Positions 1 through 64,000 of a stretch of DNA of 64,000 nt are shown here, piece after piece. Position numbers and translations under genes: made by a program. The DNA is taken from assembly GCF_004364975.1 (NCBI RefSeq), contig NZ_SOBW01000008.1, forward strand, positions 866,610-930,609. The letters are read 5' to 3'. The DNA comes from Gelidibacter sediminis. GTDB taxonomy: Bacteria > Bacteroidota > Bacteroidia > Flavobacteriales > Flavobacteriaceae. Below the pieces are notes generated by a model, which did not search any database, was not told the DNA's origin, and saw only the letters and a list, made by a program, of their open reading frames with translations. The number at the start of each line of letters is the position of its first letter. Position 1 is the first letter of the stretch.

Positions 1-1998
1 GGTGATGCGGGCCAGGAAGGAGAATTGATTCAACGTTGGGTATTGGACCAAGCCAATTATAAAGGTAAAGTGCAACGCCTATGGATTTCTTCATTAACCT
101 CAGAAGCCATCAAAGAAGGTTTTGAGAACCTGAAACCCTCTGAGCAGTATGATAATCTTTTTTATGCTGGATTTTCTAGAGCCATCGGCGATTGGTTATT
201 AGGCATGAACGCCACCAGATTATACACCCTTAAACACGGGGGCTATAAGCAAGTACTATCAGTTGGACGCGTGCAAACGCCTACACTTGCCATGGTGGTC
301 AACCGATTTAAGGAAATTGAAAATTTTGTACCACAGCCCTATTGGGAATTACAAACTCTTTATAGAAATGTTGTATTTAGTTATGAAGAAGGTCGGTTTA
401 CCAAAATGGAAGACGGTGAAATTCTGGCCAATAAAGTAAAAGAACACGAGTTTGAAATCGTCTCTATTACCAAGAAAAAAGGCAAGGATTATGCACCAAA
501 ACTCTTCGATCTTACGGGTTTGCAGGTGTATTGCAACACTAAGTTTGGTTTTTCAGCGGACGAAACTTTAAAAATTGTCCAAAAGTTATACGAACAGAAA
601 GTGGTGACCTACCCGAGAGTAGACACCACCTTTTTACCTAATGATATTTATCCAAAGGTTCCAGGGATTTTAAAGAACTTGACAAAATATGCGCCACTGA
701 CCACGCCGCTTTTAAATAAAAAAATTAAAAAATCGGCTAAGGTTTTTAACGATAAGAAAGTTACAGATCACCACGCCATCATTCCTACGGGTGTGGAAAG
801 TCCGTTGCAATACAACCAACAACAGGTCTACGATATTATTACAAGACGTTTTATAGCGGTATTTTATGACGACTGTGCCGTGTCTAATACCACAGTGATT
901 GGAAAAGCAGTCGACGTAAATTTTAAAGCTACTGGAAAGGAAATCTTGAGTAAAGGCTGGCGTGTCGTTTTTGAAAGCGCTTCCAGTTCAAACAGTAACA
1001 GCGCCAAAGAAAATTTACTACCAAGTTTTGTAAAAGGTGAAAAAGGTCCGCACGAGCCGTCGTTTTTAGAAAAACAGACCAAACCGCCCAATCAATTTAC
1101 AGAAGCTTCCCTCCTACGGGCTATGGAAACCGCAGGAAAACAAGTGGATGATGATGAGATGCGCGAACTGATGAAGGAAAATGGAATTGGCCGTCCCTCA
1201 ACACGAGCAAATATTATAGAAACGCTTTTTAAACGCAAGTATATAGAGCGCAATAAGAAGCAGGTCTTACCTACTCAAATTGGAATCCAGCTGATTGACA
1301 CCATCCAAAATGAACTTTTAAAGTCGGCGGAGTTGACCGGGATGTGGGAAAAACAGTTAAAAGATATAGAAAAAGGTACTTATAGTGCGGCCCAGTTTAT
1401 TGCGAACATGAAGAAAATGGTGGATGCCTTGGTATATGAAGTGCGGAGCGAAACCAATCGTGCCAATATTTCACACACCCAAGCTGTACAGAAAACCGTT
1501 GCCAAAAGAGAAACGAAAAAGAAGGCAGGCATAACTTCAGAACAGTGTCCGAAATGCAAACGAGGATATTTGATTAAAGGGAAATCGGCTTTTGGATGTA
1601 GCAACTTTAAGAATGGGTGTCGTTTTGTGCTTCCCTTTAAATTTAAAGACAAAAAGATTTCAGAAAAGCAATTTATTAGATTACTCCAAAAAGGTTCTAC
1701 CGTCAACTTAAAAGGATTTCAAACGGAGACTGGAGAATTGGAAGGACTCCTACGTTTTGATGATAAATTTCAACTGGTTTTGGAGCCAAAGAAATCGGCC
1801 AAAAAAGCGCTTCTCGATACACTGACCTGTCCTAAATGCAAAAAAGGAACGGTTATCAAAGGCAAAACAGCCTATGGGTGTAGTGCCTATAAATCAGGCT
1901 GTGATTTCAGATTTACCTTCGACGAGGTTCGTAAAAAATCAGAAGGAAAAAAAATGAGTAAGGAATTGGTATATAGCATTTTAAATGGAGACATCTAA
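1..1998 (+). CDS. topB: DNA topoisomerase III (type IA), 5' end outside the window
   Basis: Type IA topoisomerase, which passes single DNA strands through a transient 5'-phosphotyrosyl break. The reading frame is open from base 1, so the first part of the Toprim domain lies upstream. The window begins inside the Toprim motif GDAGQEGE. The catalytic tyrosine is in the motif VVTYPRVDTT (Tyr codon at 610-612). Two C-terminal four-cysteine zinc ribbons start near bases 1546 and 1828 (each CPKC followed by GC-type ligands). The stop overlaps the start of the next gene by 14 bases, suggesting co-expression. The second Asp of the usual DxDREG Toprim motif is Gly here, which I believe is a Bacteroidota-wide variant. 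The family call is secure. Confidence 0.95.
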   Translation, partial: GDAGQEGELIQRWVLDQANYKGKVQRLWISSLTSEAIKEGFENLKPSEQYDNLFYAGFSRAIGDWLLGMNATRLYTLKHGGYKQVLSVGRVQTPTLAMVVNRFKEIENFVPQPYWELQTLYRNVVFSYEEGRFTKMEDGEILANKVKEHEFEIVSITKKKGKDYAPKLFDLTGLQVYCNTKFGFSADETLKIVQKLYEQKVVTYPRVDTTFLPNDIYPKVPGILKNLTKYAPLTTPLLNKKIKKSAKVFNDKKVTDHHAIIPTGVESPLQYNQQQVYDIITRRFIAVFYDDCAVSNTTVIGKAVDVNFKATGKEILSKGWRVVFESASSSNSNSAKENLLPSFVKGEKGPHEPSFLEKQTKPPNQFTEASLLRAMETAGKQVDDDEMRELMKENGIGRPSTRANIIETLFKRKYIERNKKQVLPTQIGIQLIDTIQNELLKSAELTGMWEKQLKDIEKGTYSAAQFIANMKKMVDALVYEVRSETNRANISHTQAVQKTVAKRETKKKAGITSEQCPKCKRGYLIKGKSAFGCSNFKNGCRFVLPFKFKDKKISEKQFIRLLQKGSTVNLKGFQTETGELEGLLRFDDKFQLVLEPKKSAKKALLDTLTCPKCKKGTVIKGKTAYGCSAYKSGCDFRFTFDEVRKKSEGKKMSKELVYSILNGDI

Positions 1999-2581
1999 AG
2001 CAGAAACACATGTGTATTATATGCTTCATAAACCTTTTGGATACTTAAGTCAATTTATGAGTAATGCCAAACACGAACGCAATAAAAAATTTTTGGGAGA
2101 ACTCTATGAATTTCCGGAAGGCGTGATGCCCGTTGGTCGTTTGGATAAAAATTCGGAAGGCCTTTTGCTTCTTACCACCGATGGATTTTTAAGCAATGAA
2201 ATCAACAGCAGTCAGGTAGAAAAAGAATATTATGTGCAAGTAGATGGTGCTATTACAGCACACGCCATAGCGGCCTTGCAAACGAGTGTCAATATCGGGT
2301 TTAAAGGGATTAAATACGATACGAAACCGTGCAAAGTATTTCAATTGGAAGGTCCTCCTAAATTACCAGAACGGTCTATAAAAATAAGGGATGCACGACA
2401 TGGGCCAACCTCATGGTTATCGATTACGATAAACGAAGGAAAGTTTAGACAAGTCCGCAAAATGACCTCTGCGGTTGGTTTTCCTACATTGAGATTGGTA
2501 CGTGTACGTATTGGTACCATTCATTTAAATAGAATGGCACCAGGTGAGGTTATAAAATTGAATGAATTAAAAGTAGATTAA
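1985..2581 (+). CDS. rluE: 23S rRNA pseudouridine synthase, RluE/RsuA family
   Basis: Converts a specific uridine in large-subunit rRNA to pseudouridine in the cytosol. The RsuA-family motif GRLDKNSEGLLL lies at residues 51-62, with the catalytic Asp at residue 54. KPFGYLSQF near residue 16 matches the start of the catalytic domain. There is no N-terminal S4 domain; at 198 residues this fits RluE rather than RluB or RsuA. The ATG at 1985 overlaps the end of topB by 14 bases, so translation may be coupled. The gene ends tail-to-tail with the cold-shock gene, with the two stop codons overlapping. The exact target position (2457 in E. coli numbering) is inferred from the family. Confidence 0.9.
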   Translation: METSKAETHVYYMLHKPFGYLSQFMSNAKHERNKKFLGELYEFPEGVMPVGRLDKNSEGLLLLTTDGFLSNEINSSQVEKEYYVQVDGAITAHAIAALQTSVNIGFKGIKYDTKPCKVFQLEGPPKLPERSIKIRDARHGPTSWLSITINEGKFRQVRKMTSAVGFPTLRLVRVRIGTIHLNRMAPGEVIKLNELKVD

Positions 2582-3021
2582 ACGCGCTTAACTCTAACGG
2601 CATTCATGCCTTTCATTCCGCGTTCCAACTCAAAGGTTACTTTGTCATTTTCAGCGATATCATCTAAGAGTCCGCTCACGTGACAGAAATACTTTTCATT
2701 ATTTTCTAGGTCAATGATAAATCCGAAGCCTTTAGAGCTATCGTAGAAAGATACCTTTCCTTGTCTGATCGGATCTTCTTCTTCGCCTTCTTCTTTCTTA
2801 GGCACACCTAATACAATATCCTCAGCTTCAACTTTAATTTTATCTTCAGGGTTTGGAGGTGTGTCTGTTAAATTGCCGTAAGCATCTACGTAAGCAAACT
2901 GAATACCATCTGTTCCACCTTCCGCTTTACGGGCTTCTTTTTTCTTTCTTTTTTCTTCACGTTTTTTAGCACGTGCTTTTTCTTTTTCAATTTTGTTAAA
3001 GGTCTGTTGCGACTTAGCCAT
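2578..3021 (-). CDS. cold-shock-domain RNA-binding protein with basic N-terminal extension
   Basis: Has a C-terminal cold-shock domain (about residues 87-147) with RNP1-like KGFGFI at 97-102 and RNP2-like YFCHVS at 111-116, so it binds single-stranded RNA or DNA. Residues 9-35 are a highly charged Lys/Arg/Glu helix, typical of the longer flavobacterial cold-shock proteins. I chose the ATG at 3021 (MAKSQQTF) rather than one 15 codons upstream, because MAKSQQTF is the usual family start. The gene is preceded by about 150 bases of probable leader with a hairpin at its 5' end, a common arrangement for cold-shock mRNAs. It converges on rluE. Confidence 0.9.
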   Translation of the reverse strand: MAKSQQTFNKIEKEKARAKKREEKRKKKEARKAEGGTDGIQFAYVDAYGNLTDTPPNPEDKIKVEAEDIVLGVPKKEEGEEEDPIRQGKVSFYDSSKGFGFIIDLENNEKYFCHVSGLLDDIAENDKVTFELERGMKGMNAVRVKRV

Positions 3022-3131
3022 TCTTTTTTTTAAATATGTTTTAAGGGTTAAACTTTGAAATACCAATCAATACTGAAGATAGGCAATTTTTGAAAATTGA
3101 AACGTCTAAAGATTAATCAAGTGATTACAAC

Positions 3132-3176
3132 GTATGTAAATTATAGAGAGTAATAAGTCTCTAATTATATACATAC
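3132..3176 (-). promoter_or_regulatory. imperfect hairpin at the 5' end of the cold-shock leader
   Basis: Arms GTATGTA (3132-3138) and TACATAC (3170-3176) pair perfectly, and AGAGA (3145-3149) pairs with TCTCT (3158-3162). AT-rich, partly paired bases lie between. It begins about where transcription would start from the -7 box at 3181-3188, so it would cap the mRNA. A regulatory role is inferred. Confidence 0.4.
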
Positions 3177-3180
3177 CTTA

Positions 3181-3188
3181 CAAATATA
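3181..3188 (-). promoter_or_regulatory. candidate -7 promoter box of the cold-shock gene
   Basis: TATATTTG on the minus strand matches the Bacteroidota -7 consensus TAnnTTTG. No TTG lies at the usual 17-23 base spacing upstream. Transcription would start near 3174, giving a leader of about 150 bases. Confidence 0.4.
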
Positions 3189-3617
3189 AGATATTGATTT
3201 CAATCTGCCATCTGTCAAGCCATTATTCTTTGTGGTTGTGGGCCTAGCCCTCATATGAAGAGCCAAAAACTAAACTAATATCAGCCTTAAAAAGCACCTT
3301 AATTGCCAGACTTGCTTTATAAACAATCCTCGTGTAAATATTTTTTTGTCCTATTATAAATAGGATTGTTCCCTAATTCGATACTTGGAACAAAATTTGT
3401 AAAAGGAATTATTTTTCTCCAAAATGATAAAATTAATAAGATGGCAAAAATTTTATAGATATTTAAATCTATTGCCTTGAGGTCTTTACAACAGAAGATT
3501 ATATTTTTCAGGCAGCTCATAAACCACAAAGTTTCATTTATAAAGAACTAATCTATTAGGAGATTTGTAAATATTTATCTAAATTTATAAAGAGAACTCC
3601 GCTAAACATAACGCTAA

Positions 3618-3884
3618 ATGACTTTTATCACTGAAAATATTATCCCAGGAAATTATGGTAAAAAATTCACCACAGATGTGAATGAGGCGAATGAAAAATC
3701 ACGATTGGAAGCAGCTATTATGGAAGTAAATGGGGTGACAAAGGTTATCTTTGAAGCTGGTGTCTACCCATTAGAATTTACCGTTCATACAGATCAGGTT
3801 GTACATATCACCGAGTTGCAGGACAAAGCGAAGGCCTTGGGGTATCATGTGATTGCTAAAGAACCTTTCTTCCCATTATTTTAG
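3618..3884 (+). CDS. small HMA-like (ferredoxin-fold) protein without the metal-binding CxxC
   Basis: 88 residues with the pattern of a heavy-metal-associated ferredoxin-like fold: a linker helix, then EAAIMEVNGVTKV, then VHTDQVVHITELQ and a terminal segment with GYHV. The usual CxxC copper site is absent, so metal transport is not supported. There is no signal peptide or membrane segment, so it is probably cytosolic. It lies alone downstream of a long AT-rich spacer and converges on the next gene with only two bases between the stops. The function is unknown. Confidence 0.65.
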   Translation: MTFITENIIPGNYGKKFTTDVNEANEKSRLEAAIMEVNGVTKVIFEAGVYPLEFTVHTDQVVHITELQDKAKALGYHVIAKEPFFPLF

Positions 3885-3886
3885 TA

Positions 3887-4546
3887 TTACTCTTCCTTTA
3901 TAAGAATAATACTAGCAGTAACACCAGTAAGTAGATTCCATTTTTTAGAAGATACAATTACGCCATTATCATCATACACCTGAAATTCTGCGGTATTTGG
4001 TCCCGACTCTCCTTGATTAAGCGCTACAAATTCTATTTTATTGATGCCCGGAACCAACGGCACGTCAAAACTCTTATAACTTCCTGTCAGTAATAAATTG
4101 GGGATGAATACTGAGCCATTGACAAAAACGCGTACACGGTCGCCATCAGGATATTCATGATCTCTACAAACAATATTCGCCTTGTTTCCTGTCATTCTGA
4201 AATTACCCAAAAACTGGTCTTCCATAGTTTCCATTTTAAAACCCTGTTCTACAGCCTTGGCATTCCATTTTTTATCAAAAATTTCACCTGGATCCCTAAG
4301 ATTAGAGTCGTCAAACATTGAAAATTCCTTTTCTTGTTTTTTAATGGTAATGGGATTTTCTTTTGGAGTAGACTCTTCTTTCTTTACCGGATCAATTTTA
4401 ACGGGTGTAGGCGCTGGTTCTTTCTTTTCTTCCTTTTTTTCTACTGCAGGAATAGGAATACTCTTAATTGGAAATTCCTGAGCGTTCGTATTGAAAATTG
4501 TTACGAGAAAAAAAATGCCTAAAAGCTTAAGTTTGTAGGTTGCCAT
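3887..4546 (-). CDS. secreted protein of unknown function with a charged proline-rich linker
   Basis: About 219 residues starting at MATYKLKLLG, the ATG I prefer because a signal peptide ending in ...NTNAQ follows at once; an in-frame start 11 codons upstream would break the signal. Residues ~30-70 are a Lys/Glu/Pro/Thr-rich low-complexity linker. The rest (~75-219) looks like a beta-rich periplasmic domain with DRVRVFVNGSVFIPN and PGINKIEFVALNQGESGPN, reminiscent of an immunoglobulin-like or carbohydrate-binding sandwich. I do not recognise the family. It lies downstream of the helicase gene on the other side of a 91-base gap. Confidence 0.75.
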   Translation of the reverse strand: MATYKLKLLGIFFLVTIFNTNAQEFPIKSIPIPAVEKKEEKKEPAPTPVKIDPVKKEESTPKENPITIKKQEKEFSMFDDSNLRDPGEIFDKKWNAKAVEQGFKMETMEDQFLGNFRMTGNKANIVCRDHEYPDGDRVRVFVNGSVFIPNLLLTGSYKSFDVPLVPGINKIEFVALNQGESGPNTAEFQVYDDNGVIVSSKKWNLLTGVTASIILIKEE

Positions 4547-4637
4547 ACGTTTAGAAACTGTTTCAGGTACCTTAATCAATAATTGTACCTATTAACGAAA
4601 CTAACAATAAATATTGACTATAATTTTAAAGAAAACG

Positions 4638-6152
4638 TTAAAACTTACCGTTAAAACTGAGCCTTAGTTTCCTGATATACTCTTCCATAAGCCAGTCTTT
4701 ATAATTTTTGGTGCTGTTCATCATACAATAGGAATATTGTTTGATCCTATAGGAAATATCATCCTGTAGATATTTTATAATATCGCGTGCATCAAATATG
4801 GTGTCAACATTCTCGATAATCATTTGTGAATGTTGCTCAATAGATTTTTCTATTGCCGTGATAGACTTCTGACCGTCAGCAATGGCACGTTCATAAGCTT
4901 CTTTCACATCAAATTCAATGTGTTCAGTGTTACTAAAGCGTTCCCGAATAGAATCCGGCATAACATACACAAAATCGCGCTCAATATCTTCATCATCTCT
5001 TAAATTTTCAAGATATAAATCAGGATACTTAAAAATATGTTGCCAGTCTACGGTCTGATCCCATGGTCCAAAACGAACTGCATTATTTCCTAAATCTAAC
5101 ACTGTAAATGTTTTTTTATCGGCTAGAATACGTGATCCACGTCCAATCATTTGAAAATAAAGAGTTAGAGAACGTGTGGCTCGATTAAGAATGACAGATT
5201 CTACTGTGGGCTCATCAAAACCAGTAGTTAAAATGCTGACAGAGGTTAAAATTCCATCAGGAGTATTTTTAAACCATTTCAATATTTCTTTACGTTCTTG
5301 CTTACTACAGGTGTTATCTAGATGCCTAATATTGTACCCCGCACGTTGAAAAGAGTAATATACCTCTCTAGAGGTCTGGATGCCATTATTAAAAATGAGC
5401 GTTTTTTTTCCTTTAGACATTTCTTCGTAAGCAAAAATCAGCTTACTCAACATGTGTGAATTGGTATAGAGCGCCTCCGAAGATTTTACTGTATAATCAC
5501 CGTTAACTCCAATTTTGAGCGTGTTTAATTCCACATCAAAATTGTAGAGCTCAGCTTTGGCTAAAAATCCATTCTTAATTAAGGTTGAAATATCATCACC
5601 AACTATCAATTTTTGGTAATTATCTTTCATTGGTAACTTTATGTTAGAGCTTAAGGGTGTAGCCGTAACACCTAGAATAAAACAGTTCTCAAAGAATTTA
5701 AACAGTTTTCGAAAAGAGTTGTAATGGGCTTCATCAATAATGACCAGACCAATATCTTCCAAACGCAATTTTTTATCATTCAAACGATTGTTCAAGGTTT
5801 CAACCATGGCCACAAAACATTTATACTGATCTTGGTCTGGCAGTTCTTTAACCTTGCTATTAATGATTTTGTTATGGACATCAAAATTAGTGAGCATTTT
5901 TGATGTTTGTTTGCAAAGCTCAATCCGATGTGTCAAAATGACCACCTTCTTGTTATGATTTTTTATGTAGCGCCTAACAATCTCAGAGAAAATAACCGTC
6001 TTTCCACCTCCTGTTGGGAGTTGGTACAACAAATTAAAGTTATCAGGAGACGTTTCCAACACCTCAAAAATCTTGTTGAGATCAGCAAGCTGATAATCAT
6101 ATAGATTTTTTTTGGTTTTGGTGACATTAAAATGTTCTGACGTTTCTAACAT
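4638..6152 (-). CDS. DEAD/DEAH-box superfamily 2 helicase (RadD/YejH-like)
   Basis: ATP-dependent nucleic-acid motor. The SF2 motifs occur in order: Walker A PTGGGKT (46-52), DEAH (140-143), TATP (163-166), TTGFDEP (~309-315) and QMIGRGSR (334-341). After the two RecA-like domains there is a ~130-residue C-terminal extension of mainly charged helices with no recognisable motif. The restriction-type helicase core resembles RadD/YejH, which acts in recombination repair, but there is no zinc-finger region, so the match is only approximate. It stands alone with no methylase or nuclease partner, so I do not read it as a restriction system. A TAnnTTTG box precedes it. Confidence 0.88.
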   Translation of the reverse strand: MLETSEHFNVTKTKKNLYDYQLADLNKIFEVLETSPDNFNLLYQLPTGGGKTVIFSEIVRRYIKNHNKKVVILTHRIELCKQTSKMLTNFDVHNKIINSKVKELPDQDQYKCFVAMVETLNNRLNDKKLRLEDIGLVIIDEAHYNSFRKLFKFFENCFILGVTATPLSSNIKLPMKDNYQKLIVGDDISTLIKNGFLAKAELYNFDVELNTLKIGVNGDYTVKSSEALYTNSHMLSKLIFAYEEMSKGKKTLIFNNGIQTSREVYYSFQRAGYNIRHLDNTCSKQERKEILKWFKNTPDGILTSVSILTTGFDEPTVESVILNRATRSLTLYFQMIGRGSRILADKKTFTVLDLGNNAVRFGPWDQTVDWQHIFKYPDLYLENLRDDEDIERDFVYVMPDSIRERFSNTEHIEFDVKEAYERAIADGQKSITAIEKSIEQHSQMIIENVDTIFDARDIIKYLQDDISYRIKQYSYCMMNSTKNYKDWLMEEYIRKLRLSFNGKF

Positions 6153-6180
6153 AACATAGGGAATTCGGAGAAAATTTGCA

Positions 6181-6188
6181 CAAAATTA
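6181..6188 (-). promoter_or_regulatory. candidate -7 promoter box of the helicase gene
   Basis: TAATTTTG on the minus strand, about 30 bases before the start codon, matches TAnnTTTG. Confidence 0.35.
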
Positions 6189-6305
6189 ATACTTTATAAG
6201 AGTTAATGGGAAGGAATGTTGAAAAGATTTTAGTAACGATAAAAGTCAGGTGTATGATTTATTTGAATATTGTACGATACTAGGTGCACAATATCGAAAC
6301 GTTAG

Positions 6306-6336
6306 AAAAAAAAAGAGAACCTTATAAAGGTTCTCT
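6306..6336 (-). terminator. rho-independent terminator of hsp20
   Basis: A 9-10 bp perfect stem (GAGAACCTT / AAGGTTCTC) with a three-base loop. On the minus strand it is followed by nine T residues. It sits 30 bases after the hsp20 stop. Confidence 0.85.
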
Positions 6337-6366
6337 CTAATTAAAATAAAAATTATTTTTAAGGTA

Positions 6367-6861
6367 TTAGGAAACGTTAATACGTTTTGCAGGTTTTTCC
6401 TTTGCTTCTTCTTTTTTAGGCAAATGTACCGTCAAAATTCCATCTTCATATTTTGCGCTTATATGATCAGATTCTATACTGTCTGGCAAAGTAAATGTTC
6501 TTTTAAATGAGGCATATCCAAATTCTCGACGCGTATAATTACCCTCTTCCGTTGTGTTGTCTTCTTTTCTTTCAGAAGACACAGAAAGAATTTTGTTATC
6601 AACGTCAATGTCGAAATCTGATTTTTTCATTCCAGGAACCGCAATTTCCAAAAAGAATTCCTCAGCGTTTTCCTTAATATTTACTGCTGGTAATGTCATT
6701 CCTGTATTAAAATTAGACATAAAACCTGTGCCCATGCCACTTTCAAACAAATCTTCTACCCAAGATGAGAAGCTAGGCAATGATGCATTGCTCCTTCTGG
6801 TTGCATTTTTTGAAGTAGACATCTCGTTTCCATTTTTCTGAATTGTTGCTAAACTACTCAT
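6367..6861 (-). CDS. small heat-shock protein, Hsp20/alpha-crystallin family
   Basis: ATP-independent holdase chaperone that binds unfolding proteins in the cytosol. The N-terminal ~50 residues are flexible and Ser/Asn-rich. The alpha-crystallin domain runs from about residue 57 to 150, with LPAVNIKENAEEFFLEIAVPG, the signature FKRTFTLPDSI and the C-terminal motif KYEDGILTVHLPK. A short Lys/Glu tail ends in KRINVS, containing the IxV-type motif used for oligomer assembly. The start at 6861 (MSSLATIQ) gives 164 residues; an internal Met at residue 14 is an alternative. A strong terminator follows. I did not find a CIRCE-type operator upstream. Confidence 0.95.
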   Translation of the reverse strand: MSSLATIQKNGNEMSTSKNATRRSNASLPSFSSWVEDLFESGMGTGFMSNFNTGMTLPAVNIKENAEEFFLEIAVPGMKKSDFDIDVDNKILSVSSERKEDNTTEEGNYTRREFGYASFKRTFTLPDSIESDHISAKYEDGILTVHLPKKEEAKEKPAKRINVS

Positions 6862-7043
6862 GGTTCATCAAAATTTTAAGTTAAACTTCATTTTCAATTC
6901 GTATAATTCAAAATGAATACCAAATTTTAAAATGAGATTATTTGCTCGCAATTTTGACGTCTAACGGACAATTTGGCACGGTTAACACTCTAAAAACTAG
7001 CAAAATGACAGATTTCGATGTCTTTTTATTGCCAAAGGATGAA

Positions 7044-7466
7044 TTATTCCATTGACGCTTTTTTAATAGCCTCTTCAGATAATTTATACTCGATACAAAC
7101 AGTGCGTCTCCCCCATTCTCTTGCTGCTTCAATATCTTTTCCCATATAAATATCTATGTGCTTACGCCATTTAGGGTGCATTTTATCTTTTACCAGATAT
7201 ACACCGTCAAAACCCTCAATAACTACCGGAGTATTATGTTTTATCCCCATGCGAAGCAAATCACGTGACACTGCTATATATTTCACGCCGGGTTTCAAAC
7301 TATCTCCAAAAGCTGTTATTTGTGGAGTGCTGCTGGTTTGCGCGGGTGTAGAATTGTAAGCACTAGCTTCAACTGTAATGGAATCCCATATCTCAATAGG
7401 TGCAACTTCTACAGGTTTCGCACAGCCCAATACTATTAAGAACATCATTAAAAAACGTATTCGCAT
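7044..7466 (-). CDS. 3D-domain lipoprotein (double-psi beta-barrel, RlpA/MltA-like fold)
   Basis: About 140 residues. It begins MRIRFLMMFLIVLGC, a lipoprotein signal with a candidate lipobox Cys at residue 15; I chose this ATG over one five codons upstream for that reason. The mature part has a 3D-type double-psi barrel: TVEASAYNSTPAQT, then a G-V-K-Y-I-A-V-S strand, VVIEGFDGVYLVKDKM and the closing HIDIYMG, where the Asp is one of the family's conserved acidic residues. Such domains cut or bind peptidoglycan in related proteins. Lytic activity here is inferred only from the fold. It is transcribed divergently from the dipeptidase. Confidence 0.85.
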   Translation of the reverse strand: MRIRFLMMFLIVLGCAKPVEVAPIEIWDSITVEASAYNSTPAQTSSTPQITAFGDSLKPGVKYIAVSRDLLRMGIKHNTPVVIEGFDGVYLVKDKMHPKWRKHIDIYMGKDIEAAREWGRRTVCIEYKLSEEAIKKASME

Positions 7467-7542
7467 GAAATAAATATACAACTTAAAGAATCATAAATTC
7501 ATTTTTGTAACTTGTCAAGTCATAAATATATTATATAAATCC

Positions 7543-8859
7543 ATGAAAAAAACGATTCTTTCTTTAAGTTTATTAACGCTCGTTATGAGTTGTAAAGACG
7601 ACAACCAAAAAATGGTAGAACCAGATGCAAAACAAGATTCCATAGCACTTATTGAGCGTGCTAAGGCTATCCATGAGCGTGTCATTACCTTAGATACGCA
7701 CTGCGACTTTAATGTTGCCAATTTTACAGATGAAACTAATTATACCCAAGATTTATCATCTCAGGTAACACTTCCTAAAATGAGTGAGGGCGGCTTAGAC
7801 GTGGCCTGGTTTATTGTGTATACAGGACAAGATGAATTAACGGACGCAGGATTTAAAAAAGCGCACGAAACCGCCATGGGTAAATTTGATGCTATTCATA
7901 AATTGGTAGATGATATCGCACCAGATGACATAGAGCTGGCAGTAACATCAGATGATGTCAGACGCATTGTAAAATCCGGAAAAAAGGTGGCTATGATCGG
8001 GATTGAAAATGGCTATCCGGTAGGAAAAGATATTGCCAATGTTGAGAAATTTTACAATTTAGGTGGACGCTATATGTCATTGTCACATAATGGTCATAGT
8101 CAATTGAGCGATAGCAATACGGGTGAAGCCGATTCCGTATGGTTACATAATGGTTTAAGTGATTTAGGTAAGAAAGTGATCAAAGAAATGAATCGTTTAG
8201 GGATGATGATTGATGTATCACACCCAAGTAAAGAAGCAATGAAACAAATGATCGAACTGTCAGAGGCCCCAATTATTGCATCTCACTCTTCTGCAAGAGC
8301 TTTGTGCGATCACAGTAGAAATTTAGATGATGAGCAATTGGAGTGGCTTAAAGAAAATGGCGGTGTTGTGCAAACGGTTGCTTTTGCGGCGTATTTGAAT
8401 ACCGAGAAGGCTGAAAAATATGTGGCATTTAAAAAGGAAGTGGCTCTGACAGTCATGGACTCAATGAATGTGGCATATTTGGAATGGAATGATATGAAAG
8501 ATCTTTCGCCAGATGAGCGCGATGCATATTATGCCGTTTTAGATAAAGTAAGACCTATTGTGGATGCGAAGATTAAGGGTATGAAGGATGTTCCTGAAGG
8601 GGTAACAGTTTCAGATTTTGTAGATCATATTGATTATATGGTCAAAAAAATTGGGATTAAGCATGTTGGTATTAGTAGCGACTTTGATGGCGGTGGTGGT
8701 ATTGTCGGTTGGAATGATGCCTCCGAAACCTTTAACGTAACCCTAGAACTCGTAAAGCGTGGCTATACTGAGGAAGAAATTGGAATGCTATGGAGTGGAA
8801 ACTTGTTACGGGTTTTGGACGACGTGCAGGCCTATGCTAAAAGTGTTCAAAAAAGCTAA
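7543..8859 (+). CDS. membrane dipeptidase lipoprotein (peptidase family M19)
   Basis: Zinc dipeptidase of the renal dipeptidase family, predicted to act in the periplasm or at the outer membrane. The signal MKKTILSLSLLTLVMSC carries a lipobox Cys at residue 17. The metal ligands are visible: H53xD55 in DTHCDF, Glu155 in GIENG, His227 in DVSHPS and His248 in ASHSSAR. The Asp in SDFDGGGG near residue 380 completes the site. At 438 residues it fits the flavobacterial members. Likely substrates are short peptides or D-amino-acid dipeptides from the wall or the diet. It appears monocistronic and ends at a clear hairpin terminator. Confidence 0.93.
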   Translation: MKKTILSLSLLTLVMSCKDDNQKMVEPDAKQDSIALIERAKAIHERVITLDTHCDFNVANFTDETNYTQDLSSQVTLPKMSEGGLDVAWFIVYTGQDELTDAGFKKAHETAMGKFDAIHKLVDDIAPDDIELAVTSDDVRRIVKSGKKVAMIGIENGYPVGKDIANVEKFYNLGGRYMSLSHNGHSQLSDSNTGEADSVWLHNGLSDLGKKVIKEMNRLGMMIDVSHPSKEAMKQMIELSEAPIIASHSSARALCDHSRNLDDEQLEWLKENGGVVQTVAFAAYLNTEKAEKYVAFKKEVALTVMDSMNVAYLEWNDMKDLSPDERDAYYAVLDKVRPIVDAKIKGMKDVPEGVTVSDFVDHIDYMVKKIGIKHVGISSDFDGGGGIVGWNDASETFNVTLELVKRGYTEEEIGMLWSGNLLRVLDDVQAYAKSVQKS

Positions 8860-8882
8860 GCCTTACATACATTAGTAATTAC

Positions 8883-8908
8883 AAAAGTCCGCATGATGCG
8901 GACTTTTT
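8883..8908. terminator. bidirectional rho-independent terminator
   Basis: Stem AAAAGTCCGCA / TGCGGACTTTT with loop TGA, with a T run on the plus side and A residues that give T on the other strand. It lies between the convergent dipeptidase and DUF2007 genes. Confidence 0.85.
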
Positions 8909-8929
8909 ATGTTTATAAAAAGAATTACT

Positions 8930-9133
8930 TTACGATTTGTTGCTGGCTATAATTTGCTTTGCTTTATCCGCATCAGCATGAGATACATAAATTTCAATAT
9001 CGCCGTAAATTCCGGGATAAGAAGAATCCGACTTATTCAATTCCTGGTAAGCAATAGCCTCATTTTCTAAAATATTTTTGATTTCCATAATTCTCACCTG
9101 AGAACTTCCTGAATATATTTTTACGTCGCTCAT
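8930..9133 (-). CDS. DUF2007 domain protein
   Basis: 67 residues matching the DUF2007 (putative signal-transducing) pattern. VKIYSGSSQVRIMEIKNILE is followed by a middle strand with YGDIEIYVSHADADKAKQII. The family resembles small ferredoxin-like or ACT-like domains. No biochemical role is known to me. There is no signal peptide, so it is cytosolic. It is single-gene, sharing a terminator with the convergent dipeptidase. Confidence 0.85.
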   Translation of the reverse strand: MSDVKIYSGSSQVRIMEIKNILENEAIAYQELNKSDSSYPGIYGDIEIYVSHADADKAKQIIASNKS

Positions 9134-9289
9134 ATGTTTTAGTTTTAAATATGTGATTATCTTTCTAAGTTAAGGAAAAAAAAGGAAAGTATCTCAATTG
9201 TAACGCTGACAGCATACTGTTAAAAATAATGAGAGATTTATAGTTTAAAATGGATGTTATTTGTGCTGATGTGTAGGGAATATGATCCT

Positions 9290-9330
9290 AAAAACAAAAA
9301 CCAGTGTCTGTGAGAAACACTAACACTGGT
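9290..9330 (-). terminator. rho-independent terminator of the 2-oxoacid dehydrogenase E1 gene
   Basis: ACCAGTGT (9300-9307) pairs with ACACTGGT (9323-9330). On the minus strand the hairpin is followed by a T-rich run opposite AAAAACAAAAA. It lies 24 bases past the E1 stop. Confidence 0.8.
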
Positions 9331-9353
9331 ATAATTTTAAATTAATATCTTGT

Positions 9354-11354
9354 CTAGTACGCTAATACAGCACGTAATGCCGCTTCAAATTTCCCTTTAG
9401 CCAAATATTGATCTTCCAGTTGGTTGATGAACGGAATTGGGGTTTCCATACTAGCGACACGTTTAACCGGTGCGTCTAAATATTCGAAACACTGTTCCAT
9501 GAGCATCGCACTTAAGTCGCTCGCAATTCCACCAAACATAGAATCCTCTTGTAGTATAATGGCGCGGCCTGTTTTTTTAACAGAGTTAAAAATAGCTTCA
9601 GAATCTAAAGGCTGCAAGGTCCTTAAATCGATAAGATCAGCTTTAACATCTTCATTTTTCGACAATGTATCGAGTGCCCAATGTACTCCTGCTCCATATG
9701 TGATAATCGTAATGTCATTGCCTTCTTTTAATAATGCTGCTTTACCAAACGGAATGGTAAAATAATCAGTCGGTACGTCTTGGCGAATACTTCTGTACAA
9801 CGCCTTATGTTCAAAAAACAACACCGGATTTGGGTCGTTTATAGCTGTGTTCAACAAGCCTTTGGCATCATAGGGGAATGCAGGATAGACCACTTTTAAA
9901 CCAGGGGTCTTCGTAAACCAAGCTTCATTGGTTTGCGAGTGGAATGGCCCGGCAGCAACGCCTGCGCCGCAAGGCATTCTAATGACTACATCAGCCTTTT
10001 CATTCCATCGGTAATGCGATTTTGCTAAATAATTGACAATTGGGTTGAAACCTGAACTCACAAAATCGGCAAATTGCATCTCAACAATGGCTTTCATTCC
10101 TGCAATAGATAACCCCATGGCTGTCTCCACAATGGCGGATTCGCATATTGGTGTATTGCGCACGCGCTCCTTTCCAAATTCGGCTACAAAGCCTTCTGTT
10201 ATTTTAAATGCACCACCGTATTCTGCAATATCCTGACCCATTATCACGAGGTCTCTATGGCGTTTCATACTCTGTCTTAATCCTTGAGAAATGGCATCGA
10301 TAAATCGAATATCTTCACTGTTTGACTTTGGTTCAACATGCTGATAATCAAACTCTGCGTAGACATCATTTAATTCAACGCTTTCATCGGCTTTGATAGT
10401 TTCCTCTGCGCTTGCAGCTTGTAGAGCGACATCAATTTCTGCTTTAATGGTGCTTTGAAATTGATTGTCTTGTGCCGTTGTTAAAACGCCTAAATTAAAC
10501 AGGTAATTTCTATAATTATTAATAGGATCTTTAGCTTCCCATTCTTTTATTAGTTCAGTAGGTACATATTTTGTGCCACTAGCCTCCTCATGGCCACGCA
10601 TTCTAAATGTTTTAAATTCAATAAGTATAGGACGTGGACGCTTACGCACACTCTCGGCCAGTTTGAGTACTTTGCCATACACTTCAAGGATATTATTTCC
10701 ATCTAAAATGAATGAATCAATGCCATAGCCTTTACCTCTATCGGCTAAATCTTTACAAAAATATTGTTCGCTGGTAGGTGTCGATAGACCATAGCCGTTA
10801 TTTTCAATACAAAATATAACGGGTAATTGCCAAACGGCAGCCACGTTTAAAGCTTCGTGAAAATCGCCCTCACTAGTTCCTCCTTCTCCAGTAAACACCG
10901 CGGTTACTTGGTTTTTATTCTTGAGTTTGCTCGCAAGTGCGATACCGTCAGCAACGCCCAATTGCGGCCCCAAATGAGAAATCATTCCCACAATATGGTA
11001 TTCCTGTGTTCCAAAATGGAAAGAGCGATCACGACCCTTAGTAAAGCCATTTGCTTTGCCTTGCCATTGACTGAAAAGGCGTTGCAAAGGGATTTCGCGT
11101 GTGGTAAACACACCTAAATTACGATGCATAGGCAAGATATATTCGTCTGACTGCAACGCCATGGTAACACCAACCGAAATTGCCTCTTGCCCAATTCCTG
11201 AAAACCATTTTGAAACTTTACCCTGACGGAGTAGTATTAACATCTTTTCTTCTATCAATCTAGGCTTCAGCATAGTTTTGTAGAGTTGAAGAAGTGTTTT
11301 GTTATCGAGATTCTTCCTATCGTAATGAATCGCGCTTTTAATGGATGATAACAT
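9354..11354 (-). CDS. 2-oxoisovalerate (branched-chain 2-oxoacid) dehydrogenase E1, fused alpha-beta
   Basis: Thiamine-diphosphate-dependent decarboxylase component of a 2-oxoacid dehydrogenase complex. Residues ~1-320 are the E1 alpha domain, with the TPP/Mg motif beginning GEGGTSEGDFHEALN and ending in ENNGYG. Residues ~345-666 are the E1 beta domain, with IMGQDIAEYGGAF, TPICESAIVETAMG and MQFADF. In most bacteria these are two genes; the fusion is frequent in Bacteroidota. It is not joined to E2 or E3, which must be elsewhere. In Flavobacteriaceae such an E1 supplies branched acyl-CoA primers for iso-fatty acids, which is the likely but inferred role. It has its own -7 box and terminator. 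Confidence 0.9.
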   Translation of the reverse strand: MLSSIKSAIHYDRKNLDNKTLLQLYKTMLKPRLIEEKMLILLRQGKVSKWFSGIGQEAISVGVTMALQSDEYILPMHRNLGVFTTREIPLQRLFSQWQGKANGFTKGRDRSFHFGTQEYHIVGMISHLGPQLGVADGIALASKLKNKNQVTAVFTGEGGTSEGDFHEALNVAAVWQLPVIFCIENNGYGLSTPTSEQYFCKDLADRGKGYGIDSFILDGNNILEVYGKVLKLAESVRKRPRPILIEFKTFRMRGHEEASGTKYVPTELIKEWEAKDPINNYRNYLFNLGVLTTAQDNQFQSTIKAEIDVALQAASAEETIKADESVELNDVYAEFDYQHVEPKSNSEDIRFIDAISQGLRQSMKRHRDLVIMGQDIAEYGGAFKITEGFVAEFGKERVRNTPICESAIVETAMGLSIAGMKAIVEMQFADFVSSGFNPIVNYLAKSHYRWNEKADVVIRMPCGAGVAAGPFHSQTNEAWFTKTPGLKVVYPAFPYDAKGLLNTAINDPNPVLFFEHKALYRSIRQDVPTDYFTIPFGKAALLKEGNDITIITYGAGVHWALDTLSKNEDVKADLIDLRTLQPLDSEAIFNSVKKTGRAIILQEDSMFGGIASDLSAMLMEQCFEYLDAPVKRVASMETPIPFINQLEDQYLAKGKFEAALRAVLAY

Positions 11355-11374
11355 AAGGTTAGCGGTTTAATTCT

Positions 11375-11382
11375 CAAATGTA
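11375..11382 (-). promoter_or_regulatory. candidate -7 promoter box of the E1 gene
   Basis: TACATTTG on the minus strand, about 20 bases before the start codon, matches TAnnTTTG. Confidence 0.4.
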
Positions 11383-11437
11383 AATAAAAATCGATAGAAT
11401 GACTCTAATCGTTCATTTTTTTACCGTAATAAAGCAC

Positions 11438-11467
11438 TTAGGATTTACAGTATTTTAGTTACTTTTG
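11438..11467 (+). promoter_or_regulatory. candidate promoter of the 2-oxoglutarate oxygenase gene
   Basis: TTA (11438-11440), a 19-base spacer, then TACTTTTG (11460-11467). The -7 box matches TAnnTTTG exactly and the -33 TTG has one change. The start codon is 34 bases downstream. Confidence 0.5.
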
Positions 11468-11501
11468 TGATAAAGCAATTAAACCTAAAACAGATATAGC
11501 A

Positions 11502-12452
11502 ATGAATGTGATACCAAGTGTAAATCTTAAGGATTTTGTATCAGGAGATCCAATAAGGAAACAAAAGTTTATTGACGAAATTGGTAAAGCCTATGAAGAA
11601 ATTGGTTTTGTGGCCTTAAAAGGACATTTTCTAGATGATTCATTGGTAGATGATCTCTATGGAGAGGTTAAAAATTTCTTTTCGTTACCAACAGAAGTCA
11701 AACAGAAATATGAAATTCCAGGAATTGGAGGTCAGCGTGGCTATGTGTCATTTGGTAAAGAAAGTGCAAAGGGCCAGAAGCAAGGCGATTTAAAGGAGTT
11801 CTGGCATTTTGGCCAATATGTAGAAGATGATCCTGTGCGTGCTAAAGAATATCCTGAAAACGTTCAAGTAACTGAGTTGCCTAGGTTTAATGAAGTTGGA
11901 AAAGAGGCTTATATCATGTTAGAAAAAACTGCTAAGTATGTACTCAGAGCTTTAGCTCTTCATTTAGATTTAGAGGAAACATATTTTGATAATTACATAC
12001 ACAATGGCAACTCTATATTAAGACCTATCCACTACCCACCTATTCTTGAAGAGCCAAAAGATGCTGTACGTGCCGCAGCGCATGGCGACATTAATTTGAT
12101 TACGCTACTTATGGGCGCACAAGGGCGAGGATTGCAGGTTCAAAATCATAAAGGTGAATGGTTAGATGCCATTGCAGAACCTGATGAATTGATGATTAAT
12201 GTTGGCGATATGCTTTCAAGACATACCAACAATAAATTGAAATCGACAATACACCGTGTGGTTAATCCACCAAGAGAGTTATGGGGAACCTCACGATATT
12301 CCATCCCATTTTTTATGCATCCTATCAGTGAAATGAAATTGGATGTTTTAGATAGTTGTATAGATGAAAATAATCCGAAGCAATATGATGATATAACGGC
12401 AGGTGAGTTTTTGACGGAACGTCTCATTGAACTTGGTTTAATCAAAAAATAA
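11502..12452 (+). CDS. Fe(II)/2-oxoglutarate-dependent oxygenase, isopenicillin N synthase family
   Basis: 316-residue non-haem iron oxygenase. The N-terminal DIOX_N region has GFVALKGH and ends in the family's GQRGYVSFGKE segment. The jelly-roll core shows the iron triad His194-x-Asp196 (HGDINLITLL) and His251 (STIHRVVNP). The R265-Y-S267 motif binds the 2-oxoglutarate carboxylate, so the co-substrate is probably 2-oxoglutarate rather than the IPNS peptide. The substrate is unknown. It is divergent from the E1 gene, with facing -7 boxes. A 63-base gap precedes the SUI1 gene, so it may lead that operon. The function beyond hydroxylation or desaturation cannot be set. Confidence 0.88.
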   Translation: MNVIPSVNLKDFVSGDPIRKQKFIDEIGKAYEEIGFVALKGHFLDDSLVDDLYGEVKNFFSLPTEVKQKYEIPGIGGQRGYVSFGKESAKGQKQGDLKEFWHFGQYVEDDPVRAKEYPENVQVTELPRFNEVGKEAYIMLEKTAKYVLRALALHLDLEETYFDNYIHNGNSILRPIHYPPILEEPKDAVRAAAHGDINLITLLMGAQGRGLQVQNHKGEWLDAIAEPDELMINVGDMLSRHTNNKLKSTIHRVVNPPRELWGTSRYSIPFFMHPISEMKLDVLDSCIDENNPKQYDDITAGEFLTERLIELGLIKK

Positions 12453-12515
12453 TGATTCAAGATCATTTAAAAGTATTCATACTTAATTTCACAACTCATA
12501 GAAGACTGATACGAT

Positions 12516-12839
12516 ATGGATTTAGAAGATCAACTTAAAAAGTTGTTTCCTGAACATACACCAGAAGAAACACCAGAGGACAAACCTTCCAACATATGGT
12601 TGCAAGATGAACCTATCCTCTGCAAATATGAGAAAAGAAAAGGAAAACCGATTACTATTTTAGAAGGGTATACAGGTGCAACGGAAGATTTTAAAACTCT
12701 AGCTAAAGAGTTAAAGACAACATTAAGTGTTGGGGGTAGTTTTAAGGATGACAAAATCATTATTCAAGGTGATTACAGAGATAAAATTATGGCACTGCTT
12801 AAAGAAAAGGGGTTTGCTGTAAAACGTGTAGGAGGCTGA
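12516..12839 (+). CDS. SUI1/eIF1-like translation factor (YciH family)
   Basis: 107 residues. The C-terminal ~70 form a SUI1 domain: KRKGKPITILEGYTG, KTLAKELKTTLSVGGS and KIIIQGDYRDKIMALLKEKG, matching eIF1 and bacterial YciH. The N-terminal ~30 residues are acidic and variable. eIF1 governs start-codon choice; bacterial homologues have been linked to initiation fidelity or inhibition, but their role is unsettled. The TGA stop overlaps the ATG of the next gene (TGATG), strongly suggesting translational coupling. Confidence 0.92.
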   Translation: MDLEDQLKKLFPEHTPEETPEDKPSNIWLQDEPILCKYEKRKGKPITILEGYTGATEDFKTLAKELKTTLSVGGSFKDDKIIIQGDYRDKIMALLKEKGFAVKRVGG

Positions 12840-13768
12840 TGGCTTCTAAAACATTACATATCACTAATGGTAATCAGCTCACTGATTATTTAAAAAAGCT
12901 CAAGTATGCCGGCCATTTTCTGACTTGGCAAGAAATGCTTTGTGAAGGCCCTACTATTGAACATATCGCATCACGAGCGTTTTATAATTTAAGGAAGGAA
13001 TTTTTACAAGAGTGTTATGATATTGAAATCAATAAGGAGGAGCTTATTGAAGAAATGGATATTTTGAATCATATAGAACAGTTTGATGAAATCATCTTAT
13101 GGTTTGAATATGATTTGTTTTGCCATATCAACCTAATAGCAGTGATGAATCTCCTCAGGCAAAAGGGCATTGAGCTTCCACTCTACTTGGTATGTAGTGG
13201 CCGGGTAAAGGGAGAAAAGGAACTCAAAGCATTGGGAGAATTAACGCCAGAACAGCTCCAAAAACACTATACTGAAAGAATTAAGTTAACAGAAATTGAT
13301 AAGGATTTAATGCGTTCTTTGTGGCGCATCTATTGTGGCAAAGACCATAACCTTTTTAAACCCTTTATTGTTCAAAATTCATCATTCCCTTATTTAAGCA
13401 ATTGTTTAAGAGCGCATTTAGAGCGGTTTCCAGATTCAAAAACCGGCCTATCTACACTCGAGACCCATACACTTAAAATGATTGCAGACCACAACATCAA
13501 ATCCACACGTCATTTATTAGGATACATCCTCAATTTTCAAGGCTACTATGGCTTTGGAGACCTTCAAATTAATAGGATGATTTCACTTTTGGAAATATTT
13601 TATGTACAACTGGACGATCGTCTTGTCCTAAACGAAAAAGGAAGACAAGCCATTGAACATGCTCATGATTTTTCCTCAGAACTCCAATCTCCGATGGTAT
13701 TTGGAGGGGTAAAAAAATTAGATTTTCAGTTCAGTAAAACTGAGAATAAACTTATAAACACAGTATAA
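12839..13768 (+). CDS. DUF1835 domain protein
   Basis: 309 residues. The N-terminal half begins KTLHITNGNQLTDYLK, followed by WQEMLCEGP and FDEIILWFEYDLFCHINLIAVMN, the signature of DUF1835. The C-terminal half is helical with a winged-helix-like appearance (FGDLQINRMISLLE). There is no signal peptide or membrane segment. Both ends overlap their neighbours by one base (TGATG at the start, TAATG at the end), so the three genes of this block are probably made in fixed ratio. The function is unknown. Confidence 0.85.
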   Translation: MASKTLHITNGNQLTDYLKKLKYAGHFLTWQEMLCEGPTIEHIASRAFYNLRKEFLQECYDIEINKEELIEEMDILNHIEQFDEIILWFEYDLFCHINLIAVMNLLRQKGIELPLYLVCSGRVKGEKELKALGELTPEQLQKHYTERIKLTEIDKDLMRSLWRIYCGKDHNLFKPFIVQNSSFPYLSNCLRAHLERFPDSKTGLSTLETHTLKMIADHNIKSTRHLLGYILNFQGYYGFGDLQINRMISLLEIFYVQLDDRLVLNEKGRQAIEHAHDFSSELQSPMVFGGVKKLDFQFSKTENKLINTV

Positions 13769-14637
13769 TGGCGATAGCGGCTTCAGAACTCATATTAAAT
13801 CCAGACGGTAGTGTGTACCACCTTAACCTGAGACCAGAACATATGGCAAGCACAATCATCACCGTGGGAGACCCAGATCGTGTTGATAGTGTTACCGAGC
13901 ATTTTGACACTGTCGAATTTCAAACTCGAAAAAGAGAATTTCATACTCAAACGGGTAGCTATAAGGGCAAACGTATTACTGTAATTTCTACTGGTATTGG
14001 TACAGATAATATTGATATTGTTCTTAATGAATTGGATGCACTTGTCAATATCGATTTAAAAACAAGGACGCTTAAGAAAGATCTGACTACTTTGGATATT
14101 ATCAGAATTGGCACATCTGGCTCAATTCAAAAGGAAATTCCGATAGATACATTTTTGATAAGTGAATTCGCTGCAGGGTTTGATAGCTTATTGCACTTTT
14201 ATAAAAACGAAGGTATACAAGATTTTGAGATGTCTGAGGCACTCGTTAAACACACTAATTGGAGTCCTTTAAAATCAAAGCCCTATATTGTCAAGTGTAA
14301 TACTGACTTAATGGCAAAATTCAGTTCAGATCAAACCATAAAAGGTTTTACGGCTACTAATGTCGGGTTTTATGGGCCTCAAGGGAGAGTGTTGAGATTG
14401 CCGGTTCAGGATGAGAGCCTTAACGACAAATTAGCGCATTTTAATTACAAGAATAGATTTATTACAAATCTTGAGATGGAAACGGCTGGCATTTACGCGC
14501 TTTCAACACTTTTAGGACATAGAGCTTTATCGATGAATGCTATTATTGCCAATAGAGCTACGGGAGAATTCAGCAAAAATCCGTCAGAGATTGTTAACGC
14601 TTTAATAAGTTATACTTTAGAAAAATTAGTACAGTAA
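13768..14637 (+). CDS. nucleoside phosphorylase (purine/uridine phosphorylase superfamily)
   Basis: 289 residues. The phosphorylase superfamily signature is clear: VGDPDRVDSVTEHFD near residue 33, a GTDNIDIVLNELDAL segment, RIGTSGSIQ near residue 111 and NLEMETAGIYALSTLLGH near residue 231, whose MET motif binds the ribose. It should split a nucleoside with phosphate into base and ribose-1-phosphate in salvage. Uridine is the best guess from the GDPDR start, but the base specificity is not certain. The start is coupled to DUF1835 through TAATG. Confidence 0.88.
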   Translation: MAIAASELILNPDGSVYHLNLRPEHMASTIITVGDPDRVDSVTEHFDTVEFQTRKREFHTQTGSYKGKRITVISTGIGTDNIDIVLNELDALVNIDLKTRTLKKDLTTLDIIRIGTSGSIQKEIPIDTFLISEFAAGFDSLLHFYKNEGIQDFEMSEALVKHTNWSPLKSKPYIVKCNTDLMAKFSSDQTIKGFTATNVGFYGPQGRVLRLPVQDESLNDKLAHFNYKNRFITNLEMETAGIYALSTLLGHRALSMNAIIANRATGEFSKNPSEIVNALISYTLEKLVQ

Positions 14638-14718
14638 CAGATTGCAGAAAAGCAATAATCTAAATAACAAAACAAACTTCTACGAGCAGAACTTGTAAGA
14701 AGTATAACATGATTCTTA

Positions 14719-15573
14719 ATGAAGACAGTAAAAATTGGTGGTGTACCGGAACATTTCAATTTGGCGTGGTATTTAACGTTGAAGGATGGCGAATATAAAG
14801 ACGAAAACATCAATTTGCGTTGGCAGGATTACTATGGTGGCACTGGTGCTATGACTGAAGCCTTGAGAAACGGCGATATTGATATTGCGGTGATTTTGAC
14901 CGAAGGAATTGTGAAGGATATAGCAGAAGGAAACCCGAGTAAAATTGTGCAGGTTTTTGTTGAGACACCACTCATTTGGGGCATTCATGTGGCGGAAGGT
15001 TCAGAGTTCAAAGCTATAGACCAATTAAAAGGCAAACGTTGCGCCATTAGTAGATATGGTTCTGGATCTCATTTAATGGCTTATATCAATGCTGAAAATA
15101 ATGATTGGAATCTAGAAACTGATTTGCGATTTGAAGTAGTGCAAGATTTGGAAGGTGCCGTAAAGGCCCTCAGTAATGGCGAGGCTGACTACTTTATGTG
15201 GGAGAAATTTATGACCAAACCTATTGTAGACTCTGGCGTTTTTAGACGTATTGCCAATTGCCCAACCCCATGGCCTTGTTTTGTAATTGCTGTCAGAAAT
15301 GAATTTCTGGAGGCTAATGAGAATATTGTGAAGATTATTCTTGAAATCATTAATAATACCACTATTGATTTTAAGGAGATCCCTAGTATTGATCGGATGA
15401 TTGCCAATAGATATGCGCTAGAATTAGAAGATGTGCAAGAATGGCTTTCTTTAACAGAATGGTCTCAACGCCATTTGGATGAAGCTACAGTTACCAAAGT
15501 TCAGCAAAAACTCATGAAACTGGACATTCTCTCTGAGCAACTTCCTTATAAGCAAATTGTCAAAAATGTTTAG
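14719..15573 (+). CDS. cytosolic periplasmic-binding-protein-fold protein (NMT1/SsuA-like), orphan
   Basis: 284 residues with a type 2 substrate-binding fold like nitrate/taurine/thiamine-precursor binding proteins: VGGVPEHF-like strand 1 (IGGVPEHFNLAW), GTGAMTEALRNGDIDIAV, KGKRCAISRYGSGSH and SNGEADYFMWEKF. The last ~50 residues form a helical region. There is no signal peptide or lipobox: the protein starts MKTVKIGG, directly in the first strand. No permease or ATPase gene lies nearby. It could be a cytosolic ligand sensor or an enzyme on this fold (as Thi5 and MqnA/MqnD are). It lies 81 bases after the phosphorylase, perhaps in the same unit. Confidence 0.75.
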   Translation: MKTVKIGGVPEHFNLAWYLTLKDGEYKDENINLRWQDYYGGTGAMTEALRNGDIDIAVILTEGIVKDIAEGNPSKIVQVFVETPLIWGIHVAEGSEFKAIDQLKGKRCAISRYGSGSHLMAYINAENNDWNLETDLRFEVVQDLEGAVKALSNGEADYFMWEKFMTKPIVDSGVFRRIANCPTPWPCFVIAVRNEFLEANENIVKIILEIINNTTIDFKEIPSIDRMIANRYALELEDVQEWLSLTEWSQRHLDEATVTKVQQKLMKLDILSEQLPYKQIVKNV

Positions 15574-15608
15574 AACAACAGCATGTTGAGATAACAAAAC
15601 AACTGGCA

Positions 15609-16274
15609 TTACCATTCTATAATTGGCAAACCTTGCCGCTCAAGCTCCGCATTTGTTTGGCTAAAACAGCCATTTCCAAACCAATAGCCTCTATTGGCGC
15701 TCAGCGGTGATGGGTGTCCAGAACTGATGATGTGGTGTTTTGACTTCTCTATAAATTTAGTTTTTTGTTTGGCAAAGCTACCCCACAATAGAAAAATAAG
15801 ACCGTGTTTTTGGTCGCTTAGCGTTTTAATTACCGCATTGGTAAAAGTTTCCCATCCTTTATTTTGATGACTCCCCGCAAGACCTTCTCTCACGGTAAGG
15901 GTTGCATTTAACATTAATACGCCTTGCTTTGCCCACGATTCTAAATTTCCAGAAATTGGATAGGCTTTGTTGACATCGGTTTCAAGCTCCTTAAAAATAT
16001 TTCTAAGAGATGGTGGGTGTATAATGTCATCATTCACTGAAAAACACAAACCATTGGCCTGTCCTGCACCATGATATGGATCTTGTCCAATGATTACCAC
16101 TTTGACATCCTTAAATGAACACCAATTAAAAGCATTGAATATGGCTTCTGGTTTTGGGTAACATTGATATGTTTCATATTCTGTTGCAACAAATTCTTTT
16201 AAAGCTTCAAAATATGGCTTTTCTAATTCGTGTTGTAAATGGCTTTTCCAGCTTGGAGGTAGGTTGAATTCCAT
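15609..16274 (-). CDS. ung: uracil-DNA glycosylase, family 1
   Basis: Removes uracil from DNA to start base-excision repair. The water-activating motif GQDPYHG is at residues 63-69, with the catalytic Asp at 65. The DNA-intercalation motif HPSPLS is at 187-192. MLNATLTVREGLAGSH and the LLWGSFA strand match UNG precisely. The 221-residue length is normal. It is convergent with the orphan binding protein and divergent from mutS2. Confidence 0.97.
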   Translation of the reverse strand: MEFNLPPSWKSHLQHELEKPYFEALKEFVATEYETYQCYPKPEAIFNAFNWCSFKDVKVVIIGQDPYHGAGQANGLCFSVNDDIIHPPSLRNIFKELETDVNKAYPISGNLESWAKQGVLMLNATLTVREGLAGSHQNKGWETFTNAVIKTLSDQKHGLIFLLWGSFAKQKTKFIEKSKHHIISSGHPSPLSANRGYWFGNGCFSQTNAELERQGLPIIEW

Positions 16275-16353
16275 ATATTTATATATACTTTGAATAAAAA
16301 TAGGTTGATTTTTGGTTCTAGTAAAATATCTATCTGAAAACTTTAATTTTCCT

Positions 16354-16361
16354 TAAATTTG
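16354..16361 (+). promoter_or_regulatory. candidate -7 promoter box of mutS2
   Basis: TAAATTTG matches TAnnTTTG; CTG lies 17 bases upstream as a weak -33 match. The start codon is 29 bases downstream. Confidence 0.45.
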
Positions 16362-16390
16362 AACATATTTAAAGATCTACATAAAAGCGA

Positions 16391-18553
16391 ATGCACATTC
16401 ACGAAAAAACTCTTAAAGATATTGAATTCTATACCGTCCTTAATCAAATGGCAGCGCATTGCATAACCCAATTAGGAACGGAGAAGGCATTGCAGACCGT
16501 ACCATATTCTCAAAAACAGGACTTGTTGACGGCTTTAGCCTTAACTAATGATTATTTAGCTTCTTTTGACAATGACAATCGCATTCCAAATCATGGTTTT
16601 GAACCAATTACCAATGAAATAAAGCTTCTTAAAATAGAAAACTCAAATTTAGATACGGTAAGTTTTAGAAAGATAAAAGCCATATCTATTACGAGTAACG
16701 AGATAATAAATTTTCTGAAAAAATTCAAGGAATATTATCCTAACCTTCTCGAGTACGCGTCAACAATTACGGTTACCACAGAATTGATTACTCAAATTGA
16801 TGCCGTAATTGACAGATTTGGTGATGTTAAAGACAATGCTTCTGATGAGCTTTTTAGATTGCGGCAAGAGATAAATGTGGTGAGAGGAAAAATCAACCAG
16901 AGTTTTGGCGCGGCCTTAAATTCTTATAATGGCTTAGAGTATTTAGATGATATAAGAGAGTCCGTTGTTGATAATAAACGTGTCTTGGCCGTAAAAGCTA
17001 TGTATAGACGAAAGGTGAAAGGCGCTATTTTAGGTGGAAGTAAAACCGGTAGTATTGTCTATATTGAGCCTGAGGCCACCTTTAGATACACCAGAGAACT
17101 CCATAATTTAGAGTTTGAAGAAAAGGAGGAAGTCACCAGGATATTAAAACAACTGACCAATTATATCAGGCCATTTCGTAATTTATTGCAAGAATATCAA
17201 CTTTTCTTAACAAATGTAGATGTCATTTTTGCAAAGGCAAAATACGCCCAATCCATAAATGCAATTCTTCCTGAAATTATTGAAACTAAAGATTATATGT
17301 TAAGGGATGCCATTCATCCTTTACTCTATATTTCAAATAAACAGAAAAACAAACCTACATACCCGCAGTCTATTGAACTGCATCCCGAAAATAGAATTAT
17401 TGTCATCTCGGGACCTAATGCGGGCGGCAAAAGTATTACCCTTAAAACCGTTGGCTTACTTCAGGTGATGCTTCAAAGTGGTATGTTAATCCCTGTTCAT
17501 GAACGCAGTAAAGTCTGTTTGTTTGATCGTATTTTGACCGATATCGGTGATAATCAGTCTATAGAAAATCATTTAAGCACCTATAGTTACCGCTTAAAAC
17601 AGATGAATTACTTTTTAAAAAAATGCAACAAAAACACTCTATTTCTGATAGATGAGTTTGGAACGGGCAGTGATCCTGAATTGGGAGGGGCATTAGCAGA
17701 AACATTTTTAGAGGAATTTTACCATAGAGAAGCCTTTGGGATTATTACCACCCACTACTCCAATTTGAAAGTATTGGCTAATGAATTGCCGTATATGCAA
17801 AATGCCAATATGATGTTTGATGAAAAAAGTTTGGAACCGATGTTTAAATTGGCATTGGGCCAAGCCGGAAGTTCATTTACTTTTGAAGTGGCTCAAAAAA
17901 ATGGCATTCCCTACAGCTTGATTAACAGAGCAAAGAAAAAAATTGAACGTGGTAAAGTCCGTTTTGATGCCACTATTGCAAAACTTCAGAAAGAGCGCAG
18001 TAAACTCGAAAAGACAGAACAGTCTTTAAAGGTCAATGAACGTAAAACCCAATCTGAAGCTGAAAAACTTGAAGAAATTAATAATAAAATTCAGAAAAAA
18101 TTGGAAAGCTATCAAGAATTGTATGATAGCAACCAACGGTTAATTTATTTGGGACAGAAAGTGAATGATCTGTCTGAAAAATATTTTGACAACAAAAGAA
18201 AGCGAGAGCTGATGGACGAACTGTTCAAATTGGTACAAATAGAAAATTCAAAGCGCAAAAAGGTATCTGCCAAAGTCAAAAAAGTTCAGAAGGCAAAAGA
18301 ACAAAAAGTTATTAAAGAAGCTGAGAAAACAGTAGAAGTCATTCGCCAGAAAAAAAAGGCAGCCAAAAAGAAAGTTGATGCGGCGCCTAAGCCTAAACCA
18401 ACCTTTAAAGTTGGAGATCGGGTTCGTTTACAAGACGGAAGAGCGGTTGGGAGTATTGATAAAATAGAAAAGAATAAGGCATTTATTGATTATGGTATGT
18501 TTACGACCAGTGTAGATATGGAACAATTGGAATTGGTACAACGGGTGAAGTAG
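16391..18553 (+). CDS. mutS2: MutS2-family ATPase lacking the C-terminal Smr nuclease domain
   Basis: 720-residue MutS-like ATPase. Clamp and lever helices occupy ~1-300. Walker A GPNAGGKS is at 341-348, the Walker B region LIDEFGTGSDPE is around 419-430 (Asp421-Glu422), and the DNTQ-like switch is GDNQSIENHLSTYS. A long Lys/Glu coiled coil (~510-680) follows. The protein then ends in a short KOW-like segment, VGDRVRLQDGRAVGSIDKI. Typical MutS2 (~780 residues) carries an Smr endonuclease domain here; none is present and the frame is intact to the stop. It probably acts in recombination control or ribosome collision rescue without intrinsic nicking. Bacteroidota members of this length may be normal. 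Confidence 0.9.
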   Translation: MHIHEKTLKDIEFYTVLNQMAAHCITQLGTEKALQTVPYSQKQDLLTALALTNDYLASFDNDNRIPNHGFEPITNEIKLLKIENSNLDTVSFRKIKAISITSNEIINFLKKFKEYYPNLLEYASTITVTTELITQIDAVIDRFGDVKDNASDELFRLRQEINVVRGKINQSFGAALNSYNGLEYLDDIRESVVDNKRVLAVKAMYRRKVKGAILGGSKTGSIVYIEPEATFRYTRELHNLEFEEKEEVTRILKQLTNYIRPFRNLLQEYQLFLTNVDVIFAKAKYAQSINAILPEIIETKDYMLRDAIHPLLYISNKQKNKPTYPQSIELHPENRIIVISGPNAGGKSITLKTVGLLQVMLQSGMLIPVHERSKVCLFDRILTDIGDNQSIENHLSTYSYRLKQMNYFLKKCNKNTLFLIDEFGTGSDPELGGALAETFLEEFYHREAFGIITTHYSNLKVLANELPYMQNANMMFDEKSLEPMFKLALGQAGSSFTFEVAQKNGIPYSLINRAKKKIERGKVRFDATIAKLQKERSKLEKTEQSLKVNERKTQSEAEKLEEINNKIQKKLESYQELYDSNQRLIYLGQKVNDLSEKYFDNKRKRELMDELFKLVQIENSKRKKVSAKVKKVQKAKEQKVIKEAEKTVEVIRQKKKAAKKKVDAAPKPKPTFKVGDRVRLQDGRAVGSIDKIEKNKAFIDYGMFTTSVDMEQLELVQRVK

Positions 18554-18582
18554 GTTTTGATTTCTCTAACTAAACACAACCC

Positions 18583-18639
18583 ACTGAATACTGAATACTG
18601 AATACTTAACACTGAAAAACTGAGTACTGAAGACTGAAG
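18583..18639 (+). repeat. heptanucleotide tandem repeat, consensus ACTGAAN
   Basis: Eight tandem units: three identical ACTGAAT copies, then diverged ACTTAAC and ACTGAAA, a one-base insertion, ACTGAGT and two ACTGAAG. It fills the gap between mutS2 and the DCC gene, where no promoter or terminator is evident. Confidence 0.85.
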
Positions 18640-18689
18640 CCTGGATTCAAGCCATAATGAAAGAAATAAGAACAGTATAAAAAGAACCT

Positions 18690-19106
18690 ATGTCCATACC
18701 ATTAGAAAAAGACAAACAACTCATCCTTTTTGATGGCGTTTGCAACCTCTGTAATACTTCTGTGCAATACGTAATTAAACATGATCATCAGGATGTTTTT
18801 CGGTTTACGGCCTTACAAAGTGAGGTGGGGCAAGAAATTTTAGCGCAATTTAAGATTGATACTAGCAAAACTGACTCAATATTGCTTTATTCTAAAACAG
18901 ATGGCATTTCGTACAAATCTACGGCAGCCTTAAAAATAGCCTCAAAATTAGGGTTCCCTAGAAACCTCATAGCAACTTTCCTAATTGTACCTGTCTTTAT
19001 TAGAAATTGGGTATATGATTATATTGCACAAAATAGGTACAAATGGTATGGTAAAAAAGAGGAATGTATGATTCCCACTCCAGAACTAAAATCAAAATTT
19101 TTATAA
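18690..19106 (+). CDS. DCC family thiol-disulfide oxidoreductase-like protein (DUF393)
   Basis: 138 residues. The defining motif is DGVCNLCN at residues 15-22, giving a CxxC pair at Cys18 and Cys21 after the LILFD strand. It continues with FRFTALQSE, a SxALKIASKLG helix and a C-terminal NRYKWYGKKEEC segment, all standard for DUF393. The thioredoxin-like fold suggests redox activity. No partner is indicated. It ends at a strong bidirectional terminator. Confidence 0.9.
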   Translation: MSIPLEKDKQLILFDGVCNLCNTSVQYVIKHDHQDVFRFTALQSEVGQEILAQFKIDTSKTDSILLYSKTDGISYKSTAALKIASKLGFPRNLIATFLIVPVFIRNWVYDYIAQNRYKWYGKKEECMIPTPELKSKFL

Positions 19107-19115
19107 TATTAATAT

Positions 19116-19149
19116 AAGTAAAAAGTCCTCAAATGAGGACTTTTTACTT
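19116..19149. terminator. strong bidirectional terminator
   Basis: A perfect 15 bp stem (AAGTAAAAAGTCCTC with its complement) and a four-base loop AAAT, with A and T runs on both flanks. It separates the convergent DCC gene and the ATP-grasp operon. Confidence 0.9.
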
Positions 19150-19201
19150 CTATATTCTATTTCAAATATTTAAGATAATATACCCATCGAACTTGTATTA
19201 A

Positions 19202-20242
19202 TTACAAAGTAGCCAATCGACTATTATAAAGATAGTCACTGTACATGTTTTTATAGTATACCTTGCGTTCAATAGACTCAATAACAGGTGTCGCAAAATT
19301 AGTATCGTACATTTGTCCCATCACATTTAATCCGCCAGGACTAAATACATTAATTTCCATTAATTTGGATCCAACAATATCAATTCCTACTAAAAACATT
19401 CCATCTTGCACCAGTTTTGGTTTAACAATATCCGCCAATTCCATAATCTGATCCGTCATTTTTACCTTTTGAGGTTTTCCTCCTGCATGTATATTACTTC
19501 TAATATCACCTGAAGCGTTTACTCTTTGCATTAAAGCATATTGACCGTTTACTTGTAATGGTTCACCATTCATGATAAAAAGTCGTGTGTCGCCTCCTGT
19601 AGCTTCTGTGAGGTATTCTTGAGCAATTACGAATCCATCTCTACAAATAGCATCTATTGTTTGTGAAAGATTGTGTTCATTCTTTTTATCCATCATAAAC
19701 ACATTTGTACCACCAGATCCCTGCAATGGTTTTAAGATCATTTTTTGCTTTTGTTCCTTAAAAAACTCTTTTATTTCATTATGATCTCTAGTAATGATGG
19801 TTTTTGGGCGAATAATTTCAGGAAAATGTTGGAAATACATTTTATTGACTGCCCCTGCCAAACTACTAGGGTGGTTTAAAACAATGACCCCATTTCTCAT
19901 GGCAATTTCTCCAAAAATAAAAGCGGCATTATAAGCCCAATCACGTTCATTTATTTCATCAGCTGGATTATTTCGCAAAAACAGAACGTCTAAATCTTGT
20001 GATGAAAGGGTCGTAAATTCTTCCTTCTGAACAGCTTTAAAATACGTTTCTTCGCTTTTAAAGGTTTTGTCCTTAACAGTTTTACACCGTACTGACAAAT
20101 GGCCTTTTGAGGCATATGATAATTCTCCAACACCAATAAAAAAGACTTCATGCCCTCTTTTATAGGCCGCAAAGCCCAGTGCAGGTGTTGTGTAATTCCA
20201 CTTTTCTGTGGCATGATCATTTATAATAAAAGCTATTTTCAT
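19202..20242 (-). CDS. GshB-like ATP-grasp ligase (glutathione-synthetase family; substrate uncertain)
   Basis: 346 residues. The N-terminal pre-ATP-grasp domain starts MKIAFIINDHATEKWNYTTP and includes LRNNPADE, as in GshB. The glycine-rich loop is LKPLQGSGGTNVF and the metal site is MEINVFSPGG, equivalent to EINVTSPT in E. coli GshB. The enzyme should join a carboxylate to an amine with ATP via an acyl phosphate. No gshA is in the window and the organism carries bshA, so glutathione synthesis is doubtful. It is the last gene of a tight three-gene operon, starting 12 bases after the DUF1704 gene, with a strong terminator behind it. Confidence 0.85.
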   Translation of the reverse strand: MKIAFIINDHATEKWNYTTPALGFAAYKRGHEVFFIGVGELSYASKGHLSVRCKTVKDKTFKSEETYFKAVQKEEFTTLSSQDLDVLFLRNNPADEINERDWAYNAAFIFGEIAMRNGVIVLNHPSSLAGAVNKMYFQHFPEIIRPKTIITRDHNEIKEFFKEQKQKMILKPLQGSGGTNVFMMDKKNEHNLSQTIDAICRDGFVIAQEYLTEATGGDTRLFIMNGEPLQVNGQYALMQRVNASGDIRSNIHAGGKPQKVKMTDQIMELADIVKPKLVQDGMFLVGIDIVGSKLMEINVFSPGGLNVMGQMYDTNFATPVIESIERKVYYKNMYSDYLYNSRLATL

Positions 20243-20254
20243 TTTTTATATAAT

Positions 20255-22093
20255 TTAATTAACAAGTTCAACAATATTGATGCCTTCACGTAGTTTTTGC
20301 AAACGTATTTTTACATCGTCACGAGCTAAAAACCGAGGTAAAATAGGCTGTTTCAATACCTTGCGGTATAATAATTCTTCAATTAATTTAATATGTGTAA
20401 CATTAAATTTTCCCGTATACAATGGCTCTATGCGGCCACCATTTTCCAAATAGGCCATTAAATCTATCAGACCAGCTAAATACACCGCATCTTTGGTAAG
20501 CCCACCACCTCTATATACACGCATACTTATGTAATAGGCAACCCTATCAGGAAATGCGTAGTCAGTTCTCAAGAGATTAAAAGTTTCAATAAAATTGGCA
20601 TTGTCTATCATGGACTGTACGGCAATCACCCTACCCGCCAACAACCGAAGCCTATTAATAGTCAGGCCACCTACCAAATACTCTGCAATAACAGCCAAAC
20701 CTTCTTGTAATTGATCATAACCTTCAAACCCTTCATGCATTTGTTTTAATGGCTGACTCTTACCATTACAATAGGTTAAAATATGGGTTCCAATTTCGTG
20801 TTGTATGAGGGCATCACACCTATTGACATCCAAATTCATTTCTTCATTGATCAGTAATTTTGATTTTGAAACCATAATGCCTGCCACATCATCCCTAATC
20901 TCAATACCAAGGTCTAAATCTGGAAACTGTTGAATGTAATGGTCCATTTCACGTTGTGCAAACTCAGCAAACTCAATTCCGTTATAACGTTTAGAGCTTT
21001 TTATGGTCTCCGCTTTTGGATAGACTGCTAAGATATGTTTTGCGACATCTAGAATATCTTCCCTTATAACCCCATATAAACTTTCTCCAATAAACCTGAA
21101 ATTATCAGTACCTCGTTCTTCCAACATGATGAGTTGCTTTTCAATTTCAAGACGTTTTCCCCTTAAAATAAAAGCGATGGTAGGATCTTCAATTAGATCT
21201 ATAGGGATGTTATATAATTTTCGTTTTTCGAGCTCCGGGTCAACGGCAAGTAATCTGTACTTAAATGATGGTATCTTTTCATAATTATTTTGTACGAATT
21301 TGTCCCATTCTTCATTGCTATTTACAGGCGTCACTCGAAGCAGAAATGACATGCCTTCACTGATTTCGGCCAATTTGGTGTCAGAAGAAAGGGTGACCGC
21401 GTCAATGTGGGTTTTACCAAGCATCAAATAATTTTCGAAAGCATCGGTAGTTTGTACTCTTATAAATTCGTAAACCGCCCTTTTTATCGTTTCGGAAAAA
21501 ATGGTGTAGAATTTTCTAAAAAACAACGAAAACAATTGATTGGTTGCAGAATTCAAATAAACAGTAGGTACAGATATCCCGATAATAAGCGTTCCCTGTT
21601 TCTTTGACTGTTCCACATCTAGCAAGGGTTTCAGATGCTTAGGGTGTCTAAACTCTGTGTGAATGATTTTAGAGTCTACGTAAGACAAGGTTTTTCTAAT
21701 CTCACTAAAACCTTCCTTGAGAGCATTTACAGTTTCTAAAGATTTGCTCTTAGGACCATAAATTTGAAATTGACTTTTTAATGAGTCGTTATTAGGCCAT
21801 AATTCGAGAATCAAAAATGTTTCAAATTTTTTGGATGTGATCAATCTTATGGCTTCCAAAAGATGCGAAATTTCAACGTTTTCATCAACAATGATGTAAG
21901 ATGCTTGAGTTTTAAGCAATCGTGAAAAATAAACATCCCGTTCTGTATATCGGTAGACACAAATAAACGGGAGTAACTTATCAATATGTAAGAGACCTTT
22001 ATTTGGCAATTCCACATTAACAGGGACATGCTCTGTAATGTTATTACAAATTGTCTCAACTAACTCAGCATCTATATGGTAATCTTCAATCAT
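20255..22093 (-). CDS. DUF1704 / QEGLA-motif zinc metallopeptidase-like protein (MATCAP-related)
   Basis: 612 residues, often labelled flavohemoglobin expression-modulating QEGLA motif protein. The C-terminal half contains a zinc site HEIGTH at residues 432-437 (HExxxH) and the QEGLA motif at 463-467, followed by long helices. This is the DUF1704 family that includes the eukaryotic microtubule detyrosinase MATCAP, so carboxypeptidase-like activity is a reasonable prediction. The N-terminal ~230 residues are a separate domain that resembles the amidohydrolase-like or receiver-type folds seen in this family, without clear motifs. The start codon directly abuts the previous stop, so the two genes are surely co-transcribed. 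Confidence 0.85.
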   Translation of the reverse strand: MIEDYHIDAELVETICNNITEHVPVNVELPNKGLLHIDKLLPFICVYRYTERDVYFSRLLKTQASYIIVDENVEISHLLEAIRLITSKKFETFLILELWPNNDSLKSQFQIYGPKSKSLETVNALKEGFSEIRKTLSYVDSKIIHTEFRHPKHLKPLLDVEQSKKQGTLIIGISVPTVYLNSATNQLFSLFFRKFYTIFSETIKRAVYEFIRVQTTDAFENYLMLGKTHIDAVTLSSDTKLAEISEGMSFLLRVTPVNSNEEWDKFVQNNYEKIPSFKYRLLAVDPELEKRKLYNIPIDLIEDPTIAFILRGKRLEIEKQLIMLEERGTDNFRFIGESLYGVIREDILDVAKHILAVYPKAETIKSSKRYNGIEFAEFAQREMDHYIQQFPDLDLGIEIRDDVAGIMVSKSKLLINEEMNLDVNRCDALIQHEIGTHILTYCNGKSQPLKQMHEGFEGYDQLQEGLAVIAEYLVGGLTINRLRLLAGRVIAVQSMIDNANFIETFNLLRTDYAFPDRVAYYISMRVYRGGGLTKDAVYLAGLIDLMAYLENGGRIEPLYTGKFNVTHIKLIEELLYRKVLKQPILPRFLARDDVKIRLQKLREGINIVELVN

Positions 22094-22924
22094 TTAATTG
22101 GAATAAATATTATAGAAGTTGGAAGCGTGTTCTGGCAATTTCGATTTAAGCCCTTTTCTAATTGCAGAGACAACTTCTGGGAAAATAACCTGACTTTCTT
22201 CATCGCAATAAATTTTAGCCACTTCGGTTGCCAGCACTAAAGTATGATCAAAATGTTCTGTAATGAATTTCAGAAAATAACCATTACCCTGAAAAGTATC
22301 GTTAATTTTGGCTGTATTTGGGATGTCATTAGGCAATTTTATTTTCGAAAGATCTTGTCTCCAATCTTCTATAGAATTTTTAAAACGTTCATTATCTACG
22401 TTTGAAGTTCCTAAATTCCATGTTGGCACTGCCCTATCCCAGCGCTTCCAGTTATAACTATGCATGTCATAAACAATGCAGCAACCAAATTTCTCTTCCA
22501 GAGTTTTAATTAGCGCATAAACAACTCTATAAAAATTAGTGTGCTTTTCCAAACTTTGTGCTTTTTCGACCGCTGTTAAAGGTTCCTTCCACAATTGCTT
22601 GCCCCAGGCATCATCATATATAGCATTCTCAGGATCACGGTTAAGATCATATTCAAATCTTGAATCCATTCCAGAAATGACAATAGGATGATGTTTTACC
22701 ATATTTTCGGTTTCAGGATCTTCTTCATACCAACGCTCATACTCAGTATGTAAACACTTGGACCATAGTGACCTCCTAAATTGATGGCCATTATGCACTG
22801 CAGCACAAGCATACGGCACATAGTCGTCAATTTTTATGGTAAAGGAATAATCCGACGAAACGGCGTGAAATAGTTCTTTAGCTTCTATTTTAGAAATAAT
22901 GTCCTCAATTGATAATTTTTGCAT
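22094..22924 (-). CDS. N-formylglutamate amidohydrolase family protein
   Basis: 276 residues, first gene of the operon. Family features are ACAAVHNGHQFR (metal-binding His), GMDSRFEYDLNR near residue 76, IVYDMHSYN near residue 150 and a late EVAKIYCDE segment with conserved acids. N-formylglutamate amidohydrolases hydrolyse N-acyl-glutamate or related amides using a bound metal, but this COG3931-type subgroup is not the histidine-degradation HutG: no hut genes are nearby. The neighbours (metallopeptidase, ATP-grasp ligase) suggest action on a peptide-like amide. Confidence 0.88.
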   Translation of the reverse strand: MQKLSIEDIISKIEAKELFHAVSSDYSFTIKIDDYVPYACAAVHNGHQFRRSLWSKCLHTEYERWYEEDPETENMVKHHPIVISGMDSRFEYDLNRDPENAIYDDAWGKQLWKEPLTAVEKAQSLEKHTNFYRVVYALIKTLEEKFGCCIVYDMHSYNWKRWDRAVPTWNLGTSNVDNERFKNSIEDWRQDLSKIKLPNDIPNTAKINDTFQGNGYFLKFITEHFDHTLVLATEVAKIYCDEESQVIFPEVVSAIRKGLKSKLPEHASNFYNIYSN

Positions 22925-23095
22925 ATGACTATTTAAATACTTTAAAAATGGAAATTAAAGCATTCATGGCTGAAGAGTGAACTCATATCATAACAATTGT
23001 ATCGATTTTTGAATAGTTGGGTTGGTTTAAGAAATACTTAAGAATTTAGAGGTAGTGACAACAATGTTTAAACTGAACTTCTTTACGTTATACTA

Positions 23096-23125
23096 TTATC
23101 AAACTACTTTTTTAGAATACATTTG
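23096..23125 (+). promoter_or_regulatory. candidate promoter of the EamA transporter gene
   Basis: TTA (23096-23098), 19 bases, then TACATTTG (23118-23125), an exact TAnnTTTG match. The start codon is 23 bases downstream. Confidence 0.5.
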
Positions 23126-23148
23126 CAGGCTTATTAAATTTTATTTCC

Positions 23149-24054
23149 ATGAACACTAAATATTATGTTGCGGTCATCAGTGCCTTTAGCATTTGGGGCT
23201 TTTTTAGTGTAGTTTTAAAATCATTGGACGATTTTACTGCGTTTGACATACTGAGCTATCGCACCTTGGGATCTGTTGCAATCATGCTCTTTGTGTCTAT
23301 GGCACTGCGACCAAAAGTATTAAAAACCAATATAGTACTATTTAAAACGCTAGGGCGACTGGATAAGAGACGGATTGTTATAGTCAATATTTTAAGTGGT
23401 TTATTTTTAGCACTTAACTGGTATATCTTCATTTATGTAATGAACAATGTAAGTGTGAGTGCTACCTCTTTAGCGTATTTGATTTGCCCTATTTTAACTA
23501 TGGTATTGGCCTACATCATTCTGAAAGAAAAATTGTTTAAATTACAATGGGTGGCTGTGGTTTTAAGTTTAATAGGGTGTTTATTGCTTTCTTTGGGTAA
23601 TTTTACCGATCTGTTTTATAGTATGATCATTGCATTAACCTATGCATTATACTTGGTGTTGCAACGAAAGAATCAGGAAATGGATCGATTTTTAGTGCTG
23701 ACCTGTCAGGTATTTTTTGCCGTAATTTTTCTTTTACCGTTTATTATTAGCTATGATTCTCCTAATGAGAAAACACCATATTTCTATGGAATGTTGGCGT
23801 TAATAGCCGTGGTTTTTACCATCATTCCAATGTTTCTTAATATTTATGCCTTGCGAGGTCTAAACTCTTCAGTGGTAGGTGTTTTTATCTATTTAAATCC
23901 ACTGATTAATTTTGTTCTTGCTATCTTCTATTTTGAAGAAGCTATCAGTGTGTTAGAAGCAATTTGTTATATTTTGATAGTCATCTCAATTGTGATCTTT
24001 AATTTCTCGGCAATAAGGAATAGAATCAACAGAAGGCGTGCCACTCACATTTAA
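23149..24054 (+). CDS. rarD: EamA/RarD-type drug-metabolite transporter
   Basis: 301 residues with about ten hydrophobic helices and the internal duplication typical of EamA permeases. The opening YYVAVISAFSIWGFFSVVLK and the segment FDILSYRTLGSVAIM match the RarD branch (chloramphenicol-sensitivity protein). ALNWYIFIYVMNNVSVSATSLAYLICP is the conserved helix 3-4 region. It exports or imports small metabolites at the inner membrane; the substrate is unknown. It overlaps the convergent symporter gene by four bases at the 3' ends, so no terminator lies between them. Confidence 0.88.
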   Translation: MNTKYYVAVISAFSIWGFFSVVLKSLDDFTAFDILSYRTLGSVAIMLFVSMALRPKVLKTNIVLFKTLGRLDKRRIVIVNILSGLFLALNWYIFIYVMNNVSVSATSLAYLICPILTMVLAYIILKEKLFKLQWVAVVLSLIGCLLLSLGNFTDLFYSMIIALTYALYLVLQRKNQEMDRFLVLTCQVFFAVIFLLPFIISYDSPNEKTPYFYGMLALIAVVFTIIPMFLNIYALRGLNSSVVGVFIYLNPLINFVLAIFYFEEAISVLEAICYILIVISIVIFNFSAIRNRINRRRATHI

Positions 24055-25502
24055 CTTTTAGAATCCAAATCAAAAGTTTCCGTTGGACTTTTATGATCTT
24101 TATAATCTAGCATATTTTCGCCATCGGCAATTATGGAACATACCGTAGCATCTCCAGTAACGTTGACCACAGTTCTAAACATATCCAAAATTCGATCTAC
24201 AGGGAAGATAATTGCAATCCAAGCCGGATTTAGGCCAACAGAATCCAAAACGATTATCAACATCACCAATCCGGCACTAGGCACCGCTGCTGAACCAATA
24301 GAAGCCAAGGTTGTTGTCAACACTACCGTTATCTGTTGTCCTATTGTCAAATCGATCATGTGCAGCTGAGCCAAAAAGATGACCGCCACAGCTTGATAAA
24401 GGCTGGTACCATCCATATTGACCGTAGCACCAATAGGAAGAACGAAGCTGCTTATTTTTTTATTCACCCCAAGATTTTGTTCTACACATTCCATAGTCAC
24501 CGGAAGTGTGGCAGCACTACTAGAGGTTGAGAAAGCTAAGGTTTGGGCAGGACTCATTGACTTAAAAAAGCCTGCATACGGGATCTTCTTAACAAAACTT
24601 TTCAATATTAAAGGGTAGGTTATAAATATCATGATAAGAAGCCCCATCAATACCGTTAATGAATACCAACTCAATCCTTTAAATATTTCTAGCACTTTGC
24701 CAATATCATTTCCGGCCATTTTACTCACAACACCAGCTAATAACGCGAAAACAAAGAATGGCGCCGCCTGCATGACCAGATCTACCATTTTCAGAAAAAC
24801 CTCATTAATACCATCGACGAGCCTCAATACAGGTGCCGATTTGTCATCAGGAATAAACAGTAAAGAGACACCAAAGAAAATTGCGAAAAAGATGACCTGT
24901 AACATTAAACCATTATTGGATAGGGAACGAAAAAAATTGTCAGGCACAATGTCTACTAAAGGCTGTAAGGGCGTAGACTCCTTTTGTTTTCCTGCGGTTT
25001 CAAGTTTATCTGAAACAGAGGCCTCTTTAAGGTCTTTTTTAGTTAAATCAGAAATTTCCTGAGCGCGCTTAAAATACTCAGGATCTTTTAAATAATTAAT
25101 GCCGTCTTTTATTTCGTAACCTTGAGAATCTGCCCAAATCTCATAATTGATGCGGTTATCAATACGGCTCTGTTCATCTATTAACTTACCGGGTTTAATT
25201 GTGTTTACCAATAGCAGGCCCAAGGAAATAGCGAGGATTGTAGTTATTAAGTACATGCCTAAGGTCTTTCCTCCCATACGCCCCAAACTTTTTGGATCTC
25301 CAATATTAGCAACCCCACTTATGATGGAAAACAATACCAATGGAACGGCGATTAATTTTAATAAATTGATAAAAATTGTGCCAAACGGATCAATCCAATT
25401 GATGGTAAAAGCGCTCCAGCCCATAAAACTTGAGACTAATGCCCAAATAATGCCAAGGACCATTCCAATGATTATTTTCCAGTGTAATGCTAATTTCTTC
25501 AT
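24051..25502 (-). CDS. dicarboxylate/amino acid:cation symporter (SDF/GltP family)
   Basis: 483-residue secondary transporter. Transmembrane helices 1-3 are followed by a ~70-residue charged insertion (about residues 110-185) before the next helix; GltPh lacks this but several Bacteroidota members have it. The re-entrant loop motif SSSAATLP and the NMDGT substrate-binding motif are both intact, as is the final hairpin with LDMFRTVVNVTGDA, whose Arg and Asp bind acidic substrates. It likely imports glutamate, aspartate or C4-dicarboxylates with Na+ or H+. It lies 91 bases downstream of aroC in the same direction, possibly co-transcribed. Confidence 0.93.
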   Translation of the reverse strand: MKKLALHWKIIIGMVLGIIWALVSSFMGWSAFTINWIDPFGTIFINLLKLIAVPLVLFSIISGVANIGDPKSLGRMGGKTLGMYLITTILAISLGLLLVNTIKPGKLIDEQSRIDNRINYEIWADSQGYEIKDGINYLKDPEYFKRAQEISDLTKKDLKEASVSDKLETAGKQKESTPLQPLVDIVPDNFFRSLSNNGLMLQVIFFAIFFGVSLLFIPDDKSAPVLRLVDGINEVFLKMVDLVMQAAPFFVFALLAGVVSKMAGNDIGKVLEIFKGLSWYSLTVLMGLLIMIFITYPLILKSFVKKIPYAGFFKSMSPAQTLAFSTSSSAATLPVTMECVEQNLGVNKKISSFVLPIGATVNMDGTSLYQAVAVIFLAQLHMIDLTIGQQITVVLTTTLASIGSAAVPSAGLVMLIIVLDSVGLNPAWIAIIFPVDRILDMFRTVVNVTGDATVCSIIADGENMLDYKDHKSPTETFDLDSKS

Positions 25503-25520
25503 ATATATAAATATGTTTTA

Positions 25521-25540
25521 CTCCCGCGAAGGCAGGAATC
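25521..25540. repeat. REP-like short palindrome
   Basis: CTCCCGCGAAGGCAGGAATC, read on the minus strand as CCTGC-CTTC-GCGGG, makes a five-pair GC-rich stem (one G:T) in an AT-rich gap. Similar palindromes are dispersed in many genomes; copy number here cannot be judged from one window. Confidence 0.4.
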
Positions 25541-25593
25541 TTTTCAATTTTAGACAGACGCTTGCGACACTAACCCTAGCCTCAGGATTAGTT

Positions 25594-26655
25594 TTAGAAC
25601 TCCTGCTTGCGTAAAAGTTGATAATCGGCTAGTACCAGTGCTGCCATGGCTTCTACAATAGGAATTGCTCTTGGAACAACACAAGGATCATGTCTTCCTT
25701 TACCTTGCATTTCTACGATATTGCCTTTATTATCTAGCGTATTTTGTTTTTGAATTAGGGTTGCAACAGGTTTGAAGGCCACTCTGAAATAGATATCCAT
25801 GCCGTTGCTGATCCCACCTTGAATACCTCCTGATAAATTTGTTTTTGTACTGCCGTCCTCATTAAATTGATCATTATGATCACTGCCTTTCATTTTGGCA
25901 CCACAAAATCCGCTGCCATATTCAAAACCTTTTACGGCATTTATGGAGAGCATGGCTTTACCCAATTCAGCATGAAGTTTGTCAAATACTGGCTCGCCGA
26001 GACCTATGGGCAAATTTTGTATGACACAGGTCACTGTTCCACCTATGGTGTCGCCTTGCTTCCTAATTTCTCTTATGCGCTCAATCATTTGATTTGCAAT
26101 AGCTTCATCAGGACAACGTACAGTATTACTTTCAATTTTTGAAAAGTCTAATTCTTGGTAAGGTTTCTCCAAAAACAAATCGCCCACAGATGATGTATAG
26201 GCATAGATTTTAACGTCTTTAAGCATTTGCTTTGCTACAGCACCTGCTACTACGCGACAAGCAGTTTCCCTTGCTGAGCTTCTACCTCCACCTCTATAAT
26301 CGCGGACACCATATTTTTGATCGTAAGTATAATCTGCATGACTTGGGCGATACACGTCTTTAATATGTGAGTAATCGTTAGACTTCTGATTGGTGTTTTT
26401 TATGATAAACCCGATGGGAGTGCCTGTAGTCTGACCTTCAAAGATTCCGGAAAGAAACTCCACAACATCGGACTCCTTTCTTTGGGTCACAATATCTGAT
26501 TGGCCTGGTTTGCGCCGATCCATTTCAGCTTGAATGGCTTTAAAATCTAATTGAATTCCTGATGGACACCCATCTATGACTCCACCAATTGCAGCTCCGT
26601 GAGATTCTCCAAAGGTGGTTAGTTTAAACAATTTTCCGAACGAATTCCCCGCCAT
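25594..26655 (-). CDS. aroC: chorismate synthase
   Basis: Last step of the shikimate pathway: 5-enolpyruvylshikimate-3-phosphate to chorismate, using reduced FMN. The N-terminal signature [15 protein letters not shown] starts near residue 11. [24 protein letters not shown]-type residues (the second signature, with conserved Arg and Ser) lie at ~119-142, and the GSDHND and [13 protein letters not shown] segments follow. 353 residues is normal. A -7 box precedes it and the SDF symporter follows on the same strand. Confidence 0.97.
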
Positions 26656-26696
26656 ATATCTTATTTTATGCTAATGTAATTGTATTCTGAGAGATA

Positions 26697-26704
26697 CAAA
26701 AATA
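26697..26704 (-). promoter_or_regulatory. candidate -7 promoter box of aroC
   Basis: TATTTTTG on the minus strand, 42 bases before the start codon, matches TAnnTTTG. Confidence 0.4.
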
Positions 26705-26863
26705 GAATTTTTAAACCTTTTTTGATTTTTTAGATCATAAAATTCAATTTAAGTTCACTAATGTGTTGGAATTTAATTTCTTATGTAATATTCAATGTTG
26801 ATAGTTAAACATGAGTTTGTTTTAAAATAGATTTGATGTTGGTAATCAATTTCAATTATCATC

Positions 26864-29791
26864 TCATAAAAGTGCACGCCTTAAAATGGTTATAGGATGC
26901 AAGGCTTCCTTTTGAGTGCCGTCTTTAATTTGATGCCTGCAACTGGTGCCATTAGCCGAAATGATTGCACCTTCATCTGCGAACCTTACTGCAGGAAACA
27001 AAGTTTGCTCTCCCACTTGCATGCTTACCTCATAATGCTCGGCTTCATAACCAAAACTACCAGCCATGCCGCAACAGCCACTCGGTATTAGAGTTGCCTT
27101 ATAATTTTCTGGCAAATTCAGAACTGCGAAACTCGACATCTGGTTGCGCAGTGCCTTTTGATGACAGTGGCCATGGAATTTTATAATCTTTGATTCGTTT
27201 GTAAATTGTGAGGCTGTAATATGGTTTAAAAGTATTTCCTGCTGTATAAACTCTTCAATTAGGAATGTATGTTTGGCAATAGTTTTGGCAGCCTCCTTAT
27301 TCTCAGCCAATTTTGGATATTCATCTGTAAATGTCAACATAGCAGATGGCTCGATACCTATTAATGGAGTGTCCGCCGAAATGAGATCTTTAAAGATTGT
27401 CACATTCTTATTTGCTACTTTTTGAGCTTGCTCTAACAGACCTTTAGATAAAAATGCACGACCGGACTCAGCATGCTGAACAAATTTAATTTGATAATTA
27501 AGCCCCATCAACAACTCTATTGCATCACGTCCAATAGCTGCATCTAAATGATTTGTAAATTCATCATTAAAAAAATAAATAGTTTTAATGAATTTTTTGT
27601 CAATATGTTGATTTACTTTGTTTTCTATAAAGTTTCTTAAACTATAAGTTGAAAGTAATGGTAGAGTTCTTTCTTGTGCAATATTGAACATTTTTTTTAT
27701 CATTCTGGAAGTAAAACCCTTACTAAATAAAAAGTTCGTAAGTTGTGGTGCGACTCTCGCAAATGCATTGAGATCATTATTGTAAGCAAATAACTTTGTC
27801 CTTAAAGTAACGCCATTAGCCTTTTGGTATTGGTATTGAAATTCTGCTTTTAAACTTGCCACATCTACACTGCTCGGACATTCGCTAGCACAAGCTTTAC
27901 AACTTAGGCAGAGCTCAAAAACGTCTTTCAGTTCTTGATGATCAAATTTATTGGCTTTTTCAGAGTTTGTTAAAAATTCGCGTAACGCATTAGCCCTCGC
28001 ACGTGTTGTATCCTTTTCATTTCTGGTTGCCCTATAGCTTGGACACATAGTGCCTCCAAACTCAGGAAGTTTTCTACAATCGCCCGATCCATTGCATTTT
28101 TCAGCCTCCCTTAAAATGCCCAAAGATGCAGAAAAATCTAATAACGTGTCTATTTCAGGCTCTGATCTGTCGGGTTGATACCTTAGATTTTGATCCATTG
28201 GGTAAGCTTCCACAATTTTCCCTGGGTTAAAAATATTATGCGGATCAAAACAAGCCTTTATCCGTTTGAGCAGTTGGTAATTTTCTTCGCCAATCATCAT
28301 TGGGATAAATTCCGCCCTAACAATTCCATCACCATGTTCACCACTCATAGAACCTTGATATTTCTTCACTAAATGGGCCACATCAGTGGTAATTTGCCTA
28401 AATAATGCTACATCTTCACTTTTTTTGAGATTTAGAATGGGTCTTAAGTGTAATTCACCCGCTCCGGCGTGGGCATAGTAGATGGCTTTTTGGTTGTGTC
28501 CTTTCATTAATTCAGTAAACTCACTGATATAATTAGCTAAATCAGGTAACGCCACAGCCGTGTCTTCAATGCATGCTGCTGATTTTTTATCGCCAATCAT
28601 ATTGCCTAAGAGGCCGAGCCCAGCTTTTCTAAGTTCTACTGCTTTATCTATTTCATCTCCTACCAACACCGGAAACGCATAACTCAATCCTGACTCTTGG
28701 ATAGTGCTCAAAAGTGCTTCCGTTTGTTGTAGAACAGCTTCAACAGTTGTTGCCCGCACTTCACACATCAAAATCGCTTCAGGATCATCAACAATAAAAG
28801 CTCGGTTTTCTGCCTGCGTTTTATTTTGCTTGGTGCAATCTAAGATGGTCTTATCCATCATTTCACATGTAAATAACTGATGCTGCATGGTCATTTCTAC
28901 ACTTTTCAAACATGCCTCTATACTATGGAAATGCGCCGCCACCATCATGCTTTCACTAGGAGGTAGAACATCCAATTGTAGGGTGATTTCTGTAGTAAGT
29001 GCCAAGGTGCCTTCACTACCAGAGAGCAAATTACACATGTTAAATTGCTCCGGCCTATCACTAAATATTTCATTTTTTAATAACTCATCAATCGCGTAGC
29101 CGGTATTTCTGCGATGGATTTCAGGCTTTGGAAAGTTGTTCCAGATACGTTGTTGCACCTGTTTTGATTGCAGTTCTTTATAGATTTCCTGATAAATAAA
29201 GCCTTCTAAAGATTTTAGTTGGGTCTTTTCAAAAAATTCATCCTTAGAAAGTTTGGTGAATATGGTCTCTGTGCCATCACTCAAAATGGTTTTCAATTTT
29301 AATACCTTATCTCTTGTGACACCGTACTGAATTGAGGTAGTGCCTGAAGAATTATTACCCACCATACCGCCTATCATACAACGGTTGGAGGTAGAAGTGT
29401 TTGGACCAAAAAACAGACCAAATGGCTGCAAATAATTGTTCAATTCATCGCGCACCACTCCCGGCTCAACAGTCACTGTTCGCTCTTTTTCATTGATATT
29501 CAAAATCTTGGTAAAATGCTTGGAAACATCTACAACAATCCCATCACCTACACATTGTCCTGCTAACGAGGTTCCCGCTGTACGGGGAATTAAGGAGGTT
29601 TTATGTGTTTTGGCAAAATTTACCAGTACTTTTAGATCGTGGACAGATTTTGGATAAACCACAGCAAGAGGAAGTTTTCTGTAAACTGAAGCATCTGTAG
29701 CATATAGTGCCTTCATTAATTCATCAGTAAACAATTGACCTTCTAGCTGATTACTAAGGTCTTGAAATGGAGTTATTAAGTGGCTCACCAT
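26864..29791 (-). CDS. FAD-linked oxidase / Fe-S oxidoreductase fusion (YdiJ / D-2-hydroxyacid dehydrogenase type)
   Basis: 975 residues. Residues ~1-270 are a PCMH-type FAD-binding domain with RTAGTSLAGQCVGDGIVVD and GMVGNNSSGTTSIQYG. Then comes the FAD-oxidase C-terminal domain (to ~540), with GEHGDGIVRAE. Residues ~560-680 hold Cys-rich motifs: CNGSGDCR, and CLSCKACASECP for an Fe-S cluster. The C-terminal region has CCG-type motifs GHCHQKA and GCCGMAGSFGYE. The architecture matches YdiJ and D-lactate/D-2-hydroxyglutarate dehydrogenases that pass electrons to quinone. The substrate (D-2-hydroxyglutarate, D-lactate or glycolate) is not determined. It stands alone with no lactate permease. 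Confidence 0.92.
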   Translation of the reverse strand: MVSHLITPFQDLSNQLEGQLFTDELMKALYATDASVYRKLPLAVVYPKSVHDLKVLVNFAKTHKTSLIPRTAGTSLAGQCVGDGIVVDVSKHFTKILNINEKERTVTVEPGVVRDELNNYLQPFGLFFGPNTSTSNRCMIGGMVGNNSSGTTSIQYGVTRDKVLKLKTILSDGTETIFTKLSKDEFFEKTQLKSLEGFIYQEIYKELQSKQVQQRIWNNFPKPEIHRRNTGYAIDELLKNEIFSDRPEQFNMCNLLSGSEGTLALTTEITLQLDVLPPSESMMVAAHFHSIEACLKSVEMTMQHQLFTCEMMDKTILDCTKQNKTQAENRAFIVDDPEAILMCEVRATTVEAVLQQTEALLSTIQESGLSYAFPVLVGDEIDKAVELRKAGLGLLGNMIGDKKSAACIEDTAVALPDLANYISEFTELMKGHNQKAIYYAHAGAGELHLRPILNLKKSEDVALFRQITTDVAHLVKKYQGSMSGEHGDGIVRAEFIPMMIGEENYQLLKRIKACFDPHNIFNPGKIVEAYPMDQNLRYQPDRSEPEIDTLLDFSASLGILREAEKCNGSGDCRKLPEFGGTMCPSYRATRNEKDTTRARANALREFLTNSEKANKFDHQELKDVFELCLSCKACASECPSSVDVASLKAEFQYQYQKANGVTLRTKLFAYNNDLNAFARVAPQLTNFLFSKGFTSRMIKKMFNIAQERTLPLLSTYSLRNFIENKVNQHIDKKFIKTIYFFNDEFTNHLDAAIGRDAIELLMGLNYQIKFVQHAESGRAFLSKGLLEQAQKVANKNVTIFKDLISADTPLIGIEPSAMLTFTDEYPKLAENKEAAKTIAKHTFLIEEFIQQEILLNHITASQFTNESKIIKFHGHCHQKALRNQMSSFAVLNLPENYKATLIPSGCCGMAGSFGYEAEHYEVSMQVGEQTLFPAVRFADEGAIISANGTSCRHQIKDGTQKEALHPITILRRALL

Positions 29792-29906
29792 TGATGTGTT
29801 TAAAATTCTAGGATATTGTTGAAATTTAGGTCTAAAATTAGGGGTATTTAGCCGATTTTAACATAATGTTGGCTTATTATTTTCATTAACATATCAATTC
29901 AAAATG

Positions 29907-29914
29907 TATTTTTG
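29907..29914 (+). promoter_or_regulatory. candidate -7 promoter box of the outer-membrane protein gene
   Basis: TATTTTTG matches TAnnTTTG; TTA lies 18 bases upstream (29886-29888). The start codon used is 22 bases downstream, which also supports the downstream ATG over one at 29904. Confidence 0.45.
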
Positions 29915-29936
29915 TTTAAACTTAAAAACTAACATT

Positions 29937-30443
29937 ATGAGAAAAATATTTTTAATTGCAGTTGCTTTTATTGGCGGCTCTATGATGATGAATGCGCAAG
30001 AGATTTCAGAAAATGCCATTGGTTTACGTTTGGGCGATAGTGATGGTTTTGGTGCAGAAATATCCTACCAACGCTTACTTGGTTCAGACAATCGTTTGGA
30101 ACTAGACCTAGGCATTAGAAACGGAAAATATTACGATGGTTTTAAATTAGCAGGTATTTACCAATGGGTATGGAACATAGATGGCGGCTTTAATTGGTAT
30201 GCAGGTCCTGGCGCTGGTCTTGCAAATTACAGCTATGATTATAATGATAAAAATTTTCGCGATGATGATAGTGAGACCTTTATCTTTCTTGCGGGTCAAG
30301 TGGGTATTGAATACAATTTTGACATTCCTTTAATGTTGTCTTTAGACTTCAGACCTGAATTAGGATTTGGTAATGAGAATATTGTGAATAATAATAATGA
30401 CTTAGATTTTGATATTGCTTTAGGGATTAGGTTCCAATTCTAA
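29937..30443 (+). CDS. outer-membrane beta-barrel protein, small
   Basis: 168 residues from MRKIFLIAVAF; the signal peptide ends at ...MMMNAQ near residue 21. The rest alternates short amphipathic strands with turns rich in Gly, Asp and Asn: ISYQRLLGSDNRLELDLGIR, WNIDGGFNWYAGPGAGL and a terminal DFDIALGIRFQF ending in Phe, the usual beta-barrel insertion signal. About eight strands fit an OmpX/OmpW-sized barrel. The ATG at 29904 would put eleven extra residues before the signal and overlap the promoter, so I rejected it. A terminator follows. The specific function is unknown. Confidence 0.85.
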   Translation: MRKIFLIAVAFIGGSMMMNAQEISENAIGLRLGDSDGFGAEISYQRLLGSDNRLELDLGIRNGKYYDGFKLAGIYQWVWNIDGGFNWYAGPGAGLANYSYDYNDKNFRDDDSETFIFLAGQVGIEYNFDIPLMLSLDFRPELGFGNENIVNNNNDLDFDIALGIRFQF

Positions 30444-30475
30444 ATTCTACTGCGCTTTATTTAAGAAGCGTGTAT

Positions 30476-30509
30476 AAAAAACCATCATGTAATTATGATG
30501 GTTTTTTTT
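30476..30509. terminator. bidirectional rho-independent terminator
   Basis: CCATCAT pairs with ATGATGG, extended by A6/T6, followed by T8. It overlaps the stop codon of the convergent AraC gene. Confidence 0.85.
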
Positions 30510-31530
30510 ATAAATTTTTCTGATGTTTACGCCTAAATTCGGTAGGTGTCATTTGATACGCATCTCTAAATATTTTGGAAAAATAACTACGACTTGTTAG
30601 TCCTGTTTTATATACGATTTCAGAAATGTTTAAATCTGTATCCTGAAGTAAGGCCGATGCAAGATCCAATCGAATTTCAGAGATATAGTTGTTTACCGTA
30701 GTATTGTATAGTATTTTAAATCCTTCCTGTAATTTTGCCTCAGTCAGCCCAACCTCCTTTGCAATATCATATATTTGATAGGCTTTCTCGAGGTTCAACT
30801 TGATGAAATGTACGGCTTCCTGTACCTTAGAAACTTCATATTGTCTTAAGACATTGCGATTTTGTTCATTATTTAAATCGTCCTGATACTGTACAATTTG
30901 TTTGCCCAAAAGCTGATAACCGCTACTGATCATAAAAATATGCCGTAAAAAATGATCGTCCTTATAGTTTTTTATCTCATCAAATACTCCGGCAAGGGCC
31001 AAACTATAATAGCCTTCATGATAAAAACTTTTGGTAGCCGTGGTGTCATCAAAAATTGCCCTTAGTTCAGATTTAGAAATGTCTGAGGCACAATCGTCAT
31101 AAAGTGTAAAGCGTTCTCTATCCATCTCTAGACTGTACAGATTAATTTCCTGATTTTTTTTAAAACGGATAACATGGCCGTTATAATCTTTACTTGCTAC
31201 AATGGCTTGTTGAAATTCTTTAAGGTCGTGACGCTCTTCTTCGTTAGAAAATCGATGATCAAAATGACCTTTGGTACAGTATAGAAATTTTAAAGGATGT
31301 GTAGAATCTTTAACAAACTGGAGTTCCACATCCATGTTAAATTGACAATGGTATTCAATAATGCCCAAACCGGACTCCAACATCATAGCTTTAATATAGC
31401 CCTTTCCAATAGCATCCGTCAATTCTAAGTGGTACTCTTTACAATTGAGTTGATATGGAAGCTGTAATGCGTCTGCCAAATCTTGAATGACAAGATCTAC
31501 GGGTAAGGAATTGACCTTAAGAATAACCAT
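30508..31530 (-). CDS. AraC-family transcriptional regulator
   Basis: 340 residues. The C-terminal ~105 residues contain two helix-turn-helix units of the AraC type: AYQIYDIAKEVGLTEAKLQEGFKI for the first and NISEIVYKTGLTSRSYFSKIFRD for the second, followed by the family ending TPTEFRRKH. The N-terminal ~230 residues are beta-rich and probably sense a ligand or partner, without a recognisable cupin motif. It sits next to bshA (same strand, about 50 bases) and the outer-membrane protein gene (convergent). Its target is not evident. Confidence 0.9.
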   Translation of the reverse strand: MVILKVNSLPVDLVIQDLADALQLPYQLNCKEYHLELTDAIGKGYIKAMMLESGLGIIEYHCQFNMDVELQFVKDSTHPLKFLYCTKGHFDHRFSNEEERHDLKEFQQAIVASKDYNGHVIRFKKNQEINLYSLEMDRERFTLYDDCASDISKSELRAIFDDTTATKSFYHEGYYSLALAGVFDEIKNYKDDHFLRHIFMISSGYQLLGKQIVQYQDDLNNEQNRNVLRQYEVSKVQEAVHFIKLNLEKAYQIYDIAKEVGLTEAKLQEGFKILYNTTVNNYISEIRLDLASALLQDTDLNISEIVYKTGLTSRSYFSKIFRDAYQMTPTEFRRKHQKNL

Positions 31531-31581
31531 AACTTAAAAAATTGCTTCCATATTTGTTTACATGGAAAGATAAAGATACAT

Positions 31582-32721
31582 TTATTTTGTTACCATGCTC
31601 TGCTTTAAGGTTCTAACGTAAATGGCTTCGTATTGTGGTACCACCTTACCAATACCAAACTTTGCGGCTTCCTTGGCAGCATTTACCTTAAATGTATTAA
31701 GGCGTTCATCATCACTTAAAATATAGATGGCATTTTTTGACATGTCCTCCACGTCATTCACATTGCTTAAAAAGCCAGAAACACCTTCAATATTCACTTC
31801 AGGAATTCCGCCAGTGTTACTGGAAATGACGGGCACACCTAGCGCCATTGCTTCTAAGGCGGCTAAACCAAAGCTTTCTGTCTGGGAAGGCAGTAAAAAC
31901 AAATCGCTAAAACATAGTATTTTGTCAATTTCATTACTATTACCAAAAAACACTACTTTATTTTCAATGCCCAGTTTTTCACAAAGACGTTCAGCCTCTA
32001 TTTTCTCAGGCCCCTCACCTACCATCAATAGTTTTGCAGGCATTTGCTTTTGAATGTTATCAAACACCTTAATGACATCAGGAATCTGTTTTACCTTGCG
32101 AAAATTACTGATGTGCGTAATAATTCTTTCGTTGTCCTTAGCAATAACATGTCTTTGACAATCTGTTATTTGTGTTGTATGCCGACTAAAATCTATAAAG
32201 TTAGGCACAACGTCAATCTCTCTTTTAATATCAAATAAACGTAAGGTATCGTCTTTCAAACTTTGAGACACAGACGTAACAGCATCTGAATTGTTGATAC
32301 TAAAGGCCACAGCGGGTTTATAAAACGGATGGCTCCCTACTAAGGTTATATCTGTACCGTGTAGTGTAGTCACAATAGGAACGTAAATCCCTTCTTCCTC
32401 CAGCATTTTCTTTGCCATATAGGCTGCATAGGCATGTGGTATGGCATAATGTACGTGCAGTATTTCAATGCCGTGGAGTTTAACCATATCTACCAACTTA
32501 CTAGATAACGCCAATTCATAAGGCTGGTACAAAAATAAGGGGTATTCCGGAACTGTTACTTCGTGATAATGGACATTGGTGCCCAACAAGTCCAATCTTA
32601 CGGGTTGGCTATAAGTGATAAAATGAATCTCATGACCACGTTTTGATAAGGCGAGACCCAATTCTGTTGCTACCACGCCACTGCCTCCAAAGGTTGGATA
32701 ACATACAATTCCTATTTTCAT
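31582..32721 (-). CDS. bshA: N-acetyl-alpha-D-glucosaminyl L-malate synthase (bacillithiol biosynthesis)
   Basis: GT4-family glycosyltransferase joining UDP-GlcNAc to L-malate, the first step of bacillithiol synthesis. The N-terminal loop CYPTFGGSGVVATELG and the FITYSQPVRLD strand are characteristic of BshA and distinguish it from other GT4 enzymes. The C-terminal nucleotide-sugar site has LLPSQTESFGLAALEAM with the EX7E-type Glu residues. 379 residues is typical. The GH3 gene lies upstream on the same strand and the AraC gene downstream. Bacillithiol, not glutathione, is therefore the likely low-molecular-weight thiol of this organism. Confidence 0.93.
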   Translation of the reverse strand: MKIGIVCYPTFGGSGVVATELGLALSKRGHEIHFITYSQPVRLDLLGTNVHYHEVTVPEYPLFLYQPYELALSSKLVDMVKLHGIEILHVHYAIPHAYAAYMAKKMLEEEGIYVPIVTTLHGTDITLVGSHPFYKPAVAFSINNSDAVTSVSQSLKDDTLRLFDIKREIDVVPNFIDFSRHTTQITDCQRHVIAKDNERIITHISNFRKVKQIPDVIKVFDNIQKQMPAKLLMVGEGPEKIEAERLCEKLGIENKVVFFGNSNEIDKILCFSDLFLLPSQTESFGLAALEAMALGVPVISSNTGGIPEVNIEGVSGFLSNVNDVEDMSKNAIYILSDDERLNTFKVNAAKEAAKFGIGKVVPQYEAIYVRTLKQSMVTK

Positions 32722-32740
32722 TATTTATACTTTATCTGAT

Positions 32741-32758
32741 AAGTGCCAAGGTGCACTT
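32741..32758 (-). promoter_or_regulatory. dyad AAGTGC-N6-GCACTT upstream of bshA
   Basis: Perfect six-base inverted repeat 20 bases before the bshA start codon. It could be an operator; no regulator is indicated. No T-run follows, so it is not a terminator. Confidence 0.3.
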
Positions 32759-32857
32759 AAGGGTTTGGAGTAAAGTTAGATATTTTTAAATTAAAAACTT
32801 TTAACTTCACGAATCTGTTGCTATAATAATCTTTTGCTTACAGTGTCTACTTTAGAC

Positions 32858-35773
32858 CTAATCTATAATGGCTTCATAAATTAAACGTTGAATTTCCGTT
32901 CTGATACCTTCCTTTATTAAGGTATTATTAGTTGCTGACGGATAGGTTCTGTTTGACAAAAACACATATACAATATCCTGGTCTGGGTCTGCCCATGCGT
33001 ATGTTCCTGTAAATCCGGAATGGCCAAAACTTGATAAGGACACGCAACCACATGTAGGACCGGCAGTACCTAGTTGGGGTTTATCAAACCCGATACCACG
33101 CCTAACGCCAGTTTCACAATAATAGCACGTGTTAAATTTATCTATCGTATCAGATTTTAAGTAGCGTTTACCACCGTAAAATCCTTTTTGAAGGTACATT
33201 TGCATAATTTTGGCTACATCATTACTATTACTGAAAATACCAGCATGACCGCCAACACCGTTCTGCATGGCAGCACCCATGTCATGCACATAGCCTTGGA
33301 TGGTTTGATATCTGTAATAATCATCTTCTTCAGTGGGCACCAACTGACTGTTGCTAAATTTTGAGGCCGGATTATACGTGGTATGATTTGCTCCTAAAGA
33401 TTGATAAAAGTGCTCTTGAACCAAATCATCCAAGCCTTTGTCATAATGACGTTCAATATATTTTTTTAATATAAAATATGGAAAATCACTATATCGGTAA
33501 CGCAAACTTGGTAACAAATCAGTATCCCTAATAATTTTTTGTAGCGTGTCTGGATAATCATGTCTTAAATACATCTCATCAGCTACTTTCACGTTAAACA
33601 TTGGACTCGATACTCGCCTGTAGTATTTTGGGTCTGGCTTTTTGGAGGCGTCTAAGGTAGCGGTGTAGAATGGGATCCATGGCTTAAGTCGGGCGTAATG
33701 CGAGAGCATTTGTTTAATGGTAATATTCTTTTTATTCGATTCTCTATATTCCGGTAATATTTGAGACAATTTGGTTTCTGTTGATACCAACCCTTTTTCT
33801 TCCAGTTCCATTAATAGTGGTAAGGTAGCCAATATTTTTGTCAAGGAAGCAACATCATACATATCGTCTAATTCTACTGGTTCCTTACCATTGTAAGTGT
33901 GTTTTCCAAAAGCTTTGTTGTAAATAACTTTTCCTCTTCGTGCCACTAAAAGTTGTAAACCAGGTGCTGCCTTATGAGCAATGGTCAGGTTTGCCATAGA
34001 GTCTAATTTCTTTAATTTTTCAGAGCTCATACCTACAGATTCCGGCAAACCATAACTCAAATTCTGTAAACTATTATATGTATACCCTGTACCAACTTTA
34101 AAGTTCTCTCCTGCAGATACAGGTAAGGTACCAATTGCCGGAATGGCACCAAAAATGAGTTGCGCTGATTTACGCATAGAAATTTCGCTATTTTGATAGC
34201 TCATTACGATACCTTCAATATTTTCAACAGAATGCAGGTCGGATAGCGCATATGGGCGAGCAAAAACATTTAAAACCACATTATTTGTTCGTGCAATTTC
34301 ATAGAGCCAAGTCATCTCTCTTTCTGAAAATTGGTAAGGCTTCCACGGATTGACATTTGATTTGTGAAATCCTACAATTACTGTATTGTAATTTTGAAGC
34401 TTAGCCAATAAGGCATCCAACTTATCAGCTTTAATTTCATGAACTTTGGTATATTTCCTTAATTCATCTAAATATGCCGAATTATCAATGGCATCACCCA
34501 TTTCTACATAAGCAATCTTCTTAGTCTCCAAATGTCTTAAAGGCAGAATTTGCTTTTTATTGCGCACCACAGTAATGGCGCTTTCCATCAATTTTTCGTA
34601 AAGTAGATCATCCTTTAAACGGTTAAGGTCTTGCACAAGATTGTTTGTACCTATTGGAACATACTTATGAAGGCCCACCTTGTATTTAGCCATTAAAATC
34701 TTTTTGACGGAATGTGCCAGTCGTTCTTCTGTAAACTCATTGGCCTCATAAGCTGCCACCATCTTTTCTATAGCTAAAGGAATATTTTCAGAAATTAAGA
34801 GTACGTCATTTCCAGCCATAAAGGCAGCCAAATCAATATCTCCAGGTTTACTGAAATTTGCCACGCCTTTCATTTCCAAAGCATCGGTAAAAATTAAGCC
34901 TTCAAATTGCAACCGTTCTTTTAATAAATCAGTTATGATGCGTTTAGACAAAGATGAAGGTGTCCCAACATTAGGTTCTAAACTCGGTACATTCAAGTGG
35001 GCAACCATTACACTGGACAGTCCTTCTTTAATAAGTTTTTTATAAGGATAGAGTTCAATGGAATCAATTCGTGTTGCATCAAAATTTATTGTGGGTAGTG
35101 TCTTATGGCTATCGGTATCCGTATCGCCATGCCCAGGAAAATGTTTGGCATTGGCCAATACTCCCGCACTTTGGATGCCTTTCATAAATGCTAATGATTT
35201 TGCCGTGACATTATCTCTGTCTTCGCCAAAAGAGCGATTCCCGATGATTGGATTTTTGGGATTGGTATTGATATCTACATCTGGAGCGAAATTAAAATGC
35301 ACCCCAATCCGTTTGCAATGCTCACCAAGCTGCCGGCCCATTTGCTCCACGAGCGTGTTGTCAGTAATGGCACCAAGGGTCATGTTATAAGGAAAGGCAT
35401 AGGTTGAGTCCAAGCGCATGCTCAGCCCCCACTCAGCATCCATACCAATCAATAACGGCACTTTAGAAATGGCTTGATATCGGTTGTTTAATTTGGCTTG
35501 CTTTACGGGTCCGCCGGTAGAATAAATAAGTCCACCAATGTGGTATTCGTTTATAAGTTTGGCTACTTCAGCTTCATTAGATTTATTGTTGTTTGACAAT
35601 GCGCGTGCCATAAATAATTGGCCGATACGTTCTTGAAGGCTCATGCTATCATAAATGTCATTCACCCATTTTTGTTGGGCGGAGGCATCAGTTGTTACCA
35701 ATGGGTTTTTAGAGTTCTGGGCAGAAATTTTATATATAAAACAAGATAAAATGAGGAAAACAATTAATCGCAT
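32858..35773 (-). CDS. GH3 beta-N-acetylhexosaminidase fused to a serine hydrolase (beta-lactamase fold)
   Basis: 972 residues from MRLIVFLILSC, whose signal peptide runs to ...KISAQ; an upstream in-frame Met would precede the signal by 19 residues, so I used 35773. Residues ~30-400 form a GH3 TIM barrel with NagZ-like KHFPGHGDTDTDSH (the His-Asp dyad loop) and IFTDALEMKG, the nucleophile being Asp297. A GH3 C-terminal domain follows. Residues ~590-970 are a penicillin-binding-like hydrolase with SLTK (Ser643, Lys646) and HSGFTG near the end. The likely substrates are muropeptides or glycans in the periplasm. It lies upstream of bshA on the same strand. Confidence 0.92.
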   Translation of the reverse strand: MRLIVFLILSCFIYKISAQNSKNPLVTTDASAQQKWVNDIYDSMSLQERIGQLFMARALSNNNKSNEAEVAKLINEYHIGGLIYSTGGPVKQAKLNNRYQAISKVPLLIGMDAEWGLSMRLDSTYAFPYNMTLGAITDNTLVEQMGRQLGEHCKRIGVHFNFAPDVDINTNPKNPIIGNRSFGEDRDNVTAKSLAFMKGIQSAGVLANAKHFPGHGDTDTDSHKTLPTINFDATRIDSIELYPYKKLIKEGLSSVMVAHLNVPSLEPNVGTPSSLSKRIITDLLKERLQFEGLIFTDALEMKGVANFSKPGDIDLAAFMAGNDVLLISENIPLAIEKMVAAYEANEFTEERLAHSVKKILMAKYKVGLHKYVPIGTNNLVQDLNRLKDDLLYEKLMESAITVVRNKKQILPLRHLETKKIAYVEMGDAIDNSAYLDELRKYTKVHEIKADKLDALLAKLQNYNTVIVGFHKSNVNPWKPYQFSEREMTWLYEIARTNNVVLNVFARPYALSDLHSVENIEGIVMSYQNSEISMRKSAQLIFGAIPAIGTLPVSAGENFKVGTGYTYNSLQNLSYGLPESVGMSSEKLKKLDSMANLTIAHKAAPGLQLLVARRGKVIYNKAFGKHTYNGKEPVELDDMYDVASLTKILATLPLLMELEEKGLVSTETKLSQILPEYRESNKKNITIKQMLSHYARLKPWIPFYTATLDASKKPDPKYYRRVSSPMFNVKVADEMYLRHDYPDTLQKIIRDTDLLPSLRYRYSDFPYFILKKYIERHYDKGLDDLVQEHFYQSLGANHTTYNPASKFSNSQLVPTEEDDYYRYQTIQGYVHDMGAAMQNGVGGHAGIFSNSNDVAKIMQMYLQKGFYGGKRYLKSDTIDKFNTCYYCETGVRRGIGFDKPQLGTAGPTCGCVSLSSFGHSGFTGTYAWADPDQDIVYVFLSNRTYPSATNNTLIKEGIRTEIQRLIYEAIID

Positions 35774-35984
35774 ATAAATTTGGGTCTTTAAAGCTAAATA
35801 TTGAGGGTTAAAACCGTGGTAAAATACCACTTTTCATGGAGGTGCATAAAATTTTAAGATAGTTTTATAACGTGCGTCGCTATGATATAGTACGGATGTC
35901 GTAATACTTTTAAAACTGAATTAAGGCATCCAATGTTTTTGTAGTTTAAAAATCACATTTTATGCCAAACTGAAGGTGGTTTTT

Positions 35985-36470
35985 TTATTTCAAAAATCGA
36001 CTATGCCAACTTTCGCTCGCAGGCACTTCCCAATTTTCATTAAATTCTGCAATATTGTTGACTAAATTATTAAAGACAATGGTGTTTTTTGAAACCGCTT
36101 TATCTTTAGCCATTTTCTTAAAATCAATGAGCGTTTTGTAAGCTATAAAATCACCTTGTTTATAGGAGACATTCATTTTATCCATAAGATCAACGTTGTA
36201 CTCCTTTTCCAATTGTTGTATAAAATGGACTGAGGCGTCAATACTGCACCCTGTAGCTTTATTTAGATTTTGATTTAAGGCGATAACAATAAATCTTTTG
36301 TACTTAATGGTATAACCAGATTCTAAATCGCTGCCATGTGCAGTCCAATTAGAAATAAACATATCTAATTTAGATTCCAATTCAACAATTTCTTCATCGG
36401 TAAATGAGCGATTGGCTTGATAAATCCAAACTCGGGATTCTTCTGGTAAGGTATTAAAATCAACTAGCAT
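35985..36470 (-). CDS. conserved protein of unknown function (often mislabelled ABC transporter ATPase)
   Basis: 161 residues from MLVDFNTLPEESRVWIYQANR, a conserved start; an in-frame Met 14 codons upstream was rejected. Other visible segments are WTAHGSDLESGYTIKYKRFIV and CSIDASVHFIQQLE. I see no Walker A, Walker B or ABC signature, so the database name used for this family is not supported. There is no signal peptide. The start is 32 bases after the PH-domain gene, suggesting the end of that operon. The function is unknown. Confidence 0.8.
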   Translation of the reverse strand: MLVDFNTLPEESRVWIYQANRSFTDEEIVELESKLDMFISNWTAHGSDLESGYTIKYKRFIVIALNQNLNKATGCSIDASVHFIQQLEKEYNVDLMDKMNVSYKQGDFIAYKTLIDFKKMAKDKAVSKNTIVFNNLVNNIAEFNENWEVPASESWHSRFLK

Positions 36471-36502
36471 AAATATTCTTTTTCTGATGCAAAAATACGG
36501 TT

Positions 36503-37999
36503 TTACATCCAATTTCTGTCTTGAGATTCGATCTTATATAAGAGAAAATCTAATATAGACCGGGCATGTACTTCTGAAATATATGGAATACTTACTGATT
36601 GTGATGCTGTAGCAATATGTAATGAAGCAATATGGCGATGTTTTTGAAAAATGCTTTGTTTAATGGCAACCGACTGAATTTTATGCACTTCATTAATATG
36701 TTTGACCCGGTCCATAAAACCACTGTTTATGGTAATATATTCTTCAGTAATTTGAAAGCTTGCCTTTTTGTATGAGAAATGTACAAATAACGCGATCCAA
36801 ATTATTATCGGAACATTAACCAACCAAAAATAATTACCAAAAATAAAGAATGCAGGAATATTTAGTATAATCCCAATAGGTACTGACCTTAATAAGAGCA
36901 CACGTTTGTATAATATTTCTGGTTTGAATATTTCACCTCTATCATCATACTTAGGATAGAAATTACGGATTAGATGTGTTAATTGATGTTTTTCTAAAGC
37001 AACAATCACAGAGTTTTTTTGCTGTTTTTTATTAATCATAGCCTGCTTAATAGACAAGGTATGCAGCCCGAGATAACTCTTCAACCGGTTGGTCTTAACC
37101 ACTAAGTTTTGAATTCTTACCGAGGTTAAAATCAGTGAAACTTTATTGAACAGTCCTTTATTTATTTCAATGGTGTCAGCATTTTCAATAACTTCCAAAT
37201 TGTAATTAGAAATGAATGTTTGAATAACTGAAAATAGCATGGAACCTAAAATAGCAAGAATTACTATAAATATGTTGGCTATTAAAATATTGATAATGCT
37301 ACCAGATTGCAAATTGACAGATGCTTTTAATTGCTCTGTAACATGAAATTGTTGTAGATATTTCTCAAATTCATTATAAAGTCCAACAACAAATGAGAAT
37401 ATAATTAGGAAGCTTTTAATATGATTTTTTGAAATACCTTCTAGCAACAATCGCCTACCGGAAACTCTAAAATAAACGATAGGTGCTGAATGCTTTTTGT
37501 CAACACTAAATTGCTCCAATTGCTTATTGCTAAACAATTGGTTTTTGAGACTGAGCGCAGTATCGCGGTCTAGAGCATGGATCTCAATTTCAGTGTCATC
37601 ATCGCCTGCAGTTTCTATGGTTAATGAAACCACGTTTATAAGTTGTTGTATAAAATTCTGTTTAATATAAACATTTTGAATTTTGTTTATAGGGAGAATT
37701 GTTGTGTCCTTGTTGAGAATTCCTGTAGCTAAATGGAATTCGTCATTATCTAAGTAAAATTTAAAATTGAGATATTTAAGTATGGCAATCGCCAACAGCA
37801 TTATAAAAACACCTATGATGGCCAGTGTCATGTTGGTTGGATTTAAAAACGCAAAGGATTCGTTCTTGGACAACGACAGGCCTAAGGCTAAAATCAATAC
37901 AAAAGACCTTGCAAAAAATTTATAGGTATTCAGGGCAAATATGACAAGAATCCCTTTAGGAGATTGGCGTGCAGATTGCGAAAAATCATGCTGTTCCAT
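36503..37999 (-). CDS. PH-domain membrane protein, YdbT-like
   Basis: 498 residues with two or three bPH2 (DUF304) repeats separated by pairs of transmembrane helices. TTILPINKIQNVYIKQNFIQQ, SLILTSVRIQNLVVKTNRLKS and VKHINEVHKIQSVAIKQSIFQK are the repeated strand-turn-strand cores, each with the family's R/KIQ motif. It is an inner-membrane protein whose cytosolic PH domains probably contact lipid or partner proteins. It overlaps the smaller PH-domain gene by 14 bases; the pair resembles the ydbS-ydbT arrangement of Bacillus. Confidence 0.85.
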   Translation of the reverse strand: MEQHDFSQSARQSPKGILVIFALNTYKFFARSFVLILALGLSLSKNESFAFLNPTNMTLAIIGVFIMLLAIAILKYLNFKFYLDNDEFHLATGILNKDTTILPINKIQNVYIKQNFIQQLINVVSLTIETAGDDDTEIEIHALDRDTALSLKNQLFSNKQLEQFSVDKKHSAPIVYFRVSGRRLLLEGISKNHIKSFLIIFSFVVGLYNEFEKYLQQFHVTEQLKASVNLQSGSIINILIANIFIVILAILGSMLFSVIQTFISNYNLEVIENADTIEINKGLFNKVSLILTSVRIQNLVVKTNRLKSYLGLHTLSIKQAMINKKQQKNSVIVALEKHQLTHLIRNFYPKYDDRGEIFKPEILYKRVLLLRSVPIGIILNIPAFFIFGNYFWLVNVPIIIWIALFVHFSYKKASFQITEEYITINSGFMDRVKHINEVHKIQSVAIKQSIFQKHRHIASLHIATASQSVSIPYISEVHARSILDFLLYKIESQDRNWM

Positions 38000-38501
38000 T
38001 GACTTTCTTACTTAAGAACTCATTGATTTTTTCAGCTTCATTCAGGTTAAGGCCTTCAATGTTCAAATCAATCCCTGATTCTCCAGCAGTAAAAATATTC
38101 AATGTGGCCAATTTAAATTTTCTGGCCAGCCAACTTCGAGAAATTTCGATGTGCTGAATACGTGAGATCGGAACGGCCGCAATTGTATTTGTCAATAAAC
38201 CCTCAGTATAAATGACGTCCTGCTCCCTAATGGCGTATTTTCTAGTTTTAAATGCCAGAATGGTATAGGCAATAGTGATAAACGCCAGGAGACCCACAGC
38301 GGAGGTCAGGTACCAGAACAAGCTCTGAAACAGCCCTGTATTGACCATTTGTTTAGCAATAAAAAGACCTATTATGATTAGAAAAAAAATGGCACATCTA
38401 TTTAAAATTAAGATGTTGAGATATTGCCTAGAAACTGATTTAAATTCTATAACATCAATAGAAGGCAAAATATTTAAGTCAATTTGCTGGTTGCTAAACA
38501 T
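37986..38501 (-). CDS. PH-domain membrane protein, YdbS-like
   Basis: 171 residues from MFSNQQIDLN; the ATG 40 codons upstream would overlap the preceding gene and lacks family resemblance. It has two N-terminal hydrophobic helices (~40-90) and then one bPH2 domain with AVPISRIQHIEISRSWLARKFKL and TLNIFTAGESG. It is the single-domain partner of the following gene, with which it overlaps by 14 bases. Its start is 29 bases after the 65-residue membrane protein gene. Confidence 0.85.
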   Translation of the reverse strand: MFSNQQIDLNILPSIDVIEFKSVSRQYLNILILNRCAIFFLIIIGLFIAKQMVNTGLFQSLFWYLTSAVGLLAFITIAYTILAFKTRKYAIREQDVIYTEGLLTNTIAAVPISRIQHIEISRSWLARKFKLATLNIFTAGESGIDLNIEGLNLNEAEKINEFLSKKVNGTA

Positions 38502-38530
38502 TGATGCGTGGTTTCTAATATAAGTAAGAT

Positions 38531-38728
38531 TTACTTTTTGAGTTGTTTTTTGAAATTTCTGTAGCTCAAAAATCCGTAGACCAACACCGCAAACGGGAAA
38601 TAGAATGCTAAGCGTTCCCAACGAATTCCACGGCCTAAAATATAATCAAAAATCAAGACGACAACGCAAAACAGCGTGCCACCTACAAATGCTGCAATAA
38701 CGACTCTTTTCTTGCTGACTTTTGGCAT
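38531..38728 (-). CDS. small two-helix membrane protein
   Basis: 65 residues with a basic N terminus (MPKVSKKRVV), two hydrophobic helices (~9-27 and ~41-57) and a basic tail ending FKKQLKK, so both ends are probably cytosolic. It starts one base after the CCG Fe-S gene stop, which supports its being real and co-expressed. I do not recognise the family. Confidence 0.75.
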   Translation of the reverse strand: MPKVSKKRVVIAAFVGGTLFCVVVLIFDYILGRGIRWERLAFYFPFAVLVYGFLSYRNFKKQLKK

Positions 38729-38729
38729 C

Positions 38730-39524
38730 TTAGAGATCTTGGGCGTTGGCTATCAACTCAGCAATATCCATGACTTCAATTTCAGATTCTTTATCTTTAG
38801 CTTTGACACCATCCGTCATCATGGTGTTACAAAATGGGCAGCCGGCTGCAATAATTTGAGGTTTAACATCAATAGCTTGTTCTGTACGCGCAATATTAAC
38901 TTCTTTATTGCCCGGTTCAGCCTCCTTAAACATTTGAGCGCCACCTGCACCACAACATAAGCCACGAGATTTGCAACTTTTCATTTCTACCAGCTCAGCA
39001 TCCAATTTTCTGATCAAATCTCTTGGTGCCTCATATACATCATTAGCACGACCCAAGTAGCAAGGGTCATGAAAAGTAATACGTTTTCCTTTAAATTGGC
39101 CGCCTTCAACGGTTAAGCGCCCTTCATCCAAAAGGGATTTCAAAAATTGTGTATGGTGCATCACTTGGTAATTTCCACCAAGTCCAGGATATTCATTTTT
39201 AATGGTGTTAAAACAATGTGGACAGGCCGTTACAATTTTTTTAATTTCATACGCATTGAGCACTTCAATATTGGTAACAGCTTGCATTTGGAAAAGAAAT
39301 TCATTGCCCGCACGTTTGGCAGGATCACCCGTACAGCTTTCTTCAGTTCCTAACACAGCAAAATCCACATTAGCTTTGTTTAATAATCTCACAAAGGCTT
39401 TGGTTACTTTCTTGGCTCTATCATCAAAACTCCCCATACAACCCACCCAAAAGAGGACCTCTGGTTGCTTCCCTTCTGCCATATATTCCGCCATTGTAGG
39501 CACCTTCAATGTAGTATTACTCAT
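38730..39524 (-). CDS. CCG-domain Fe-S protein (HdrB / LutA / GlpC-like)
   Basis: 264 residues with two Cys-rich CCG domains: ESCTGDPAKRAGNEF and ACPHCFNT in the first, and GLCCGAGGAQMF with AGCPFCNTMM in the second. This resembles HdrB of heterodisulfide reductase and LutA/GlcF subunits, which bind a [4Fe-4S] cluster and transfer electrons. It likely pairs with the membrane Fe-S protein encoded upstream at 40230-41531. No flavoprotein gene is adjacent, so the electron donor and acceptor are open. Confidence 0.88.
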   Translation of the reverse strand: MSNTTLKVPTMAEYMAEGKQPEVLFWVGCMGSFDDRAKKVTKAFVRLLNKANVDFAVLGTEESCTGDPAKRAGNEFLFQMQAVTNIEVLNAYEIKKIVTACPHCFNTIKNEYPGLGGNYQVMHHTQFLKSLLDEGRLTVEGGQFKGKRITFHDPCYLGRANDVYEAPRDLIRKLDAELVEMKSCKSRGLCCGAGGAQMFKEAEPGNKEVNIARTEQAIDVKPQIIAAGCPFCNTMMTDGVKAKDKESEIEVMDIAELIANAQDL

Positions 39525-39571
39525 AATGTCATATTTTATTCTAAAATCTTCTGCATGCGCAGGTTTAAGCT

Positions 39572-40018
39572 CTAATCATGATGTCCATCATCAAAAACCT
39601 TGATAGTTACATTCTTGTCTACAAGCTCAGTAAACTTGCCTTTGTATTGTGTTGCTTTAACTAAATGGTTATCTATCCAATGGTAATTTCCACCACGTGG
39701 TTTTCCCATTAGTAAGGTATGGTATTTAAAGCCATGTTTTTTTAACCAAGTTTCAGTATGGTTACGGTGCTCTTCCATACGCGATGTAAAGAAACAAATC
39801 ATATGGCCTTCGTCATACCATTTATTACAAGTTTTAAGGGCGTCAGGATACACTTCTGCGGTAAGCATACGTTCTGGTTCTTCATTTGGGATATCATCAC
39901 AAATGGTTCCATCGATATCAATTAAATAATTCTTGACACCTTCTGGGAGTACAGGGCTTACTTTCTCTCCTTTTTCTACTTTGTCGTGTAAAAATTTGTC
40001 TGCTTCTTCTCTTTCCAT
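39572..40018 (-). CDS. HAD-superfamily phosphatase-like protein
   Basis: 148 residues. HAD motif I is LIDIDGTICDD (nucleophile Asp near residue 34), motif II FFTSR near residue 76, and the Lys of motif III is probably in LLMGKPRGG. The IKVFDDGHHD tail supplies the acidic motif IV. It should hydrolyse a phosphate ester. Homologues are sometimes called phosphoheptose isomerase, but no SIS domain is present. It sits between the two Fe-S genes. A small hairpin lies about 9 bases before its start codon. Confidence 0.82.
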   Translation of the reverse strand: MEREEADKFLHDKVEKGEKVSPVLPEGVKNYLIDIDGTICDDIPNEEPERMLTAEVYPDALKTCNKWYDEGHMICFFTSRMEEHRNHTETWLKKHGFKYHTLLMGKPRGGNYHWIDNHLVKATQYKGKFTELVDKNVTIKVFDDGHHD

Positions 40019-40229
40019 AATTATACACCCAATACTTGGGGTTTTTATTAATTAAACGCTTGATTAAAATATTTTCAAGCTTAAAACTAATATTATTTCA
40101 GCACAAAGTTCGTTATAGCACAATTATTATCCGCTTTTTCAATTATACTCAATAATCGTAATGCTCTACTGTTATTTGTTTAAATTATAAGATGTAAATT
40201 AACAAATCTTGAATATTGAACTTAGACCA

Positions 40230-41531
40230 TTATTCATTTTTCCAGTTCAGTCTATCCATTTGATTATAAGGCCATGGTGCACCGTTGTTTTCAACATTGG
40301 TCATCATATTGTTCAGTTCCATAGGTGCTGCAGACTGCTCCATTACTAAATAACGACGCATCTCCATAATAATAGACAGTGGGTCAATACTTACAGGACA
40401 AGCCTCAACACAAGCATTACAAGTGGTACATGCCCATAATTCTTCTCTAGTAATATAATCATCTAATAATTGTTTGCCATCTTCTTTAAATGTGCCACCG
40501 TTGGCGTCTATATTCTTACCCACCTCTTCTAGACGATCTCTAGTGTCCATCATGATTTTACGAGGCGATAATTTTTTGCCTGTTTGGTTGGCAGGACATT
40601 CACTGGTACAGCGTCCACATTCCGTACATGTATAGGCATTGAGCAATTGCACCCAGTTGAGATCTTGAACATCACTAGCGCCAAATTTTGCAGGCGCTTC
40701 AGCACTTTCCGGTTGCGCCGCAAAAGGATCTATACTTGGGTCCATCATCATCTTAACCTCATTGGTTACAGATTCCAAATTATCCAACTCGCCTTTTGGT
40801 TTTACTTTACCGTAATAGGTATTTGGAAATGCTAATAAAATATGTAAATGTTTAGAGAAATAAAGGTAATTTAAAAAACCTAGGATCCCCAAAATATGTA
40901 ACCACCATGCGCTACGCTCAATGATATGAATGGTGCCATCTGAAAGGCCGCTAAACCAAGGTGCAATAAATTGACTGATGACATTGCCATTATTCATTTC
41001 CTGAAACTTCAGATCGGTGGCATTCATAACCAAGAACAACAACATGAGCACCATCTCAATATAAAGAATGTAATTGGCGTCATTTTTAGGCCAACTGGTC
41101 ATTTCATTAGCCCAAAAACGTTTAATTTTTACGACATTACGTCGAATCCAAAAAATAATTACGGAGACCAAAACTAAAAATGCGAGCACCTCAAAAGCGC
41201 CGATAAGAACACCGTATAATGGACCAATTCCTGAAAAAATACGATGTGTGCCGGCCAAACCATCAATGATGATTTCTAGGACTTCAATATTGATAATAAT
41301 AAATCCGACATAGACAATAATATGCAAAAAGCCAGCAATAGGACGTTTGACCATCTTACTCTGACCGAGTGCAATCATTGCCATGTTTTTCCAGCGTTGC
41401 GAGGTGTTATCACTCACATCTACATCATGGCCTAATTTAATGTTGCGGATTAATTTTTTTACATTTTTGGCAAAATAACCAATGCCAACAATCAATGCGA
41501 CTGCAAAAAGGATATTTGGAATGTAATTCAT
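40230..41531 (-). CDS. membrane-bound 4Fe-4S dicluster protein (HdrC/E-like electron-transfer subunit)
   Basis: 433 residues. The N-terminal ~240 have about five or six transmembrane helices, including HIIVYVGFIIINIEVLEI, and conserved His residues that may bind haem. The cytosolic C-terminal part carries two [4Fe-4S] motifs: CTECGRCTSECP near residue 300, and CTTCNACVEACP near 369. This is the layout of HdrE fused to HdrC, or of a NarI-like cytochrome fused to a ferredoxin. It probably moves electrons between the quinone pool and the CCG protein. It starts 11 bases after mlaD. Confidence 0.87.
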   Translation of the reverse strand: MNYIPNILFAVALIVGIGYFAKNVKKLIRNIKLGHDVDVSDNTSQRWKNMAMIALGQSKMVKRPIAGFLHIIVYVGFIIINIEVLEIIIDGLAGTHRIFSGIGPLYGVLIGAFEVLAFLVLVSVIIFWIRRNVVKIKRFWANEMTSWPKNDANYILYIEMVLMLLFLVMNATDLKFQEMNNGNVISQFIAPWFSGLSDGTIHIIERSAWWLHILGILGFLNYLYFSKHLHILLAFPNTYYGKVKPKGELDNLESVTNEVKMMMDPSIDPFAAQPESAEAPAKFGASDVQDLNWVQLLNAYTCTECGRCTSECPANQTGKKLSPRKIMMDTRDRLEEVGKNIDANGGTFKEDGKQLLDDYITREELWACTTCNACVEACPVSIDPLSIIMEMRRYLVMEQSAAPMELNNMMTNVENNGAPWPYNQMDRLNWKNE

Positions 41532-41542
41532 TGTTAGGTTGG

Positions 41543-42535
41543 TTAGTTGTGTTCTAATTCTACATGAATATCGTCAGGTTGCGATTTTTCATCTTCAATA
41601 ATATTACCCTCAGCATCAAAACGCTTCGGCTTCTTTCCAAAAACAGAAAAATGCACATAACGTTTTGGGTTTAATTTAAAGTCTTGCAATAATTGTTCGA
41701 GCTGTAATGATGCGCCTTCAAGGTTAACATATAACTGATCATCATTAAGCATTTTTCCCAAGGAACCTTTTCCATCTTTAACACTAGCCAATAAATTATT
41801 GACTTCTTGCAATGTATTATCTAGATTTTCAAAGGTTTTAGAGATTTCCACTTGCTTAAATTCTGTTGTAATTTCCGCAAGGTTTCCTGATAAGGTATCA
41901 AAATTACTAATTGCTGATGTTAAAGAAGCATCGTTTTTAACCACCAATCTATTCATTGCATTAGAAACTTCTCTAAACGAAATAATTGTTCTATTTAATT
42001 CAGCAATTGCAGCCTTTAAACCATCTTCATTTTCATTAATAATTAAGGTATTAAAATTAGTCATTAATGAATCAGCAGTCTTTAAGGTAACCCCTAAATT
42101 ACTACTAATTCCAGAAAAGTTTTTGGTTAGGCTTGTAATTAGACCTTCTTCAATTTCGGACTCTAGAAAATCGCCGTCTTTTGCAAGTTCTTTTCCAGGC
42201 ATTGGTACGATAGCTAACGCGTTCCCCCCCATTAATCCCGTTTCATACATGCGGATTTTACTGTTTGTAGAAAACTTCACATCTTCAGTAACCACAAATG
42301 TGACAATGGTTTTGCCCGTGTTGTCATCATAGGTTATTTCTTCTATTTTGCCAATTGTATTACCTTTTATAGTAACTAAGGAAGCCGTACTTAGCGCATT
42401 ATAATCAAATTGCGTTTGGTAGCGATTGTGTTTCTTAAGGATATTGATACCCTTTAGGTAGTTGATCGTAAAAACCATTAGGAGAATTCCACAGATTACG
42501 AGTATCGCTGTTTTAACTTCTCTTGTTATTTTCAA
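41543..42535 (-). CDS. MlaD/MCE family lipid-transport protein
   Basis: 330 residues. A short cytosolic start MKITREVK is followed by one transmembrane helix (~9-26). Residues ~38-115 are the MCE domain (TQFDYNALSTASLVTIKGN, GKIEEITYDD, VKFSTNSKIRM). The rest is a long helical region likely to form the oligomeric barrel or tube. It binds phospholipids in the periplasm for transport between membranes. The usual MlaE permease and MlaF ATPase genes are not adjacent. It lies between the amidase and the Fe-S gene in one operon. Confidence 0.92.
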   Translation of the reverse strand: MKITREVKTAILVICGILLMVFTINYLKGINILKKHNRYQTQFDYNALSTASLVTIKGNTIGKIEEITYDDNTGKTIVTFVVTEDVKFSTNSKIRMYETGLMGGNALAIVPMPGKELAKDGDFLESEIEEGLITSLTKNFSGISSNLGVTLKTADSLMTNFNTLIINENEDGLKAAIAELNRTIISFREVSNAMNRLVVKNDASLTSAISNFDTLSGNLAEITTEFKQVEISKTFENLDNTLQEVNNLLASVKDGKGSLGKMLNDDQLYVNLEGASLQLEQLLQDFKLNPKRYVHFSVFGKKPKRFDAEGNIIEDEKSQPDDIHVELEHN

Positions 42536-42588
42536 AGTCTTTGAGGTTTAGTTGCACAAAATTAGGTATAAATTTATTAAGAATCTTT

Positions 42589-43734
42589 TTAATTTGCGGC
42601 AGATTTTAGAACAGATGAAAGGTCTACACGCTTCCCATTTTGATAGGCAACGATAAATGAAGATGGATAGCCTTTAGTTTTAGCAACTTCAGCGAGTCTT
42701 TTAATTTCATTATAATCAGATGTATACCCGTAGAAATACTTAAATAGATTCCCTTCTTTCTCTCGGGATAACTCCTGCAATCCTTTAAAATTATACGGTT
42801 TCGGTTCAATTTTGTTAGAGCTTGCCGCTAACTGCACTTTAAATACAATATTTGCATAAATTTGGGTTGCTGAATCATCAGATTTAACCTCTTGATCAAC
42901 GGCTTGGGTAATACTTTCAATATCAGTGACATCTTTATAAACATTCTCTCCAACGTTTCTATTCAAAATCATTTTATAATCCATAATGCCTTTGTAAATA
43001 GATAACGCCATTTCATTTTGCCCTTTAGTTGAATTGAGGTAAGCACCTTCAGGCTTGTAAGTTAGAAATCCAGTCTCTACCAAAATACTGGGCATATAGG
43101 TATTGTGCAATACCCAAAAACCAGCCTGTTTTACACCACGGTCTGTACGTTTTAAATTGTTCGTAAAATTATCTTGTACCAGTCGTGCTAGCTGGGTGCT
43201 CTGATCTAAATAATCCTCTTGCATTAAAGTCAATCCAATAAACGATTCTGGAGCATTGGGATCGAAACCGTCATAATGTGATTTATAATCTTCCTCCAGA
43301 AATATAACTTCATTCTCCTTTTTGGCAACTTCAAAGTTACGTTGATTGGCATGGAGCCCCAGAACGAAAGTTTCCGTGCCATGAGCACTAGAATTATGGG
43401 CATTACAGTGTACAGACACAAATAAGTCAGCATCAGCATCATTGGCTATTTTAGCGCGGCCTCTTAAGGGTACGAAAACATCTGTTTTACGCGTATAAAT
43501 CACTTTTATGTTAGGGTGCTTTTCTAAGGCCTTACCAACGGTAAGGACGATATTGAGTGCAATATCTTTTTCTTGATAACCGTTACCGGTATTTCCGGGA
43601 TCATTACCGCCATGGCCAGCATCCAAAACAACCACAAATTTGCCCTTGTTTTTTTGAAAGGCATGTACAGTAGATGTGAAACTTATGACTATAAATATAT
43701 GTAATACGAAAATGTAATGTAGGTGCGTTCTCAT
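42589..43734 (-). CDS. N-acetylmuramoyl-L-alanine amidase (Amidase_3) with C-terminal SPOR-like domain
   Basis: 381 residues with a signal peptide (MRTHLHYIFVLHIFI...). The zinc amidase domain (~32-255) has VVLDAGHGGNDPG with a His ligand, YQEKDIAL with the Glu ligand, LFVSVHCNAH with the second His, and LVETGFLT with the catalytic Glu. The last ~75 residues (FKVQLAASS, FKYFYGYTSDYNEIKRLA, GYPSSFIVAYQ) form a SPOR-like domain, which targets septal, denuded peptidoglycan. It cleaves stem peptides from glycan during cell separation. It is the first gene of an operon with mlaD and is divergent from lptD. Confidence 0.93.
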   Translation of the reverse strand: MRTHLHYIFVLHIFIVISFTSTVHAFQKNKGKFVVVLDAGHGGNDPGNTGNGYQEKDIALNIVLTVGKALEKHPNIKVIYTRKTDVFVPLRGRAKIANDADADLFVSVHCNAHNSSAHGTETFVLGLHANQRNFEVAKKENEVIFLEEDYKSHYDGFDPNAPESFIGLTLMQEDYLDQSTQLARLVQDNFTNNLKRTDRGVKQAGFWVLHNTYMPSILVETGFLTYKPEGAYLNSTKGQNEMALSIYKGIMDYKMILNRNVGENVYKDVTDIESITQAVDQEVKSDDSATQIYANIVFKVQLAASSNKIEPKPYNFKGLQELSREKEGNLFKYFYGYTSDYNEIKRLAEVAKTKGYPSSFIVAYQNGKRVDLSSVLKSAAN

Positions 43735-43816
43735 AAAGGTTTAAACGAATAAAAATCTCGGTTTATTTTAATTTTAAATTTTAAATGAATAATAATTAAT
43801 CACAAAAAAATATATG

Positions 43817-43824
43817 TAATTTTG
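43817..43824 (+). promoter_or_regulatory. candidate -7 box upstream of lptD
   Basis: TAATTTTG matches TAnnTTTG but lies over the first TTG start candidate of the gene. No -33 TTG is seen at the right spacing. Confidence 0.3.
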
Positions 43825-46584
43825 ACTTTTCAAAAACCGAGCCATACTTTTACAAAAATACACTTAAAAGCATTGCATACAAATAGCTTTCATATTCTTT
43901 TTTTTCTGAGTTTTACAGTGTTTATTAACACTTTGGGGATGGCTCAAGAGCTCCCTAAAAAACAAACACCAATACTTCCAAAAACAGAACAAGAAGCTAT
44001 GAAAGTTACTATTGACGCTGACTCTATATTGAAACCAGTCGTCAATATCCAAGAAACCGACTCTACTCAGCAAGACACACTCCCCAAGAAGAAAGAATTC
44101 CTCACAGATGTGGTTAACTATAAAGCTTTGGGTTATGTGTCTCTCAATCAAAAGTTTAAGCAAACCACTTTATATGACCAGGCGGAAGTGAATTACCAAG
44201 ATATGTCTATTAAATCTGGTATCATTGTAATTGACCATAATAAAAATTTGGTTTACGCCGGGCGTTTAAAAGATTCAGCTGGAGTGTATTCGCAAGCACC
44301 AACTTTTAAGCAAGGGGCTAATTTGGTAGAACCAGATTCGATCATTTTCAATACTGAGACCAAAAAAGCTCTGATTTTCAATTCGAGAACAGAGCAAAGT
44401 GGTGGCTACATAATTGCGGATATCACAAAAAAAGAAAACGATTCGGTTTATTTTATAAATCGCGGAAAATTTACAACTTCTGAGAATAGAGAAGATCCGG
44501 AGTTTTATTTTTTAATGCGTAAAGCCAAAATTGTTCCGGACAAAAAAGTAGTTACGGGGTTGACCAATATGTACATTTACAATGTGCCAACACCCATTGG
44601 ATTGCCTTTTGCCTATTTTCCATTAACAAAAAAACAGACCTCAGGTATACTCTTTCCAACATTTGGCCAAGACAGTCGACGCGGATACAACCTTCAAAAT
44701 GGAGGCTACTATTTTGCGATTAGTGATTATGTAGATTTGGCAGCATATGCCGATTATTATACCAATGGTAGTTATGGCTTTCGTACCGAGAGCAACTATG
44801 CCATACGGTACAAGTTTAGAGGAAATTTTGGCTTTAGATATGAGAACCTCATAAACAGTGAACGGGGCTTTCCGGATTATTCAAAATCTTCTATTTATAA
44901 TTTGAGATGGTCCCATTCTCAAGATTCCAAAGCCAATCCCAGTTCGCGTTTCTCGGCTTCTGTTAACCTAGGGAGCAGTAAGTATTACCAAGAATCTGTC
45001 AATCAGATTAACGCCTCCAATTTTTTAAATAACACTCTATCATCTTCAGTATCGTATTCAAAATCGTTTACGGGGGAACCACAGGTAAATATGAGTGTTA
45101 CTGCCACCCATTCACAAAATACGCGAACCCAGCAAATAGACATGACCTTGCCTACGTTTCAAGGAAGTGTGAGTAGAATATTTCCGTTCGCCCCAAAGGT
45201 TGGCACCAAGAAAGGGATCATTGACAATATCAACTTTCAATACAACATCAACGCCCAGAATAGAATTAGTACTACTGATTCGCTATTCTTTAAAAAAGAA
45301 ATGTTTGATGAGGCAAGAATGGGCGTGCAACAGACCATTCCACTATCAACCAATTTTAAGGTCTTCAAATATTTTAGTGTGAGTGCCAATACAAATTTTG
45401 AAGAAAATTGGACATTCAATACGGTTCGTAAATATTATGATGAAGAAGCCAACCAAATTTTAACTCAAGACTTGACCGGATTTGATAGCTTTAGAACCTA
45501 CAATTTTAGCACTAGTATTGGAACTACAATATATGGCATGTTTAACCTTCAGAAAAAAGGAAAAGACACCAAGATTAAGGCCATAAGGCATATTATGAGG
45601 CCATCTATTAGCTACAACATCAATCCTTCATTTGATGAGTACTATGACACTTTTGATTACATTACCGCCAATGGCGATATTACAAGAGCGGAATACAGTA
45701 GGTTTGAAGAATCTCTTTACGGTGCCCCAAATAAAAACTTTTCGAGCTCTCTGGGCTTGAGTTTGGGAAATAATATTGAAGCAAAAGTAAGAGATCGGGA
45801 CTCCACGAAAACAGAACCTAAAAAAATTATCCTGTTGAACAACCTTAACTTTTCTACCTCTTACAATTTTGCTGGAGATTCGTTACAATGGAGTCCGGTA
45901 AGAGTTTCTGGTGGCACTCAATTATTCAATAATAAGATGAGCGTTAATTTTGGAATGACATTAGATCCTTACGCACTTGACAATAACAATAGACGCATAG
46001 CAAAATTTAATATAGATAATGGAGGTAGCCCTTTTAGAATGACCTCAGCCAGTTTGAATTTGAGTTATAGTTTGAGCAGTGATACGTTTTCAGGCATAAA
46101 GGAACCTGATCAACGTGCCATAGATGAATCTGTGAGAAGTGGTGGCCGTGCCGATGACCTTTTTGGAAAACCACAAAATTTTGCTGATGACCGTTTGGGA
46201 GATGAAGAACCCGAAAAAGATACTGATGTGAAATCTGAATTTTATAACTTTACCATTCCATGGAGTTTACGTATTGCCTACGCAGTTAATTATTCCAATA
46301 GTGCGCGGCAGAATGAAATTTCATCCAATTCATTAATGTTCTCTGGTGATATTGATTTATCACCGCGATGGACGGTAGGTGTATCTTCAGGTTATGATTT
46401 CAAAAATCAGGGATTTACATATACCCAATTACGTTTTGAGCGGGATTTACTGAGTTGGCGAATGAACTTTAGCTGGATCCCCTTCAGCCAACGCAGTAGC
46501 TGGAACTTCTTTATTGGTATTAAATCGAGTTTATTGAAGGATATTAAATATGACAAACAAAGAGAACCTGACCAACGTTTGTAG
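43822..46584 (+). CDS. lptD: LptD-like lipopolysaccharide assembly outer-membrane protein
   Basis: Up to 920 residues. After a hydrophobic signal ending ...GMAQ and an acidic linker, the OstA/LptA-like jelly-roll (~95-230) includes DQAEVNYQDMSIKSGIIVID and FYFLMRKAKIVPDKKVVTG. Then comes the segment PIGLPFAYFPLTKKQTSG, a highly conserved LptD feature. The remaining ~650 residues alternate strands with Asn/Ser/Gly turns and form the large outer-membrane barrel. It inserts LPS at the cell surface. No ATG is in frame near the 5' end: the start is either TTG at 43822 or TTG at 43873, the second giving a conventional signal peptide. It is divergent from the amidase. Confidence 0.9.
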   Translation: MTFQKPSHTFTKIHLKALHTNSFHILFFLSFTVFINTLGMAQELPKKQTPILPKTEQEAMKVTIDADSILKPVVNIQETDSTQQDTLPKKKEFLTDVVNYKALGYVSLNQKFKQTTLYDQAEVNYQDMSIKSGIIVIDHNKNLVYAGRLKDSAGVYSQAPTFKQGANLVEPDSIIFNTETKKALIFNSRTEQSGGYIIADITKKENDSVYFINRGKFTTSENREDPEFYFLMRKAKIVPDKKVVTGLTNMYIYNVPTPIGLPFAYFPLTKKQTSGILFPTFGQDSRRGYNLQNGGYYFAISDYVDLAAYADYYTNGSYGFRTESNYAIRYKFRGNFGFRYENLINSERGFPDYSKSSIYNLRWSHSQDSKANPSSRFSASVNLGSSKYYQESVNQINASNFLNNTLSSSVSYSKSFTGEPQVNMSVTATHSQNTRTQQIDMTLPTFQGSVSRIFPFAPKVGTKKGIIDNINFQYNINAQNRISTTDSLFFKKEMFDEARMGVQQTIPLSTNFKVFKYFSVSANTNFEENWTFNTVRKYYDEEANQILTQDLTGFDSFRTYNFSTSIGTTIYGMFNLQKKGKDTKIKAIRHIMRPSISYNINPSFDEYYDTFDYITANGDITRAEYSRFEESLYGAPNKNFSSSLGLSLGNNIEAKVRDRDSTKTEPKKIILLNNLNFSTSYNFAGDSLQWSPVRVSGGTQLFNNKMSVNFGMTLDPYALDNNNRRIAKFNIDNGGSPFRMTSASLNLSYSLSSDTFSGIKEPDQRAIDESVRSGGRADDLFGKPQNFADDRLGDEEPEKDTDVKSEFYNFTIPWSLRIAYAVNYSNSARQNEISSNSLMFSGDIDLSPRWTVGVSSGYDFKNQGFTYTQLRFERDLLSWRMNFSWIPFSQRSSWNFFIGIKSSLLKDIKYDKQREPDQRL

Positions 46585-46643
46585 TTGGCTTTCAACTCAT
46601 TTAACGCATAACACTTAAATTTAGAATGTAAAACCAATGTATT

Positions 46644-47024
46644 ATGAAAAAAATCATCAACACTCCCAATGCCCCTGCTCCTATTGGTCCCTATAATCAA
46701 GCTGTTTTAACTGGAAATACGCTCTACACTTCAGGACAAATTGCGTTTGATCCAGAGACTAATGAATTAGTTTTAGATTCGATTGCGGTAGAAACAAAAC
46801 AGGTCATGGAAAATTTGAAGGCTGTTTTAGAAGCTGCAGATATGACGTTTGAAAACGTTATAAAGTCATCTATCTTTATTAGTGACATGAATAACTTTGG
46901 ACAGATAAATGAAGTCTACGGCACATATTTTATTGCTGAAACAGCACCTGCTAGAGAAACTGTAGAAGTTGCCAATCTACCTAAATTTGTAAATGTTGAA
47001 ATTAGTATGATTGCGGTAAAATAA
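46644..47024 (+). CDS. ridA: RidA family reactive-intermediate deaminase
   Basis: 126 residues that hydrolyse 2-aminoacrylate and related enamines or imines before they damage PLP enzymes. The family start NTPNAPAPIGPYNQA, SGQIAFDP with the conserved Gly31 and the motif APARETVEVANLP with the catalytic Arg104 are all present. It forms a trimer in the cytosol in known members. It follows lptD by 59 bases and may be read with it. A terminator follows. Confidence 0.96.
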   Translation: MKKIINTPNAPAPIGPYNQAVLTGNTLYTSGQIAFDPETNELVLDSIAVETKQVMENLKAVLEAADMTFENVIKSSIFISDMNNFGQINEVYGTYFIAETAPARETVEVANLPKFVNVEISMIAVK

Positions 47025-47062
47025 CAAGAGTTGGTAATTTGATTGACAATTGCAAAAACAAA

Positions 47063-47093
47063 AAAGCAGTGTTCTTATATGGAACACTGCTTT
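47063..47093. terminator. bidirectional rho-independent terminator
   Basis: Twelve-pair stem AAAGCAGTGTTC / GAACACTGCTTT with a seven-base loop, between the convergent ridA and BadF-like genes. Confidence 0.88.
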
Positions 47094-47121
47094 ATTTATT
47101 TTTAAGGCCAATACGTAAAAA

Positions 47122-47985
47122 TCAATTTAATCTCTTTGTATGGTAGGCCACTAAACCTTCTATAGGACGTCTAACAAAATTACCTGCGGTAAAGCCCATT
47201 TCTTCTGCCACTTCCAGGATTTGTTTTTTAGCAAAAAATGCAATAGAACCTACAAAATGAACAGGGACTTTTTCTACTTCATGCTTATATTGAAAAATCA
47301 TATTTTTTGCAAATAGACGGATACCTTCCTTAATCATATCTTGAATGTAGGGCGAATCTATATTCAAAAACATAAATTCTGCAAAACTTGCCAAATATGC
47401 ATTAGGGCTTGGCTGTTTGTATAGATTGTATTTTATAAAATCAGCATCCATATTATATTTATCCGCAAAGGAAACTTTGATGGTCTCAGGCATATGGTTA
47501 AAATAATAATCTCGTATCATTTGTTTTCCATAATAATTGCCAGAAGCATCATCCATTAACGTATAGCCTAAAGATTGAACCCTTTGATCTAAATGAGCAC
47601 CATCATAATAGCTGCAGTTTGACCCTGTTCCTAAAATACATACCACTGCAGCTTCGTTGTCATCATTAAGCGTTGCTCTTACAGCAGCCATAGTATCTTC
47701 TGTAACCTCTACTTCTGCGTTTATAAATATGTCTTCTAAAACCCGTTTTAGGAGCAACCTCGGATTTTCAGTACCACATCCTGCGCCGTAGAAGAAGATG
47801 TGAGTTACCTCGCGTTTATGCGCCATCAGTTCCTCACTCTTACGAATGGTTTTATAAAGTTTTTTCTCTTTAAGAATTTCAGGATTTAAGCCACTCGTGC
47901 GGATTTTTTCCAGAAGTTGTTTCCCGTTATTGTCTACTGAAATCCAATCGCATTTTGTAGAACCACTATCAACTATTAAAATCAT
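47122..47985 (-). CDS. BadF/BadG-type ATPase, N-acetylglucosamine-kinase-like
   Basis: 287 residues of the actin-like ASKHA fold. Phosphate-1 is DSGSTKCDW at residues 6-14, phosphate-2 LGTGSNCSYY near 118-127, and the adenosine region HFVGSIAFFA near 251. Flavobacterial members are annotated as N-acetylglucosamine kinases, which would recycle wall or chitin-derived GlcNAc. The substrate is inferred. It sits downstream of gapA but behind a hairpin terminator, so it is probably partly separate. Confidence 0.83.
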   Translation of the reverse strand: MILIVDSGSTKCDWISVDNNGKQLLEKIRTSGLNPEILKEKKLYKTIRKSEELMAHKREVTHIFFYGAGCGTENPRLLLKRVLEDIFINAEVEVTEDTMAAVRATLNDDNEAAVVCILGTGSNCSYYDGAHLDQRVQSLGYTLMDDASGNYYGKQMIRDYYFNHMPETIKVSFADKYNMDADFIKYNLYKQPSPNAYLASFAEFMFLNIDSPYIQDMIKEGIRLFAKNMIFQYKHEVEKVPVHFVGSIAFFAKKQILEVAEEMGFTAGNFVRRPIEGLVAYHTKRLN

Positions 47986-48000
47986 CTGTCTTTAGAATAA

Positions 48001-48052
48001 AAAATCCGTATAAGTTAAGCTATACTTAAAAAGCACGTCTTATACGGATTTT
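48001..48052 (-). terminator. terminator of gapA
   Basis: A 14 bp outer stem (AAAATCCGTATAAG with CTTATACGGATTTT) encloses an inner TTAAG/CTTAA hairpin. On the minus strand the structure ends in a T-run. It lies 9 bases past the gapA stop. Confidence 0.82.
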
Positions 48053-48061
48053 ATGGGTTAC

Positions 48062-49069
<1,008 letters not shown>

Positions 49070-49146
49070 CTATTATTTATTACTATTATTATTTATGTGT
49101 TTGTACGTTCTAAAGTGTCCTTTACTAAGAGTCTGTTTTGAATCCT

Positions 49147-50133
49147 TTAAGTGGACATGATTTCAGAAACGCGCAATAACTCTCTATTTATTTGTGATTT
49201 CCCTTTAACAGCTTGTTCTAGAGGCGTCAGAGTCATCTTGTTATTAAGTAATCCCACCATATAATTAGACTTTCCTTCCAACAAACTTTCTACAGCCTTT
49301 ACCCCCATTCTACTAGCTAGGACCCTATCAAAACATGATGGCGGACCTCCACGTTGCATATGGCCTAATACAGAAACTCTTACATCGTATTCGTCGAGAT
49401 TGGCCTCTACATAATCTTTAAGCTCAAAAACGTTTTTACCAATTTTATCACCTTCAGCCACTACTACGATACTTGACGATTTACCAGAGCGTTTACTGCG
49501 TTGTAAAGATTCCAATAAGCGTTCTAACCCTAGATTTTCTTCAGGGATTAAAATTTCTTCAGCTCCTGCGCCCACACCTGCGTTTAATGCAATATGACCA
49601 ACATCACGCCCCATAACCTCTACAAAGAATAAGCGGTTATGTGAACTTGCAGTATCTCTAATTTTATCAATACATTCTACCACTGTATTCAATGCAGTGT
49701 CGAACCCAAGGGTATGCGAAGTTCCGAAAATATCATTGTCTATGGTTCCTGGAATTCCGATAATAGGAAAATTAAACTCCTTGTTGAAAACGAGTCCACC
49801 ATTAAATGTACCGTCACCCCCAATAACTACCAACGCCTCTACACCGGCATCTTGAAGTTTTTGATGTGCTATTTTACGACCTTCAGGGGTTCTAAACTCT
49901 TTAGAACGGGCTGATTTAAGAATGGTACCGCCCTTATTGATTATATCTTTTACGCTACGTGCATCCATTGCCTTAAAGTCGCCTTCCATCACACCTTCAT
50001 AGCCGCGATAGATGCCCACACATTCCACATTATGATAAGCGCAGGTCCTGACCACAGAACGAATGGCAGCATTCATTCCAGGAGAGTCACCTCCAGATGT
50101 CATTACCCCAATTTTTTTTATGCTTTTTGACAT
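49147..50133 (-). CDS. pfkA: ATP-dependent 6-phosphofructokinase
   Basis: Phosphorylates fructose-6-phosphate, the committed step of glycolysis. The ATP loop is TSGGDSPGMNAAIR at 12-25, the GGDGTF motif is at 105-110 and the catalytic PGTIDND at 128-134. GHMQRGGPPSCFDR near residue 250 binds the sugar phosphate. Gly after GGDG (rather than the PPi-enzyme Asp) indicates use of ATP. 328 residues is the bacterial short form. It leads the pfkA-gapA unit. Confidence 0.97.
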   Translation of the reverse strand: MSKSIKKIGVMTSGGDSPGMNAAIRSVVRTCAYHNVECVGIYRGYEGVMEGDFKAMDARSVKDIINKGGTILKSARSKEFRTPEGRKIAHQKLQDAGVEALVVIGGDGTFNGGLVFNKEFNFPIIGIPGTIDNDIFGTSHTLGFDTALNTVVECIDKIRDTASSHNRLFFVEVMGRDVGHIALNAGVGAGAEEILIPEENLGLERLLESLQRSKRSGKSSSIVVVAEGDKIGKNVFELKDYVEANLDEYDVRVSVLGHMQRGGPPSCFDRVLASRMGVKAVESLLEGKSNYMVGLLNNKMTLTPLEQAVKGKSQINRELLRVSEIMST

Positions 50134-50271
50134 TGATTTTTTATGTTAGAATAGTAAAACTACTAAAGAAATATTATAAAGAAGGTAGCATTTATCATAT
50201 TTTGAGTAGAAGACTTAAATTCAATCGTTTTCGTTAATAACTATCTCAAAATTGTTCGAAAATAAGTGGGC

Positions 50272-53200
50272 CTATAAGTCATTTTGATCACTTTTGTCCT
50301 TCATTTTGATGTATTCAACCAAAGGCTCTTCTTCGCGGATTGCCGATTGTTCGTCCTCAATAACCGGATCCTGTTTTCTGTTTTTGCCTGAAAAGATGAT
50401 ACGAAGTAATTCTCTAAAGGTGTCAAACTCTACATTATAAGATAGACCAACACCTTGCGTATACCCAATTTCTTCACCAAAATTTCGAATGTTATTCTCC
50501 CGATTGAAGAATTTTGCTGATAAGGTACCGTCTTCATTTAATAAAAGTTCTATCTCCGCATCGCCAGCAATAACCGTTTCATTAACCCCGCCAATTGGTA
50601 CGCCCACCTTGCCATTAAATAGCACCCTGTCGCTAATTTTAGTGCTTAGGGTTAAGCCCAAACGATCATCTGTTCTATAGTCTGGTGTTTGCTCTCCTGC
50701 CTGAAAATTAAGTCCCAATTTCAGTTTGTCGTCATCACTAGATAACAAGCCATTAAACAGACTGTTTACACGGTCAGCGATGGTCCCATACGCCTGCTGA
50801 CCTAGACTAATTTCACTAGCAAAAGACCCTGTGGCCAATAAAAACAATGCTTGGTTTTCTCTACTCTCCTTCGTTTCTAAACGATATTCCAATTCTGACC
50901 GCACAGTAGAACTGGCATTTGGAAAAGTAACTGCAAAATCAGGTGTGGGTTGTTCCAATTGCCCTGTAAGATTAATTTCTACATTAACAGGAATGCTTCG
51001 GTTAATAGGATTATCTAATAAAATTGACGGATTGGCCTCGGTTTTATAGATGGCTTTGAGGTTAATTTGTGCCTTTAAAGGATCACCTTCCCAAATGATA
51101 CTCCCTCCAGGTTCTACTACCAAGTCTTTCTGAATCAACCCACCATATGAAAAGTTATAGATGCCTTTAAATACTGAAAAATCACCCCACATTTTAAATT
51201 TGCCGTTGGTGTTGATTTCAAATAAAAGATTCCCTTCTCCATTTCCACGGATAGTACTGCCAGAGTTTCGGTCGATGACAATTTCTATATCAGCATTTTG
51301 GTTGACGTCTAAGTCAAATTTGAGTTCCAATCCTTTCACTTGGGTTTCTGTAACCACTTCACCCCTTAAACGGGCTGCTTTTTCTTCTGGACTTAAAAAG
51401 TGAATGTAAGAGTTGTCTCCAAAACTTTCTACGTCATTTAATGGTATTTTGAATACTGTGCCCTCAGAAGTACTTCCATCAACCGTTATGACCAATTGAT
51501 CAGTCGGGCCGTATATACTTGCCGTACCATTCATAAATGCGGTGCCATAGTAGAGTGCATCTTCAGCATCGTCAGTATTTAACACCAACAATCTCTTTGT
51601 GTCAAAATTTAAACCGAGTTTCCAGTCTGAGAAATTTTGATGAGACATATAACCATTTAAAGTTGCTTTCGAGAAAAATTCTGAATCTGTCAGCACCACG
51701 TCATTCATAATGAAACGTTGCTCTTTTAAAATAACTTCGGTATCAAAATCAAAGGCATAATCTACATTTAGATACGGAATGGCCATTCCGGCATTGTCTA
51801 ATATCAATTTCCCTTCAATTTGAGGTTTTTTCAATTGGCCGGTTACCTGCACATTTCCTGAAGCTAGTCCCCTGATGTTATTGATAACATCTGCACCAAA
51901 AACATTGAGTGGCTCCAAATCAAACTCATCAAAATCAATATCTAAGTCAATAAACGAATTGTTGGCACTCACATCGATACTGCCCTTGGCGTCCAAAGAC
52001 TTAAGGTTGTCATTTCGCAAAAACAGATCCACTTCATAGTTTGTGAGTGACTGATTGCCTGCAATGTCTGCCTTTAAATCGCCCAACAAATAGTCATTAA
52101 ATTTAAATTTATCAATGGTGACATTGGAGTTGGGAATATATACCCCATTTTGTTGAAGCACGTCTAAATTTCCATTTACAATACCACCAAAGGATAGGCT
52201 ATCTAAAGTTGGTGTGATTTTGTACAAATCGACGTCCTTTAAACTCAACTTGAGATCTTTATAAGTAGAGTCTCTTAAAGCACCCGCCAGTAGAATCTCT
52301 TCATCGTCATGGCTAAACATGACATCCGAAATATTAAACTCTTTAAACCCTCTATCAAAAGCCACTTTATTCAATTGGTTTTTTTCCTCATTGATAAACC
52401 ATTTGTTGTCTTTAAGTATAACATCCGATTTCTTAAACCCAACCACTGACTTATTATCTTTATCAATGGTATAAAACAGACTCAAATTATAGTGGTCCTT
52501 ATTCTCTGTACCCCCATTAAATTCAGATTTTATAAACAAAGTATCTCTCACCGTAACATTAATCAGGCTGAATTTTGAAACATTATAAAAGTTGGTATTT
52601 ATAGAATCTATTTCTATAAAGGTGTTATAAAGTGGATTGCTATTATCAATAGTGACTTGGATGTCATTAGCGAAATAATTTAGCAATTTAATTTGCGGTG
52701 AATTAAATTTTAAATCGAAGCCGCGCTCATCAGTCTCAATTCGACCTTTCAGAGAGGTGTTTTTGCCAAGTTCCAAATCATGGTAAAAGACCTCGACTAT
52801 TTTATTGTATATGGTAAAATCAAAATCCATATACTGCTCACTCAATATTTTATGAGGAATATAATTAGTATAAATACTACCTATAGAATTTTCAACAAGT
52901 TTACCAATGTCCCTAAATTTAAATATGCCCCTGACAGTACCTTGGACAATGTCTGGCGAATTGATATCTATGACACGCTCATTTTCCTCATAGCGCGATA
53001 TGATTTCAAAATCGTCAAAGTAATAATAATCGTGCTCATTTATGTACGTGGTGTTTTTAAAGGTCAGCTTTCCATAAGCATCGTCTATAGTAGACCCGTC
53101 CATGTCCATCAAAATAGTACCCATAAAAACAGACATGCTATCCTTTTGAACAAAATTTAAAGCTTTAAGATTTGCATATTCCACGTCTGCCGTAAAATCC

Positions 53201-54675
53201 AATGAACTCACTTTCTTTGACATATCAGCCAATCCATTAAATCTAAACTTAAAGTTTTCATCATGGGACACCAAGTTGCCATTAAAAACTTTATTTCCTA
53301 ATTTACCTGAAACGTCAATATAGTTGTAGTTATAATTGTTGTAATTGATGCTTTGTACCTGCCCATTAATATTGGTTTTTAAATTTTCGAGCGTAAAGCC
53401 TTTGCCATCAACATCTAAATCAAAACTTGTTTCTTTAAGATTTGGATCATTTAAGAGCTCTCCAATATTAAAATTCTCAACTATTATATTGCCTTTGTAG
53501 CTGGCATTATCAATATCATTAAATCGTAATAAATATAAATCAGAATCAATATGTCCGAGTGCTGTGTTGATTTTTAAATCGGCAAAGATATCTGTAGAGG
53601 TTATTTTAGTCTGACCGTAAATGGTGAAATTACCCAATTTTGAAAAGACACTCGGGATGGAGGCTCCTAATAGATTGGGCATTAAGGTCCTAAGATCGTA
53701 ATAATTTGACGATAAATTACTAAAATCTCCATCCATTACAAATGTATTACTCTCAGTATTAAAAAGGTTTTTAAAATTAATATCACCGTAAATCTTGGTT
53801 TGACTACTGGTATTGAGTCTGAGGTTGTTCATATTCAAATCATTTAGTGTCCCAGTTAGATTGACACTAAACCTGGCATGATCTTCTATACTGAATTCGT
53901 TATAAAAAGTGTTCAGTTCATTCAGCATTACATCAGAATCATTGAATGTGGCCACTACTTCTACCTTATTGGTAAAGTCAACAAAATCAGCTCTATTATA
54001 GTTGAAGGTCAGTTCACCATTTAAATAAGAACTGGGAGTTTTGATAGACAGGTTGGCAAAGGTCATATACTCTAAGGTATATTCAAAATCAGTGACCATG
54101 TTCTGAATGGTCAAGCCTCTACTGTCTTTGAACGTTAAGGTGTTTATTCGTGCACTAACATTACTTCCATTGATTAAAAAATTGGTAGCGTTAAGGTTGA
54201 GATTGTTAAACTCTAATATTTTAGGAGTTTCCTTGTTGTCATTTATCATCCTGAAAACACTCGCATAAATGGAAACATCACTAGAAGACAATAGGAAATC
54301 GCTAGTTTTGGAAGGATTGTCCTGAGCAAAACGTTCTACAAAGACATCTAGATTAGTATCCTCTTCTCCAAGATAGGTCCTTACATTAAAAGTTAACCCC
54401 TGAATATCTATGTCTCCAAATGCCAATTTGCCATTAACAAGATTTCTATAACTTCGAATTGAGGTATTTAATTCCTGAATCCCTATCAGGGTGTCTTGTT
54501 TGTAATCTTCAATAAAAATACCCTTTAACTCTACATCTCCATTAAGCTGTAGCGCCACTTTATTAATAAAAATATGAGTTCCGTAGGTATCATTTATGCG
54601 TTGGGTGACCTTTTTTCCCAAATAAGTCTGTACTGGCGGAATAGAGAGTATTAGCACCAAAATGATGAATAGCAA
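50272..54675 (-). CDS. tamB: TamB-like translocation and assembly module protein (DUF490)
   Basis: 1467 residues or slightly more. It has an N-terminal signal-anchor helix (LFIILVLILSIPPV), then a very long array of beta-strand repeats forming a periplasmic beta-helical groove. The C-terminal DUF490 domain has FSVFKGIYNFSYGG, VEPGGSIIWEGDP and the closing NVEFDTFRELLRIIF. It probably conducts lipids between the inner and outer membranes, as AsmA-like proteins do. No ATG or GTG start is near: the frame stays open to 54736 with basic residues (RIKKLLKIASK), so the true start may be a rare codon near 54729 or the TTG at 54675. No tamA lies adjacent. Confidence 0.9.
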   Translation of the reverse strand: MLFIILVLILSIPPVQTYLGKKVTQRINDTYGTHIFINKVALQLNGDVELKGIFIEDYKQDTLIGIQELNTSIRSYRNLVNGKLAFGDIDIQGLTFNVRTYLGEEDTNLDVFVERFAQDNPSKTSDFLLSSSDVSIYASVFRMINDNKETPKILEFNNLNLNATNFLINGSNVSARINTLTFKDSRGLTIQNMVTDFEYTLEYMTFANLSIKTPSSYLNGELTFNYNRADFVDFTNKVEVVATFNDSDVMLNELNTFYNEFSIEDHARFSVNLTGTLNDLNMNNLRLNTSSQTKIYGDINFKNLFNTESNTFVMDGDFSNLSSNYYDLRTLMPNLLGASIPSVFSKLGNFTIYGQTKITSTDIFADLKINTALGHIDSDLYLLRFNDIDNASYKGNIIVENFNIGELLNDPNLKETSFDLDVDGKGFTLENLKTNINGQVQSINYNNYNYNYIDVSGKLGNKVFNGNLVSHDENFKFRFNGLADMSKKVSSLDFTADVEYANLKALNFVQKDSMSVFMGTILMDMDGSTIDDAYGKLTFKNTTYINEHDYYYFDDFEIISRYEENERVIDINSPDIVQGTVRGIFKFRDIGKLVENSIGSIYTNYIPHKILSEQYMDFDFTIYNKIVEVFYHDLELGKNTSLKGRIETDERGFDLKFNSPQIKLLNYFANDIQVTIDNSNPLYNTFIEIDSINTNFYNVSKFSLINVTVRDTLFIKSEFNGGTENKDHYNLSLFYTIDKDNKSVVGFKKSDVILKDNKWFINEEKNQLNKVAFDRGFKEFNISDVMFSHDDEEILLAGALRDSTYKDLKLSLKDVDLYKITPTLDSLSFGGIVNGNLDVLQQNGVYIPNSNVTIDKFKFNDYLLGDLKADIAGNQSLTNYEVDLFLRNDNLKSLDAKGSIDVSANNSFIDLDIDFDEFDLEPLNVFGADVINNIRGLASGNVQVTGQLKKPQIEGKLILDNAGMAIPYLNVDYAFDFDTEVILKEQRFIMNDVVLTDSEFFSKATLNGYMSHQNFSDWKLGLNFDTKRLLVLNTDDAEDALYYGTAFMNGTASIYGPTDQLVITVDGSTSEGTVFKIPLNDVESFGDNSYIHFLSPEEKAARLRGEVVTETQVKGLELKFDLDVNQNADIEIVIDRNSGSTIRGNGEGNLLFEINTNGKFKMWGDFSVFKGIYNFSYGGLIQKDLVVEPGGSIIWEGDPLKAQINLKAIYKTEANPSILLDNPINRSIPVNVEINLTGQLEQPTPDFAVTFPNASSTVRSELEYRLETKESRENQALFLLATGSFASEISLGQQAYGTIADRVNSLFNGLLSSDDDKLKLGLNFQAGEQTPDYRTDDRLGLTLSTKISDRVLFNGKVGVPIGGVNETVIAGDAEIELLLNEDGTLSAKFFNRENNIRNFGEEIGYTQGVGLSYNVEFDTFRELLRIIFSGKNRKQDPVIEDEQSAIREEEPLVEYIKMKDKSDQNDL

Positions 54676-54718
54676 TAAGATTATTGCTACAATTTTAGAT
54701 GCTATTTTTAAAAGTTTT

Positions 54719-54746
54719 TTGATACGTATTAAAAGTTATAACTTTG
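54719..54746 (+). promoter_or_regulatory. promoter of tsaD-rsmE
   Basis: TTG (54719-54721), 17 bases, then TAACTTTG (54739-54746): both elements match the Bacteroidota consensus. The start codon is 38 bases downstream. The best-formed promoter in the window; it overlaps the upstream edge of the tamB frame. Confidence 0.6.
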
Positions 54747-54750
54747 AAGC

Positions 54751-54758
54751 CAAAATTA
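54751..54758 (-). promoter_or_regulatory. candidate -7 box of tamB
   Basis: TAATTTTG on the minus strand would start transcription near 54744, just before either tamB start candidate. It is back-to-back with the tsaD promoter. Confidence 0.35.
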
Positions 54759-54784
54759 ACAATTATTGCGCCTAATTCTTACTA

Positions 54785-55807
54785 ATGGCTACACAAAATA
54801 TTTATATTCTTGCTATTGAGTCTTCCTGTGATGATACTGCAGCTTCAATAATGCTTAACGGCAAAATATTAAGCAATGTTGTGGCAGGGCAAAGTATTCA
54901 TGAAGCTTACGGTGGTGTGGTACCTGAATTGGCATCTCGCGCACATCAACAAAACATTGTTCCTGTTGTAGATCAGGCCTTAAAAAGAGCAAATGTAAAC
55001 AAGAACCAATTGCATGCCATTGCGTTTACACGCGGTCCTGGTTTGATGGGTTCATTATTAGTAGGGACCTCCTTTGCCAAGTCCTTGGCTTATGGTCTGG
55101 ACATACCAATAATTGACGTAAACCATATGCAGGCCCATATTTTGGCACATTTTATTGATGAAGAAGGGTTTGAAAAGCCACCATTTCCGTTTCTAGCAAT
55201 GACAATTTCCGGTGGACACACCCAAATTGTAAAGGTCAATTCCTATTTTGATATGGAAGTAATTGGTGAAACCATTGATGATGCAGTTGGAGAAGCCTTT
55301 GATAAAAGCGGAAAATTACTAGGTCTTGGCTATCCTGCTGGTCCCGAAATTGACAGACGTGCAAAACTTGGCAATCCAAAAGCTTTTAAATTTACAAAAC
55401 CCAAAGTTGACGGCTTGAATTTTAGTTTCTCAGGACTCAAAACTGCCATTCTGTACTTTATTCAAAAAGAAACGAAGTCAAATCCCAACTTTATTGAAAA
55501 CAATTTGAATGACATTTGTGCTTCCATTCAATATACCATTATTGGAATTTTAATTGATAAATTGAAACTGGCGAGTAAAGAGACTGGCATCAATCATATT
55601 GCTATTGGCGGTGGCGTATCAGCAAACTCAGGCATCAGACAAGCTTTGAAAAATGGCGAATCTAAATTTGGATGGAAAACCTATGTGCCCAAATTTGAAT
55701 TTACTACAGACAATGCGGCCATGATTGCCATAGTGGGCTATTTGAAGTTTTTAGAAGGAGATTTTGCAACACAAAGTGTAACAGCTTCATCGCGTCTTAA
55801 AATTTAA
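54785..55807 (+). CDS. tsaD: tRNA N6-adenosine threonylcarbamoyltransferase
   Basis: Transfers the threonylcarbamoyl group to A37 of ANN-decoding tRNAs, with TsaB and TsaE. The ASKHA fold begins LAIESSCDDTAASI. The metal ligands His114 and His118 lie in NHMQAHILAH. EAFDKSGKLLGLGYPAGPEID and AIGGGVSANSGIR complete the active site. 340 residues is normal. It has its own promoter and is followed by rsmE after an 18-base gap, forming a two-gene RNA-modification unit. Confidence 0.97.
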   Translation: MATQNIYILAIESSCDDTAASIMLNGKILSNVVAGQSIHEAYGGVVPELASRAHQQNIVPVVDQALKRANVNKNQLHAIAFTRGPGLMGSLLVGTSFAKSLAYGLDIPIIDVNHMQAHILAHFIDEEGFEKPPFPFLAMTISGGHTQIVKVNSYFDMEVIGETIDDAVGEAFDKSGKLLGLGYPAGPEIDRRAKLGNPKAFKFTKPKVDGLNFSFSGLKTAILYFIQKETKSNPNFIENNLNDICASIQYTIIGILIDKLKLASKETGINHIAIGGGVSANSGIRQALKNGESKFGWKTYVPKFEFTTDNAAMIAIVGYLKFLEGDFATQSVTASSRLKI

Positions 55808-55825
55808 TCATCAGACAAGTATACT

Positions 55826-56530
55826 ATGCAACTTTTTTATAACCCGACCCTTACCGAAGATACAACTCATATTTCTTTCTCAAAAGAGGAAAGCAGACAC
55901 ATTGTTAAAGTACTCCGTAAGACCAAGGGTGATTTATTGCAAATCACAAATGGTAAAGGCTGGTTATTTACTGCAGAAATTATTATAGCAGATGTTAAAA
56001 ACTGTCAGGCAGCACTACAATCTAACATATTTGAATCCCAACGTGATTATAAAATTCATTTGGCCGTAGCGCCTACTAAAATGAATGACCGTTACGAATG
56101 GTTTTTAGAAAAAGCTACTGAAATTGGCGTCGACACTATCACGCCAATTATCTGTGACCATAGTGAGCGCAAGGTTATAAAACTCGAACGTTTTGAAAAA
56201 ATCCTACAATCGGCAATGAAACAATCCCTGCATTATTATTTGCCAAAACTTAATGATGCTATTCCGTATACTGAATTTATAGCAAAGGAATTTCAGGGGC
56301 AAAAGTTTATAGCGCATTGTGAGGAAACAGGGCGAAAATCATTAAAAACAAGTTTAAAATTAAAACAGGATGCACTTATATTGATAGGACCTGAAGGCGA
56401 TTTTAGTACTAATGAAATAGATTTGGCCATTAGCTTGGGTTTTGAGCCCGTCATGTTGGGGAACACACGATTGCGTACTGAGACGGCAGCAATTGTAGCG
56501 TGCCATAGCATCATATATTCAAATGAATAA
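55826..56530 (+). CDS. rsmE: 16S rRNA (uracil-1498-N3)-methyltransferase
   Basis: 234-residue SPOUT methyltransferase that methylates m3U1498 in the ribosomal decoding region using SAM. The PUA-like N-terminal part contains SRHIVKVLRKTKGD; the catalytic part has KATEIGVDTITPI and the knot motifs LIGPEGDFS and LGNTRLRTETAAI, which bind SAM. It is the second gene after tsaD. Confidence 0.95.
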   Translation: MQLFYNPTLTEDTTHISFSKEESRHIVKVLRKTKGDLLQITNGKGWLFTAEIIIADVKNCQAALQSNIFESQRDYKIHLAVAPTKMNDRYEWFLEKATEIGVDTITPIICDHSERKVIKLERFEKILQSAMKQSLHYYLPKLNDAIPYTEFIAKEFQGQKFIAHCEETGRKSLKTSLKLKQDALILIGPEGDFSTNEIDLAISLGFEPVMLGNTRLRTETAAIVACHSIIYSNE

Positions 56531-56701
56531 TTTATTAAAATAGAGTGACTTAAGTAGTTGTGATAAAGCATCTTAAAACATTTTATATGCTATAAAATTT
56601 TGATATCAGTATTCCATGATATTAAATATTACTTTTAGTAGGGTGTTTCTTTTGCACTTATTAAAGAAGGCACATCATCAATTTATATTTATTTTTGGTT
56701 T

Positions 56702-57370
56702 ATGAATATTTTTAAGGCGCATTATTATAAGTTTTTAAATGTTGTATTTGTGTTTATAACATTTTCAACATATATATCCGCTCAAAATATTGCTGTACTA
56801 AAATATAAAGGAGGGGGCGATTGGTACGCAAACCCGACAGCCTTGCCTAATTTAATTGCGTATTGCAACGCTAACATTCACACAAAATTAAATCCTAAAC
56901 CTCAAACGGTTGAACCAAATAGTACGGAGATATTTGAATATCCATTTCTTCATATGACAGGCCATGGTAACGTGTTTTTTAGTGAAGATGATGCTGATAA
57001 TCTGAGAAATTACTTGTTATCTGGTGGCTTTTTACATATTGATGATAATTACGGTATGGAGCCCTACATTGTTAAAGAACTAAGAAAAGTATTTCCTAAT
57101 AAAGAACTCATTGAATTACCAAAAACACACCCAATATTTCATGTAGCTTATAAGTTTCCTGAAGGCCTGCCTAAAATTCATGAACATGATGGCAAAAGGC
57201 CACAAGCTTTTGGAATATTTGAAAAGGAACGATTAATCATTTTGTTTACTTATGAAAGTGATTTAGGAAATGGTTGGGAAGATCCAGAAGTTCACAATGA
57301 TCCTTTCGAGGTCAGGGAAAAAGCTTTGAAGATGGGTGCTAATATTATAAAATATGTTTTTGAAAACTAA
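56702..57370 (+). CDS. DUF4159 secreted protein
   Basis: 222 residues. The signal peptide (~1-27) ends at ...YISAQ. The mature part is a DUF4159 domain with a flavodoxin/amidotransferase-like pattern: IAVLKYKGGGDWYANPTAL, HMTGHGNVFF, LLSGGFLHIDDNYGME and TYESDLGNGWED. DUF4159 proteins often accompany gliding or BatA/aerotolerance-type loci, but none is next to this one. The stop overlaps the start of the methyltransferase gene (TAATG). The function is unknown. Confidence 0.88.
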   Translation: MNIFKAHYYKFLNVVFVFITFSTYISAQNIAVLKYKGGGDWYANPTALPNLIAYCNANIHTKLNPKPQTVEPNSTEIFEYPFLHMTGHGNVFFSEDDADNLRNYLLSGGFLHIDDNYGMEPYIVKELRKVFPNKELIELPKTHPIFHVAYKFPEGLPKIHEHDGKRPQAFGIFEKERLIILFTYESDLGNGWEDPEVHNDPFEVREKALKMGANIIKYVFEN

Positions 57371-57909
57371 TGTTCCAAATCAGTAATCATCAATCTACAA
57401 TCCCCATGCAACTCACCCATTACACATCTAAATTTAAACGCCACACATTTCCAATCACCTTGGTTTGCGAAAATGTAACGAATGCCGCTAATGTAGGAAG
57501 CATATTTAGGATTGCGGATGCATTTGGCATAGAAAAACTTATTTTTTGTGGGAGTCCAATCCCAAAAGGACGAAAGATGACAAAAACATCGCGGTCCACT
57601 GAAAAGTATGTTCCTTATGAACATCACGAAGATGCGCAATTTTTGTTAGGAACACTCAAAAACTCAGGATATCACATTGTAGCTATAGAAATTACCTCTT
57701 CAAGTACGGCACTTGATAAAATGAGCATTGAACAGCAATCGCCTATTGTTTTGCTTGTGGGTGATGAAAACTTTGGAATTTCTGAAGCGTGTTTAAAATT
57801 GGCAGATCAAATTGTACATATTGAAATGTTTGGACAAAACAGTAGTATGAACGTTACGCAAGCTACCAGTATCGCACTATATGAAATGACTAATCAATTG
57901 AAGAACTAA
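57370..57909 (+). CDS. SpoU/TrmH-family RNA methyltransferase
   Basis: About 167-179 residues. SPOUT motif 1 is NVTNAANVGSIFRIADAFG, motif 2 VGDENFGIS and motif 3 SSMNVTQATSIALYE, together forming the SAM-binding trefoil knot. It should 2'-O-methylate a ribose in tRNA or rRNA; the target is unknown. The ATG at 57370 overlaps the DUF4159 stop (TAATG). A second ATG at 57406 gives the more usual family start MQLTHYT and may be the true one. Confidence 0.9.
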   Translation: MFQISNHQSTIPMQLTHYTSKFKRHTFPITLVCENVTNAANVGSIFRIADAFGIEKLIFCGSPIPKGRKMTKTSRSTEKYVPYEHHEDAQFLLGTLKNSGYHIVAIEITSSSTALDKMSIEQQSPIVLLVGDENFGISEACLKLADQIVHIEMFGQNSSMNVTQATSIALYEMTNQLKN

Positions 57910-57972
57910 TTAGAATTGGCTCATGTTAAAGCAATAATATGGAAACCGTTAAAGTTATTCGTAACAGCATCC

Positions 57973-57980
57973 TAAATTTG
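57973..57980 (+). promoter_or_regulatory. candidate -7 promoter box of the AI-2E transporter gene
   Basis: TAAATTTG matches TAnnTTTG; TTA lies 20 bases upstream (57950-57952). The start codon is 14 bases downstream. Confidence 0.45.
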
Positions 57981-57994
57981 GTTAAATTTAAAGC

Positions 57995-59083
57995 ATGAAT
58001 TCAAACATTATCTCTAAAGGTCTGTTAAAAACGCTCGCCATTGTATTTGGCATTATCATACTCATCTATTTTCTTTATCAAATACAATCGCTACTACTGT
58101 ATCTTTTTATTGCTGGCGTAATTTCATTGATTTTTAGACCTGTTGTTCACTTTTTAAAAAGGAAACTTCGACTGGGTAAAAACCTGTCCTCTTTTATAAC
58201 GCTTTTATTGATTGGAGGGCTCTTTACATTGATTCTTTGGATTTTTATTCCAATTATTCTAGAACAAAGTAAAAATATCTCAGAAATTGATTTTGAGATG
58301 GTTAAAACAGATTTAAACGAACTAAACATTCAAGCAAGTGAATATTTAGGTGTTGAAAAAATTAATATCATTGAAGCCATTAAACGTACGGACACCGTAA
58401 GAAATTTTGATTCTGAAATTGTAGAGAGTTTTGTGGATGTCTTTGTAAATAACATCACCTCATTTATTGTTGGACTCTTTTCAGTATTATTTATCTCATT
58501 CTTTTTGTTAAAAGATGAACGGATGATCAGCAATGCCGTAGCCATTTTTGCAGAAGAAGGCAAGGAACGTCGTTTTTTAAGAGTATTGGACAAAGCAAAA
58601 GAGCTGTTATCCCGATATTTTATAGGACTCATGGTTCAAACTACCATAATGGCCATATTTTACTTGGTATTACTAATGTTTTTAGATATTAAGAACGCAT
58701 TGGCTATTGCTATTATCTGCGCATTCCTGAATATAATTCCTTACCTAGGCCCACTTCTTGGTGGTGTTGTCATGATTTTAGTGGTGGTATCCAATAATTT
58801 AGGGGCTGATTTTTCTTCAGATTTACTTCCATTATTAGTAAAAGTAGTGATTGGCGTAGGTTTGGCCCAACTTATTGACAACCTTGTTTCCCAACCAATC
58901 ATTTTTAGTCATAGTGTACGCTCGCATCCATTAGAAGTGTTTATTGTTATTATTTGCGGTGGCTTGTTATTCAGTATTCCAGGAATGATTTTAGCAGTTC
59001 CGGTCTATACGACGCTAAAAGTGATTTCCAAAGAGTTTTTGTCTGAATATAAAATTGTGAAGCATTTAACCAAGGACCTATAG
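57995..59083 (+). CDS. AI-2E family transporter (YdiK/PerM type)
   Basis: 362 residues with about seven or eight transmembrane helices: two near the start, a third (~64-85), a soluble loop (~90-150), and then a conserved C-terminal bundle with FLNIIPYLGPLLGG and IDNLVSQPIIFS, hallmark segments of the family. Members export autoinducer-2 or act as Na+(Li+)/H+ antiporters; which applies here cannot be told. A SAM-dependent methyltransferase gene follows after 35 bases on the same strand. Confidence 0.9.
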   Translation: MNSNIISKGLLKTLAIVFGIIILIYFLYQIQSLLLYLFIAGVISLIFRPVVHFLKRKLRLGKNLSSFITLLLIGGLFTLILWIFIPIILEQSKNISEIDFEMVKTDLNELNIQASEYLGVEKINIIEAIKRTDTVRNFDSEIVESFVDVFVNNITSFIVGLFSVLFISFFLLKDERMISNAVAIFAEEGKERRFLRVLDKAKELLSRYFIGLMVQTTIMAIFYLVLLMFLDIKNALAIAIICAFLNIIPYLGPLLGGVVMILVVVSNNLGADFSSDLLPLLVKVVIGVGLAQLIDNLVSQPIIFSHSVRSHPLEVFIVIICGGLLFSIPGMILAVPVYTTLKVISKEFLSEYKIVKHLTKDL

Positions 59084-59118
59084 TTTCTTTTTGATAATTT
59101 CGCGTAAAACCGATTTTA

Positions 59119-60306
59119 ATGAATTTAGCAATTCTAGAAGATGATGTTCAAGAGTTCATCACGAATAACCTGAAATCTGATGTCACCGCATTGATATTAA
59201 AAGGAGTGCCATTTAAAAAGGTATCGGTACAAGAAGTGGTGGAGCAAATTGAAGCCAAACTAAAATCGGAGAAAAAACTACCCACCTGGTTTCTCAATCC
59301 AAAGATCTATTTTCCAAATAAATTAAATATAGAACAGACTTCGTCTGAACTTACGGCTGATTATAAAACTCAAATCATTGATGGTAGCACCCTTATAGAT
59401 CTTACCGGAGGTTTTGGTGTAGATGCCCATGCTTTTGCGAAACATTTTGATCACGTCACGCACTGCGAATGGAATACTGATCTCAGCGCAATTGTAAGTT
59501 ACAATTTTGAAGTGTTAAAAGTTTTAAATTGTGAATGTATAGCTGTAGACGGGATAGCTTACCTTCAAACATCGACAAAATCTTTTGATTGGATTTATGT
59601 TGACCCATCTAGGCGTCATGACAGTAAAGGAAAAGTATTCTTTTTAAAGGATTGTTTACCCAATGTTCCAGAACATCTGAATGTTTTGTGGTCGCATACC
59701 AACAACATTCTGATAAAAACATCACCATTGTTGGACATCACAGTGGGTTTAAATGAACTGGAATTTGTTAAGACCGTTCATGTAGTAGCCGTAAATAATG
59801 AGGTTAAAGAATTATTATGGATTTTAGAACAAGGGTTTCAAGGAGAAGTTGAAATCAAGACGATGAACCTTAAATCTTCCAATTCAGAACAATTTGATTT
59901 TTTAATACATGAAGAAACTTCTAAAGATGCTGTTTACAGTCCACCACTCTCCTATCTTTATGAACCCAATGCGGCCATTCTTAAGTCAGGTGGATTTTCA
60001 ATTTTAACACATCTGTTGCCTGTAACCAAACTCCATAAACATTCACATCTCTATACAAGTGACAATTTGATTGATTTTCCTGGAAGAATTTTCCAAATCC
60101 TCAATGTATTGCCATATAACAAAAAGCTGATTAAAACATTAGATATTGATAAAGCGAATATAACTACAAGAAATTTCCCAGAAACTGTACAGGCTCTTAG
60201 AAAACACTTTAAAATTAAAGATGGTGGCACAAAGTACCTATTCTTTACTACAAATGAGGAGAACGAGAAGATAGTAATTGTATGTAAAAAAGTTGATTTA
60301 ATATAA
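59119..60306 (+). CDS. class I SAM-dependent methyltransferase with THUMP-like domain
   Basis: 395 residues. A Rossmann SAM site is clear in the middle: LIDLTGGFGVDAHAFAKHF near residue 93, the acidic end of strand 2 in THCEWN, and WIYVDPSRR as the catalytic DPSRR motif near residue 155. The C-terminal ~100 residues resemble the THUMP-like domain of this group. The DPSRR motif suggests an RNA or nucleobase target. It is the end of the plus-strand run and converges on the small membrane-protein gene. Confidence 0.88.
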   Translation: MNLAILEDDVQEFITNNLKSDVTALILKGVPFKKVSVQEVVEQIEAKLKSEKKLPTWFLNPKIYFPNKLNIEQTSSELTADYKTQIIDGSTLIDLTGGFGVDAHAFAKHFDHVTHCEWNTDLSAIVSYNFEVLKVLNCECIAVDGIAYLQTSTKSFDWIYVDPSRRHDSKGKVFFLKDCLPNVPEHLNVLWSHTNNILIKTSPLLDITVGLNELEFVKTVHVVAVNNEVKELLWILEQGFQGEVEIKTMNLKSSNSEQFDFLIHEETSKDAVYSPPLSYLYEPNAAILKSGGFSILTHLLPVTKLHKHSHLYTSDNLIDFPGRIFQILNVLPYNKKLIKTLDIDKANITTRNFPETVQALRKHFKIKDGGTKYLFFTTNEENEKIVIVCKKVDLI

Positions 60307-60312
60307 ATCAAA

Positions 60313-60356
60313 CTGAATTACAAAGTTGACACATATTTGAGCATCATGTAATTCAG
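60313..60356. terminator. weak candidate terminator or inverted repeat
   Basis: CTGAATTAC (60313-60321) pairs perfectly with GTAATTCAG (60348-60356). The loop of 26 bases is long and the downstream tract is only T-rich, so terminator function is uncertain. It lies between convergent genes. Confidence 0.35.
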
Positions 60357-60404
60357 CTGATTATATTATTTTGAAGTTGAAGTGAGTATTCAGAATATTA
60401 ATTC

Positions 60405-60542
60405 TTAGAACATATTAAACACTGGTCCTAGTAGTACATAAATAATTATAAACACTACAATGGTACCAATACATCCACACTTACCACCACCAACTTTCTT
60501 TGCTCCCCAACCTGCAAGAAGCGCTCTAAGTATATTTTTCAT
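60405..60542 (-). CDS. 45-residue membrane microprotein
   Basis: A complete short frame encoding MKNILRALLAGWGAKKVGGG, then a C-G-C segment and one strongly hydrophobic helix (about residues 25-40), ending VFNMF. Positive charge at the N terminus and a glycine-rich hinge precede the helix. The composition and spacing look selected, and I recall similar 40-50 residue proteins in Flavobacteriaceae (LLAGWGAKK then Gly-rich). It lies just upstream of the gap before pdeM with its own likely promoter region. The function is unknown. Confidence 0.7.
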   Translation of the reverse strand: MKNILRALLAGWGAKKVGGGKCGCIGTIVVFIIIYVLLGPVFNMF

Positions 60543-60608
60543 CTTTATAAATTTTAAAAAATAAAGATAGTTCAAAACTATAGCGATGAAGTGCGCATTA
60601 AATAGAAA

Positions 60609-61259
60609 TTATAGCTCAAATAATGATTTTTCAGTAAATCCGTAGCATACAGAAGCGTCCACGGTGCGTTTAGTATTGAGTCCAGTAAATTCACTAAATG
60701 CAGGTAAAATTAACCGTTGCTCAGACACTTCAAAACAAGGTAGTTTAATAAATACTTTCCCTCGGCCTTTAATGGTAACACCAGGATGCGTATGTCCTGA
60801 AACACAAAAAACAGTTGGTTCGCAATGTTGTTCATCATGAACAAACCTAATTCCATTGACATCTTTATGCGTTTTAAAAACAGAAATTCCCAAAGCCTCG
60901 TAAAAACTATCTTTTAGTCGGTCGTGATTACCTTTGATAAGCTCAAAAGTAATGGAGGCATTCTTTTGGATAAAAGTCTGAAATTGATCAATATCAGTAT
61001 TGTTTTCGGCATGAAAGAGATCGCCAACTACCAAAACAGTGCGCACATTAAAACGGTCAATAAGCGCTTGCAAACGTTTTAAATCTGTATCCAAAACAGC
61101 GGACGGGATAGCGATGCCTGCTTTTCTAAAATGAGCAGTTTTTCCAATATGTAAATCAGAAACCACTAATGTAGCCTCAGCTTTCCAATAGAGCGCACGC
61201 TGATTGGTAAGTGTTAAGGTGGTAAGATGAACCGAAATGTCTTTGGTAATAATGGTCAT
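60609..61259 (-). CDS. pdeM: ligase-associated DNA damage response endonuclease (calcineurin-like metallophosphoesterase)
   Basis: 216 residues of the MPP superfamily. Metal motifs are VSDLHIGKTAHFRK near residue 33, VVGDLFHAENN near 77, KGNHDR near 109 and SGHTHPG near 153, in the expected order. In the ligase-associated set it works with the Lhr-type helicase, DNA ligase and an exonuclease on damaged DNA. It overlaps the helicase gene by four bases (ATGA-type), so it is co-translated. Confidence 0.93.
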   Translation of the reverse strand: MTIITKDISVHLTTLTLTNQRALYWKAEATLVVSDLHIGKTAHFRKAGIAIPSAVLDTDLKRLQALIDRFNVRTVLVVGDLFHAENNTDIDQFQTFIQKNASITFELIKGNHDRLKDSFYEALGISVFKTHKDVNGIRFVHDEQHCEPTVFCVSGHTHPGVTIKGRGKVFIKLPCFEVSEQRLILPAFSEFTGLNTKRTVDASVCYGFTEKSLFEL

Positions 61260-63715
61260 ATTTGGGTTTGCTTCATCACTTCATCACGAATTCGTCTAAT
61301 GCGTGCATCCAGATCTTCACTGGTAAGCGATTGACGTAAACTATCCACTTTTATAGGAAAGCTTAAAGGTGAGAAAGATTTGGCAAATTTAAGAATAAGT
61401 TTGCTTTTAGAGATCCGTTCAAAGGCTTCTTTTAAACGCACTTCTTCCAACTGCTGATTAAAGACTTCTGTATAGGCTTGTCGCAGTAGTAAATTTTGAG
61501 GTTCATAGTCTTCCAATACTCTAAAAATAAGTCCCGAGGACGATTGTAAGCTTTTATTGTTTTTCCGATTTCCGGGCTGACTTTGCACAACGAGTCCTGA
61601 AATAACCGCAATGTCACGGAATTTTCGTGAGGCCATTTCTGATGCGTTGATACTGCCAATCACATGCTCCATCAAATTTTCCTTTGACAGAATCGTTTTT
61701 ATCGTGTGTTCATCAATGGGAATGGATTGGTCACTTAACAATTCAAAACCATAATCGTTCATAGCGATGGTAAAAGTCAACGGTTTTATCAGACTCAAGC
61801 GATAAGCGATTAATGCCGCCATTACCTCATGAACCAGGCGCCCTTCAAAAGGATACATAAACACATGATGACCATCCTTGGTTTCAATCAGTTCAATCAA
61901 AAACTCATCTTTTTCAGGAATGTGCGAATGCTTTTCCTGTTGGGAAATCAACGGATGTAAAAATTTGAGTTCCTTCTCAGTTGTTTTAGGGTGTAAGGAT
62001 TCTGACAGTTTCTCACGCAAATATTGACTTAAATAAGACGACAAGGGCAAACGTCCGCCCAACCAACTGGGCGTTACGGCCGATTTCCGTTTACTGCGTT
62101 TTACTAAAACCGTCATGTCCTTGATGGTAACAATTTCTAAAACGCGCCCCGCCAAAATAAAATGATCATTAGGTTTTAATTTGGAAATAAAATACTCTTC
62201 CACCATCCCGATATAACCTCCGGAGAAAAACTTCACTTTCAACATGGCATCACTGACGATGGCACCAATATTCATGCGGTGCAACATCGCAATGCGTCTG
62301 CTTTTTACTTTGTATAATCCATCATCATCAATGATGACTTTATGGTATTCTTCATAAGATTTCAAGGTGTTCCCGCCTTCGGTGATAAAATGTAAAGCCC
62401 AGTGCCAATCCTCTTCGGTCATATAATGAAAGGCATGCACTTTTTGGACGGCCGCAAACAACTCTTTTTCATTGAATCCTTCACCAACCGCCAAGGACAC
62501 CATATATTGAATCAACACATCAAATGTGAGCACCATCGGCTCCCGTGCCTCAATGCGTTTGTCTTTTACCGCTTGTTTAAGAGCTGCAGCTTCTATCAGT
62601 TCTAACGAATGGGTGGGAACAAAATAGATTTTGGAGGTTTCGTACGGCGAATGGCCACTACGACCGGCACGTTGCATAAATCGGGCAATACCTTTTGGTG
62701 ATCCAATTTGAATGACACAATCTACAGGTTTAAAATCGACGCCCAAATCTAATGATGATGTACAGACCACAGCCCTTAAAAGTCCATCGGAAATAGCGTC
62801 TTCTATCCAATTCCGCAACTCTGCGTCAATAGACCCGTGGTGAATGGCAATTTGACCCGCCAAATCTGGTTCAATTTTTAAAATCTGTTGGTACCAAATC
62901 TCCGACTGATTTCGGGTATTCGTAAATATAAGCGTGGTGTTGTTTTCATAAATAATGGGTATTATTTTGGCGGCCATTTTCACACCCATATGCCCTGCCC
63001 AAGGCAAGACTTCGATTTCATCAGGTAAGACGGAGACAATTTCTATTTTCTTTTTTTCCTTGGCAACTATGCGTTTTGTTTTGATATGCTCATAAGGAAT
63101 CAAAACTCTTTGCGCTTCGTCAAGATTTCCTATGGTGGCGGTGATGCCGTAAATAAGCATTTTTGGAGATAGCGACAACAACCTAGAAACCGCCAATTCA
63201 GTTAGCACCCCGCGTTTGGAACCTAATAGTTCGTGCCATTCATCAATAGCAATGCAATTGAGGGTTTTAAAGAATCGTGAATTGTTTTTTTGAGAAAATA
63301 GTATGTGTAATGTTTCGGGAGTAGTCAGTAATACATCCGGCATCAATCGTTCCTGACGCCGACGGTCCTTTTGTGGAGTGTCGCCATTTCGGACTTCAAC
63401 TTCCCAATCCAAACCAATTTCTTCTACCGCAATGATCATAGCTTTGGCTAAATCTTTTGCCAAGGAGCGCAACGGACTTACCCATAACAGTTTCATCCCT
63501 TTTTTATAGGCTTCAGGTTGGTTTAAATAATCAATCACCACGGCTAAAAACACTGAAAATGTTTTTCCAAACCCCGTTGGTGCCACCACCATACCACTAT
63601 AACCATTATGATATTGGTTCCAGGTTTGCAACTGAAAATCAAACGGCTTCTGCCCTTTTTCGTGCATCCAATCCGCAATAATCTGATAGCCTTGTGAATC
63701 TTGAACGTTTTTCAA
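61256..63715 (-). CDS. ligase-associated DNA damage response DEXH-box helicase (Lhr-like)
   Basis: 819 residues. RecA domain 1 carries APTGFGKT (Walker A, residues ~39-46) and the DEWH box (~156-159). RecA domain 2 has SSLDLGVDFKPVD and QRAGRSGHS. Then come the winged-helix and Lhr-core regions typical of this family (3'-5' translocase). I take the TTG at 63715 as the start because it overlaps the ligase stop (TTGA), and the family normally has residues such as IIADW before the first Met at position 17. It is part of the ligase-helicase-pdeM operon read leftward. Confidence 0.93.
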   Translation of the reverse strand: MKNVQDSQGYQIIADWMHEKGQKPFDFQLQTWNQYHNGYSGMVVAPTGFGKTFSVFLAVVIDYLNQPEAYKKGMKLLWVSPLRSLAKDLAKAMIIAVEEIGLDWEVEVRNGDTPQKDRRRQERLMPDVLLTTPETLHILFSQKNNSRFFKTLNCIAIDEWHELLGSKRGVLTELAVSRLLSLSPKMLIYGITATIGNLDEAQRVLIPYEHIKTKRIVAKEKKKIEIVSVLPDEIEVLPWAGHMGVKMAAKIIPIIYENNTTLIFTNTRNQSEIWYQQILKIEPDLAGQIAIHHGSIDAELRNWIEDAISDGLLRAVVCTSSLDLGVDFKPVDCVIQIGSPKGIARFMQRAGRSGHSPYETSKIYFVPTHSLELIEAAALKQAVKDKRIEAREPMVLTFDVLIQYMVSLAVGEGFNEKELFAAVQKVHAFHYMTEEDWHWALHFITEGGNTLKSYEEYHKVIIDDDGLYKVKSRRIAMLHRMNIGAIVSDAMLKVKFFSGGYIGMVEEYFISKLKPNDHFILAGRVLEIVTIKDMTVLVKRSKRKSAVTPSWLGGRLPLSSYLSQYLREKLSESLHPKTTEKELKFLHPLISQQEKHSHIPEKDEFLIELIETKDGHHVFMYPFEGRLVHEVMAALIAYRLSLIKPLTFTIAMNDYGFELLSDQSIPIDEHTIKTILSKENLMEHVIGSINASEMASRKFRDIAVISGLVVQSQPGNRKNNKSLQSSSGLIFRVLEDYEPQNLLLRQAYTEVFNQQLEEVRLKEAFERISKSKLILKFAKSFSPLSFPIKVDSLRQSLTSEDLDARIRRIRDEVMKQTQI

Positions 63716-64000
63716 TTTGGATTGGTGATTAAAAGTTTAACTTGTTCAATAGTATCAATCTCCTCAACTGATTTATCACGACGCCACCTTAAGATACGTG
63801 GAAACCGTAAGGCTACGCCAGATTTATGACGGTTGCTAAACGCGATCCCTTCAAAAGCGATTTCAAACACAAGCTCAGGTTTAACAGTTCGTACGGGGCC
63901 AAATTTTTCAATGGCATTCTTATTGACAAATCTCGAAATTTCTGTTATTTCTTTATCGGTTAAGCCCGAATACGCTTTAGCTACTGTTACTAACCCGTCA
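63712..64000 (-). CDS. ATP-dependent DNA ligase, C-terminal part (gene continues past the window)
   Basis: Only the last 95 residues are inside the window. They match the C-terminal OB domain of bacterial ATP-dependent DNA ligases: GLTDKEITEI, PVRTVKPELVFEIAFEGI, RHKSGVALRFPRILRWR and the tail EEIDTIEQVKLL. The adenylation site lies outside. Its stop (TGA at 63712-63714) overlaps the TTG start of the helicase. A ligase-associated exonuclease gene is expected just upstream of it, beyond the window edge. Confidence 0.88.
   Translation of the reverse strand, partial: DGLVTVAKAYSGLTDKEITEISRFVNKNAIEKFGPVRTVKPELVFEIAFEGIAFSNRHKSGVALRFPRILRWRRDKSVEEIDTIEQVKLLITNPN

Follow-up and report, generated by a model that had tools for sequence, protein, structure and literature searches.

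A conserved operon of an amidohydrolase, a MATCAP-type metallopeptidase, and an ATP-grasp ligase as a candidate system for making and breaking down a small acidic peptide

Three adjacent genes of Gelidibacter sediminis, encoding an amidohydrolase (FG), a MATCAP-type metallopeptidase (PEP), and an ATP-grasp ligase (ATPG), belong to a unit that is conserved in several phyla; the initial annotation of this DNA had suggested conservation in other genomes. We tentatively read the trio as a system that makes and breaks a small acidic peptide other than glutathione. The three families are themselves known, but no function for the set of three turned up in the literature.

In the window analyzed, a 64,000-nucleotide stretch of contig NZ_SOBW01000008.1, all three genes lie on the minus strand in the order FG (positions 22094 to 22924; 276 amino acids), PEP (20255 to 22093; 612 amino acids), and ATPG (19202 to 20242; 346 amino acids). 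FG directly abuts PEP and 12 bases (20243 to 20254) separate PEP from ATPG, the gaps and coordinates originally described agreeing exactly with the open reading frame list. The strong terminator described with them held up in part: a hairpin with a 15-pair stem is present between the convergent genes (19116 to 19149), but it was scored in the plus direction only, i.e., for the neighboring DCC1-like gene, and a bidirectional role that includes termination of the trio operon is plausible. Terminator-like sites in the region numbered five versus 2.7 ± 1.7 in shuffles. We consider that FG, PEP, and ATPG belong together because their linkage is conserved across genomes.

Among 345 Bacteroidota genomes, PEP was present in 18 and ATPG in 18, with 17 carrying both; the PEP of the PEP-only genome belongs to a solo clade, and the ligase of the ligase-only genome falls inside the GshB clade (G241 and G249, respectively). 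PF08014 was found in 23 of 59 relatives, and exactly the same 23 matched NF009110 at 200 bits or more, 19 of them exceeding the cut-off of that model; one of the 23, G022, is truncated by the end of its contig. At 79 of the 80 named operon-type PEP loci, an ATPG gene is found on the PEP strand no more than 3 kb away; the one remaining locus runs into the end of its contig. The complete ligase nearest PEP is on the opposite strand in L074, and in L198 a long PEP has no ligase within 3 kb. Tandem ligase copies also occur, e.g., three in L076, and could mean a longer polymer product. A third PEP lineage, mostly from Pseudomonadota, stands alone without partners: PEP lacks the other two genes at 22 of 33 Pseudomonadota loci, most of these forming a separate deep clade, and the solitary PEPs of L190, L193, and L206 fall inside the short/fused clade. 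The co-occurrence check proposed at the outset, run here in part, thus gave a very high value for two operon-type PEP lineages but not for the third, which is solitary.

An SDF-family (PF00375) symporter gene is located 16 to 87 bp upstream of the ligase gene at six of nine short-type loci; it is not directly upstream in L031, L038, or the contig-cut L032. Its presence hints at an acidic substrate, and SDF transporters carry other substrates too. The adjoining transporter, together with a patchy distribution (18/345 Bacteroidota), would also suit peptide scavenging, in which the hydrolases degrade imported or recycled glutamyl or aspartyl peptides and the ligase reuses or detoxifies the fragments with no dedicated product. 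A ligase adjoining 79/80 operon-type peptidases would, however, be unexpected if the peptidase were a scavenger, and we regard this explanation as improbable.

FG scored 48.4 bits (1.7e-12) against the FGase family PF05013, above the Pfam cut-off of 28.9, and matched none of the NCBIfam models. The protein had been described as of the N-formylglutamate amidohydrolase type, and it does belong to a family annotated for N-acyl glutamate. Residues H44, D153, H155, and E234, putative metal ligands, are kept in all 51 rows of the family alignment. H44 opens an HNGH motif (residues 44 to 47; 22784 to 22795, minus strand), of which H47 is kept in 49/51, while D153 and H155 form part of a DMH motif (residues 153 to 155; 22460 to 22468, minus strand); by analogy with the family, both motifs would contribute to the metal site.

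The deacylase position next to PEP and ATPG is not always occupied by FG. Of the 80 named loci, 53 have FG alongside, 17 have an AstE/AspA-type gene, none has both, and 10 have neither. FG was missing from six of the seven AstE-type operon genomes searched, and that of the seventh (G020) belongs to a separate short-type operon. Eight genomes have PEP-long loci without an adjacent deacylase; in six of these FG lies elsewhere, while in G823 and G824 no FG was found in the genome and no deacylase adjoins the operon. Both the FGase and AstE/AspA families are annotated as N-acyl Glu/Asp deacylases, although their members need not keep the substrates of the family founders. The AstE-type protein remained under the cut-offs of all NCBIfam models matched (64.6 versus 170, 57.9 versus 305.65, and 56.9 versus 180). 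Since hhalign detected no similarity between FG and AstE (1.0%), their equivalence is positional.

Fusions of FG to PEP were observed at two Bacteroidota loci, at 6/33 of the Pseudomonadota loci examined, and in Photobacterium sp. GJ3. The Gelidibacter operon looks like a mosaic in which a resident FG was joined by PEP and ATPG that came in together, and the same genome contains a second cluster with RimB-like, RimK, and AstE genes. The AstE/AspA replacement, the fusions, the mosaic origin, and this second cluster, as well as the degenerate domain of PEP described below, did not figure in the initial annotation.

PEP scored 311.4 bits (1e-92) against PF08014 MATCAP, for which the cut-off is 27, and 301.3 against TIGR02421 ("QEGLA," "flavohemoglobin expression-modulating"), below the cut-off of 338.65 although the QEGLA motif is present. 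Its AlphaFold2 model (pLDDT 92.9, pTM 0.90) had human MATCAP (7z6s/7z5g) as the closest fold in Foldseek (E 2.6e-9 to 8.9e-9). The HExxxH motif, HEIGTH (H432, E433, H437; 20783 to 20800, minus strand), is invariant in 60/60 aligned sequences, as are Q463, E464, G465, and A467 of the QEGLA motif (20693 to 20707, minus strand), with E464 as the putative third metal ligand. The assignment to the DUF1704/MATCAP peptidases was therefore well founded, the fold being that of MATCAP and the HExxxH plus QEG site being intact. HExxxH is the motif given for human TMCP1/MATCAP in passages of PMC10499314, where the human TMCPs are described as carboxypeptidases that strip tubulin C-terminal residues and polyglutamate chains. 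On sequence and modeled structure, PEP is probably a MATCAP-like carboxypeptidase.

The N-terminal part of PEP (residues 1 to 240; 21374 to 22093, minus strand) had no Pfam match. In hhalign it aligned with the FG family at a probability of 94 to 95% (E 1.2e-7 in local and 9.3e-9 in global mode), against at most 0.32% for the reversed and six shuffled controls, and Foldseek matched it to the FGase structure 2q7s (probability 1.00, E 0.067). The conserved histidines are absent. Judged by these profile and model comparisons, the region is a degenerate FGase domain, which is a new observation. This domain in the long PEP and the FG-PEP fusions suggest that the trio would act on the same molecule.

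ATPG, an amide-forming ligase of the ATP-grasp class as first annotated, contains GSH-S_ATP (PF02955; 177 bits, cut-off 23, 3e-52) and GSH-S_N (PF02951; 45.2 bits, cut-off 21.3, 1.1e-11), and its model (pLDDT 90.6) has GshB 1gsa as best fold match (TM 0.81/0.89, E 4e-25). It passes NF009110/PRK12458 "glutathione synthetase" (428.3 versus a cut-off of 408); each of eight GshB residues (K125, K160, R210, R225, R233, D273, E281, and N283) is conserved in no fewer than 60 of the 61 operon ligases compared, and the short/fused ligases branch beside GshB (support 94/81). These features would fit glutathione (gamma-glutamyl thiol) metabolism, whether ordinary or in a variant form, with ATPG as the glutathione synthetase and the hydrolases turning the thiol over. 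ATPG nevertheless misses both NCBIfam glutathione synthase equivalogs (218.9 versus 272 and 208.5 versus 299.05), and the operon ligases branch outside the clade formed by the seven GshB references (support of the GshB fork, 99/96). The GshB invariants T280, T288, and E124 are missing in 61/61 of them and T285 in 60/61, the ATPG loop reading NVFSPGG (residues 298 to 304; 19331 to 19351, minus strand) in place of the NVTSPT(C/G) of the GshB references.

Two glutamate-cysteine ligase families, PF04262 and PF04107, were searched in 37 operon genomes; 20 had neither and 17 had one or the other, a point in favor of glutathione for the latter, and neither was found in 10 of the 13 operon genomes with kinship given. 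A search for PF08886 was uninformative, returning zero matches anywhere, controls included. Gelidibacter does carry a GCS2-family gene, but in a cluster apart from the trio and of the YbdK/carboxylate-amine ligase type (534.8 versus a cut-off of 371 on PRK13515), below the glutamate-cysteine ligase cut-offs (352.7 versus 409 and 305.5 versus 332). Shinella sp. PSBB067 has a GshB-clade gene in addition to its operon ligase, on a different replicon. Because ATPG lies outside the GshB clade, its acceptor-loop residues are lost, and 20/37 operon genomes have neither ligase family, ordinary glutathione synthesis is unlikely, and we give glutathione metabolism as a whole very little credence. The initial annotation had named an ordinary glutathione synthetase with gshA elsewhere as an outcome that would overturn it; checked in part, this is disfavored, though a GCS2-family gene is present.

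The fold search also returned the graspetide-type ligases PsnB, AMdnB, and PruB as distant matches of ATPG, as might be expected of graspetide-like natural-product maturation, the ATP-grasp enzyme tying a precursor peptide that PEP trims. These rank well below GshB and RimK, however, and no conserved short precursor ORF appeared in the neighborhood listings, a weak counterargument given that these cover ORFs from 60 to 70 amino acids up; such a pathway is highly improbable.

In the small-peptide cycle that we tentatively prefer, ATPG would couple an amino acid, at the expense of ATP, to the carboxylate group of an acceptor that is acidic and probably N-acylated (an amino acid or a short peptide); PEP would take the C-terminal residue off again as a metallo-carboxypeptidase; and FG, or its AstE/AspA-type stand-in, would remove the N-acyl group, so that the acidic amino acid is set free again. 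That a single operon would encode a ligase and two hydrolases for the same molecule suggests a reversible pool for storage, buffering, signaling, or possibly osmotic purposes, comparable to the polyglutamate of RimK/RimB or to the mammalian N-acetyl-aspartyl-glutamate cycle. We infer the substrates, the direction, a small free peptide over a protein tail, and the physiological role. PMC11957791 describes RimB/RimK as a ligase/peptidase pair acting on polyglutamate, and passages of PMC12239564 report that RloA cleaves glutamate-rich sequences and has an ATP-grasp protein in its operon.

Alternatively, ATPG might add to a protein C terminus that PEP trims, as RimK/RimB do on S6 and TTL/MATCAP on tubulin, with FG in a side role. 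This would be consistent with MATCAP being the closest fold to PEP and with RimK structures ranking next after GshB among the ATPG fold matches, with RimK/RimB being described as an established antagonistic pair (PMC11957791), and with the joint induction at low salt of rimK (52-fold), a GshB gene (38-fold), and a QEGLA gene (27-fold) in Photobacterium damselae (passages of PMC10308900). Yet ATPG has PF02951 in place of Rimk_N, of which there was no match, and scored 88.4 on rimK_fam (cut-off 143.4); GshB also fits better than the best-ranked RimK (TM 0.67/0.78). In addition, it is hard to see what a deacylase of N-acyl amino acids, one that some lineages fuse to PEP, would do at a protein C terminus, and a RimB-like/RimK/AstE cluster already exists in the Gelidibacter genome. 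We think protein-tail modification unlikely and favor a small free peptide over a tubulin-like tail mostly on the basis of the GshB-type fold and of FG acting at the N-acyl end. A more far-reaching proposal, which we regard as speculative and rather unlikely, is that bacteria in several phyla have a dedicated and reversible N-acyl acidic-peptide cycle, made up of a ligase derived from GshB, a MATCAP-type carboxypeptidase, and an N-acyl-Glu/Asp deacylase that can be exchanged for another, and that this prokaryotic counterpart of the N-acetyl-aspartyl-glutamate cycle of the brain buffers glutamate at falling osmolarity, with the tubulin-tail carboxypeptidases as kin or recruits and the dead deacylase domain of PEP as a binding or scaffold module.

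The current annotations as glutathione synthase, N-formylglutamate amidohydrolase, and "flavohemoglobin expression-modulating" protein are probably misleading. If our reading is true, an acidic metabolite or a modification of tails, undescribed so far, would occur in many bacteria, plant symbionts and marine species among them; the MATCAP family, to our knowledge known only from tubulin, would gain a bacterial context in which it is partnered by a ligase; and the three enzymes would allow a direct test of the substrate. The degenerate FGase domain, the FG-PEP fusions, and the mosaic Gelidibacter operon are new here.

Among known systems, the mammalian N-acetyl-aspartyl-glutamate cycle comprises the RIMKLA/B ligase, the GCPII carboxypeptidase, and aspartoacylase. 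By analogy the trio would have the same three reaction types, and the AstE/AspA family is common to this cycle and some of the operons, but ligase branch and carboxypeptidase family differ, and the metabolite may be another. The NAGGN osmolyte trio (TIGR03103 etc.) combines ATP-grasp synthesis of an N-acyl dipeptide with a hydrolase gene; no acetyltransferase-ligase fusion or amidotransferase was seen in the trio operon. MATCAP/TMCP (KIAA0895L, KIAA0895) shares with PEP PF08014, HExxxH plus a third glutamate, and the fold (E about 1e-9), whereas PEP differs in its 17 to 18% identity by structural alignment, its extra degenerate FGase-like domain, and its bacterial ligase and deacylase context. 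Likewise, E. coli GshB (1gsa) resembles ATPG in both domains, fold, and ATP-grasp catalytic residues, but ATPG belongs to a separate clade, has lost acceptor-loop residues, and is encoded alongside a peptidase and a deacylase. RloABC of Pseudomonas aeruginosa, to which passages of PMC12239564 ascribe a role in hypo-osmotic stress, also has a peptidase and an ATP-grasp protein in one operon; as described in those passages, it differs in its secreted aspartic protease and membrane transglutaminase-like partner and has no MATCAP or FGase. The RimK/RimB (RimA) system of S6 polyglutamylation would be analogous in that a peptidase undoes or tunes the product of an ATP-grasp ligase, and in Gelidibacter an AstE/AspA-family gene sits beside the RimB-like/RimK pair. 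RimB is an aspartic retropepsin, in contrast to the HExxxH metallopeptidase PEP, and RimK has Rimk_N where ATPG has GSH-S_N; a ligase/peptidase linkage of this kind is nevertheless present in the trio, at 79/80 loci and in the 17 genomes shared between the 18 PEP- and 18 ATPG-bearing Bacteroidota.

The operon lies on the minus strand of the window (19202-22924), and the coordinates in the initial annotation for its three open reading frames, with intergenic gaps of 0 and 12 bases, proved exact. According to Pfam the genes encode an FGase-family amidohydrolase (FG, PF05013), a MATCAP/DUF1704 metallopeptidase (PEP, PF08014), and a two-domain GshB-type ATP-grasp ligase (ATPG, PF02951 plus PF02955). 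The strong terminator assigned to the operon was borne out only in part: a hairpin is present at 19116-19149, but it is common to the convergent gene and scored only in the other direction. In NCBIfam, ATPG falls in PRK12458 and under the cut-off of both glutathione synthase equivalogs, while PEP is under the TIGR02421 cut-off. Those named relatives whose PEP is 82-90% identical are Gelidibacter. The operon is flanked by a DCC1-like/MutS2-like/UDG-like block on one side and an SDF-family symporter/aroC-like block on the other, the MutS2, UDG, and aroC labels being putative and taken from reading the translations. Elsewhere in the family, several genomes carry a different version of the operon at this place.

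The suggestion that the genes are linked in other genomes held for PEP and ATPG. PF08014 was found in 23 of 59 relatives (own genome counted), and the same 23 had a match of at least 200 bits to the ligase model NF009110, 19 over the cut-off and four under it (G021, G029, G037, and the partial G022). Among 345 Bacteroidota, PF08014 was present in 18 and NF009110 (E <=1e-60) in 18, with 17 common to both; the PEP-only genome (G241, locus L209) has a PEP of the solo clade, without partners, and the ligase of the ligase-only genome (G249, L215) falls within the GshB clade. We also examined 80 named loci with the long PEP type of the window, which has an extra N-terminal domain. These were the best 80 of at least 590 candidates in an alignment whose first row is the window protein, a sample that therefore favors the long type; by record title they include Bacteroidota, Planctomycetota, Acidobacteriota, Calditrichaeota, Poribacteria, Campylobacterota, Proteobacteria, and others. 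Because greedy ORF calling overlooked genes (e.g., FG in L137), neighbor counts were taken from six-frame searches, with a recheck afterwards. In 79 of these best 80 loci a same-strand ATPG lies within 3 kb of PEP, the exception (L077) ending at a contig end; two of the 79 ligases are truncated by contig ends (L094 and L109), and in L074 the complete ligase closest to PEP is on the opposite strand, the same-strand copy being partial. Two or three ligase copies stand beside one PEP in L076 (three), L080, L082, L107, L123, and L128, and L063 and L082 have two PEPs each.

PF08014 was also found in 53 of 397 Pseudomonadota genomes, from which 33 regions, picked for variety and not at random, were fetched. 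No ligase or deacylase was detected within 3 kb of PEP in 22 of the 33; ten had a same-strand ATPG, nine of these together with FG (six as FG-PEP fusions), and one (L198) had a long PEP without ATPG. In the plasmid collection, a PEP relative occurs on 126 plasmid records, 79 of them Sinorhizobium, indicating that PEP is often carried on large replicons of rhizobia; in Sinorhizobium meliloti 1021 the operon is on pSymB. In a Phyllobacterium zundukense plasmid copy (L139), FG and PEP both look frame-broken.

An 83-row tree of the PEP domain resolved three lineages: a solo clade (16 rows, support 100/100), the PEPs of short and fused operons (22 rows, 99/97), and those of long operons (45 rows, 100/99). 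Four partnerless PEPs (L037, L190, L193, and L206) lie inside the short/fused clade. The HExxxH motif (H432, E433, H437) and the glutamate of QEGLA (E464) are conserved without exception in the 60 PEPs aligned, a set that includes four short types and excludes L037. The latter (L037:5907-7058, genome G015) is a short PEP with neither FG nor ligase adjoining; its motifs read HEIGVN, the second histidine of HExxxH being lost, and TQAGLA, without the QEGLA glutamate, so that it is likely a pseudoenzyme. The AlphaFold2 model of the window PEP (pLDDT 92.9) had human MATCAP as its best match (E 2.6e-9, TM 0.68 on target). Human MATCAP-type enzymes are described as HExxxH carboxypeptidases that act on tubulin tails and also strip polyglutamylation (PMC10499314).

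PEP residues 1-240 have no Pfam match and were considered as a possible novel domain. This reading was dropped, and a relation to FG accepted, since hhalign gave a probability of 94-95% against the FG family and all controls stayed at or below 6.35%: at most 0.32% for the reversed and six shuffled sequences and, for unrelated profiles, 0.11% (ATPG), 0.40% (AstE), and 6.35% over 16 columns (PEP C-domain). A search with the whole PEP model likewise returned the FGase structure 2q7s (probability 1.00, E 0.067), plus other amidohydrolases and carboxypeptidases. In the hhalign alignment the D-x-H site of FG is E-x-W in the window PEP; for the HxGH histidine and the DLNR stretch of FG, the conserved columns of the PEP domain offer no conserved equivalent. 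Our reading is that the long PEP arose by an ancient fusion of FG to PEP; its FG half would have become catalytically dead, with a separate FG or AstE now supplementing it. Fusions that keep the FG motifs are found in two Bacteroidota loci, six Pseudomonadota loci, and Photobacterium sp. GJ3.

The deacylase slot is taken by either of two families, as indicated by neighbor counts and genome searches. Of the best 80 of at least 590 loci, 53 had FG beside PEP, 17 had an AstE/AspA-family deacylase, none had both, and ten had neither; at a stricter E <=1e-8, FG fell to 52 and neither rose to 11. Three of the ten deacylase-less loci start almost at a contig end (L062, L063, and L092). Of eight genomes searched whose long PEP has no neighboring deacylase (those of L054, L055, L056, L070, L105, L106, L119, and L036), six have FG elsewhere and two do not (L105 and L119). 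Seven genomes with an AstE-type operon were also searched (those of L091, L108, L112, L116, and L118, plus G015 and G020); six had no FG, and the seventh, G020, has one, but in a separate short-type operon. The AstE-type protein was assigned by PF24827 and is under every NCBIfam cut-off; Salinimicrobium and Leeuwenhoekiella are among the genera with an operon of this type. A relationship between FG and AstE was rejected at the sequence level (hhalign 1.0%); what makes them equivalent is their position and their annotated chemistry. The two presumably share one fold; weak structural matches of the PEP model include both 2q7s and aspartoacylase chains.

The three window genes differ in their closest counterparts. 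FG is 60-70% identical to the FGs of eight short-type operons and 27-35% to those of long-type operons outside close kin. The PEP C-domain shows 28-34% identity to short-type versus 35-53% to long-type PEPs outside close kin, and ATPG 31-33% (43% for one partial copy) to short-type and 39-61% (33% for one truncated copy) to long-type ligases outside close kin. Both ligases are present in Winogradskyella (L052) and two relatives (L210 and L211), the old one upstream of FG and the new one behind the long PEP, while L036 and L054-L056 carry the long PEP-ATPG pair without an adjoining FG, which lies elsewhere in those genomes. The simplest account, in which the operon would be a mosaic, is that PEP and ATPG travel together and would have displaced the resident PEP and then the resident ligase; such joint movement would be evolutionary evidence that the two act on the same thing. 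In some short-type operons ligase and FG are separated by an additional gene, encoding a two-domain rhodanese in L035 and L039 (by Pfam) and L032 (by clustering) or a protein of ~110 aa in L033 and L041 (no Pfam match in L033); L052 appears, by size, to hold both.

The initial annotation had raised the alternative that ATPG is an ordinary glutathione synthetase with a gshA elsewhere. The closest structure to the ATPG model (pLDDT 90.6) is indeed GshB (1gsa, TM 0.81/0.89), followed by RimK, and the operon ligases retain GshB-invariant ATP-grasp residues. In a 71-row ligase tree, however, seven GshB references and the G249 ligase form one clade (99/96), the short and fused operon ligases form their own (100/99), adjoining it (94/81), and the 44 long-operon ligases are a third group whose own fork is weak (87/35). 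Of 61 operon ligases, none has the GshB invariants T280, T288, or E124, and 60 lack T285. Among 37 operon genomes, the glutamate-cysteine ligase families PF04262 and PF04107 occur in 2 and 15, respectively, and neither in 20; one is present in 17, so this is not decisive alone. Neither occurs in 10 of the 13 operon genomes with kinship given, the only ones for which completeness is stated. A PF08886 search gave no match anywhere, controls likewise, and is no evidence of absence. Shinella sp. PSBB067 carries a ligase of the operon type as well as a gene of the GshB clade. Overall, the tree, the residues of the acceptor loop, and the search for glutamate-cysteine ligases disfavor ordinary glutathione synthesis.

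In six of nine short-type loci the ligase is preceded by an SDF-family symporter gene (16, 36, 36, 44, 46, and 87 bp upstream). Pfam assigned the family for L029, L035, and the copy in the window, and clustering for the rest; in the window, an EamA transporter gene stands between symporter gene and operon. LysR-type regulators are near two fused-type operons (L196 and L220). The sole expression data found in the open literature for such genes are from Photobacterium damselae, where 1% versus 3% NaCl raised the GshB gene A0J47_RS17020 38-fold, the next-numbered QEGLA gene RS17025 27-fold, and rimK 52-fold (PMC10308900). From the gene numbering and the arrangement in Photobacterium sp. GJ3, we infer that RS17020/RS17025 correspond to the present operon. 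The set comprises a ligase, a C-terminal peptidase, and an N-acyl deacylase, two of which are at times fused in one chain; this combination is consistent with a small acidic peptide that carries an N-acyl group. Judging each catalytic step by family chemistry, ATPG would make such a peptide, PEP would then shorten it at the C-terminal end, and FG or AstE would deacylate it. The analogous RloA proteases of Pseudomonas aeruginosa are reported to be needed in hypo-osmotic stress and to cut glutamate-rich sequences (PMC12239564). By a further step, one transcriptome and two analogies may hint at an osmotic or glutamate-buffering role.

Each of the three protein families has been described before, and current annotation of Shinella and Roseateles already shows the trio; the open-access PMC literature yielded no function for the trio or for a bacterial DUF1704 protein, and nothing was found on a "gshB2" lead in Sinorhizobium. 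Other ligase clusters were seen. One in the Gelidibacter genome (C2, about 319774-324133; L140:775-5134) has a GCS2/YbdK-type carboxylate-amine ligase, a weak R2K-type ATP-grasp match (under cut-off), a glutamine-amidotransferase-like protein, and a 399-aa protein without a Pfam match. In L141 (G015) and L143 (G021) a GCS2 gene adjoins a RimK-like ATP-grasp, another uncharacterized ligase pair, with an RLAN N-terminal domain present in L141. A further cluster, outside the window on the minus strand of the Gelidibacter genome (C1, about 1294931-1297286; L142:1432-3787), comprises a RimB-like Zn_protease/retropepsin (PF05618, under the RimB equivalog cut-off), a RimK over the PRK10446 cut-off, and an AstE/AspA-family protein; it matches the window operon slot for slot in function, with another peptidase and ligase. 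Since the families of the window trio are known and the open literature yielded no function for it, we place the trio with the ligase/peptidase pairs as a new variant, and outside the GshB, RimK, and RimB families.
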